Below the pieces are notes generated by a model that was not told where the DNA came from, did no database searches, and saw only the letters and a program-made list of their open reading frames with translations. A program made the translations under genes and the position numbers. Of a stretch of 33,850 nt of DNA, positions 1 through 33,850 are shown in pieces; positions within the stretch are counted from its first letter, which is position 1; each line of letters starts with the position of its first letter. Source of the DNA: Chloroflexota bacterium (GTDB taxonomy: Bacteria > Chloroflexota > Anaerolineae > UBA4142 > SHND01); contig JAKOPZ010000185.1 in the NCBI GenBank assembly GCA_029778615.1, positions 1-33,850 on the forward strand, in the 5' to 3' direction.

Positions 1-382
1 CATCGGGCGCGACCGTCGCGTGCATTCCACCGGTGATAACGATGCCGTTCGGGTTCACCTGCTTGAACATTTGCGCGGACTTGTACGCGAACGGGTACGT
101 GTAACTCCGCACGTTCATAATCAATTGGTCATAGCCCTGCAAACGTTTGGGCAGTTCGTCCCACTTTTTCAGCGAGCGCAGCGAGAACATGTCGGTCTCG
201 ACGCCGTTGTCACGCAGAATGGTTCGCAGCAGACCGAGCCCGTGGTCCTGCCAACGGTCATGCGCGCCGGATGGATAGACGAACACGCCGGGGTCGCCCA
301 TATCGAGCCAGAGACGTTTGATGCCGTCGCTACTCGGTTTGGGTGAAAAATTCGATTTGCCAAAAGAGAAGAAGGATTTCAT
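1..382 (-). CDS. B12-binding radical SAM protein, N-terminal part only
   Basis: Partial gene; the window edge removes everything after about residue 127. The translation from ATG at 382 begins MKSFFSFGKSNF and contains GDPGVFVYPSGAHDRW near the start and VITGGMHATVAPD at the cut edge. The GG-x-HAT-x-AP pattern is the cobalamin-binding Rossmann-like domain that precedes the radical SAM core in this superfamily; the same element (GGTHATLAPEE) occurs in the complete protein at 5529-6866. The ATG overlaps the TGA of the upstream gene (ATGA, 379-382), so translation is probably coupled. The radical SAM cysteines would lie outside the window, so radical SAM identity is inferred from the N-terminal domain and from the two complete paralogues nearby. 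The substrate is unknown. Confidence 0.75.
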   Translation of the reverse strand, partial: MKSFFSFGKSNFSPKPSSDGIKRLWLDMGDPGVFVYPSGAHDRWQDHGLGLLRTILRDNGVETDMFSLRSLKKWDELPKRLQGYDQLIMNVRSYTYPFAYKSAQMFKQVNPNGIVITGGMHATVAPD

Positions 383-906
383 ACGGTTGGCGACATCTCT
401 GCATCAATTCTTGGAGTCTCGTTTCGGTACTTTCTATGAGACAACATAGACACCAGAATTCTGCCAAGAATTTCAGTTACATTGGGAGGATTTCGAGAAT
501 GAATTAGCAAGTACAGAACGGCGCCACTCGTATTCGTTGCGCGTGATTGATGCCAAGTTGCGTTAAATCCGCTTGCCTCTGCCAATTTGTGAGCGTAAGG
601 ATACACCACGTCTAAATGCTGTAGTGATGGTTCGCGTTCCCTCACGTTATCGTCAAAGCGTGCATAGTTGCTGAAAACCAAGAATCTGTACAAGTCAATC
701 AAGACCATTTTCCGTTCGCTGTCATTGCATTCTTGAATCGCTCTGCGAAAAATCGCTTCATTCGTGGTTCCTGCAGGCAGGGGCGGTGCAGGTACGTATT
801 CGAAGGTCTGTGCTCTCTCGATAGTACTTTGCCGACGAACGTACAAATATGCGATGCTAGTTTTAGAATGCAACCGGGAGCCTTTCTGCTTGCCACAACA
901 AGTCAA
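379..906 (-). CDS. hypothetical protein, 175 aa, next to hicAB
   Basis: I do not recognise a family. The start is TTG at 906, overlapping the hicB stop as TTGA; the stop overlaps the ATG of the next gene as ATGA. Both overlaps argue that it is a translated member of the operon. The first 60 residues are basic and low in hydrophobics. The middle (IDLYRFLVFSNYARFDD, then a YPYAHKLAEASGF stretch) looks like a helical globular domain. There is no signal peptide or clear membrane segment. Base composition is less GCGCGC-rich than the flanking radical SAM genes, as in hicAB, so the three genes may have arrived together. It could be cargo of the toxin-antitoxin module or a degraded gene kept open by coupling. 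Confidence 0.5.
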   Translation of the reverse strand: MTCCGKQKGSRLHSKTSIAYLYVRRQSTIERAQTFEYVPAPPLPAGTTNEAIFRRAIQECNDSERKMVLIDLYRFLVFSNYARFDDNVREREPSLQHLDVVYPYAHKLAEASGFNATWHQSRATNTSGAVLYLLIHSRNPPNVTEILGRILVSMLSHRKYRNETPRIDAEMSPTV

Positions 907-1142
907 GCCAATGCGACCTCAACATACTCAACACCGGATTCTGGCTGTGGCGCGCGTTCACCGTCGGCTTGTAATTGTTCCAAGTGCAGCTCAATCGCTT
1001 CTCGAATCAACTGTAGTGTTTCCGCCTTCGTCTCACCGACTGCGACACAACCCGGCAAGTCAGGCACATATGCTCCATATCCATCGCTGCTTTTTTCTAA
1101 AACGACCGCATACTTGACCTTATTCATTCTTACTTTCTCCAT
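903..1142 (-). CDS. hicB: HicB-family antitoxin
   Basis: Antitoxin of a type II HicAB pair; it should bind and neutralise the HicA mRNA interferase. The 79 residues match the HicB partial RNase H-like fold: YAVVLEKSSDGYGAYVPDLPGC followed by GETKAETLQLIREAIELHLE is the family signature (x-Y-x-A-x-x-P-D-L-P-G-C, then E-A-x-x-x-x-E-A-I). It ends soon after this domain, so the C-terminal ribbon-helix-helix or HTH DNA-binding domain of longer HicB proteins is absent; autoregulation through HicB alone is doubtful. It overlaps hicA by 23 bases from the ATG at 1142. A second in-frame ATG at 1127 (MNKVKYAVV) would give an 8-base overlap and is equally plausible. Confidence 0.85.
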   Translation of the reverse strand: MEKVRMNKVKYAVVLEKSSDGYGAYVPDLPGCVAVGETKAETLQLIREAIELHLEQLQADGERAPQPESGVEYVEVALA

Positions 1143-1332
1143 CTCTCAGTCCCGCTTGTTTCAGAATGCTGTTCAATGTTCCGGGTGGCACATCCAAACT
1201 TGGTTTTCCTGAAACGGTCACCGTCCCGCGTTTGGTCGGATGTTTGAATTGACGATGGCTGCCCTTTGTTCGCACAAGCAGCCAGCCATCTTTTTCAAGC
1301 ATCTTGAGAACATCTCGCACTCTGGTTGTCAT
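1120..1332 (-). CDS. hicA: HicA-family toxin (mRNA interferase)
   Basis: Small basic toxin of the HicA/YcfA family, a double-stranded-RNA-binding-like fold that cleaves mRNA. The 70 residues contain the classic pattern: an N-terminal helix (RDVLKMLEKDGWLLVR), then T-K-G-S-H-R-Q-F with catalytic His26, a KHPTKRGTVTV strand, and VPPGTLNSILKQAGL, where the family has P-x-G-T-x-x-x-I-L-k-q-a-G-L. Length is typical. The ATG at 1332 lies 3 bases after the stop of the radical SAM gene upstream, so the toxin is probably expressed from the radical SAM promoter at 2949-2977. Toxin-before-antitoxin order is normal for hicAB. Confidence 0.9.
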   Translation of the reverse strand: MTTRVRDVLKMLEKDGWLLVRTKGSHRQFKHPTKRGTVTVSGKPSLDVPPGTLNSILKQAGLRDGESKNE

Positions 1333-1335
1333 ATT

Positions 1336-2844
1336 TCAACACGCGACCTGCTGTGTCTCCTCAATTATCGCCTTGACCTTTTCGTCTTTTGTCTTTTTCG
1401 GCAGCACGATTTTTGCCGCCATGCTCAAAGTGCGCGGGAAATTTTTCCACGTGGATTCGCGTTTGAGTGTGTTGAGGACTCGATGTGGGCGCAAATAAAA
1501 TCTGCGATACGCTTCTTTCCATTTACGCTCTTGCGCTTCCGCCGTCGTTGGTCCCATTTCATAACGCGCTTTGCCTTCAAAGAAAACGTAATCCTGCCAA
1601 TCTTTGACGAGCATCCGTCCGCCGTTGCGATGCACTTGCTCCCAAACTTTGGTGCCGGGGTATGGCGTCATCATCGAAAAATTCGCGACAAGCGGGTCGA
1701 GTTCGCACGCGAACTTGATAGTCTTTTCCATCGTCTCTTCCGTGTCACCGGGCAAGCCCATAATGAAAAAGCCGACCGTTTCAAGACCGACTTGACGCGC
1801 ATTCTTGAATGCTTGCCGAATCTGGTCGTGCGTCACGCGTTTGTCAATGCTTTCCAAAATATCTTCATCGCCCGTTTCGACGCCGAACGCAACGCGTTTG
1901 CAACCCGCCTCTTTCATTTTGCCCAAGAGTTCCGTGTCCGCGAGATTCGCGCGGATGCCGTTAATCATCACCCACTGCGCTTTGTTGTGCAGATTCTCTT
2001 GAATCAAAAGTTCGCTCAAACGGTACAACCGTTTGCGGTCAATGTTCGCGCTATCGTCGAGCAGACCGATTTCTTGCGCGCCAAAATTTTCGACGAGATA
2101 ATGCCATTCTTTCACAACGTGTTCGGGCGAACGCGCGCGCCATTTTTCCGCCATCACCGACTGCGAACAAAACGTGCAGCGATACGGACAACCGCGCGAG
2201 GTCATCATCGAAAATGATTTACCTTTGTCAATCGCATCAATCGCCGGCTGCAGCGACGAATACCGTTCCATCTTGAAATACTTGTACGCGGGGAACGGTA
2301 ACGTGTCGAGGTCATTGATTGGCGGGCGTTCGTGGGTGTGCCGAATTTTTCCTTCGGGCGTCATGTACGTAATGCCCAACACCTTGTCCAGAATTTTTGC
2401 CTTGGGGTCGAGCATTTCGCTGACGCGGAAATTCGCGTTGCCATTCTTGACTCGTTCCAGCGTGTTGCACAAATCAATCCACGTCTCTTCACCCTCGCCA
2501 CGCGCGACGACATCAATTTCGGGGCGCGCCGCCGCTTCTTCGGGCAGCGCGGAAACGTGTGGACCGCCTTGCACGATGAATGTATCGGGCTTGACGGCTT
2601 TGATTTCGCGCGCCGCGAGCCAACCTTGTTTCACTTGCGGCGTATTCGAGGTGATGCCAACAATGTCCGGTTGATATTCGCGCACCACATCGCGCAGCGG
2701 CACCTCTTCGATGTCCTGGTCAAAGACGCGCACCTCGTCGCCGCGATTTTCGCTGAACGCGGCAAGATAGGCGATGCCGAGATGTGGTGTGGTGCGGGTG
2801 TCAATAGGCAATTGAAAACGTGGGTTGATAAGTAGAACGCGCAA
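1336..2844 (-). CDS. B12-binding domain radical SAM protein (502 aa)
   Basis: Cobalamin-dependent radical SAM enzyme, probably a methyltransferase or rearranging enzyme; substrate unknown. Residues 1-130 form the B12-binding domain (LLINPRF at the N-terminus, GITSNTPQ, GGPHVSALPEE at 93-103, then ARGEGEETW). The radical SAM core starts near residue 210 and has the [4Fe-4S] motif at Cys219, Cys223 and Cys226 (GCPYRCTFCSQ). The SAM-binding region includes FGVETGDEDILESIDK and GFFIMGLPGDTEETM, and the MMTPYPGTKVWE signature is shared with the paralogue at 5529-6866. The start is TTG at 2844, supported by a CGGAGG Shine-Dalgarno six bases upstream. It is the first gene of an operon running through hicAB to the partial radical SAM gene. 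Confidence 0.9.
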   Translation of the reverse strand: MRVLLINPRFQLPIDTRTTPHLGIAYLAAFSENRGDEVRVFDQDIEEVPLRDVVREYQPDIVGITSNTPQVKQGWLAAREIKAVKPDTFIVQGGPHVSALPEEAAARPEIDVVARGEGEETWIDLCNTLERVKNGNANFRVSEMLDPKAKILDKVLGITYMTPEGKIRHTHERPPINDLDTLPFPAYKYFKMERYSSLQPAIDAIDKGKSFSMMTSRGCPYRCTFCSQSVMAEKWRARSPEHVVKEWHYLVENFGAQEIGLLDDSANIDRKRLYRLSELLIQENLHNKAQWVMINGIRANLADTELLGKMKEAGCKRVAFGVETGDEDILESIDKRVTHDQIRQAFKNARQVGLETVGFFIMGLPGDTEETMEKTIKFACELDPLVANFSMMTPYPGTKVWEQVHRNGGRMLVKDWQDYVFFEGKARYEMGPTTAEAQERKWKEAYRRFYLRPHRVLNTLKRESTWKNFPRTLSMAAKIVLPKKTKDEKVKAIIEETQQVAC

Positions 2845-2866
2845 GGCGAACCTCCGTAAAGTTTTC

Positions 2867-2894
2867 CGTAAATCGTCAGACGTTAAACGTCAAG
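2867..2894. repeat. degenerate heptamer tandem repeat in 5' leader
   Basis: Four consecutive 7-base units with consensus CGTNAAN: CGTAAAT, CGTCAGA, CGTTAAA, CGTCAAG. A fifth unit, CGTAAAG, lies at 2855-2861 after a 5-base break. The array sits in the untranslated leader of the radical SAM operon and touches the Shine-Dalgarno of the gene starting at 2844. It resembles the GTNAAAC units at 10710-10764. Confidence 0.55.
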
Positions 2895-2948
2895 TGCAAG
2901 TTCCTGTCGCTCAGCATTGAGGAGAAAATTCGGGGCAAGAGCGAAATC

Positions 2949-2977
2949 ATTATAACGAGTGGGTTGGGGACGGTCAA
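2949..2977 (-). promoter_or_regulatory. sigma70-type promoter of the radical SAM-hicAB operon
   Basis: On the minus strand: TTGACC (2977-2972), a 17-base spacer, then TATAAT (2954-2949). One mismatch to the -35 consensus and a perfect -10 make this the best housekeeping promoter in the window. Predicted transcription start is near 2942, giving a leader of about 98 bases that contains the heptamer repeat. Confidence 0.8.
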
Positions 2978-3006
2978 ATAAATGTTTTGTAAAGGAACTC
3001 GAGAAA

Positions 3007-4707
3007 CTAATTTCCATAAAACACAATGCGATTATCACTCAATTGCGTCATGCCAAGGTCCGGATTAAAGTCGGGGTTGGTGCAGAACGGACTCCAATAA
3101 CAGCGGTCGCCTTGAGTAGGAACATAAACAGTCACACCGCGCGTCGTTTGTTTCGCCTTCACTGACACACTTGGAACGGGCGGAATGGTGACCAGCGCCG
3201 CGCGAAATCCTTTGCCACCATGCCGAACAAAACTGATGCCGGGGTATGCAATGGTAATTGCGGCAGCGACCAAAATTATTCCCATCACCGCTTGTATTGC
3301 TAAATTCATTCGCGAAAAGGGAACGAACGCCGAAATCGCGAGACCGAGCGCCAGCAGTCCCGGCAGCCAAAACCAAGTAGAGCCAAAACGCAAATCCGGC
3401 GCGGTGAAAAACCAATACAACATCCCAGCAAAAGAGATTGCCCCCGGCAAGAGAACCGCGCGCAATTCATCTCGCGCGTAAAGCTTGCGCCACACAGGCA
3501 AACACAAGCCAACTCCGACGGCAAAACAAATTAGCGGCAAGATAAAATCATTCGACGTAATGAACTTGGTGAGCCATGGACCAAGCCAGAACCACTGTGA
3601 GAGGACTTGGTCGCGTTCCAGATTGCCCGGCGCGCGTGCCCAACTCATAATCCACAGCGCGTCCGACGTCGGTGCCCATGTTGGAACTGCCCACGGCAGA
3701 TTCCAAAAACATGAAAGACTCAACGGATAAAGCAGACATCCCGAGAGCGCCACGCCGCGCGCCATCCAACTTGCCAAAACAACGGCTGCGGGCATGACCA
3801 CAACCGCCAGCGACTTCCAATTTCCGATTCCGATGCGCCGCCGTAAACCAATGACCAGTAGTGCGAGCGGAATCAAGGCGAGCGGCAAAACTGAAAATTT
3901 AATTGTAATGATAAAAGCCGCGACCAGAGCAGCGAGCCAAAATTCGTACAAAAACGCATTCGGTTCGGATGTCCGCACTGCGCGCAGAAAAATATAAACG
4001 AGCACGATGGCGAGCAAGAGAACGGGATGGTCTGTTGACGGCGAACTCAAATTTTTTACGACGACCGGCGCCAAGCCGACAAGACCGCTCACGAGCAGAA
4101 ACGAGGTTGACAGCTCGCGCGCGCCGCGCAAAAATTTTCTAAAGGCACCCAGAACGGCAATGCCCACGACCGCCAGCAGCGTTTCGGAAGCGAGCGCGGT
4201 ATAGTTCGCCGTATTCGGAAACCCAAGCTGCGCCAACAATGCCGAAATGGAAAACCACGACGAATTGAAACCCAAGCGTCCGTGAAAATTGGCAAGCCCA
4301 AATGGCACCGCCGAATCCACCAACCAGCGAATCGCGGGCATATGGTACAAGCCCGAATCATAATTCGCGGGACTCAGTACCGCTTGTGTCGAAATGACGC
4401 CTAACCAAACCATGACACAGCCAATCCAAAATGGTTGCTTTAAAAACGGCAGCCAACGCCGCGCGAAAATGATAAAGAATCCCCACCCGACCAGAATAAA
4501 CAACAAGGCAAAAGCGAAACTGACCGGATAAAAAAAGTTTTCTAAATTAACGAGGACTGTACCAACAACCAGACCAACGAGTGGTAACAAGAAATCAAAA
4601 CGGTACGGACTAGAAACGCCAAATTTCCCAAACACCCAAACCGTCCCCAAACCCCAGCCGGTGGTTGCTCCAAGAATGATTATCAAGTAGGCAAGAGTAA
4701 AAAGCAT
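3007..4707 (-). CDS. polytopic membrane protein, LIC_10190/glycosyltransferase-like
   Basis: A 566-residue integral membrane protein with about 12 hydrophobic segments spread from residue 1 to 500. After the third segment comes a conserved-looking outer loop: NYDSGLYHMPAIRW (Asp117, His122) and LANFHGRLGFNSSWF (about 139-152). This layout is what I recall for the LIC_10190-type membrane proteins and is reminiscent of polyprenyl-phosphate-sugar glycosyltransferases, which carry acidic residues in the first long loop. The C-terminal 60 residues are soluble (KAKQTTRGVTVYVPTQGDRCYWSPFCTNPDF...). It lies 61 bases downstream of the family 2 glycosyltransferase, which could supply a lipid-linked sugar donor. 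Family assignment is from memory of motifs, so treat the function as inferred. The start is ATG at 4707. Confidence 0.7.
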   Translation of the reverse strand: MLFTLAYLIIILGATTGWGLGTVWVFGKFGVSSPYRFDFLLPLVGLVVGTVLVNLENFFYPVSFAFALLFILVGWGFFIIFARRWLPFLKQPFWIGCVMVWLGVISTQAVLSPANYDSGLYHMPAIRWLVDSAVPFGLANFHGRLGFNSSWFSISALLAQLGFPNTANYTALASETLLAVVGIAVLGAFRKFLRGARELSTSFLLVSGLVGLAPVVVKNLSSPSTDHPVLLLAIVLVYIFLRAVRTSEPNAFLYEFWLAALVAAFIITIKFSVLPLALIPLALLVIGLRRRIGIGNWKSLAVVVMPAAVVLASWMARGVALSGCLLYPLSLSCFWNLPWAVPTWAPTSDALWIMSWARAPGNLERDQVLSQWFWLGPWLTKFITSNDFILPLICFAVGVGLCLPVWRKLYARDELRAVLLPGAISFAGMLYWFFTAPDLRFGSTWFWLPGLLALGLAISAFVPFSRMNLAIQAVMGIILVAAAITIAYPGISFVRHGGKGFRAALVTIPPVPSVSVKAKQTTRGVTVYVPTQGDRCYWSPFCTNPDFNPDLGMTQLSDNRIVFYGN

Positions 4708-4768
4708 TCGAGGCGTGTGCTCCGAAAAGGGTTTCGAAAATTTTTCCGTCAGCCAACCAGCAAAACAA

Positions 4769-5446
4769 TCAGCGATATTTTAGCAGCGCCATCAACGAAC
4801 GCCAGCCATCGCGCACGCGGCGCAATTTTTTGTCCTTGCGCGGTTTGTACGAAACGGGCGCCTGCAAGAAATTCACGCCGCGTTTTGCCAATTTTGCCGT
4901 AATCTCGGGTTCAATTTCAAAGCCGCGCGACTGCAATTTCAAATCGCGCATGAGCGCAGTGGGTACGAGTTTGTAACAGGTCTCCATGTCGCGCAGGTTC
5001 GTACCGCATAATAGGTTGGTAATGAACGTCAGCCCGGCATTCCCCAAATGTCCGAGGAGCGGCTGCGATGACAAATCGCGCACTCCATAGACGACTGCGC
5101 GCGCGTTCGGGTTCCGCGCTTTTTCGTCCGTGTACAACGCGAGCAATCTGTCCCAATCGCGCGGGTCGTACTCGGTATCCGCGTCCTGAATAATCACCAC
5201 GTCGCCGCGCGCATGTTCGAGCGCAGTTTGAATCCCCCCCCCCTTGCCTCGATTCTGTTGATGTCTAAGCACGCGCAAACGCGGGTCCGTCTGGCGCGCA
5301 AGAATTTCCGGCGTCGCATCGGTCGAGCAATCGTCCACCGCAATAATTTCAAACGGCGTAGTGGACGCGAACACCATTTGCAAGCAATGTTCGAGTTCGC
5401 GTTCTTCGTTGTAAATCGGAAGGAGGACGGAGAGTTTGGGAGACAA
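4769..5446 (-). CDS. family 2 glycosyltransferase, dolichyl-phosphate-mannose-synthase-like
   Basis: A 225-residue GT-A fold glycosyltransferase with no membrane anchor. Motifs in order: LSVLLPIYNEERELE (5-19), VDDCSTDATPEIL (nucleotide-binding Asp38/Asp39), NRGKGGGIQTALEHA (66-80) and VVIIQDADTEYDP with the metal-binding D-x-D. The downstream part (NLLCGTNLRDMETCYKLV) and the C-terminal KLAKRGVNFLQAPVSYKPRKDKKL match polyprenyl-phosphate mannose/glucose synthases. It probably loads a sugar on a polyprenyl phosphate for the neighbouring membrane protein. The start is TTG at 5446 with no obvious Shine-Dalgarno; no ATG is available upstream, and the leader is occupied by the heptamer hairpin at 5461-5521. 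A run of ten C (G on the coding strand) lies inside the GKGGG codons. Confidence 0.88.
   Translation of the reverse strand: MSPKLSVLLPIYNEERELEHCLQMVFASTTPFEIIAVDDCSTDATPEILARQTDPRLRVLRHQQNRGKGGGIQTALEHARGDVVIIQDADTEYDPRDWDRLLALYTDEKARNPNARAVVYGVRDLSSQPLLGHLGNAGLTFITNLLCGTNLRDMETCYKLVPTALMRDLKLQSRGFEIEPEITAKLAKRGVNFLQAPVSYKPRKDKKLRRVRDGWRSLMALLKYR
5234..5243. repeat. homopolymeric C10 tract inside the glycosyltransferase gene
   Basis: Ten consecutive C on the plus strand (G on the coding strand) encode the end of Lys68 and Gly69-Gly71 of the GT2 protein. Related enzymes usually have G-K-G followed by Ala codons here, which does not force a G run. Such tracts are slippage-prone; one gained or lost base would frameshift the protein after residue 71. 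Confidence 0.9.
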
Positions 5447-5460
5447 GGAAAGGCGGGACC

Positions 5461-5521
5461 GGAGAGTAGAGACTAGAGATTCTGCAAACTCTTTTGCCCG
5501 AGTCTCCAGTCTCTAGTCTCC
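5461..5521. repeat. hairpin built from heptamer tandem repeats (GAGACTA type)
   Basis: Left arm, three 7-base units: GAGAGTA, GAGACTA, GAGATTC (5462-5482). Right arm: AGTCTCC, AGTCTCT, AGTCTCC (5501-5521). The arms pair over 22 positions with three mismatches and enclose a short GCAAA/TTTGC inner stem. It lies between a radical SAM gene ending at 5529 and the GT2 start at 5446. There is no T-run, so it is not a typical intrinsic terminator. The same GAGACTA unit recurs inside kbl (12454-12482). Confidence 0.75.
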
Positions 5522-5528
5522 AAGCACT

Positions 5529-6866
5529 TTACGCAGACCGGTATGAATACGTGCGGCGATAACCGAAATCGGTGCTAAAGGATGAAAACAGTTTTTTACG
5601 CGCAACGCGCAACGGATGACGGCGCAATGTGCGTACACCGCGCGTCGCAATCGAGGGCAGCGAGTACGCTTTGCGGCAAATCCAATCATAGCCCTCGCGC
5701 AATTGGCTGGCGGTCATATTTTTTGGTTCAAAGGTCACATGCGTCGTGTCATATTTCGACCATGGGATATTTTCAAACAAACGCCCTTCTTGAAGGTACT
5801 GCTCACGCGCCGGTGTGCCGGGATAGGGCGTCATGATTGTAAAACTCACATTGTCCAATCCGCTCTCGCGCACAAAATCCCACGTGTTTTGAAACACATC
5901 GGGAGTATCCGCCTCAAGTCCGAACACAAATAGTCCGACGACGCCGACACCATATTTTTGCACCGTGCGAATTACGCGTTTGTATTCTTCGATGTTGCCT
6001 TTGGATTTTCCGCCGAGGTCGCGGCGATTGCCCGCGTTGATGGATTCAAAGCCGATGAAGAATTTGTCCATGTGCGCTTCTCTGCCAAGCCGAATCAAAT
6101 CGGGAAAATCGCCTACCATCATTTCTGCCTGATTCGTCCAACCATTCAACGGCAATTTTTTCAACGCGCGAAAAACTTGTTCCATGTATTCGGGGTCAGT
6201 GCGAAAGTTCAGACCAAAATTATCGTCGGTGAGAAAAAAGCGTTTGATGTCGCGGCGCTCAATCTCTTCCACCACCTCATCCACCGGACGATGGCGCATC
6301 ACGCGCCCCGACACGCGAATCGCAGTACAAAACGAACAATTGCGCGGACAACCGCGCGTGATTTCCATGTACGGCGTCCAATAATCGCGTTTCTCGTCTA
6401 CCATTTTCAAAACACGGTCGGTCAAACGCGCAACCCCGGCGAGATTTGCCCATGACTCGTCCACATACATTTTTTGCGCGCGGTCGTTTGTCACATCTTG
6501 GATGATTTGGGGCCACGTAAAGTATGCTTCGCCGACGACCGTAATGTCTGCCCATTGACTTACTTCTTCGGGCGCGAGCGTCGCGTGCGTTCCGCCTACC
6601 GCCACCATCGCGCCGCGTTTTTTGGCTGCCTCAGAAATTTCTTGCGCGCGGTCAATCGAAAGCGTTTTGCTCGTAATACCCATCAACGTATTCTTTGTGA
6701 TTTTGTCGAACGGGATGGGTGCAAGGTCTTCATCCCAAATTTCGACCGGCAGTTCGTCGGGCACCAGCGACGCGAGCCGCATTAACGTATACGGCGAGCC
6801 CTGCGCCTTGCCCAAAATTCTGCCATCACGTTTGGGATAAACGAGGACGACCTTGTCAATGTTCAT
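5529..6866 (-). CDS. B12-binding domain radical SAM protein (445 aa)
   Basis: Cobalamin-dependent radical SAM enzyme; substrate unknown. The B12-binding domain covers about residues 1-150 (VVLVYPKRDG, GITSKTLSIDRA, VGGTHATLAPEE at 90-101, VVGEAYFTWP). The [4Fe-4S] motif is Cys173, Cys177 and Cys180 (RGCPRNCSFC). Later core elements are FFLTDDNFGLN, FFIGFESINAGN, GLFVFGLEADTPDVF and FTIMTPYPGTPARE. The C-terminus is basic (residues 415-435), which could sit at a membrane surface. It begins at ATG 6866, which overlaps the stop of the phosphoesterase gene (ATGA). With the GT2 and membrane protein downstream it suggests modification of a lipid or glycolipid. This is inference from context. Confidence 0.9.
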   Translation of the reverse strand: MNIDKVVLVYPKRDGRILGKAQGSPYTLMRLASLVPDELPVEIWDEDLAPIPFDKITKNTLMGITSKTLSIDRAQEISEAAKKRGAMVAVGGTHATLAPEEVSQWADITVVGEAYFTWPQIIQDVTNDRAQKMYVDESWANLAGVARLTDRVLKMVDEKRDYWTPYMEITRGCPRNCSFCTAIRVSGRVMRHRPVDEVVEEIERRDIKRFFLTDDNFGLNFRTDPEYMEQVFRALKKLPLNGWTNQAEMMVGDFPDLIRLGREAHMDKFFIGFESINAGNRRDLGGKSKGNIEEYKRVIRTVQKYGVGVVGLFVFGLEADTPDVFQNTWDFVRESGLDNVSFTIMTPYPGTPAREQYLQEGRLFENIPWSKYDTTHVTFEPKNMTASQLREGYDWICRKAYSLPSIATRGVRTLRRHPLRVARKKLFSSFSTDFGYRRTYSYRSA

Positions 6867-7657
6867 GACAGTTGCTCCTGTATCCTTTGACGAGAAAATG
6901 TTTTTTCACTGCGCTGTTCAAAACGGTCTGCTTGTTCATCGAACGCCATCACTTGGACCGTGAGCGCGTGCGGTTCAATCACGATGCGGTTGTACGCGTT
7001 GCCGTGTCCGTGCCGCACCCGGGTTGACATGGACGTTCCGGCTTGCGCAATCACAATGCCCTGCGCGGTCTGCGTCGTCAACGGCACGTGCGTGTGTCCG
7101 TTCAAAATTAATTCGACGCCCAGACTCTTGAGCCAATTCAAATGCGCGGTCGGAAACCACTGCCCGAACGGACGATATTTGTTCATCCAATCCAAATGAT
7201 GATGCGTCACAAAAATTTTGCACGCGTCGCGCGACGCGCGCAAAAATTCTTGTTCGACCCAACGCCGCTGTGACGCCGACCAAATGCCGCCGGGCACAAT
7301 GCGATGATTGCTGTTGACGCCGACGACAAACACATCACGCGTTTCAATGCTCGCGTCCACCGTCGCATTGATGTAACGCATATAGCGCGCCCACGGCGTC
7401 GTCGCGCGTTCCCACATCGCGCCCGGATACAACGGCTGGTCATGATTTCCCGGAATCGTAAAAATCGGCTTGGGCAATTTTTCAATATACGCGCGCGCTT
7501 GTTCGTACTCGCTGACGCGCCCGCGCATGGTGAAATCGCCGGACAGAATCGTCAAATCGGGTTTTGCGTCGCGGACGTCCTGCAAAATCAATTCCGAAAG
7601 ATGCGCGTTAAATTTTGGACCAAAGTGGAGGTCGGAGAGATGAAAAAGAACAGTCAC
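6863..7657 (-). CDS. metallophosphoesterase (calcineurin-like, CpdA/class III type)
   Basis: A 264-residue two-metal phosphoesterase of the calcineurin-like superfamily. All metal-binding blocks are present in order: HLSDLHFG (Asp9, His11), LTILSGDFTMRG (GD), FTIPGNHDQP (GNHD), FVTHHHLDW (H-H) and LNGHTHVPL (GHTH). This arrangement is that of cyclic nucleotide phosphodiesterase/CpdA-like and UDP-diacylglucosamine hydrolase-like enzymes; the true substrate could be a phospholipid or nucleotide. There is no signal peptide, so it is cytoplasmic. The start is GTG at 7657. Its 3' end overlaps the next radical SAM gene by four bases, so the two are probably co-translated. Confidence 0.88.
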   Translation of the reverse strand: MTVLFHLSDLHFGPKFNAHLSELILQDVRDAKPDLTILSGDFTMRGRVSEYEQARAYIEKLPKPIFTIPGNHDQPLYPGAMWERATTPWARYMRYINATVDASIETRDVFVVGVNSNHRIVPGGIWSASQRRWVEQEFLRASRDACKIFVTHHHLDWMNKYRPFGQWFPTAHLNWLKSLGVELILNGHTHVPLTTQTAQGIVIAQAGTSMSTRVRHGHGNAYNRIVIEPHALTVQVMAFDEQADRFEQRSEKTFSRQRIQEQLS

Positions 7658-7663
7658 TCAGTT

Positions 7664-7742
7664 CGATAGTGCAATAGTGCGATAGTTGAAATCAAACACG
7701 GTTTTCTGCACTATCGCACTATCCCACTATTGCACTAACTCA
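7664..7742. repeat. hairpin of octamer tandem repeats at the aldehyde dehydrogenase stop
   Basis: Right arm on the plus strand: five 8-base units from about 7710 to 7748 (GCACTATC, GCACTATC, CCACTATT, GCACTAAC, TCACTAAA). The left arm has CGATAGTG, CAATAGTG, CGATAGTT. AGTGCAATAGTGCGATAGT (7668-7686) pairs with 7718-7736 with one mismatch. The TAG stop of the aldehyde dehydrogenase (7737-7735) lies inside the array, so its last two codons are repeat-derived. It occupies the whole gap between that gene and the phosphoesterase start at 7657. Confidence 0.8.
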
Positions 7743-9234
7743 CTAAAATATCCGTATCAATCTGCGCGCGCTGTAAGCGTCCCGAATAGTCCACGTAAAT
7801 GGATTTCCATTCCGTGAACACTTCAAGCACCGGCGGACCGCCGCCTTCGCGATGTCCGTTGCCCGTGCCGCGCGTGCCGCCGAATGGCAATTGGACTTCG
7901 CTCCCAATCGTTCCCGCGTTGATGTATAAAATTCCTGTCGCAATGTCGCGCATCGCCTCGAAGGCTTGGTTCACATTTGACGTGTACACGGACGCGCTCA
8001 AACCAAAATTCACGCTGTTGTTGATTTGAATCGCGTCGTCAATCGAGTTTGCGCGAAGGATGGAAAGCGACGGACCAAAAATTTCTTCCTGCGCCAAACG
8101 CATTTTCGGCGTCACGTTATCAAACACCGTCGGCTTGTAAAAATGTCCGCGCGCGAGTTCGCCTTCCGTTGCGTAATCCCCGCCGACGAGTAATTGCGCG
8201 CCCTCGCCTTTGCCGATTTCACTGTACGCGTGGACTTTGGTCACAGCATTCTTGTTAATCAAAGGTCCAACGTCTGTCGTCGGCAGCAGACCGTTACCCA
8301 AACGCAAGTGCGCGGCACGATTCGCAATCCGCTCGGCAAGCGTAGTATGAATGCCGGGTGTCACAATCACGCGACTGGTGGCAGTACAACGCTGTCCACT
8401 CGTCCCGAACGCGCTCCAAATAATCCCATCCGTCGCCAAATCCACATCCGCGTCGTCGAGAACAATAATCGCATTCTTGCCGCCGAGTTCGAGCGAAACG
8501 CGTTTGCCAAGCTGCGCGCACTGCACCGCAATCAACTTTCCGATTTCGTTAGAGCCCGTGAACGAAATCAGTTTCACGCGGGGGTCTTGCACCAACGCTT
8601 CGCCGGCGGGAACACCGTATCCCGTGACCAAATTCAAAACGCCGGGCGGAAGTCCTGCCTCTTCCAAAATCTTGACAAATTCAATCGCGAGCACGGGCGT
8701 ATCTTCGGCAGGTTTCCAAACGATGGTGTTGCCGCACACGAGCGCGGGAAAGATTTTCCAGGAAGGAACCGCAATGGGAAAATTCCAAGGAGTGATAATG
8801 CCGACAACGCCGAGCGGGTCACGCACCGCCATTGCCCACTTGTTGGGCAGTTCCGACGGCACGAGCAACCCGTTCAAGCGGCGCCCTTCACCCGCCATGT
8901 ACATGCCCATGTCCACCGCTTCTTGGACATCGCCGAGCGCTTCGGGTAAGACTTTGCCCATCTCGCGCGTCAAAAGCTCGCCAAGTTGTTGTTTGCGCGC
9001 GCGAATCAAGTCGGCGGCGGTATGCAAAATTTCCGCGCGATGCGGCGCAGGAGTCTTGCGCCATTTTTCAAACGCGCGCGCGGCAGCGCCCACCGCATTC
9101 GCCACATCTTGCGCGTCCGATTCGGGAACGACGCCAATCAATTCGCCGGTCGCGGGATTGAAACTTTCGAATGTTTTGCCGCTCGTTGCGGGAACCCATT
9201 CGCCGTCAATGTAGTTTAGATAGTGTAGAGACAC
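7735..9234 (-). CDS. NAD(P)-dependent aldehyde dehydrogenase
   Basis: A complete 499-residue ALDH-superfamily enzyme that oxidises an aldehyde to its acid; the substrate is not evident. Seen: IDGEWVPATSGKTFESFNPATGE at the N-terminus, PWNFP with Asn151, WKPAEDTP for cofactor binding, FTGSNEIGK, the general base Glu249 (LELGGKN), catalytic Cys283 (SGQRCTATSR) and EEIFGPSLSI. The C-terminal GTGNGHREGG followed by FTEWKSIYVDYSG resembles the ALDH7/piperideine-6-carboxylate or succinate-semialdehyde dehydrogenase branch, but this is not enough to name the substrate. The start is GTG at 9234. It has its own promoter at 9335-9363 and a leader of about 94 bases. The last codons (Val-Ser-stop) lie in the octamer repeat. 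Confidence 0.93.
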   Translation of the reverse strand: MSLHYLNYIDGEWVPATSGKTFESFNPATGELIGVVPESDAQDVANAVGAAARAFEKWRKTPAPHRAEILHTAADLIRARKQQLGELLTREMGKVLPEALGDVQEAVDMGMYMAGEGRRLNGLLVPSELPNKWAMAVRDPLGVVGIITPWNFPIAVPSWKIFPALVCGNTIVWKPAEDTPVLAIEFVKILEEAGLPPGVLNLVTGYGVPAGEALVQDPRVKLISFTGSNEIGKLIAVQCAQLGKRVSLELGGKNAIIVLDDADVDLATDGIIWSAFGTSGQRCTATSRVIVTPGIHTTLAERIANRAAHLRLGNGLLPTTDVGPLINKNAVTKVHAYSEIGKGEGAQLLVGGDYATEGELARGHFYKPTVFDNVTPKMRLAQEEIFGPSLSILRANSIDDAIQINNSVNFGLSASVYTSNVNQAFEAMRDIATGILYINAGTIGSEVQLPFGGTRGTGNGHREGGGPPVLEVFTEWKSIYVDYSGRLQRAQIDTDILVS

Positions 9235-9237
9235 AGA

Positions 9238-9279
9238 AAAGGAATTCCTTTATCTCCTTTCCGCCAAGGCGCAAAAGGA
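9238..9279. repeat. palindrome and imperfect hairpin in the aldehyde dehydrogenase leader
   Basis: AAAGGAATTCCTTT (9238-9251) is a perfect 14-base palindrome just before the GTG start. Next to it, TCCTTTCCGCC (9255-9265) pairs imperfectly with GGCGCAAAAGGA (9268-9279). Read on the minus strand the segment contains TGCGCCT and TGGCGGA, a degenerate 7-base periodicity of the CTTTGCG type. It could fold in the mRNA leader; a regulatory role is only a guess. Confidence 0.4.
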
Positions 9280-9334
9280 AACAAAGGCAATCAGGACGCG
9301 TGCACAAGCGCGTGAGTTCGGGATAACGGCGCGC

Positions 9335-9363
9335 ATTGTACATCATTCTCATTAAGCGTTCAA
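9335..9363 (-). promoter_or_regulatory. promoter of the aldehyde dehydrogenase gene
   Basis: On the minus strand: TTGAAC (9363-9358), a 17-base spacer, then TACAAT (9340-9335). Predicted start is near 9328, about 94 bases before the GTG at 9234. Confidence 0.65.
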
Positions 9364-9427
9364 ATAGCGCGCAAGAAAACGTGCAGAAAGTCTTATGCAA
9401 TTTTAAGGACATGCAGCTCAATTCAGC

Positions 9428-9436
9428 TGATACTAT
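9428..9436 (+). promoter_or_regulatory. extended -10 promoter of the 112-aa gene
   Basis: TGATACTAT reads as TGn plus the -10 hexamer TACTAT. No good -35 is seen 17 bases upstream, as expected for extended -10 promoters. Predicted start is near 9443, giving a leader of about 23 bases to the ATG at 9466. Confidence 0.4.
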
Positions 9437-9465
9437 ACAGACGCCAATCAGAAAGTAGGCACACG

Positions 9466-9804
9466 ATGGACAAAACAGAATTATTGTATGCGCACTGGGC
9501 AACACGCTCACTGCAAAATGCGCGGGATGCCAAGTGGAAAAAATTGGTCCAAGAAATTCAGGCATTACCCGAAACCGACCCGGACGCGCTCGCGTTCCAA
9601 TTGATGATGGTGCGGCTCAACAGCTGCGTTACATGCGACGCCCGCAAGTACGTGGAAAAGGGTGGCTGTGCGCGCTGCAGCAATACGACTTTGAATTTTT
9701 CCAAAGATTCGGAAGAAGCATTGTTGGCGCGCTTTCGCGCCGCGCGCAAAGAAATTACCCAAGCACTCAAAGAACAAAATCGCGAATTGGAAAAGGCAGC
9801 ATAG
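9466..9804 (+). CDS. hypothetical protein with four-cysteine cluster, 112 aa
   Basis: I do not recognise a named family. The protein is helical and charged, with a compact cysteine cluster at residues 54-71: C-V-T-C-D-A-R-K-Y-V-E-K-G-G-C-A-R-C. Two C-x2-C pairs separated by ten residues could bind zinc or an Fe-S cluster. It is flanked by amphipathic helices (LVQEIQALPETDPDALAFQLMM before; DSEEALLARFRAARKEITQALKEQ after) that could form a helical bundle or dimer. There is no signal peptide. The start is ATG at 9466, with an extended -10 promoter upstream and a weak AGAAAG ribosome site. Confidence 0.75.
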   Translation: MDKTELLYAHWATRSLQNARDAKWKKLVQEIQALPETDPDALAFQLMMVRLNSCVTCDARKYVEKGGCARCSNTTLNFSKDSEEALLARFRAARKEITQALKEQNRELEKAA

Positions 9805-9809
9805 AGCAC

Positions 9810-9868
9810 GGGTAGAAACGTTGGGTGAAAACGTTGGGTGGAAACGGAACCGGGTTCCGTTACTACCC
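9810..9868. repeat. nested inverted repeat with tandem 13-mer
   Basis: GAAACGTTGGGTG (9815-9827) is repeated immediately as AAAACGTTGGGTG (9828-9840). A perfect 8-base stem follows: AACGGAAC (9843-9850), loop CGG, GTTCCGTT (9854-9861). The whole segment is enclosed by GGGTAG (9810-9815) and CTACCC (9863-9868). It lies between the 112-aa gene and the PIG-L-like gene and gives the latter a spurious N-terminal reading frame. Confidence 0.65.
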
Positions 9869-9911
9869 ATCGCAACGATTGATGAAAGTACGTTCGAGCG
9901 GCATTAGCGAA

Positions 9912-10694
9912 ATGGAACATACACTGAGCGGCGAAAAACTCGCGCTGCTCGCCGTGTTTGCGCGTCCCGAAGAAGAAGCGTTCGGTCCTTCCGGCACGCT
10001 CGCAAAATACGCGGGCGAAGGCGTGCGCGTTTCACTCATCACCGCCGCGCGCGAGCTCGCGAACATGATGACGCTGCGTATCGCTGACCCCGCGCTCGTC
10101 ATGTTGAACGCGGCTCGTTCGCGCGAGACGTACTGTTCCTGCCGCGCGGCGGGCATCAGTCGCTTGTGCCTTGACCACGCGTCCTCGTACATTTCCCACA
10201 ACCAACGCCGCGTCCTGCAAGAACGCCTCGTGCGTCTGGTACGCGAAGTGCAGCCGCAAGTTATTGTCACGTACGGACCCGAGGGCTTGTCGGGCGAAAC
10301 GGAACAAAAACTTTTGAACGAACTCGCAAGTTACGCCTTTGAACATGCGGGCGAGTATGATGCGTATCCCGAACATTTACGCGACGGCTTGCAGCCGTAC
10401 CAGCCCAGCAAGTTGTATTACTCTGTGCTGCCCGCGAGTTGGGTGGCGCGTTGGGGTTTGCAAGGTTTGAACGGCGTGCCTGACAACCAGGTCACCACAG
10501 TGCTCGATGTTTCGCCCTACTCGGAGATGAAACTCAAAGCCGTCTACTGTCAACGTCATCACTCACAAGACTATGCGCGCTGGCGCGAGACGAACGGCGG
10601 AATGCAATGGAACGAAGAACATTTCATACTCGCCGCCACACATTTGGGCAAACGGATGAAAAAAGAACGCGACTTGTTCGCAGGACTGCGGTAA
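9912..10694 (+). CDS. PIG-L deacetylase-like protein lacking its metal ligands
   Basis: Resembles the LmbE/PIG-L family of zinc-dependent N-deacetylases over its full length (260 residues from ATG 9912). The N-terminal family motif, normally A-H-P-D-D-E-x-x-G-x-G-G-T, reads ARPEEEAFGPSGTLAKYA, so the zinc-binding His is Arg and the Asp pair is Glu. The later H-P-D-H motif after Y-G-P-E-G-L-S-G reads ETEQ. All usual zinc ligands are therefore missing, and the protein is probably catalytically dead or has changed function. The rest of the fold (AVFARP, VRLVREVQPQVIVTYGPEG, Y-Q-P-S-K-L-Y-Y) is intact, which argues against simple decay. An open frame extends upstream to 9825 but is encoded by the nested repeat; ATG at 9882 is another option. 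Confidence 0.75.
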   Translation: MEHTLSGEKLALLAVFARPEEEAFGPSGTLAKYAGEGVRVSLITAARELANMMTLRIADPALVMLNAARSRETYCSCRAAGISRLCLDHASSYISHNQRRVLQERLVRLVREVQPQVIVTYGPEGLSGETEQKLLNELASYAFEHAGEYDAYPEHLRDGLQPYQPSKLYYSVLPASWVARWGLQGLNGVPDNQVTTVLDVSPYSEMKLKAVYCQRHHSQDYARWRETNGGMQWNEEHFILAATHLGKRMKKERDLFAGLR

Positions 10695-10709
10695 ATGAAT
10701 ACGCCGAGG

Positions 10710-10764
10710 GTAAAACGTGAAACGTCAATCAGAAATGGTTGACGTTTCACGTTTTACGTTTCAG
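10710..10764. repeat. perfect 19-bp hairpin of GTNAAAC heptamers
   Basis: Left units: GTAAAAC, GTGAAAC, GTCAATC (10710-10730). Right units: GTTTCAC, GTTTTAC, GTTTCAG (10744-10764). The arms 10710-10728 and 10739-10757 are perfectly complementary over 19 bases with a 10-base loop. It is followed by GTTTCAGATG with no T-run, so it is a poor intrinsic terminator, although it could stabilise the 3' end of the upstream mRNA. Confidence 0.85.
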
Positions 10765-10790
10765 ATGTGCGAACCTTGCAACCAATCGTG

Positions 10791-10799
10791 TGCTATAAT
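10791..10799 (+). promoter_or_regulatory. extended -10 promoter of tdh
   Basis: TGCTATAAT combines the TGn extension with a perfect TATAAT (10794-10799). Predicted start is near 10806. The 26-base leader carries a CGGAGAG ribosome site ahead of the ATG at 10832. The gap between this promoter and the hairpin at 10710-10757 is 33 bases. Confidence 0.7.
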
Positions 10800-10831
10800 T
10801 TTTTCTGAAACAATCTCAACGGAGAGAAAAC

Positions 10832-11872
10832 ATGCCTTCCATGATGAAAGCGGTTGTCAAAACGCACGCGGGACCCGGTTTTGAATTGCGCGAGGTGCCG
10901 ATTCCCCAAATCGGTCATCACGATATTTTGATTCGCACGCGCGCCACCTCCATCTGCGGCACGGACATTCACATTTACAATTGGGATACGTGGGCGGCGA
11001 ATCGCATCAAGCCGCCTATCATCATCGGTCACGAATTTTGCGGTGATGTGGTAGAAATTGGCGCGCAAGTCACAGAGGTTCATATCGGTGATTTTATTTC
11101 TGCCGAAAGCCACATCGTTGACCACACCTGCGATTTGTGTCGCACGGGCATGGCGCACATTTGTCGTAACACGCAAATCATCGGCGTTGACCGTGACGGC
11201 AGTTTCGCCGAATACGTTGCCCTTCCCGCCGCGAACGCGTGGCACAATCCACCAACCATGGCTCCCGAAATCGCCGCGCTCGAAGAAAATTTTGGCAACG
11301 CTGTACACACTGCGCTTGAAACGCCCGTCGTCGCGCGCAAAGTTTTGGTGACGGGCTGCGGACCTGTTGGCGTCATGACAATTGCGGTTGCAAAAGCCGC
11401 CGGCGCGCGTGCAATTTATGCAAGTGACATTTCAGAATATCGTCTCGCTCTCGCGAAAAAAATGGGCGCGGATGTTACAGTAAATCCGATGCAAGAAAAT
11501 CTGGTTACGCGCGTGATGGAGGAAACGAACGGCGAAGGCGTTGATGTTTTGTTGGAAATGTCCGGCGCGCCAAGCGCGATACGCGATGGCTTGACCTTAC
11601 TGAAATCGGGCGGACACGCGGTATTGCTTGGACTGCCATCAAAGCCGTTTGAATTTGATTTGGCGAATTTGGTGATTATGAAAGGCATCACCGTTCACGG
11701 CATCGCGGGACGCAAACTTTGGGAAACGTGGTACGAAATTCGCGGTTTATTGCGAAGCGGCGCGGTGAACCTTGAACCCGTCATCACGCATCGTTTCAAG
11801 TTGGAAGAATTTCAAAAAGCGTTCGAGACGATGATGAGCGGCGATAGTGGAAAAGTTGTTTTGTTTCCTTAA
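10832..11872 (+). CDS. tdh: L-threonine 3-dehydrogenase
   Basis: Zinc-dependent medium-chain dehydrogenase that oxidises L-threonine to 2-amino-3-ketobutyrate with NAD+, the substrate of the neighbouring Kbl. The 346-residue length is typical. Catalytic zinc ligands Cys42, His67 and Glu68 are present (TSICGTDIHIYNWD, IIGHEFCGDV), as is the TDH-specific NWDTWA element. The Rossmann motif is VLVTGCGPVGVMTIAVAKAAGA. The C-terminal GIAGRKLWETWYEI is characteristic of TDH. Oddity: the structural zinc lobe reads V-D-H-T-C-x2-C-x7-C, so the first of four Cys (position 97) is Asp97, with Cys100, Cys103 and Cys111 kept. The start is ATG at 10832; a second ATG lies three codons in. Confidence 0.95.
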   Translation: MPSMMKAVVKTHAGPGFELREVPIPQIGHHDILIRTRATSICGTDIHIYNWDTWAANRIKPPIIIGHEFCGDVVEIGAQVTEVHIGDFISAESHIVDHTCDLCRTGMAHICRNTQIIGVDRDGSFAEYVALPAANAWHNPPTMAPEIAALEENFGNAVHTALETPVVARKVLVTGCGPVGVMTIAVAKAAGARAIYASDISEYRLALAKKMGADVTVNPMQENLVTRVMEETNGEGVDVLLEMSGAPSAIRDGLTLLKSGGHAVLLGLPSKPFEFDLANLVIMKGITVHGIAGRKLWETWYEIRGLLRSGAVNLEPVITHRFKLEEFQKAFETMMSGDSGKVVLFP

Positions 11873-11878
11873 TTTTAT

Positions 11879-11966
11879 TTGTCATTCCGAGCAAAGCGAG
11901 GAATCTCTAGTCGCGCTCTGAGATTTCGGCGATAAAGTCCATCGCAACTCTGCTTCAAAATGACAA
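11879..11966. repeat. MITE-like repeat with TTGTCATT/AATGACAA ends
   Basis: Terminal inverted repeats TTGTCATT (11879-11886) and AATGACAA (11959-11966) enclose a short element beginning GTCATTCCGAGC and continuing GCGAGGAATCTCT. It fills almost the whole gap between tdh and kbl. The terminal word resembles the ends of the element at 25999-26118 (TGTCATTTCGA...TCGAAATGACA). It has no coding capacity. Confidence 0.65.
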
Positions 11967-11976
11967 CCCGAACACA

Positions 11977-13158
11977 ATGTCAACCAAACTCAACTGGATT
12001 CACGACGAACTCGACAATCTCAAACAGCAAAATCTCTACAACACCATCCGCACCATCGAATCACCGCAAGGCGCGTGGATTGTGGTGGATGGCAAACGCG
12101 TGCTCAATTTTTGTTCCAACAATTATTTGGGACTCGCCAACGACGCGCGTTTGAAAGAGGCGGCTCAAGCCGCCATTACAAAATTCGGCGTCGGTCCTGC
12201 GGCAGTGCGTTCGATTGCGGGAACGCTTTCGCTGCACAACGAATTGGAAAAACGGCTCGCGGAATTTAAAGGTGTCGAGGCGACGATTTCATTTCAGTCG
12301 GGATTCAATTCCAACGGCGCGGTGATTCCCGCGCTCGTCGGGAAAGAGGATGTGATTTTTTCCGATGAATTGAATCATGCGAGCATTATTGACGGCGCGC
12401 GTTTGTCGGGTGCGAAAATTGTGCGGTACGCGCATAATGACGCGGAAGACCTGGAGACTAGAATACTAGAGACTAGAGACTATCGCCGCGCGCTCATTAT
12501 CACCGATGGCGTATTCTCAATGGACGGCGACATTGCGCCATTGCCGCAAATCGTCGAGGTCGCAGAACGTCACGACCTGATGCTGATGGTGGACGACGCG
12601 CACGGCGAAGGCGTACTCGGACGCGGCGGACGCGGCATCGTGGACCATTTTGGAATGCATGGACGCGTGGATGTTGAAGTCGGAACCATGTCAAAAGCGT
12701 TCGGCGTTGTCGGCGGATACGTCGCGGGCAAAAAAGAAATCGTCGAATGGCTGCGTCAGCGCGGACGCCCGTTTCTTTTTTCCAGCGCGGTGACAGCAGC
12801 AGACGCGGCGGCGTGTTTGCGCGCGGTGGATATTTTGGAAGAATCAACGGAACTCGTAGAAAAATTGTGGAAGAACGCGCGCTATTTCAAAACAGAAATG
12901 CAGCGTCTCGGCTTTGACACGAGCGCAAGCGAAACGCCCATCACGCCCGTCATGCTCGGCGACGCGCAGCTCGCACAAAATTTTTCCCGCGCGTTATTCG
13001 ACAATGACGTATTCGCGATGGCAATCAAGTATCCGACAGTCCCACAAGGCAAAGCGCGCATTCGCGTAATGATTAGCGCGGCGCATTCGCGCGAGGATTT
13101 GGACAAAGGGCTGGAGGTGTTTGGAAAAGTGGGAAAAGAGTTGGAGGTAATTCGATGA
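11977..13158 (+). CDS. kbl: glycine C-acetyltransferase (2-amino-3-ketobutyrate CoA ligase)
   Basis: PLP enzyme that cleaves 2-amino-3-ketobutyrate with CoA to glycine and acetyl-CoA, completing the threonine pathway begun by Tdh. The 393 residues show the alpha-oxoamine synthase signature: [19 protein letters not shown] (45-63), [27 protein letters not shown] (His133 to stack PLP), [23 protein letters not shown] (Asp206, His209) and the PLP lysine Lys240 in [14 protein letters not shown]. Residues 160-170 are encoded by the heptamer array at 12454-12482, in a loop that varies in the family, so activity is probably unaffected. The start is ATG at 11977; the stop overlaps the nfo start (ATGA). 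It is separated from tdh by a MITE-like repeat. Confidence 0.95.
12454..12482. repeat. GAGACTA heptamer array inside the kbl coding sequence
   Basis: Units GAGACTA (12454-12460), GAATACTA (12461-12468, one base longer), GAGACTA (12469-12475) and GAGACTA (12476-12482). Kept in frame, they encode [10 protein letters not shown]. The unit is identical to that of the intergenic hairpin at 5461-5521. Confidence 0.8.
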
Positions 13159-14000
13159 GACTCGGCGTTCATGTATCCATCGCAGGCGGCGTTGATTTAG
13201 CCATTGAACGCGGCGTCGCGTTGAAATGCGATGCGATTCAAATTTTCAACAAGAACAACAATCAGTGGAAAGCATTTGCGATTTCAGATGAAGTTGTCGC
13301 GCGTTATAAACAGAATTTGAAAAATTGTGAGATTCATCCTGTGGTTTCGCACGCATCGTATCTCATCAATCTCGCGACGAGCGACCAGGCATTGTGGGAA
13401 AAATCGCGTGATTCCTTTGCCGAAGAATTGGAACGCTGTGACCGTTTGGGAATTCGTTACCTTGTTGTGCATCCCGGCTCGCACATGGGCGCGGGCGAAG
13501 AGTACGGCTGTGCGCGCGTTGCCGAAGCATTGAACGAAATTTACGCGCGCAAAAAAATAAAATGTGTAACGACGATTGAACACACGGCGGGACAGGGCAA
13601 CCACATCGGTTACAAATTTGAACACCTCGCCGCGATTCGCAAGGGTATGAACGACAAGAAGAAATTTGCTGTGTGCTTTGACACGTGCCATCTCGTCGCG
13701 GCAGGTTACGATTATTCCACGCCGGAAAAATACGCGGCGATGATGGATGCGTTCGACAAACTTGTTGGGTTGAAAACACTCAAGGTCGTTCATTTCAACG
13801 ACAGCAAAACACCGCTCGGCTCGCGCGTAGATAGGCACACGCATATCGGAAAAGGCACCGTCGGGAAAAGCGGCTTTCGTTCGTTTCTGACCGACCCGCG
13901 TCTTGCCGAAATTCCGGGACTGCTCGAAACGCCCACCGATGGGACAGGCAAAGACGAAAAGCGCAACCTCGCCGCGCTGCGGAAATTCGCATTGCCATAA
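13155..14000 (+). CDS. nfo: endonuclease IV (AP endonuclease)
   Basis: DNA repair enzyme that cleaves 5' to abasic sites during base excision repair. It is a TIM-barrel protein with three zinc ions, and all nine ligands are found: His66 (SHASYLIN), His106 (VVHPGSH), Glu142 ([10 protein letters not shown]), Asp176 and His179 ([12 protein letters not shown]), His213 ([12 protein letters not shown]), Asp226 and His228 ([10 protein letters not shown]) and Glu258 (LETPTD). These match the three family signature blocks. The 281-residue length is normal. It starts at ATG 13155 inside the kbl stop (ATGA overlap), so it is translationally coupled to a metabolic gene. No terminator was found after it. 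Confidence 0.96.
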
Positions 14001-14073
14001 TTTCAAAAAAAAAGAATCTCGCCTCCCTTTACATACGTAATCATTTGTAAGCGCTCCAAAGAAAGGCAAACGT

Positions 14074-15462
14074 ATGTCAAATCGAAATTCGGCGCTGGTC
14101 CTCATCGGCGCGTTGGCAAGTTGTTTTGTATTGTTTGTTTGCGCGGGACTCGTCGTCGGTGGTTTTTATTTTTTCAACAGCGGCGTCAATCCCATCGCCG
14201 CGTTACGCGCGCCCGCCGCGCGCGACCAAATCGCGTTCATCGGGAATGACTTGAATCTCTATGTCGCGGATGCCGCGAACGGAACCACCACGGCATTGAC
14301 ACACGATGGCGGCACCGAACATGTTTACAATTTTCCCACCTGGTCACCCGACAATCATCGCCTCGCGTTTGTCGGTTACGCCTTTGAAAATGGCGCGCCC
14401 AAAGAAGGCACGCTGTATACCATCTCGCCGACGGGTGAAAATTTAACGCCCGTTTACAAGACGCCCGAAAATTTTCCGTTTTATTTGTACTGGTCGCCCG
14501 ACAATCAAATCATTAGTTTTCTCGCCAACAAGGATGCGCAGACGATTGCGCTGAATGTGGCGCGCGCCGACCAACCCGATTCCAAACAAGAAGTGGATTC
14601 AGGCGCGCCGTTTTACTGGGCGTGGTCGCCCGACGGTTCCAAAATGCTCACACACGTCGGCGGCACGCGTTCCGAGAGCGACGACGCGCGCCTCGCGTTG
14701 TTGACCTTTAACAACAACGTCAAGGAATCGCTGCCTGCCGCGCCCGGGCAATTTCAAGCGCCGCAATGGTCAGCCAACGGCAAAATTTTATTCTCTACGC
14801 AAGATGAGGCAGGACAGTCCATCGCGTTGAGCGACGCGGACGGCACGCAAATCAAAAAATTGGCGACATATCGCGGGCGCGCTTCGTTTGCGCTTTCGCC
14901 CGATGGCGCGCAGGTCGCGTATATTCTGACCGATACAAACAGCCGCTTGCCCCATCTCGGCGCGGTGCGTGTGGTTAGTGCAAACGGCGAGAACACGCAC
15001 ATTGTTTCCCAAACTGACCCCGCGCTCGCGTTTCTCTGGTCGCCTGACAGCACCAAACTCGCGTATCTCACCGCGACAGTCAGCCAGCAGAATCAATCAA
15101 ATTTCAATTTTCGCGCGCTGCCGCCGCTCGCTTCGACCGCGCCTGAAAAATTTTTGGACGCGCCGAACATGAATCAAGGTGGGCAGCTGCAATTGTTGTT
15201 GACGTGGAATGTGTGGGAGCGCGCGACGGACGCCTCACACGCGGTTGCTTCGTTCGTACCCACCGGCAGTTTCCTCAGCGTCCTGCCCTATTTTGACCAG
15301 TACGCGAATTCCTCAACCTTCTGGTCGCCCGACAGTCAAGCGCTGGTGTATACGGCGCGCGACGCGGAAAATACCGGTTCCGTTTATATCGCCGACGCGG
15401 TGGGCAACCAGCCGCCGCGCAAAATCGGCGATGGCTTGATTGCATTTTGGTCGTGGAAATAA
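14074..15462 (+). CDS. membrane-anchored TolB-like (PD40) beta-propeller protein
   Basis: A 462-residue protein with one N-terminal membrane segment (about residues 8-32, ALVLIGALASCFVLFVC...) and an extracytoplasmic beta-propeller. Repeated W-S-P-D-x-x-x-x-x-x-F/Y motifs mark the blades: TWSPDNHRLAFVGY, YWSPDNQIISFLAN, AWSPDGSKMLTHVGG, QWSANGKILFST, ALSPDGAQVAYILT, LWSPDSTKLAYLTA and FWSPDSQALVYTAR. Seven repeats suggest a closed seven-bladed propeller. Proteins of this kind usually bind proteins or peptidoglycan; no enzymatic motif is visible. The ATG at 14074 is preceded by a good AAAGAAAGG ribosome site. The start of the next gene lies 28 bases after its stop. Confidence 0.85.
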   Translation: MSNRNSALVLIGALASCFVLFVCAGLVVGGFYFFNSGVNPIAALRAPAARDQIAFIGNDLNLYVADAANGTTTALTHDGGTEHVYNFPTWSPDNHRLAFVGYAFENGAPKEGTLYTISPTGENLTPVYKTPENFPFYLYWSPDNQIISFLANKDAQTIALNVARADQPDSKQEVDSGAPFYWAWSPDGSKMLTHVGGTRSESDDARLALLTFNNNVKESLPAAPGQFQAPQWSANGKILFSTQDEAGQSIALSDADGTQIKKLATYRGRASFALSPDGAQVAYILTDTNSRLPHLGAVRVVSANGENTHIVSQTDPALAFLWSPDSTKLAYLTATVSQQNQSNFNFRALPPLASTAPEKFLDAPNMNQGGQLQLLLTWNVWERATDASHAVASFVPTGSFLSVLPYFDQYANSSTFWSPDSQALVYTARDAENTGSVYIADAVGNQPPRKIGDGLIAFWSWK

Positions 15463-15490
15463 ATTGCGTCCAGCGAGGAGCCGAGTCCCA

Positions 15491-16486
15491 TTGCGCGCGG
15501 TCATTATTCACAATCCCAGTTCGGGCACGAGCACCCATCACGCGGCGTTGGACGCGGCAATGACTGCGCTGCGCGCGTCGGGCTGGCGCGTGGAGGCGCG
15601 CGAAACGCGCGCGGGCGGCGACGCGACGCGCTTGGCGCGCGAGGCAGCGGACGGGGGTATTGACGTGGCGTTTGCGATGGGCGGGGATGGAACGCTCAAC
15701 GAAGTAGCGAACGGCGCGCTGGATTCTCAAACCGCCGTGGGCGTTTTGCCGCTCGGCACAGCAAACGTGTGGGCACTCGAGATGGGATTGCCGCTCGATA
15801 ATTTGGAACGCGCGACACAGATGCAGGCGAATGCGCGTATCCGTCAAATAGATGTAGGCATCGCGCAGGGTGGAACGAAAAAGGCGCGCTTTGCGCCGCG
15901 CGCCTTTCTCTTGAGCTGCGGCGTCGGTTTGGACGCGGCGGTCATCAAGCAGGTGGAACGTGACCGCGACAACAAGCGCCGCTTTGGCAAAATTTTTTTT
16001 CTTGCGGTCGGTTTTCGCGAAGCGCTCCAATATCGCGGGCATCGCGTGCGCGTGCGCGTGGACGGCATCACCTACCGCCGCCGCGTTCTGCTGGCGCTGA
16101 CGAGCAACACGCAGTTGTACGGCGCGATGGTGCGTCTGCCGCCGAATGCGCGCATTGACGATGGGCTGCTCGACGTGACCTTATTGCACGGCGACAACGC
16201 ACTGCATTCGGCGTGGCATTTCATTCGACTCGGCGCGGGCTTTTTTGAACAGCAGCCCGACATCGAACATTATCGCGGGCGCTTTATTGAAATTCACGGC
16301 GACAAATTGCCTGTGCATGTGGATGCGGAACCGCTTGGGACAACGCCCGTGCAAATTCGCATCAAGCCCCGCGCGCTGCGCGTGTTGGTGCCGGAAACGG
16401 CGAATCGAGATTTGTTCACGACGAATGACCAAAGACCAAGGACGAACGAACCTTCGTCTTTGGTCGTTCGTCCTTGGTCAAAATGA
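15491..16486 (+). CDS. diacylglycerol kinase-like lipid kinase (YegS/BmrU type)
   Basis: Phosphorylates a lipid (diacylglycerol, sphingosine-like or related) with ATP. Motifs: AVIIHNPSSGTS at the N-terminus (nucleotide-binding strand), the signature MGGDGTLNEVANG (GGDGT at 64-68 from the chosen start), LPLGTANVWALEMGLP and SCGVGLDAAVIKQVE, and a C-terminal domain with RIDDGLLDVTLLHG. I place the start at TTG 15491 (LRAVIIHNP), preceded by an AGGAG at 15476-15480. An open frame reaches 15440 but would add 17 residues before the conserved strand and overlap the previous gene. The last 20 residues (TNDQRPRTNEPSSLVVRPWS) are encoded by the heptamer hairpin at 16427-16483 and replace any conserved C-terminus. 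Confidence 0.9.
   Translation: MRAVIIHNPSSGTSTHHAALDAAMTALRASGWRVEARETRAGGDATRLAREAADGGIDVAFAMGGDGTLNEVANGALDSQTAVGVLPLGTANVWALEMGLPLDNLERATQMQANARIRQIDVGIAQGGTKKARFAPRAFLLSCGVGLDAAVIKQVERDRDNKRRFGKIFFLAVGFREALQYRGHRVRVRVDGITYRRRVLLALTSNTQLYGAMVRLPPNARIDDGLLDVTLLHGDNALHSAWHFIRLGAGFFEQQPDIEHYRGRFIEIHGDKLPVHVDAEPLGTTPVQIRIKPRALRVLVPETANRDLFTTNDQRPRTNEPSSLVVRPWSK
16427..16483. repeat. heptamer-repeat hairpin encoding the tail of the lipid kinase
   Basis: Left units GACCAAA, GACCAAG, GACGAAC (16427-16447); right units GTCTTTG, GTCGTTC, GTCCTTG, GTCAAAA (16456-16483). A perfect 16-base stem pairs 16434-16449 with 16464-16479. A competing 9-base stem pairs ACCAAAGAC (16428-16436) with GTCTTTGGT (16456-16464), so two mutually exclusive folds exist. 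The array reaches the start codon of the next gene at 16483. Confidence 0.85.
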
Positions 16487-16884
16487 ACGAATTAAAACCC
16501 AACGCCCCCGTCCGCCGCTTTGACGTGTTCGCCGAATACAGTCGCCTCGACGCGTTGAAAAAAGGCGAAAGCGCCGCGCAAGCAAAAGGATACGGCATCT
16601 GGCTCGCCAAAGTTGTCGCGGCGAAAAAATTTCGCAAGAGCGACGGAGCGAAAGAGAAAACGCGCGACGGAGAAAAAGAAAAAAAGGTCACGCGCAAAAA
16701 ATGGCGCGACCTTTCGGGCATTCCGCAAACGGACAAACTTTTTGATAAAGAAATTGTGAATCGGATGGGCAAAGAGTTTTATCGCGATGTGTTTGCGCCT
16801 GCGATTCAAGAGGCGTTTGATGAGGGCAAAGAATATCGTGCGATACGCGACGCGATACGGAGAGAATGGAAACCTGAAAAATAA
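16483..16884 (+). CDS. hypothetical basic protein, 133 aa
   Basis: Family not recognised. From ATG 16483 (MNELKPNAPVRRFDVFAEY) it overlaps the lipid kinase stop (ATGA). The N-terminal 40 residues contain FDVFAEYSRLDALKKGESAAQAKGYGIWLAKVVAAKK, probably helical. A lysine/arginine/glutamate-rich linker follows, then a compact C-terminal region KWRDLSGIPQTDKLFDKEIVNRMGKEFYRDVF...REW. There is no signal peptide or membrane segment. Strong positive charge is compatible with nucleic acid or membrane-surface binding, but nothing more can be said. A TTG at 16474 is an alternative start inside the repeat. Confidence 0.7.
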   Translation: MNELKPNAPVRRFDVFAEYSRLDALKKGESAAQAKGYGIWLAKVVAAKKFRKSDGAKEKTRDGEKEKKVTRKKWRDLSGIPQTDKLFDKEIVNRMGKEFYRDVFAPAIQEAFDEGKEYRAIRDAIRREWKPEK

Positions 16885-16886
16885 CT

Positions 16887-17087
16887 CTATGCTTCTTGCA
16901 ACTCGTAATTCACCGCTTTTGGTTGTGTGACCACTTTTGACGCGGACAAAATTTCAAAGCGCACAATTTTCCCGTCATAATCAAAGTCCGCAATCACGCC
17001 AGGGCGCACTTCATCTGACTCACGAATTCGCTCCTCGCGCAGTGTGATTGTCAACGTGTCGGTTTCTTTGTCATACACAATTTTCAT
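16887..17087 (-). CDS. DUF2283 family small protein
   Basis: A 66-residue protein of the DUF2283 type: MKIVYDKETDTLTITLREERIRESDEVRPGV, then IADFDYDGKIVRFEILSAS. The Y-D-x-E-x-D-x-L-x-I and D-x-D-x-x-G-x-I-V-x-x-E-I-L-x-A-S patterns are diagnostic. It starts 2 bases after the stop of the DUF4258 gene, so the two form a unit. Families of this type often sit next to DUF4258 proteins and the pair is a candidate toxin-antitoxin module, with this as the proposed antitoxin; that role is inference. Confidence 0.85.
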   Translation of the reverse strand: MKIVYDKETDTLTITLREERIRESDEVRPGVIADFDYDGKIVRFEILSASKVVTQPKAVNYELQEA

Positions 17088-17089
17088 CT

Positions 17090-17356
17090 TTATTCGCCTT
17101 TCATATATCTGGCAATCTTGGAAGTTTTGTACACCGTTACGATTACCAATTCAGTGTCAGTCTCTTCGACAACCACGCGCAACAACATTTCCTCATCCAC
17201 AATCAAATCGTGATACCGCCGCATGTAAATCTTGCGAAAATCATAACCCACTACAATTCGCTCTGGTTGCTCCACCGCGCGACGAACCTCGTCCACTGAA
17301 ATTTCACGAACTTGTAGGTTGTTTAGCGTGTGCGGCGGAATTCGCAGTGTTTTCAT
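17090..17356 (-). CDS. DUF4258-like small protein, partner of DUF2283
   Basis: An 88-residue protein: QVREISVDEVRRAVEQPERIVVGYDFRKIYMRRYHDLIVDEEMLLRVVVEETD, then LVIVTVYKTSKIARYM. The pattern of R-x-I-s-x-x-x-V-x-x-x-l-x-x-P-e, followed by basic and histidine residues, a long strand and a terminal V-V-T-V-Y-x-T-x-K-x-x-R-Y, matches DUF4258 and related RNase-like small proteins. It could be the toxin of a pair with DUF2283. A TATAAT lies 8 bases before the ATG at 17356, with GGAAGG in between. It is convergent with the plus-strand gene ending at 16884. Confidence 0.7.
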   Translation of the reverse strand: MKTLRIPPHTLNNLQVREISVDEVRRAVEQPERIVVGYDFRKIYMRRYHDLIVDEEMLLRVVVEETDTELVIVTVYKTSKIARYMKGE

Positions 17357-17364
17357 CCTTCCAA

Positions 17365-17370
17365 ATTATA
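17365..17370 (-). promoter_or_regulatory. -10 element immediately before the DUF4258 gene
   Basis: Minus strand TATAAT (17370-17365) is followed by 8 bases (TTGGAAGG) and ATG at 17356. Transcription would start about 1-2 bases before the start codon, giving an essentially leaderless mRNA. There is no recognisable -35. Confidence 0.5.
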
Positions 17371-17407
17371 CCGCGAATTGTTTCCCCGATTTCTCGCATT
17401 CCCTTTT

Positions 17408-17456
17408 CGTTGTTCGTTTCTCGCTTCTTCAATCTCTAATCTTCAAATTCTATTCA
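17408..17456. repeat. very degenerate heptamer array at the permease stop
   Basis: Seven 7-base steps can be read: CGTTGTT, CGTTTCT, CGCTTCT, TCAATCT, CTAATCT, TCAAATT, CTATTCA. The array runs into the TAG stop of the permease at 17450-17452. It is weaker than the others and could be compositional (C/T-rich strand). Confidence 0.3.
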
Positions 17457-19846
17457 TACCGCAACACTTCCTTCACCCTCATCCGCGCTGCTGCCATCGC
17501 GGGAATCAGACTCGCGCCTGCCGTGATAACGAGCGCGAATACCAAACTCACCAACACCATTTGCGGCGTAAAGACATAGGTCAAGTGAAACAAGACTGCT
17601 TCCATCACGCGCGTCAGAATCAAACCGAGCGGATAGCCCAACACAATTCCAATCAACCAGCCGCCGACGCCAAACGCCAGTCCTTCCGTGAGAAATGCTT
17701 GCATCACATTCGCATCACTCGCGCCGACGGAACGCAAAATGCCAATTTCGCGGCGTCGTTCCAACACATTCAGCGTAATCGTGTTCACTACGCCGAGCGC
17801 GCCAATGAGACCGACCAACACACTCATCGCCGCCAACGCAATCGTCAAAATCCGCGTCTGCTCTTTCGCGCCTTTTACTTCGCGCACCGCGCTGTCGCTG
17901 CCCATCTGATAGCGATTGAATTTTCGCGCAATCGCGTCGAGCTGCGCTTCCACACCCTCAACATCATGTTCCGCAAAACTCGCCGCAAAAAAAGTTGCCC
18001 AACCTTCGCGCCCTTGCATTTTTGCCACAACCGTTTCGGGAATAAACACTTTGCCCGCAACGTCACTGCCGAGAAAAACGGAATTGTCAATCGCAATGCC
18101 TACAACGCGAAATGCGCGCAAATCGCCGCCCGTATCTACGTGAACCATATCGCCCAGATGAACGCCGAGCGATTCCACCAAATCCGTCGAAATCACTGCC
18201 TCATCGCTCGCGCCCGCGTCGTACCAACGTCCTTGCTGCAAATTTGGAATATACAGCTGCGTATCCGCAGGCAAGCCCCACACCCGCGCGCGCGCCGCGT
18301 TCGCGCCTTGCGTTTCTTTGGTATCCGCGCGCGTGACCCACGCGTTCTGTAACGACCACACCTCTGCTCGTTCAACCCCTTGCACGCTTGTCAACGCCGC
18401 GCGCATATTGTCGCCCACATATTCGCCGAACCACACCCACGCGTCCGCGCGATACGTGTGAAACAAATCATCAATCGCAAAATCTACGGACGCGCTCACC
18501 GCTTGCGCGGCGAGCGACGTTGCGACCGCGACGCCTATCACTAACATCGTCACCAGCGCGCGCGATTTGCGGCGCGCGAGATTGCGAACGGACATTGCGG
18601 CAAGCGGCGGCAGGGCGACAATTTTTTGCAGCGCGCGGTCCAAACTGCCCGCGCCGTACGTCGGCGTAATGCCGTATGCTTCGAGCGCGCGCTTGACGGG
18701 AATGCGCGTCGCGGCAAGCGCGGGAATCATTCCTGCAAACAGCGTAACGCCAATGCCGACCAGCGCGCCGAGTGCGATGCCGAGCGGCGAGACATTGAAA
18801 TCTACAGGCAAATTGAGCAGCGCGCCGATAAACACCATCAAACGCCAGCTTGCCAACGCGCCGACGACCAAGCCCAAGCCCGTGCCGACGATGCCGTAAA
18901 CCAACGCCGAGAGTAAATACACCAACATCACTTGCGCGCGCGTTCCGCCCAATGCTTTCAATGTCCCAATCTCGCTGATTTGTTCTGTCACAATCGCGGC
19001 GAGCGTGTTGGCGACGAGAAAGCCGCTCGTCACCAAACCGACGACAGAAAAAATCGCCAGCACCGCGAGCAGCGCGTCCAATTCGCGTTTGCCCAAATAA
19101 TTTTGAGGATCGCGAATCGTCGGCGCATCGTGTTGAATCTGGCGGCGGTCGAGCAGCTGTGAAATGTTGCGCGCGGTTTCTTGCGCGGAGGCAATCTGGT
19201 TCACTTGCACGCGCAATCCGTTCGCGCCTGACGCGCCGAGCAATCGAATTACATCACTCGACGGCGCGTACATGGTCGCGTAATCGAGCAATGACGCGCT
19301 GGGATAATTGGGCGTTTGAATCGCGCCGACGAGCGTAAAGGTGCGGTCTGGCTCGCCGCTGTTACCGCGACACGTGAGCGTGTCGCCGAACGCAAGCGGA
19401 ATGACATCGCGCGCCGATTCTTCGATAACGACTTCACCGTCATTTTGCGGAAAACGTCCCGCGCGCAAAAAGATTTGGTCTACGCGCATGGTTTGGAAAT
19501 CCGCGACGCCGTGCAAATACACATCGCGCGCGGGGTTGTCGCGCCGCGCGCCCATGTCCCAGCGGCACCGCGTAAAAAAATCCACGCGCAATTCGGCGTC
19601 GCGCACATTTTCAATTTCCCCCAGTGTGCGCGGCAGCGACGCGGGCGCGTTCCAGACCCAGTACGAAATGTCCGCTTGCGATGCGTTCGCGTATGCTGCT
19701 TGTTGCGCGCGCGCGAGATGTTGTCCGGTGGACACAATCGCGACCACGCCGCCCACGCCAATCATTATTCCCAAGAGCGTGAGCAGTGAACGCACGCGGC
19801 GTTTGGTCACATCGCGATACGCTTTACGAAAAAGAGCAAACAACAT
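17450..19846 (-). CDS. ABC transporter permease, FtsX/MacB type
   Basis: A 798-residue protein with the duplicated FtsX arrangement. The N-terminal membrane helix and MacB-like periplasmic domain (RSLLTLLGIMIGVGGVVAIVSTG, then a long soluble region) are followed by three helices around AVLAIFSVVGLVTSGFLVANTLAAIVTEQISEIGTLKALGG. A second helix-plus-soluble unit begins near AAMSVRNLARRKSRALVTMLVIGVAVATSLA and ends with VLERRREIGILRSVGASDANVMQAFLTEG and two more helices. ERRREIGILRSVGA is the conserved coupling motif. No ATP-binding subunit is encoded in the window. I take ATG at 19846 because the residues from there (MLFALFRKAYRDVTKRRVRS) match a normal MacB N-terminus; the open frame reaches 19927 but would overlap the divergent gene. 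Confidence 0.88.
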   Translation of the reverse strand: MLFALFRKAYRDVTKRRVRSLLTLLGIMIGVGGVVAIVSTGQHLARAQQAAYANASQADISYWVWNAPASLPRTLGEIENVRDAELRVDFFTRCRWDMGARRDNPARDVYLHGVADFQTMRVDQIFLRAGRFPQNDGEVVIEESARDVIPLAFGDTLTCRGNSGEPDRTFTLVGAIQTPNYPSASLLDYATMYAPSSDVIRLLGASGANGLRVQVNQIASAQETARNISQLLDRRQIQHDAPTIRDPQNYLGKRELDALLAVLAIFSVVGLVTSGFLVANTLAAIVTEQISEIGTLKALGGTRAQVMLVYLLSALVYGIVGTGLGLVVGALASWRLMVFIGALLNLPVDFNVSPLGIALGALVGIGVTLFAGMIPALAATRIPVKRALEAYGITPTYGAGSLDRALQKIVALPPLAAMSVRNLARRKSRALVTMLVIGVAVATSLAAQAVSASVDFAIDDLFHTYRADAWVWFGEYVGDNMRAALTSVQGVERAEVWSLQNAWVTRADTKETQGANAARARVWGLPADTQLYIPNLQQGRWYDAGASDEAVISTDLVESLGVHLGDMVHVDTGGDLRAFRVVGIAIDNSVFLGSDVAGKVFIPETVVAKMQGREGWATFFAASFAEHDVEGVEAQLDAIARKFNRYQMGSDSAVREVKGAKEQTRILTIALAAMSVLVGLIGALGVVNTITLNVLERRREIGILRSVGASDANVMQAFLTEGLAFGVGGWLIGIVLGYPLGLILTRVMEAVLFHLTYVFTPQMVLVSLVFALVITAGASLIPAMAAARMRVKEVLRYE

Positions 19847-19847
19847 A

Positions 19848-19853
19848 TATAAT
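19848..19853 (+). promoter_or_regulatory. -10 element immediately before the DUF4239 gene
   Basis: TATAAT lies 9 bases before the ATG at 19863, so transcription would start 1-3 bases before the start codon. A weak TTTACG (19823-19828) lies 19 bases upstream. The -10 lies in the 16-base gap between two divergent genes, within the run ATATATAAT that is nearly symmetric. Confidence 0.45.
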
Positions 19854-19862
19854 CCGCGCACT

Positions 19863-20648
19863 ATGCGATTCTTGCTTTTAACATTTCCCACCCCAGTGCT
19901 CGTGCTGCTCATCGTCGGCGGCAGCATCGCGCTCAGCGTCGCGTTGACGTATCTCGTGCGGCGGCGCGTGGACGAACAAACGCATCAAGCGAACAATGAA
20001 GTTGCCGGATTTATTTTTGCCGCCGTCGGCGTGGTGTACGGAGTGCTGCTCGCCTTTATGGTGCTGGTAGTGTGGCAAGAGTTTGAGGAAGCGCAATCCA
20101 GCATCGAACACGAAGCCAATGTCGCGGTCAACATTTATCGCCTCGCGCAAGAATTGCCCGCGCCCTACGCGTCGCGGCTCCAAGTGGATATTGTCGAATA
20201 TACCGAACGCGTGGTGAATCAAGAATGGGCGACGATGCAAACGGGCGACGCGAGTCCTGACGTGGACGCGACGATTGAAAAAATGTGGACTGAACATCGC
20301 GCGCTCCACGAAAGCAATCTGCCGCTCAGCAGTCACGAAGGCGAACTCTTTGATTCGATTCAATCGCTGACCGATTTGCGCCGCATTCGTTTGTTGGAAA
20401 GCCGTTTGGAAATTCCGACGCTGATGTGGATTCTGCTCATCGGCGGCGCGGCAGTCACCCTCGGGTTCACGCTGTTTTTGCGCGCGCCCAACTGGAAGGC
20501 GCATTTGTTGATGGCAGCAATGTTCTCCGGTCTCGTCGCATTCGTTTTGCTCCTCATCGTCGAACTCGATAATCCGTTTACGGGCGATGTCCACGTCCCG
20601 CCCACCGCGTTCCAACTCGCGCTGCAACTTTTTTCAAAATTGAAATAG
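19863..20648 (+). CDS. DUF4239 family membrane protein
   Basis: A 261-residue protein with two N-terminal membrane segments (about 8-32 and 48-72, EVAGFIFAAVGVVYGVLLAFMVLVVW), a soluble helical region and two C-terminal segments near 183-201 and 210-231. The element G-F-I-F-A-x-V-G-V-x-Y-x-V-L-L-A-F followed by W-x-x-F and E-x-E-A-N is the DUF4239 (bestrophin-like) signature. Function is unknown; related proteins may form channels. An open frame extends to 19341 but its first 174 residues are antisense to the permease and are not credible. The ATG at 19863 is set by the TATAAT nine bases upstream. The gene converges with the copper locus ending at 20687. Confidence 0.85.
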   Translation: MRFLLLTFPTPVLVLLIVGGSIALSVALTYLVRRRVDEQTHQANNEVAGFIFAAVGVVYGVLLAFMVLVVWQEFEEAQSSIEHEANVAVNIYRLAQELPAPYASRLQVDIVEYTERVVNQEWATMQTGDASPDVDATIEKMWTEHRALHESNLPLSSHEGELFDSIQSLTDLRRIRLLESRLEIPTLMWILLIGGAAVTLGFTLFLRAPNWKAHLLMAAMFSGLVAFVLLLIVELDNPFTGDVHVPPTAFQLALQLFSKLK

Positions 20649-20686
20649 CCGCTCGTTTTCCCCCACAACATTCCGGCAGAAAAAAT

Positions 20687-23605
20687 TTACGGCGGCGGCG
20701 TGAACCCCGGACGCGGGGTCGCGTTGGGCGAACCCTGCTGCGCGTTGCGCGCGAGCAAACGCGTGTACGCAATCACATCCAAAATTTGGTCTTGCGAAAG
20801 TTTGTTGCCCCACGCGGGCATATAACCGCGTCCGTTCAAAATCGTCGCATACAGATATTGTTCGTCGTGCAATAACACATGCGTCGTCAAGTCAAACGGT
20901 TTCACCGGCAGCGATGCCGCGCCCGGTCCATCGCCGTATCCTTTTTCGCCGTGACAGACCGCGCAGTTTTGCTCATAAATCGTTTGTCCCGTTGATGCGC
21001 GCGTAGTGTTGACGGGAATGTTTTGATTCGCAGCAGTGGTGCCGTTTACCGCGTCAATAAAAAGTCCAATGCCCAACAGCACGGACGCTGCGCCAATGCC
21101 CAGCATCACGAGCCGCGCATTCTTGGCGCGTTTCCCGCCGCTCCCAACCAACAACACCACCACACCCACAACCACCATCACCAACGCGCCGTCGCCTTCC
21201 AAATCGCCTGTGATAAATCCAGCCGGACGCGGCGAACCTTGCACCGCTGTCGTGAGCGGACTCGATGGTCCTTCTGCAACAGGCGCAACGGTCGGCGCGG
21301 GCACAACATTCGTCGGCGCCTCGATGGCAATATCGGGACTGTCAAAATCTTGATAATACTGCATCATGTAATGGCTCGTCGTCACCATTCCAAATTGCAG
21401 TACGCGTTTGTCGTCTTGGGCAATCCAATACGCGTAATGGATTAACTCACTGCCGCTCGTATTCGGCGTGTCAAACAAAATGATTTGCGCGGGGACGTTG
21501 CCGATTTTATCAGCGCGTCCAAAAATGGCGGACTGTGCCGTGTCGGCAAAATCAAATTTCGGAAACGCAAAATTTTCCACACGCGCGCGCAGCGTCCACG
21601 AGCCGTCTTTGTTTTGATAATATTGGTCCGCGCCGATGGCGATGGATTCGCCCTGTCCCACGATTTGAAATTTTGTTTTGTCCGGCGCTTGATAATCAAA
21701 TAACGAAATTGCCACGCCATTCGCGCCATCGTTCAACTGCTGTGTCGAACGCAGTGTCTTGAGCGCATTCATTTTTTCCTGCGCGCGCGCCAGCTCAAGC
21801 TGCGCAATCATCACCGGCGGAACGTTGGTCGCAACCTGCGGCTGGATATAGTACGCAAAATCAACGGATTGGTCATTCAAGCCCTGCCGCCTGACGGTCA
21901 CTTTGATTTTCCACATGCCTTCGAGCGAAAGATAATTTCCTTCCGCCGCGTACTGATTTTCGCCGCGCGGTTCCGCGTTCACATTCTGCGCGCCCGTGTC
22001 CTCGTTCAAGTACATGAAATTGAAAATCACGCGCTGAACGTTCGCGAGCGGATTGCCGTCGCGGTCGGTGACACGTGCGTTGAACAGCGTTGGCGCGTTC
22101 GGCTTGGGACCAAGTTCCAGCAGTACCTGCACATCGTCCGCTGGGAAACCTTGCAAAACAATCGGGCGCTCCGGCTGTGTTTCCACAATCGGCGCGTTCT
22201 CTTGCGTCGGTTCAGAACGCGGCGGCGGCGACAGCGTTAACACACCCGCCAAAAAAATCGCGCTCACGCCAAGCAGCACTTCTGCCGCCACCGTGACACG
22301 AAAACGCGAAAATAATCGTGCCGTCTGTGCGGGTTCTGACACAAATTTACGAAAGCGCGGCGAGAGAAAAAGCAGGTTCATCGCGCCAAACACAATCATC
22401 ACCGCGAACAAGCCCACTTTGACGAGCAGCGCGTCGTTGTACATGGTTTCCGTGAGTTGGGCGAGAGTGGGGAGTGCGCGCGTCGTAAAAATATCGAGCG
22501 CGGGAATTTGTTGGAGCGAGTTGTAAAGACCCGTGAGGAAAATGATGGGCGTTGCCACGAGCGCGACAATGGAAAATTGCGGAATCAGCCAAGCCATCCA
22601 CGCGCCGCGCGTTTTGGCATCCAGCGCGCGCCAGATAAACGGCATCACCCACGCAAACGAAAACAGTCCGCCGACCCATAACGCCACACACAACAAGTGC
22701 AGCCAATCGGCAAGCACGGGCAGCGAATAATTGCCCGCCGCGGCGGAATGGCTCAACAACGAACGCGTAAACAACGCGACGTTGCCAATGACAATCAATG
22801 CGTAATCATAGAATGGCACGGTGACGCACCGCGTTTCCATAAAGACCAGCACCGCGCACGCCGCCACAAGCCCCGCGCGCAGCAGCCACAACGTCCCAAA
22901 ACGCGAATTGAACAGAATGGTCGAAATCGCGGTAAACGAAATTTGGTCGGCAACCAGACTCGCCTGCTGTGCGAGTTCGACGACGTTGCTCACAAAAAAC
23001 AAAACAAACGCGAGCGCAATCATTTGCTGCCAACGCGTGAGCGCGATTTTGCGCGCCGCTTTGTTGGCTTGCACCGCGTCGAGCGAGCGGTCGAGCAAAA
23101 AGAAACGAAAGATGAAACCGCCGACGAGCGCGAGGAGGGCAATCAGACTCAACGCGCGCGCCCCCGCCGAGAGCGGCGTGAGTTCATTCGGCGCAGTGGA
23201 CGCGCCCGAATCCACCGGCACCGCCGCCGCACCTGCCGTATTTCCGACGCCGAATGCGAAAACGCCGCGCGTAATATGTCCGTCCGTCGCGGACAACACA
23301 TTCCACAAAACGTTATAGTTGCCGTCGCTCAGCGGCTTGAGCGGCACAATAACGGACATGGGGTCGCCCGGGACAGGTTGCAATTCGCCCGTGTCCACGC
23401 GCTGCTTTTGCGCGTCAACCACTTGCACTTGACTGAAACTAATTTCAACAGCTTCGTCGAACCACAATTGCACTTGCGTCGGCGCCGCGCCCAAAACAGA
23501 ATTGGGCGCGGGCGTCGCTTTGACCAAACGCGCGTGCGCCGAAACCGTGCTGACGGTCAGCGCCAGTAAAAACAATGCTGCGGCAAAACGCAACCAAAAT
23601 TTCAT
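20687..23605 (-). CDS. CopC-CopD-YtkA-like-cytochrome c fusion protein
   Basis: A 972-residue secreted/membrane protein. Order: signal peptide 1-23; CopC domain 24-120 with N-terminal His24 of the mature chain and TDGHITRG (Asp108, His110), the Cu(II) brace residues; a CopD-like membrane domain with about eight helices (160-460); soluble beta domains, the first YtkA/FixH-like (LQGFPADDVQVLLELGPKPN...); a further helix pair; and a C-terminal class I cytochrome c with heme motif CAVCH (881-885) and distal Met929 in GRGYMPAWG. A copper import or delivery function coupled to electron transfer is inferred. The start is ATG 23605, preceding a clear signal sequence; the open frame extends 22 codons further. 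It lies 10 bases after the upstream CopC-like gene. Confidence 0.9.
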   Translation of the reverse strand: MKFWLRFAAALFLLALTVSTVSAHARLVKATPAPNSVLGAAPTQVQLWFDEAVEISFSQVQVVDAQKQRVDTGELQPVPGDPMSVIVPLKPLSDGNYNVLWNVLSATDGHITRGVFAFGVGNTAGAAAVPVDSGASTAPNELTPLSAGARALSLIALLALVGGFIFRFFLLDRSLDAVQANKAARKIALTRWQQMIALAFVLFFVSNVVELAQQASLVADQISFTAISTILFNSRFGTLWLLRAGLVAACAVLVFMETRCVTVPFYDYALIVIGNVALFTRSLLSHSAAAGNYSLPVLADWLHLLCVALWVGGLFSFAWVMPFIWRALDAKTRGAWMAWLIPQFSIVALVATPIIFLTGLYNSLQQIPALDIFTTRALPTLAQLTETMYNDALLVKVGLFAVMIVFGAMNLLFLSPRFRKFVSEPAQTARLFSRFRVTVAAEVLLGVSAIFLAGVLTLSPPPRSEPTQENAPIVETQPERPIVLQGFPADDVQVLLELGPKPNAPTLFNARVTDRDGNPLANVQRVIFNFMYLNEDTGAQNVNAEPRGENQYAAEGNYLSLEGMWKIKVTVRRQGLNDQSVDFAYYIQPQVATNVPPVMIAQLELARAQEKMNALKTLRSTQQLNDGANGVAISLFDYQAPDKTKFQIVGQGESIAIGADQYYQNKDGSWTLRARVENFAFPKFDFADTAQSAIFGRADKIGNVPAQIILFDTPNTSGSELIHYAYWIAQDDKRVLQFGMVTTSHYMMQYYQDFDSPDIAIEAPTNVVPAPTVAPVAEGPSSPLTTAVQGSPRPAGFITGDLEGDGALVMVVVGVVVLLVGSGGKRAKNARLVMLGIGAASVLLGIGLFIDAVNGTTAANQNIPVNTTRASTGQTIYEQNCAVCHGEKGYGDGPGAASLPVKPFDLTTHVLLHDEQYLYATILNGRGYMPAWGNKLSQDQILDVIAYTRLLARNAQQGSPNATPRPGFTPPP

Positions 23606-23615
23606 TTCAACACAC

Positions 23616-24173
23616 TCACTCTGATTCACCTTGCGCCGAACGCATACGCCAAAACAAAACTCCAACGGCAATCAACACGACCACTCCCGCGCCAATTAAA
23701 AAGCGCGAAATGAGGTCGACGGTGGTGTTGCTCATTGGCGCAACGGGCGTGGGCGTCATTGCCACCCCGGGCAGCTGCGGTGTCGGCGTCGGCGGAACAA
23801 CGACATTGACGCCAAATTGAAATTCGCCGTTTGTCAATCCTTGGTCTACCGTATCCAACACTTGCCATTTCACCGTGTAAATTCCCGGCGGCATTTTTGC
23901 CGTGTCGAGCGAAACGACCAGGGTATGATTGTCTTCGGGATAAAAATGCGTATCGTTTTTATCCACGCGCTGTCCTTGCGCGTCGCTCACCATCATGGAA
24001 ATGTTGGTGGGATTCAACGGGTCGCTAAATTGACAAATGAGTTCGGCAGGGGGTTTTGAAACTGTCATTCCAAAACGCGGCAAACATGCGAGCGGAATCG
24101 CATGAGCAGAAACAATCTGCGTGGCGCACAATCCGGCGAGGAGGACAATGACGAGGGCGATGATTTTTTTCAT
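23616..24173 (-). CDS. CopC-like secreted, C-terminally anchored protein
   Basis: A 185-residue protein: signal peptide 1-23 (MKKIIALVIVLLAGLCATQIVSA), a CopC-like beta domain starting at His24 (HAIPLACLPRFGMTVSKPPAELICQFSDPLNP), a proline/threonine linker (PTPTPQLPG) and a C-terminal membrane helix near 147-172, then RMRSAQGESE. Cys30 and Cys47 could form a disulfide. The Asp-x-His brace motif of CopC is replaced by TVDQGLTNG, so the usual second His ligand is missing. The start is ATG 24173, overlapping the previous stop (ATGA). It probably works with the downstream fusion as a copper-binding or scaffold protein. Confidence 0.82.
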   Translation of the reverse strand: MKKIIALVIVLLAGLCATQIVSAHAIPLACLPRFGMTVSKPPAELICQFSDPLNPTNISMMVSDAQGQRVDKNDTHFYPEDNHTLVVSLDTAKMPPGIYTVKWQVLDTVDQGLTNGEFQFGVNVVVPPTPTPQLPGVAMTPTPVAPMSNTTVDLISRFLIGAGVVVLIAVGVLFWRMRSAQGESE

Positions 24174-24634
24174 GTGGAAACGCGCGGGCGCAAGCGCAGA
24201 CCGAGAATCAATAATCCAATCACGGTGATAGTAAATACGCCCATCAAAGGTGCGAACCACGCGCGATTAAAAATGGGGTCGTGATTTTCCACCGGCGCGG
24301 CGAGCACCAAGATTTCATCGGACGCGAGAATTGTTCCGTCCGGCGCATACAGCTCTGCCTTGAGACGATGCGGACCCGACGGATTCGGAATGGTGATGTT
24401 GGTTGTCGTTCCGCCATTCACGATGCCTTGCCGTTCGCCGTCAATCAACACTTGCCATGTATAGTTTTCATTCGCTGCGACACCGGTAATTTCTACGGTA
24501 ACCGTAATTTCGCCCAACTCGACATTTCTGCGGTCAGCCGGTTTCACAAAGCGAATGGCAGCTCCGGATTGCGCGTGTGCGACGATGGGCAGAAACAACA
24601 TCGCCGCCAAAAGGATAAAGAGCATTCGTTTCAA
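24170..24634 (-). CDS. secreted Ig-like membrane-anchored protein in the copper locus
   Basis: A 154-residue protein: signal peptide 1-21 (FILLAAMLFLPIVAHA), one Ig-like beta domain (AIRFVKPADRRNVELGEITVTVEITGV..., NITIPNPSGPHRLKAELY) and a C-terminal membrane helix (about 128-148, APLMGVFTITVIGLLILGL) with a basic tail. The beta domain is similar in style to the FN3/Ig-type repeats of the CopC-LPXTG protein upstream (ILAPLDNATLPAGDVKVE). There is no metal-binding cluster. It starts 7 bases after the previous gene and overlaps the next (ATGA). The role is unknown. Confidence 0.75.
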   Translation of the reverse strand: MKRMLFILLAAMLFLPIVAHAQSGAAIRFVKPADRRNVELGEITVTVEITGVAANENYTWQVLIDGERQGIVNGGTTTNITIPNPSGPHRLKAELYAPDGTILASDEILVLAAPVENHDPIFNRAWFAPLMGVFTITVIGLLILGLRLRPRVST

Positions 24635-24641
24635 GTTCGCC

Positions 24642-24890
24642 TCACAAATTTCGAAAACCCACTACCGCCATTGCCAACGCGCCGAGCAAAAACAGAATCG
24701 CGACGGATTGAATGACCATGCGCCCAACACCTTTTGGCGCGTCGGCGGGCAAGAGAAAAGAATAACTAATGACCGCGAAAAAGATTAACGCGAGCGCCAG
24801 GTCAAATTCCCAATGCCCTGTCAAAATGCCGCCGTGCGCTGTGATAGTCAGCACATGCGGTAATGGCGGAAAAACACTCCAAACGTTCAT
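24642..24890 (-). CDS. small two-helix membrane protein, 82 aa
   Basis: Family not recognised. Two hydrophobic segments (about 30-46, FDLALALIFFAVISYSF; 60-78, VIQSVAILFLLGALAMAVVG) joined by a short polar loop (LLPADAPKGVGR). The N-terminus contains His12, His19 and His26 (PPLPHVLTITAHGGILTGHWEF), possible copper ligands. A stable hairpin at 24899-24928 lies 8 bases before its ATG. It leads the tightly packed gene block down to 20687. Confidence 0.65.
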   Translation of the reverse strand: MNVWSVFPPLPHVLTITAHGGILTGHWEFDLALALIFFAVISYSFLLPADAPKGVGRMVIQSVAILFLLGALAMAVVGFRNL

Positions 24891-24898
24891 GGTGAGAT

Positions 24899-24933
24899 AG
24901 GATGGGGAAGAAAAATCTTCCCCATCCTTTTTT
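24899..24933 (+). terminator. plus-strand intrinsic terminator between two minus-strand genes
   Basis: AGGATGGGGAAG (24899-24910), loop AAAAAT, CTTCCCCATCCT (24917-24928), then T-rich TTTTTCTC. It is a perfect 12-bp stem with a T-run only on the plus strand, antisense to the genes on both sides. On the minus strand the hairpin has no downstream T-run. Confidence 0.7.
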
Positions 24934-24957
24934 CTCTCGTGCTTGGTTCACGACGCC

Positions 24958-25968
24958 CTATCGTCGCGCGCGGGCAACCACGAGCGCGCCTCCACCAACA
25001 CACAACAATCCAAACAGGACAAGCAGTCCGAGTCCGACATTATTCATGTCACCGCCCGTTGACGGCAAAGTTGTCGCAGGCGCGGCTTGCGTCGGCGCAG
25101 GCGTTGGCGCGGCAGCCGTTTCCGTTGGTACGGCAGTCGCGGTCGCGCTTGACATCGCTTGCGTCGGCGCCGCTGTCGCGGTGGCTTGCGCTTGTCCCGC
25201 CGCTTCGACGTTAACATGCACGTGCGTGCTCAACGCGTCCATGTGTTCGCTCGTTGCCAAATCTACGCGCAGTTCATGGCGTCCGGGTTCCAGATTCAGC
25301 GTGGTCGAAGTCTGCGCGCCTTCGCCCATCAATGCCAGGTTGCCGTCCACATAGAAATGCAGGTGCGTGCCATTTTCGCCGAGCGTCATGCCGTCCACCT
25401 GCGCTTCGACCTTGACGTCACCGGCAGGCAGAGTTGCATTGTCAAGCGGTGCGAGAATTTTGAGCATAACTTGTTTCCCATCAATCATGGCTTGCGCCAT
25501 GCTGTGGTCTGCGCCGTCATCCTGCCCCATCGCTTCGGGTGTCGTGGTTTGGTCCATCGAACCCATGTCCATACCGTGACCGACGGTGAACTTGAACTCA
25601 CCGCTCGCGTCGTCGCCGTCAGCGGCAGAAACGGTTTTCCATTTCACCGTGTACACGCCGTCTTTTACCATTGCCGTATCGAGCGAAACGGAAATCGTCA
25701 CGCGGTCCGCGTCGTTCAAATCCACGGCCGAATCTTTTTTGTCCACTTGCATACCGCTCGCGTCAAAGACGCTGAGCGACGAGCCGTCCGGATTCATCGC
25801 TTCCGATGTTTTGCAGACAACCTTGTCAGGCGCGGTTTCCACCGTGCTGTTCATTTCGGGCGTGCAGCTTGAAATTTCCGCGTGTGCTTGCGCGACTGAC
25901 AAGCGCACCACCGCGCCGAGCGCGAGCAACATGCACGCGCCGACAAAAAACGCGATTACTTGTTTCAC
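24958..25968 (-). CDS. CopC-like protein with LPXTG-type cell-surface sorting signal
   Basis: A 336-residue secreted protein. GTG start at 25968 with a strong GGAGGG ribosome site 8 bases upstream. Domains: signal peptide 1-28; CopC-like domain 29-130 beginning HAEISSCTPEMNS (His29, Cys34, Cys52), with DGDDASG where CopC has D-G-H; a Met/His/Asp-rich segment 132-162 (MDMGSMDQ, DHSMAQAM) likely to bind copper; an Ig-like domain 167-255 with THLHFYVDG and STHVHVNV; a Thr/Ala/Pro linker; then LPSTGGD (301-307), a hydrophobic helix and RARR. The last three are a canonical sortase signal. It lies upstream of the copper-locus block and downstream of the 141-aa gene. The longer open frame to 26103 runs through a repeat and is not used. 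Confidence 0.88.
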   Translation of the reverse strand: MKQVIAFFVGACMLLALGAVVRLSVAQAHAEISSCTPEMNSTVETAPDKVVCKTSEAMNPDGSSLSVFDASGMQVDKKDSAVDLNDADRVTISVSLDTAMVKDGVYTVKWKTVSAADGDDASGEFKFTVGHGMDMGSMDQTTTPEAMGQDDGADHSMAQAMIDGKQVMLKILAPLDNATLPAGDVKVEAQVDGMTLGENGTHLHFYVDGNLALMGEGAQTSTTLNLEPGRHELRVDLATSEHMDALSTHVHVNVEAAGQAQATATAAPTQAMSSATATAVPTETAAAPTPAPTQAAPATTLPSTGGDMNNVGLGLLVLFGLLCVGGGALVVARARR

Positions 25969-25998
25969 GAGAATTCCCTCCGTGGAATAAATAATTTT

Positions 25999-26118
25999 AG
26001 GACTTGCGCTTGTCATTTCGAACCCCTCAATCCTTCGGGGTAAACTCTGTGAGAAATCTCGCACTTTACCGAGATTTCTCGCAGAGTCGGCTCGAAATGA
26101 CATCTGAGCCCAAGTCCT
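25999..26118. repeat. nested palindromic MITE-like element
   Basis: Four nested pairs: AGGACTTG (25999-26006) with CAAGTCCT (26111-26118); TGTCATTTCGA (26011-26021) with TCGAAATGACA (26092-26102); ACCCC (26022-26026) with GGGGT (26037-26041); and a 17-base inner stem 26045-26061 with 26070-26086 (one mismatch). The TGTCATT ends match the element at 11879-11966. It has no coding capacity and lies between the 141-aa gene and the CopC-LPXTG gene. Confidence 0.8.
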
Positions 26119-26156
26119 GAGTTTTTTCAGTTTACTGCGTCGAGATTAACGCGGAA

Positions 26157-26582
26157 TTAGAGATTGGGCGGAGGTTCAGGCGGGGTGTAAAACACATCAA
26201 AAACAAACGCATCCTGCCAACGCAGTGCGACCGGCGGCGCGTTCAACGGGGAGATTTCAATACGGGTTGGATGCACCAGCGCGGATGTGAGGGTGGACAG
26301 CGAAAGCGCGCTCGCCGCGTCGGGAACGGAACCCATCACGGCGTGATTCTGGTTTTGAGTGGGCGCGGCGCACGATTGTTCCGCCGCAAACATCATGCCG
26401 AGACGATGTTCGCGCAAATGCTCTTGCCAGAGGCGTTCCGAAATGACGCCGCGCGTAATGTGCGCGTGCGGCAAAATAAAACCCCACGACGGCGAAAGCG
26501 CGACGACGACAAATTGAACGCTCAACCACAACACCAACAAAAGAGTGAGCGCTCGCTGTCGCAAATCCAATTCAACACGCAT
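26157..26582 (-). CDS. small membrane-anchored His-rich protein, 141 aa
   Basis: Family not recognised. One N-terminal hydrophobic segment (about 11-34, ALTLLLVLWLSVQFVVVALS) could be a signal anchor. The following region is rich in His and Met (PHAHITRG, EHLREHRLGMMFAAEQSC), then a low-complexity stretch and a proline-rich C-terminus (FYTPPEPPPN). The His cluster and the position at the head of the copper locus suggest metal handling, as in DUF2946-like proteins, but I cannot assign it. ATG at 26582 has a TATAAT 8 bases upstream. Confidence 0.7.
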   Translation of the reverse strand: MRVELDLRQRALTLLLVLWLSVQFVVVALSPSWGFILPHAHITRGVISERLWQEHLREHRLGMMFAAEQSCAAPTQNQNHAVMGSVPDAASALSLSTLTSALVHPTRIEISPLNAPPVALRWQDAFVFDVFYTPPEPPPNL

Positions 26583-26590
26583 GGGTTTGC

Positions 26591-26596
26591 ATTATA
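26591..26596 (-). promoter_or_regulatory. -10 element immediately before the copper locus
   Basis: Minus strand TATAAT (26596-26591), 8 bases, then ATG at 26582; a leaderless transcript is predicted. There is no clear -35 and no recognisable copper-box operator. Confidence 0.5.
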
Positions 26597-26652
26597 CCGT
26601 CTCCAACGCCCAGCGCGAAACCCACCGTCGCGCGACATTTTCGCACTAAACT

Positions 26653-27366
26653 TTAGCGCCAATCTACCTTGACGCTGCGTCGCTCGCCTTCAAAGTCTTG
26701 GTAAAAGACACGGCGATTTTGCATTCCATACTCAAACACTTGGCGCACAATTTGCACATCGGTTGCGCAATAGCGTTCCAAGCGCGCTTGATAATACGCG
26801 CCCAGTTCGTGCGCGCGGTCCGCGCCTTCGTGGTCGTTCGCCTCGCGCAGGGCATACGCGTATTTTTGTTTTAACTGCGCGGCGATGCGGTACCAAATGA
26901 CGGCGAGCGCGGCAGTCCCCTGTTTTTCGCGGCGCAGTGTGCCTTGCGCCAACGCGTTCAATGCCAAGCGATAGCCGATGCGATTTTCCAAATCAATTTG
27001 CAAATCCAGCGTGCGTGAATCAAACAAGCGTTTCAACTCTTCCGGAGAATTTGGAATTTCAACCTTGTCAATTTTTTTCGCCGGCGCGCGTTTCTCGTTT
27101 TTCACCAACGGCGTTTCGGCGCGCGTCCAGAAATAATTGTACGCGAGCACTGCGTTGTCGAACTGTTTGCTGCTGAATCCCACCACGCGCTCGTGCAGCA
27201 AAAGATGGTCGCCCATCGCGTCAGCGCGATAAAAGATTTGTTCCTTGTGACATTCGCACCAGGTCACACCAATCGAAAAATGCAGCGCGCGGACTGCAGA
27301 GGACTGGTCTTCGAGGGTGAGGTCGAGGAGTTCTTTGGTTTCGAGGTCGTAGAAAATGTCGGACAT
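26653..27366 (-). CDS. DEDD-family 3'-5' exonuclease-like protein (RNase H-like fold)
   Basis: A 237-residue protein related to the PolB-type proofreading exonucleases and YprB/RNase_H_2 proteins. The four acidic positions are recognisable: Asp7 and Glu9 in IFYDLETKELL, Asp70 in VVGFSSKQFDNAVL, and Asp203 in RYCATDVQIVRQVFEYG, with a Tyr four residues before the last (DEDDy-like). It acts on a nucleic acid 3' end; substrate unknown. There is an insertion of about 90 residues between motifs 2 and 3 (MNxNEKRAPAKK region), and the conserved core is more spread out than usual. It has its own TATAAT nine bases before the ATG at 27366 and is divergent from the nucleotidyltransferase. Confidence 0.75.
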   Translation of the reverse strand: MSDIFYDLETKELLDLTLEDQSSAVRALHFSIGVTWCECHKEQIFYRADAMGDHLLLHERVVGFSSKQFDNAVLAYNYFWTRAETPLVKNEKRAPAKKIDKVEIPNSPEELKRLFDSRTLDLQIDLENRIGYRLALNALAQGTLRREKQGTAALAVIWYRIAAQLKQKYAYALREANDHEGADRAHELGAYYQARLERYCATDVQIVRQVFEYGMQNRRVFYQDFEGERRSVKVDWR

Positions 27367-27375
27367 AGTTCAAAA

Positions 27376-27381
27376 ATTATA
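27376..27381 (-). promoter_or_regulatory. -10 element immediately before the exonuclease gene
   Basis: Minus strand TATAAT (27381-27376), 9 bases (TTTTTGAACT region), then ATG at 27366; predicted mRNA begins about 2 bases before the start codon. On the plus strand TACAAT (27409-27414) sits across the presumed ATG of the divergent gene, implying that gene may start at GTG 27422. Confidence 0.5.
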
Positions 27382-27412
27382 CACCTTGCGCGCCCGCGCG
27401 AACATCGTTACA

Positions 27413-29947
27413 ATGCGACTTGTGGACGCCATCCTCACCCACGAGAACGCCGACCTCGACGCGCTGGCATCGCTTGCCGCCGCGAAAAAATTGTATCCCA
27501 ATGCGGTGGCGCTTGCCCCGCGCCGCTTGAATCGCAACGGGCGCGATTTCCTCACGCTCTATGGTGAACCGTTCGACTTTACGCCGCAAGACCAGGCGCC
27601 GCGTCGGCGGTTCAAGCGCGTGCTGCTCGTTGACACGCAAACGCTTCCCTCCGCGCGCGGCATTGCCGATGCGCCAACCATTCACATTGTGGACCATCAT
27701 CCGCTCGCGCGCGCGCTCGACGAGCACACGACGTTTAGCGGTGGTGATGTGGGCGCGACGACGACGCTGTTGGTGGAAGCGCTGCGCGAACGCAATGTCG
27801 CATTGACGCGGCTCGAAGCGACTTTGTTCGCGCTCGGCATTTATGAGGATACCGGCTCGCTCACCTATTCCTCCACCACCGCGCGCGATTTACAAGCCGT
27901 CGCGTATTTGGTCGAACACGGCGCGTCGTTTGACCTCATTGGCGAATTTTTGCGTCAGCCGCTCGCCGCCGACCAACGCGCGTTATACAACCAACTCTTG
28001 CGCCGCGTGACCTTGCAGGAAATCGGCGGACAAACGATTTTGCTCGGCGCAGTGCGCGTACAAGATTACGTCCAAGAAATTTCAACGCTCGCGCATCAAC
28101 TGATGACGCTGTACGACCCGAACGCGTTATTCCTGCTCGTGCAAATGCGAAACGAAATTCAACTCGTCGCGCGCTCCAAGTCCGAAGCGATTGACGTGGC
28201 AGACATCGCGCGCGCGTTCGGCGGCGGCGGACATCCGACCGCCGCCGCAGCATTGATTCATTCGCGCGGACTCAAAACACAGCAGAAAAAATTATTACAG
28301 CTGTTGGCAGAACACATCAAACCGCGCACCACCGTTCACGATATCATGTCGTACGGTGTGCGCGTGCTCGCACCGAGCGATACCATCGCGCACGCGGCGG
28401 AACAAGCGCGCCGCTGGGGACACGAAGGATTTCCCGTCGTCGCAAAAAAGAAACTCGTCGGCGTCCTCACGCGACGCGAGATTGACCGCGCGCTGCATCA
28501 CAAATTGCAAAAGCAGCCCGTCGCGCGTTTCATGAGCGAACCGCTTTCGGTTACGCCCACCGATTCGATTGAACAACTTCAGCGCGTGATGATGGAGCAC
28601 AGTTTGGGACAACTGCCCGTCGTTGAACAAGGCAACATTGTCGGCATCGTCACGCGCACCGATTTATTGAAACTGTATTCCGAGACCGCGCGCCCCGCGC
28701 GCAACGCCGAATTTGTCGCGCGGTTGGAACGCGCGCTGCCGCGCGATGTACTGCTGTTGGTACGCAACGCCGCGCGTCTCGCGCGCGAGTTGGGCTTTTC
28801 CACGTATCTCGTCGGCGGCTTTGTGCGCGACCTCATCATTGGGCAAGCGAATCTCGACATTGACATTGTCGTCGAAGGCGATGCGATTCAGCTTGCACAG
28901 CGGTTGGCAGACCAATACGGCGGGCGCGTCCACACCCACGCGCGCTTTGGGACCGCCAAGTGGATTTTTCAAGACGAAAAGTTGCATCTCGATTTTGCGA
29001 CGGCGCGCACGGAATTTTATGAATATCCGTCCGCGCTGCCCGATGTGGAGCGCAGTTCGATTAAACTCGATTTGCACCGCCGCGATTTCACCATCAACGC
29101 GCTCGCGCTTTGTCTCGACCCCGAACGCTACGGCGCGCTGCTCGACCCGTATGGGGGCGAATTTGATTTGCAGCGCGGCATCATTCGCGTCTTGCACAAT
29201 CTTTCCTTCATCGAAGACCCCACGCGGATTTTGCGCGCGGTGCGTTTTGAACAGCGGTTCGGTTTCACCATCGAAGCGCGCACCGCGCAACTGATTGACG
29301 ACGCGCGCAATTTGTTGGAAAAAGTGAGCGGGCAACGTCTGCGCAACGAATTGGAACTCTTTTTCAATGAAGCCGAGCCGGAGCGCGCGCTGGCGCGCTT
29401 GCAAGAACTCGGCGTGCTCGAAAAAATTCAGGCGTCGCTCCAAGCCGACGCGTGGCTCGCGCAAAAATTTTCGCAGCTGCGCGCGGGATATACCCCCACG
29501 CCGGTTTTGTATCTCGGCGTTCTCGCGTATCGCTTGCGCACATCCGAAGCGCGCGCGCTCGCCAAACGCTTGAAACTCACCAACGGGGAATCTGAAATTC
29601 TGGTGCAAGTGGTGACGCTGCGTTTGCTCGAACGGCAGTTGAACACGGCGAATCTCGCGCCGAGCCGCGTGGTGGAACTGCTGGAACGCTTTGACGATGC
29701 CGCGCTCGCGGTATTTGCGATTGCGTCCGAGTCGGAACAAGCGGCAAGTTATGTGGACCGCTATCGCGCGGAATGGCGCGCGGTGCAATCCGACCTGACC
29801 GGCAGCGATTTGAAAAAATTGGGCTTGACGCCCGGACCGCGTTTCAAAGAAATTTTGCAGGCGCTACGCGCGCAGCGGCTGGATGGTAAAATCGCGAGCC
29901 GCACCGAAGAAGAATATTTTGTCCGCGCGCTGCTGGAAGGCGATTAG
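27413..29947 (+). CDS. DHH-CBS-tRNA nucleotidyltransferase fusion (probable A- or CCA-adding)
   Basis: Large (844 residues) multidomain enzyme. Order: DHH phosphoesterase (THENADLDALAS; VDTQ; IVDHHPL at 92-97; YEDTGSLTYSSTTARD); DHHA1 with FGGGGHPTAAAALIHSRG near 260-280; two CBS domains (about 305-360 and 370-425); then the class II nucleotidyltransferase head: LVGGFVRDLIIG near 464, catalytic Asp-Ile-Asp near 482-484, RRDFTINALALCLD, and EDPTRILRAVRFEQRFGF. It adds A (or CCA) to tRNA 3' ends; the same architecture is known from the Aquifex A-adding enzyme, which supports A addition here. The ATG at 27413 overlaps a TACAAT; GTG at 27422 (VDAILTHENAD) fits both the family N-terminus and a leaderless start. 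Divergent from the exonuclease. Confidence 0.92.
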   Translation: MRLVDAILTHENADLDALASLAAAKKLYPNAVALAPRRLNRNGRDFLTLYGEPFDFTPQDQAPRRRFKRVLLVDTQTLPSARGIADAPTIHIVDHHPLARALDEHTTFSGGDVGATTTLLVEALRERNVALTRLEATLFALGIYEDTGSLTYSSTTARDLQAVAYLVEHGASFDLIGEFLRQPLAADQRALYNQLLRRVTLQEIGGQTILLGAVRVQDYVQEISTLAHQLMTLYDPNALFLLVQMRNEIQLVARSKSEAIDVADIARAFGGGGHPTAAAALIHSRGLKTQQKKLLQLLAEHIKPRTTVHDIMSYGVRVLAPSDTIAHAAEQARRWGHEGFPVVAKKKLVGVLTRREIDRALHHKLQKQPVARFMSEPLSVTPTDSIEQLQRVMMEHSLGQLPVVEQGNIVGIVTRTDLLKLYSETARPARNAEFVARLERALPRDVLLLVRNAARLARELGFSTYLVGGFVRDLIIGQANLDIDIVVEGDAIQLAQRLADQYGGRVHTHARFGTAKWIFQDEKLHLDFATARTEFYEYPSALPDVERSSIKLDLHRRDFTINALALCLDPERYGALLDPYGGEFDLQRGIIRVLHNLSFIEDPTRILRAVRFEQRFGFTIEARTAQLIDDARNLLEKVSGQRLRNELELFFNEAEPERALARLQELGVLEKIQASLQADAWLAQKFSQLRAGYTPTPVLYLGVLAYRLRTSEARALAKRLKLTNGESEILVQVVTLRLLERQLNTANLAPSRVVELLERFDDAALAVFAIASESEQAASYVDRYRAEWRAVQSDLTGSDLKKLGLTPGPRFKEILQALRAQRLDGKIASRTEEEYFVRALLEGD

Positions 29948-30047
29948 GATTTTGCTTGTGTAACATTTCGTGAGTTGGAGCGTAAAATGCTGTTGACCCG
30001 TTTCATCCCGTCACCTTACAACCGATGAGCAAGTATGGAGGAACCTC

Positions 30048-30620
30048 ATGAGCACAGAACAAGCACACATGGACCCCGCCGGGACAGCCGAACCGCACGC
30101 GACAGAAACAAACACCGCCGGCAACGCGGGCGCCAAGACCACCGACACGGTCCTCGCGGATGAACTGCGCGAGTTCGGCAAACAACTGGAAGCAATGTTC
30201 CATACCGCGCGCACTTCCACACGCGGGCAAGAAATTGAAACGCAGTTGACCGCCGCGTGGCGCGATGTGGAAAAGGGCGTCAACAACGCGATTAACCAAG
30301 CGAAAGCGTCAGACCTCAAGGGCACCGTGCAAGGCACCGCACAATACGCCGCCGATGAAATTCAGACCGGCTTGGCAAAGGGTTTGAAAAGTCTGAATCA
30401 ATGGCTCGCGCAAAAACGCACCGATATGGAAGAGAAACGCAAAACGCGTCAAGCCACCGCGTCCGCCGCACCAATGAGCGGCACGGCAGACAACGAAGTG
30501 GCAGACCGCTTTGGGAACGATGCGCCCGTGTTTGGGCAAGACCTGCATGTGCCGATGGAACCAGACCCCAAAGGCATGACGCAAGACAATCCGATTCAAG
30601 ACCGGTTTGACAAAGAATAA
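30048..30620 (+). CDS. hypothetical amphipathic-helical protein, 190 aa
   Basis: Family not recognised. The first 35 residues are polar low-complexity (Ala, Thr, Gly, Glu). Residues 36-145 are a run of amphipathic helices with regular Leu/Ala/Val spacing (LADELREFGKQLEAMFHTA, VEKGVNNAINQAKASDLKGTVQGTAQYAADEIQTGLAKGLKSL), reminiscent of late-embryogenesis-abundant or apolipoprotein-type repeats and of phasin-like proteins. The tail is acidic (GTADNEVADRFGNDAPVFGQDLHVPMEPDPKGMTQDNPIQDRF). A GGAGG ribosome site lies just before the ATG at 30048. A strong terminator at 30626-30654 ends it, so it is a monocistronic unit. It has no signal peptide. Confidence 0.8.
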   Translation: MSTEQAHMDPAGTAEPHATETNTAGNAGAKTTDTVLADELREFGKQLEAMFHTARTSTRGQEIETQLTAAWRDVEKGVNNAINQAKASDLKGTVQGTAQYAADEIQTGLAKGLKSLNQWLAQKRTDMEEKRKTRQATASAAPMSGTADNEVADRFGNDAPVFGQDLHVPMEPDPKGMTQDNPIQDRFDKE

Positions 30621-30625
30621 AAAAA

Positions 30626-30654
30626 GACGGAGCGAAATGCTCCGTCTTTTTTTT
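30626..30654 (+). terminator. Rho-independent terminator
   Basis: GACGGAGC (30626-30633), loop GAAAT, GCTCCGTC (30639-30646), then TTTTTTTT. An A-run before the stem pairs with the T-run, so it could act in both directions. It separates the 190-aa gene from the helicase gene. Confidence 0.95.
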
Positions 30655-30725
30655 GTGTTACAATCGCGTCGCACACGCGTTCTGTGAACGCACAAAAAAA
30701 TTCCCCAACCTAGAAAGTTTCCTTC

Positions 30726-33578
30726 ATGCCTCGCGTCTATGTCTCTCTTGATTTGGAATTTACCGGACTCAATCCCGAACACGATGCCATCCTCGAAGTC
30801 GGCGCGGTGAAATTTCGCGGCGACGAAATTCTCGACACGTGGACTTGCCTCGTCAATCCCGGACGCACGCTCACACAAAAAGTCGAACGTCTCACCGGCA
30901 TTACACGCGCGGATATTGAACGCGCGCCGTCCTTCAATTCACTCATTCCTTCGCTCGGACGTTTCATTGGCGAAAATCCAATTGTCGGTCACACCGTTTG
31001 GCTCGACATGCAGTTTCTCCAACGCGGCGGAATGCGGTTGGCAAATCCCACGCTCGACACGTTCGAACTCGCTTCGATTTTAATTCCCTACGCCGCGCGC
31101 TATTCGCTCGCCCAACTCGCGCGCGAATTAAAAATCGAATACGCGACCAAACATCGCGCGCTCGAAGATGCCAAAGCCACACACCAACTTTTTATCGCGC
31201 TGCTCGACCGCGCGCAGCAATTGAACCCGAAAACGATTCAAGAAATCGCGCGCATTTCCGCAAAGAGCGATTGGTCGCTGCGCTATGTGTGGCAGGACAT
31301 TCAACGCGACGCCGCGCGCAATGCGTTCACGGGCGGCTCGATTGGCGCGCAGCTCAAGGCGAAAGGCATTGCGCAAGACGACGAACATTTTGGCGTACTA
31401 TTTTCGCGCGAAAAAAATGCGCGTCCGCTCAAGGCGAAAGCGACCAAGACGCCGCTCCAAGTGGACACACTGGAGCAAATGATTTCGCCGCAAGGACTTT
31501 TTGAAAAAGATTTTCCGGGTTTTGAATATCGCGCGGAACAAGTGGAAATGCTGCGCGCCGTCGCCACCGCGTTCAATGATAGCGGCGTGTTGTTGGTCGA
31601 AGCGGGGACGGGCACCGGGAAAAGTTTGGCGTACTTGCTTCCTGCGATTTCGTGGGCGGCGCAAAACAATGACCGCGTGATTGTTTCCACCAACACTATC
31701 AATTTGCAAGACCAACTTTCGCAAAAAGATATTCCCGCCATTCAAAAAGTTTTACCGCTCGAATTTAAATTCACCGTGTTGAAAGGGCGCAGCAATTATT
31801 TGTGCTTGCGTCGTTTCGATGCGCTGCGGCGTCAAGAAGCGCACACGCCCGAAGAAATTCGCGTCCTCGCCAAAATTCTCGCGTGGCTCCCTTCGACGAC
31901 GACAGGCGACATGGCAGAACTGACGTTCACGCCGCCCGAACTTAAAGTCTGGGCGCGCCTCGCGAGCGACCCCGAACACTGCACCACCGAACGCTGCGCG
32001 AATCGTCCCGACAAATGTTTCTTTTTTCGCGCGCGCGAAAAAGCCGAAAGCGCGCATTTGGTGATTGTGAATCACGCGCTGCTCTTGTCCGACATGGCGC
32101 TCGAAAATCGCGTGCTGCCTGAATTTCAATATCTCATCGTGGACGAAGCGCATCACCTCGAAGCGCGCGCCACCGACGCGCTCGCGTTCGACGCGACACG
32201 TTCCTCGATTGACGCGTTGCTCCGCCAAATCGCGGGCGAACGCATTGGGCTGATTTACAATCTCGGCACCACGCTGCGTCATTCCAAAAAAGCGTCCGGC
32301 GCGCGCGATTTTCAACAAACGCTCGACCAAATCGAACGCGATGCAACGGGCGCGGGACGCGCGTCCTACGCATTGTTTGACGTGTTGGAACAATTTCTGG
32401 CGCACCAGCAAGACGGCGGCGAAAGTGACGCGGGCGGCGGCGATAAACAATTTCGCATCACGCCATCGCGTCGAATGCAGCCCGGTTGGAGCAGCGTCGA
32501 AATTGAATGGGAAAATCTCGCGACGAAATTTTTGACGCTGTTGGAAGGGCTGGAAAAAATTTATCGCGCGTGGCAGGAATTGGAAAATGCGGATTTGGTC
32601 GGTTATGCCGATTTGCTCCAAGATATTTTGTACGCCCAACGCCGCGTGCGCGAAACACACGGCGCAATGGAACGCATCCTCATCAAACCCGCGCAGAGCG
32701 ATATTTATTGGGCGAGCGTGAATCGGCAGACCCAAGACATTGGCATCCACGCCGCGCCGCTGCACGTCGGCGACATGCTGCACAAAAATTTATTTGCGAC
32801 GCGCGAAACGGTGATTCTCACGAGCGCGACGATGAGCATCGGCGGCTCGTTCAACTTTATCGAAAATCGGCTCGGCATCGGCGAATGGGCAGACCATCTC
32901 TTGCTCGGCTCACCGTTCGATTACGAACAAGCCGCGCTCGTGTACGTTCCGAACGATATACCCGAACCCGGACAGCAGGGCTATCAAAAAGCCATCGAGA
33001 CCGCGCTCGGCGACTTGTTGCGCGCGACGCGCGGACGCGCGCTCGTGTTGTTCACCTCACATTCGCAATTGCAATCCACGTATCGCGCGCTCGCGCGTCC
33101 ATTGGAACAAGATGATGTGCTGATTCTCGCGCAAGGGCTCGACGGTTCGCGCCGCCAAGTTCTCGACACATTCAAAACGCAAGAACGGATGGCGCTCTTT
33201 GGCACAAAATCCTTTTGGGAAGGAATTGATGTTGTCGGCGAAGCACTGTCGTGTTTGGCGATTACGCGTTTGCCGTTCAATGTGCCGAGCGACCCAATCT
33301 TCGCCGCGCGTTCAGAAACGTTCGACGACCCGTTCGCACAGTACGCCGTTCCCGAAGCGGTGCTGCGTTTTCGTCAAGGATTTGGCAGATTGATACGCAG
33401 TAAAACGGATAGGGGAGTCGTCGTCATTTTAGACAAGCGCGTGCTGACGAAAAATTACGGACGTTTGTTTTTGGAATCGCTTCCGAAATGTGCAAAGCAG
33501 CAAGGACCGCTTAAAGAATTGCCAAAACGCGCGGCGGCGTGGATTGATGGAAATGTGAACGGGGAACCGAAAGGATAA
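30726..33578 (+). CDS. dinG: DnaQ-DinG fusion: 3'-5' exonuclease and Fe-S superfamily 2 helicase
   Basis: A 950-residue fusion. Residues 1-160 are a DEDDh exonuclease: Asp9 and Glu11 (SLDLEFTG), Asp94 (TVWLDMQFLQ), His143 and Asp148 (KHRALEDAKATH). A linker follows, then an XPD/DinG-type helicase: Walker A GTGTGKS (295-301), STNTINLQDQL, DEAH box Asp473-His476 (VDEAHHLEARATD) and later motifs (TSATMSIGG, GTKSFWEGIDVVG, QGFGRLIRSKTDRGVVVILDKRV). Four cysteines, Cys360, Cys419, Cys424 and Cys431, fit a [4Fe-4S] cluster with the C-x4-C spacing of DinG. Probably acts in replication fork repair. The start is ATG 30726, with a TACAAT at 30659-30664 as a possible promoter. A weak terminator follows. 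Confidence 0.93.
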   Translation: MPRVYVSLDLEFTGLNPEHDAILEVGAVKFRGDEILDTWTCLVNPGRTLTQKVERLTGITRADIERAPSFNSLIPSLGRFIGENPIVGHTVWLDMQFLQRGGMRLANPTLDTFELASILIPYAARYSLAQLARELKIEYATKHRALEDAKATHQLFIALLDRAQQLNPKTIQEIARISAKSDWSLRYVWQDIQRDAARNAFTGGSIGAQLKAKGIAQDDEHFGVLFSREKNARPLKAKATKTPLQVDTLEQMISPQGLFEKDFPGFEYRAEQVEMLRAVATAFNDSGVLLVEAGTGTGKSLAYLLPAISWAAQNNDRVIVSTNTINLQDQLSQKDIPAIQKVLPLEFKFTVLKGRSNYLCLRRFDALRRQEAHTPEEIRVLAKILAWLPSTTTGDMAELTFTPPELKVWARLASDPEHCTTERCANRPDKCFFFRAREKAESAHLVIVNHALLLSDMALENRVLPEFQYLIVDEAHHLEARATDALAFDATRSSIDALLRQIAGERIGLIYNLGTTLRHSKKASGARDFQQTLDQIERDATGAGRASYALFDVLEQFLAHQQDGGESDAGGGDKQFRITPSRRMQPGWSSVEIEWENLATKFLTLLEGLEKIYRAWQELENADLVGYADLLQDILYAQRRVRETHGAMERILIKPAQSDIYWASVNRQTQDIGIHAAPLHVGDMLHKNLFATRETVILTSATMSIGGSFNFIENRLGIGEWADHLLLGSPFDYEQAALVYVPNDIPEPGQQGYQKAIETALGDLLRATRGRALVLFTSHSQLQSTYRALARPLEQDDVLILAQGLDGSRRQVLDTFKTQERMALFGTKSFWEGIDVVGEALSCLAITRLPFNVPSDPIFAARSETFDDPFAQYAVPEAVLRFRQGFGRLIRSKTDRGVVVILDKRVLTKNYGRLFLESLPKCAKQQGPLKELPKRAAAWIDGNVNGEPKG

Positions 33579-33634
33579 CTGCATTGTCTCTTTTGTAATT
33601 GTTTAATGGACAAGACGCTGCTTGAAGTGAAACG

Positions 33635-33650
33635 ACGGCTGCGCCGTTTT
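33635..33650 (+). terminator. weak possible terminator after dinG
   Basis: ACGGC (33635-33639), loop TGC, GCCGT (33643-33647), then TTTTAT. The short 5-bp stem makes it weak. It abuts the insertion-sequence end. Confidence 0.35.
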
Positions 33651-33654
33651 ATAA

Positions 33655-33850
33655 TGGACCCGTAAATTCGGACACGAAATTGAGTCAAAATAAAGTGTAA
33701 AATACAGGTATGCGAAAACGCCATTCACCCAATTTCAAAGCCGACACGGTCATCGAAGTTTTCAAAGAAGACCAAACTATCAATCAAATTGCGTCTGCCA
33801 AACAAATTCATCCCACGCAAATCTATGAGTGGAAAGCCCATGCGCTCAAG
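33655..33850 (+). mobile_element. IS3-family insertion sequence, left end (truncated by window)
   Basis: A likely terminal inverted repeat starts at TGGACCCGTAAATTCGGACA (33655-33674), 55 bases before the transposase orfA. The right end is outside the window, so target-site duplication and boundaries cannot be confirmed. A TATAAT (33650-33655) spans the junction and could drive orfA. Confidence 0.7.
33710..33850 (+). CDS. IS3-type transposase OrfA, N-terminal part
   Basis: Partial frame of 47 residues beginning MRKRHSPNFKADTVIEVFKE and ending YEWKAHALK at the window edge. The R-x-S-P-x-F-K-x-x-V, then I-A-S-A, H-P-T-Q-I-x-x-W-K pattern is the helix-turn-helix of IS3 OrfA, which binds the element ends. 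OrfB should follow outside the window with a -1 frameshift overlap. Confidence 0.88.
   Translation, partial: MRKRHSPNFKADTVIEVFKEDQTINQIASAKQIHPTQIYEWKAHALK

Follow-up and report, generated by a model that had tools for sequence, protein, structure and literature searches.

A CopC-CopD-YtkA-like protein carrying a C-terminal cytochrome c domain is widespread in Chloroflexota

Gene organisation

The stretch of DNA analysed here (33,850 nucleotides, hereafter the window) encodes a protein of 972 residues at complement(20687..23605), with its ATG at 23605 and its stop codon at 20687-20689. The initial annotation had placed this gene at the correct coordinates, and only the strand needed to be corrected to minus, as the plus strand of 20687-23605 contains stop codons throughout. 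It had also described a four-part fusion of CopC, CopD, YtkA-like and cytochrome c domains. The parts that it named are present, but their number was too low, since the protein also has a second soluble domain and a pair of transmembrane (TM) helices. The full order is signal peptide, CopC, CopD (8 TM), YtkA-like domain, second soluble domain, TM pair and class I cytochrome c. These features, and the minus-strand gene run upstream of the fusion, parts of which are conserved in the genus, are as follows.

20687..23605, minus strand: complete fusion gene (open reading frame, Pfam, orthologues)
23537..23605, minus strand: signal peptide, residues 1-23, with its VSA end before His24 (sequence)
23243..23536, minus strand: CopC domain, residues 24-121, with the Cu(II) His-brace H24, D108, H110 (Pfam, fold)
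22232..23176, minus strand: CopD membrane domain, residues 144-458, 8 predicted TM helices (Pfam, AlphaFold)
21836..22168, minus strand: YtkA-like beta domain, residues 480-590 (Pfam in relatives, fold match)
21302..21817, minus strand: second soluble domain, residues 597-768 (AlphaFold, low confidence)
21023..21199, minus strand: TM helix pair, residues 803-861 (AlphaFold model)
20750..21010, minus strand: class I cytochrome c domain, residues 866-952 (Pfam, fold match)
20951..20965, minus strand: haem-binding motif CAVCH, residues 881-885 (sequence; C881, C884 and H885 in 57/57 fusions)
20867..20881, minus strand: HxxxH pair, H909 and H913 (alignment of fusions against stand-alone cytochromes)
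20819..20821, minus strand: Met929, second haem ligand (57/57 fusions)
23616..24173, minus strand: upstream partner of the fusion, a small CopC paralogue with a membrane anchor but no second brace His (Pfam CopC, E 2.3e-9)
24170..24634, minus strand: small Ig-like protein, secreted and membrane-anchored (related proteins occur at several loci of the genus)
24642..24890, minus strand: small membrane protein of 82 residues (same gene run)
24958..26103, minus strand: CopC plus DUF4399-like protein with an LPSTG-TM tail end (probable start nearer 25968)

An assembly error or frameshift joining two genes at 20950-21100 was considered as a source of the fusion. Each of the five other species of the genus, however, has a full-length orthologue (57-74% identity), two of them with an additional copy, so that all six species carry the fusion. 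Since full-length matches are also spread over the phylum, an artefact of this kind is excluded. The named members of the genus are Anaerolineae/Chloroflexi metagenome-assembled genomes.

Domain identification and structural modeling

Pfam matches of the fusion to CopC, CopD and Cytochrome_CBB3 all exceed the gathering scores, and its NCBIfam matches (CopC, CopD and CcoP-like cytochromes) all lie below cut-off. The protein was modeled with AlphaFold using an alignment of 57 relatives, which gave a cofactor-free model with a mean pLDDT of 79.2 and a pTM of 0.58; with eight sequences the pLDDT was 49.6. Values were mostly 85-98 for the CopC, CopD, YtkA-like and cytochrome parts. With CopC outside the membrane, the helix order in this model would place the cytochrome domain and the two soluble domains, together with H286, D300 and H303, on the outer face of the membrane.

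The Cu(II)-brace CopC domain (His24, Asp108, His110) proposed in the initial annotation was borne out. Pfam CopC covers residues 24-120 (E 1.8e-20), and the predicted fold matches the YcnJ CopC domain (9c14) with a Z score of 15.8 and an rmsd of 1.3. A23 and H24 are invariant in alignments across the genus and almost so phylum-wide. The proposed CopD membrane domain was likewise confirmed, by its predicted helices and a Pfam CopD match to residues 341-456 (E 1.4e-13). Across the 57 aligned fusions, which share approximately 30% identity outside the genus, residues H24, D108, H110, H286, D300, H303, C881, C884, H885 and M929 are all invariant. Both H286 and H303 also occur in a Priestia YcnJ-like protein, and we infer that H303 is the counterpart of YcnJ H295.

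The predicted CopD helix bundle (residues 133-468) matches subunit I of cytochrome bd oxidase with a Z score of 17.9 and, with a Z score of 16.6, the alternative complex III C subunit. The similarity may mean that such helix arrangements are common, or it may point to remote relatedness with quinol-oxidising proteins.

For the soluble beta domains, which had been called YtkA-like, the picture is mixed. Pfam YtkA does not match the window protein itself. Its relatives exceed the Pfam YtkA cut-off over the aligned region, and the fold of residues 480-590 matches copper-binding CrdA (Z 13.3), with P19/FetP/FtrA proteins matching as well. The domain model for residues 597-768, in which the helix and strands span 597-755, is of low confidence and shows an N-terminal helix followed by antiparallel strands, tentatively resembling LolA/LppX. 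No Pfam match was found for this region, and a profile search of solved structures (PDB) gave only weak, unrelated matches. Within the protein family, this extra soluble domain occurs at three positions: at 21302-21817 as in the window, after the cytochrome (L052, L056, L063, L065), or after CopD (L075). The loop between the helices of the TM pair is basic (GGKRAKNAR).

The cytochrome c domain and its HxxxH pair

The C-terminus of the fusion has the CxxCH motif, the distal Met and the fold of a class I cytochrome c, in agreement with the initial annotation (CAVCH, Met929). Pfam Cytochrome_CBB3 matches residues 870-947 (E 9e-14), and the predicted domain is all-helical with the fold of cytochrome c552 (9vr0, Z 15.7). 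The cytochrome c maturation family PF01578 is encoded in the window's genome and the model puts the domain outside the membrane, which would fit a covalently attached haem.

The fusions were compared with 43 cytochrome domains of other proteins from the same and related genomes. His is present at H909 in 52/57 and at H913 in 53/57 fusions, with both together in 52/57, whereas the equivalent positions hold His in 4/43 and 7/43 stand-alone cytochrome domains, respectively. The corresponding Fisher p values (1e-17 and 9e-16) overstate the case, because the sequences are related. As the pair is common in fusions and rare in stand-alone cytochromes, H909-x3-H913 is a signature of the copper-linked cytochrome, and these two histidines could themselves bind copper. 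Among the His-bearing comparison domains is one separate small cytochrome beside the fusion gene of genome G013. This 167-residue cytochrome c (L052:2567-3070:+) carries the HxxxH pair and is 49% identical to the window's cytochrome domain; for the cytochrome domain within the G013 fusion the value is 44%.

Distribution and association with haem-copper oxidases

The possibility that the window holds a rare, odd fusion was rejected, as the fusion is widespread in Chloroflexota. Approximately 65 of 400 sampled genomes of the phylum have a match over essentially the whole CopC-to-cytochrome model, and the fusion is represented in more than 30 family-level groups. The CopC-CopD-YtkA-cytochrome c architecture was found in 82 of the extracted CopD-containing proteins (some loci were fetched twice), with some variants having an extra YtkA or a second cytochrome. 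When the genus alignment was used for a profile search of genome contigs, matches were found in members of the genus only. A search of plasmids matched 159 records, none of them covering more than 80% of the query or having the full architecture, and thus no case was seen outside Chloroflexota, where plasmids rather than chromosomes were searched.

The initial annotation had called for a check for terminal oxidase genes nearby. None lies within the 33,850-nt window; the COX1 matches of this genome are on other contigs (C265 and C70). The flanking window genes that were examined include no recognisable multicopper oxidase or exporter. At the level of whole genomes, COX1 is present in 23 of 24 with the fusion versus 2 of 16 without any fusion match, kinship being ignored in this count. 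The association may merely reflect aerobic life. In G013, the gene directly upstream of the fusion encodes CtaG, a cytochrome oxidase assembly factor.

Natural variants lacking or replacing the haem

Absence of the haem motif in orthologues was the result named beforehand as counting against the fusion. The motif is indeed absent from some relatives, but these absences sit in derived clades beside haem-bearing ones, so that the objection holds in derived lineages only. Haem state requires at least 11 changes on the CopC-CopD tree.

One such set comprises 13 proteins from as many species, all of one Anaerolineae family, in which the TM pair is retained together with a cytochrome-like domain. 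Their CxxCH motif lacks the second Cys and the His, the HxxxH pair is absent, and the Met is replaced, with a new Cys approximately three residues further on. The set forms one supported clade next to a haem-bearing protein. Neither a missing oxidase nor a missing maturation pathway accounts for the loss of the haem, because COX1 is present in all 13 genomes of this family and PF01578 in the three tested (3/3). The C-terminal ~60 residues of these proteins (L196-L204, L206, L207, L080, L081) contain two conserved cysteines, and the domain is possibly a disulfide-bonded pseudo-cytochrome.

Elsewhere, the protein of one genus in another family ends with the TM pair, and the sister genus still has the haem. 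A PCuAC copper chaperone takes the C-terminal place of the cytochrome c in one CopC-CopD-YtkA protein (L072:8687-10972:+), and in three others (L060, L061, L062) that place is taken by a long C-terminal region, with a weak propeller-repeat match in L060.

Discussion

CopC-CopD fusions were already known, as the initial annotation stated. The closest parallel is YcnJ of Bacillus subtilis, which shares with the window protein the order CopC His-brace-CopD-YtkA, the CopC fold (9c14), the CopD His and the association with haem-copper oxidases. YcnJ has no haem domain, however, whereas the fusion adds the second soluble domain, the TM pair and the cytochrome c. Mutation of CopC H24 or CopD H295 abolishes YcnJ function under copper limitation; its YtkA domain aids CuA-type oxidase function, and all three matter for haem-copper oxidase function under these conditions (PMC13344008). 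The affinity of the YcnJ CopC domain for Cu(II) is subfemtomolar (PMC12362106).

Other systems share single elements with the fusion. CtiP of Corynebacterium glutamicum, a CopD-CtaG fusion acting with the CopC protein Cg1884, also joins CopD to an oxidase-assembly module (PMC9145763), but its module is CtaG where that of the fusion is cytochrome c. A CopC is paired with a c-type cytochrome in the solved CopC-flavocytochrome c complex of Thioalkalivibrio paradoxus (5n1t) and, genetically, in the copCD-fccAB cluster, whose copCD and fccAB genes are co-induced (PMC5744179). Those are separate proteins with a flavoprotein partner and are linked to thiocyanate dehydrogenase, whereas the fusion is one chain. 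The cupric reductase CcoG and the proposed cupric reductase CrpH are membrane proteins thought to supply Cu(I) to haem-copper oxidases (PMC7558416, PMC13038864). Unlike the fusion, neither has CopC or CopD: CcoG uses iron-sulfur clusters, and CrpH is a PepSY_TM protein with haems held by His pairs. The occurrence of haem and HxxxH in one domain of the fusion could hint indirectly at a cupric reductase. Each domain, and the CopC-CopD-YtkA combination, is therefore known already, and the covalent cytochrome c fusion is the new element; in the open-licence literature, a scope that leaves older subscription-journal surveys of the CopC family outside, we found no description of a covalent CopC-CopD-cytochrome c fusion.

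The reading that we prefer, and to which we give an even chance of being correct, is that the fusion is a YcnJ-type factor for copper acquisition and oxidase metallation, with a haem that exchanges an electron with copper. The CopC His-brace would capture Cu(II) outside the membrane, from where the copper would go to the outer-face CopD histidines and/or the YtkA-like domain. During this hand-over the tethered cytochrome c, with H909-x3-H913, would exchange one electron with the copper, so that haem-copper oxidases would receive it in the right redox state. By analogy, capture and hand-over are likely, because of the mutation and affinity data for YcnJ. Electron exchange between haem and copper would most plausibly occur near H909/H913. 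The initial annotation had suggested copper transport coupled to electron transfer or copper reduction during import, and a redox role gains indirect support from the fusion-specific HxxxH in the haem domain, which is gone in the haem-less clade.

The direction and place of this exchange can be narrowed somewhat. The potential of a His/Met haem is usually positive, and therefore reduction of tightly bound Cu(II) would be uphill. Because the YcnJ site is of subfemtomolar affinity and the haem potential positive, reduction on the His-brace seems unlikely, and we lean towards reduction of Cu(II) after it has left CopC. A stronger version of the preferred reading would make the fusion a new class of haem c-dependent importer, in which an H909/H913 copper site beside the covalent haem changes the oxidation state of copper for import or for CuA/CuB loading; this we regard as possible but doubtful. 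Counting against an essential haem are the 13 haem-less species, the one genus with the TM pair only and the one PCuAC replacement.

The haem-less and PCuAC variants would be better explained if the cytochrome domain were an address tag that docks onto COX subunit II where cytochrome c binds, while YtkA/CopC loads CuA, electron transfer being incidental. YtkA (CtaK) has been implicated in CuA assembly (PMC13344008), a copper chaperone stands in the C-terminal place in L072, and a cytochrome-like domain without haem persists in 13 COX1-bearing species. Docking alone, however, leaves the invariant haem ligands of the other fusions and the fusion-specific HxxxH unexplained, on both of which a redox role does better, and overall we judge docking unlikely.

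Electrons might also flow the other way, with Cu(I) oxidised by the haem and the electrons handed to a terminal oxidase; the Cu(II) formed would be captured by CopC, or the oxidation would serve detoxification. For a His/Met haem and a very tight Cu(II) site (affinity: PMC12362106) this direction would be thermodynamically easier, and the cytochrome domain has its nearest relatives among soluble electron carriers, c552 and c6 for example. YcnJ-type proteins, however, serve copper starvation and not detoxification (PMC13344008), and with neither a multicopper oxidase nor an exporter recognised among the flanking genes examined, we consider this reading improbable. Least probable of all is a chance tether to the copper protein, with a cytochrome that serves general respiration or is a relic: the domain resembles ordinary cytochromes c and is lost or haem-less in several lineages, but its covalent linkage and ligands are kept in all those family-level groups and its HxxxH pair is specific to fusions.

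The Cu(II)-to-Cu(I) step in CopC-CopD importers is an open question in two recent YcnJ papers (including PMC12362106). Because the haem fusion is conserved phylum-wide and has a matched haem-less counterpart in one family, this question becomes directly testable on single polypeptides. The fusion is a natural system in which to study how bacteria alter copper's redox state as they deliver it to their oxygen-respiring enzymes.

The neighbours of the fusion may hold further copper sites. The CopC paralogue directly upstream is conserved in the genus, and phylum-wide this place is often taken by a CopC paralogue or by an unannotated secreted family whose mature form starts with AHExR. Both neighbouring CopC proteins of the window (23616-24173 and 24958-26103) lack the second brace His of DGH and have two cysteines in similar places, which suggests either a copper site of another kind or a disulfide with a structural role. 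Proteins of the AHExR family (AHExRxVGxY...GFxxEPA) are secreted and membrane-anchored, and usually lie directly upstream of the fusion, as at L051, L053, L059, L135, L141, L145, L149, L152, L168 and L170. Their possible N-terminal His suggests another candidate copper site.
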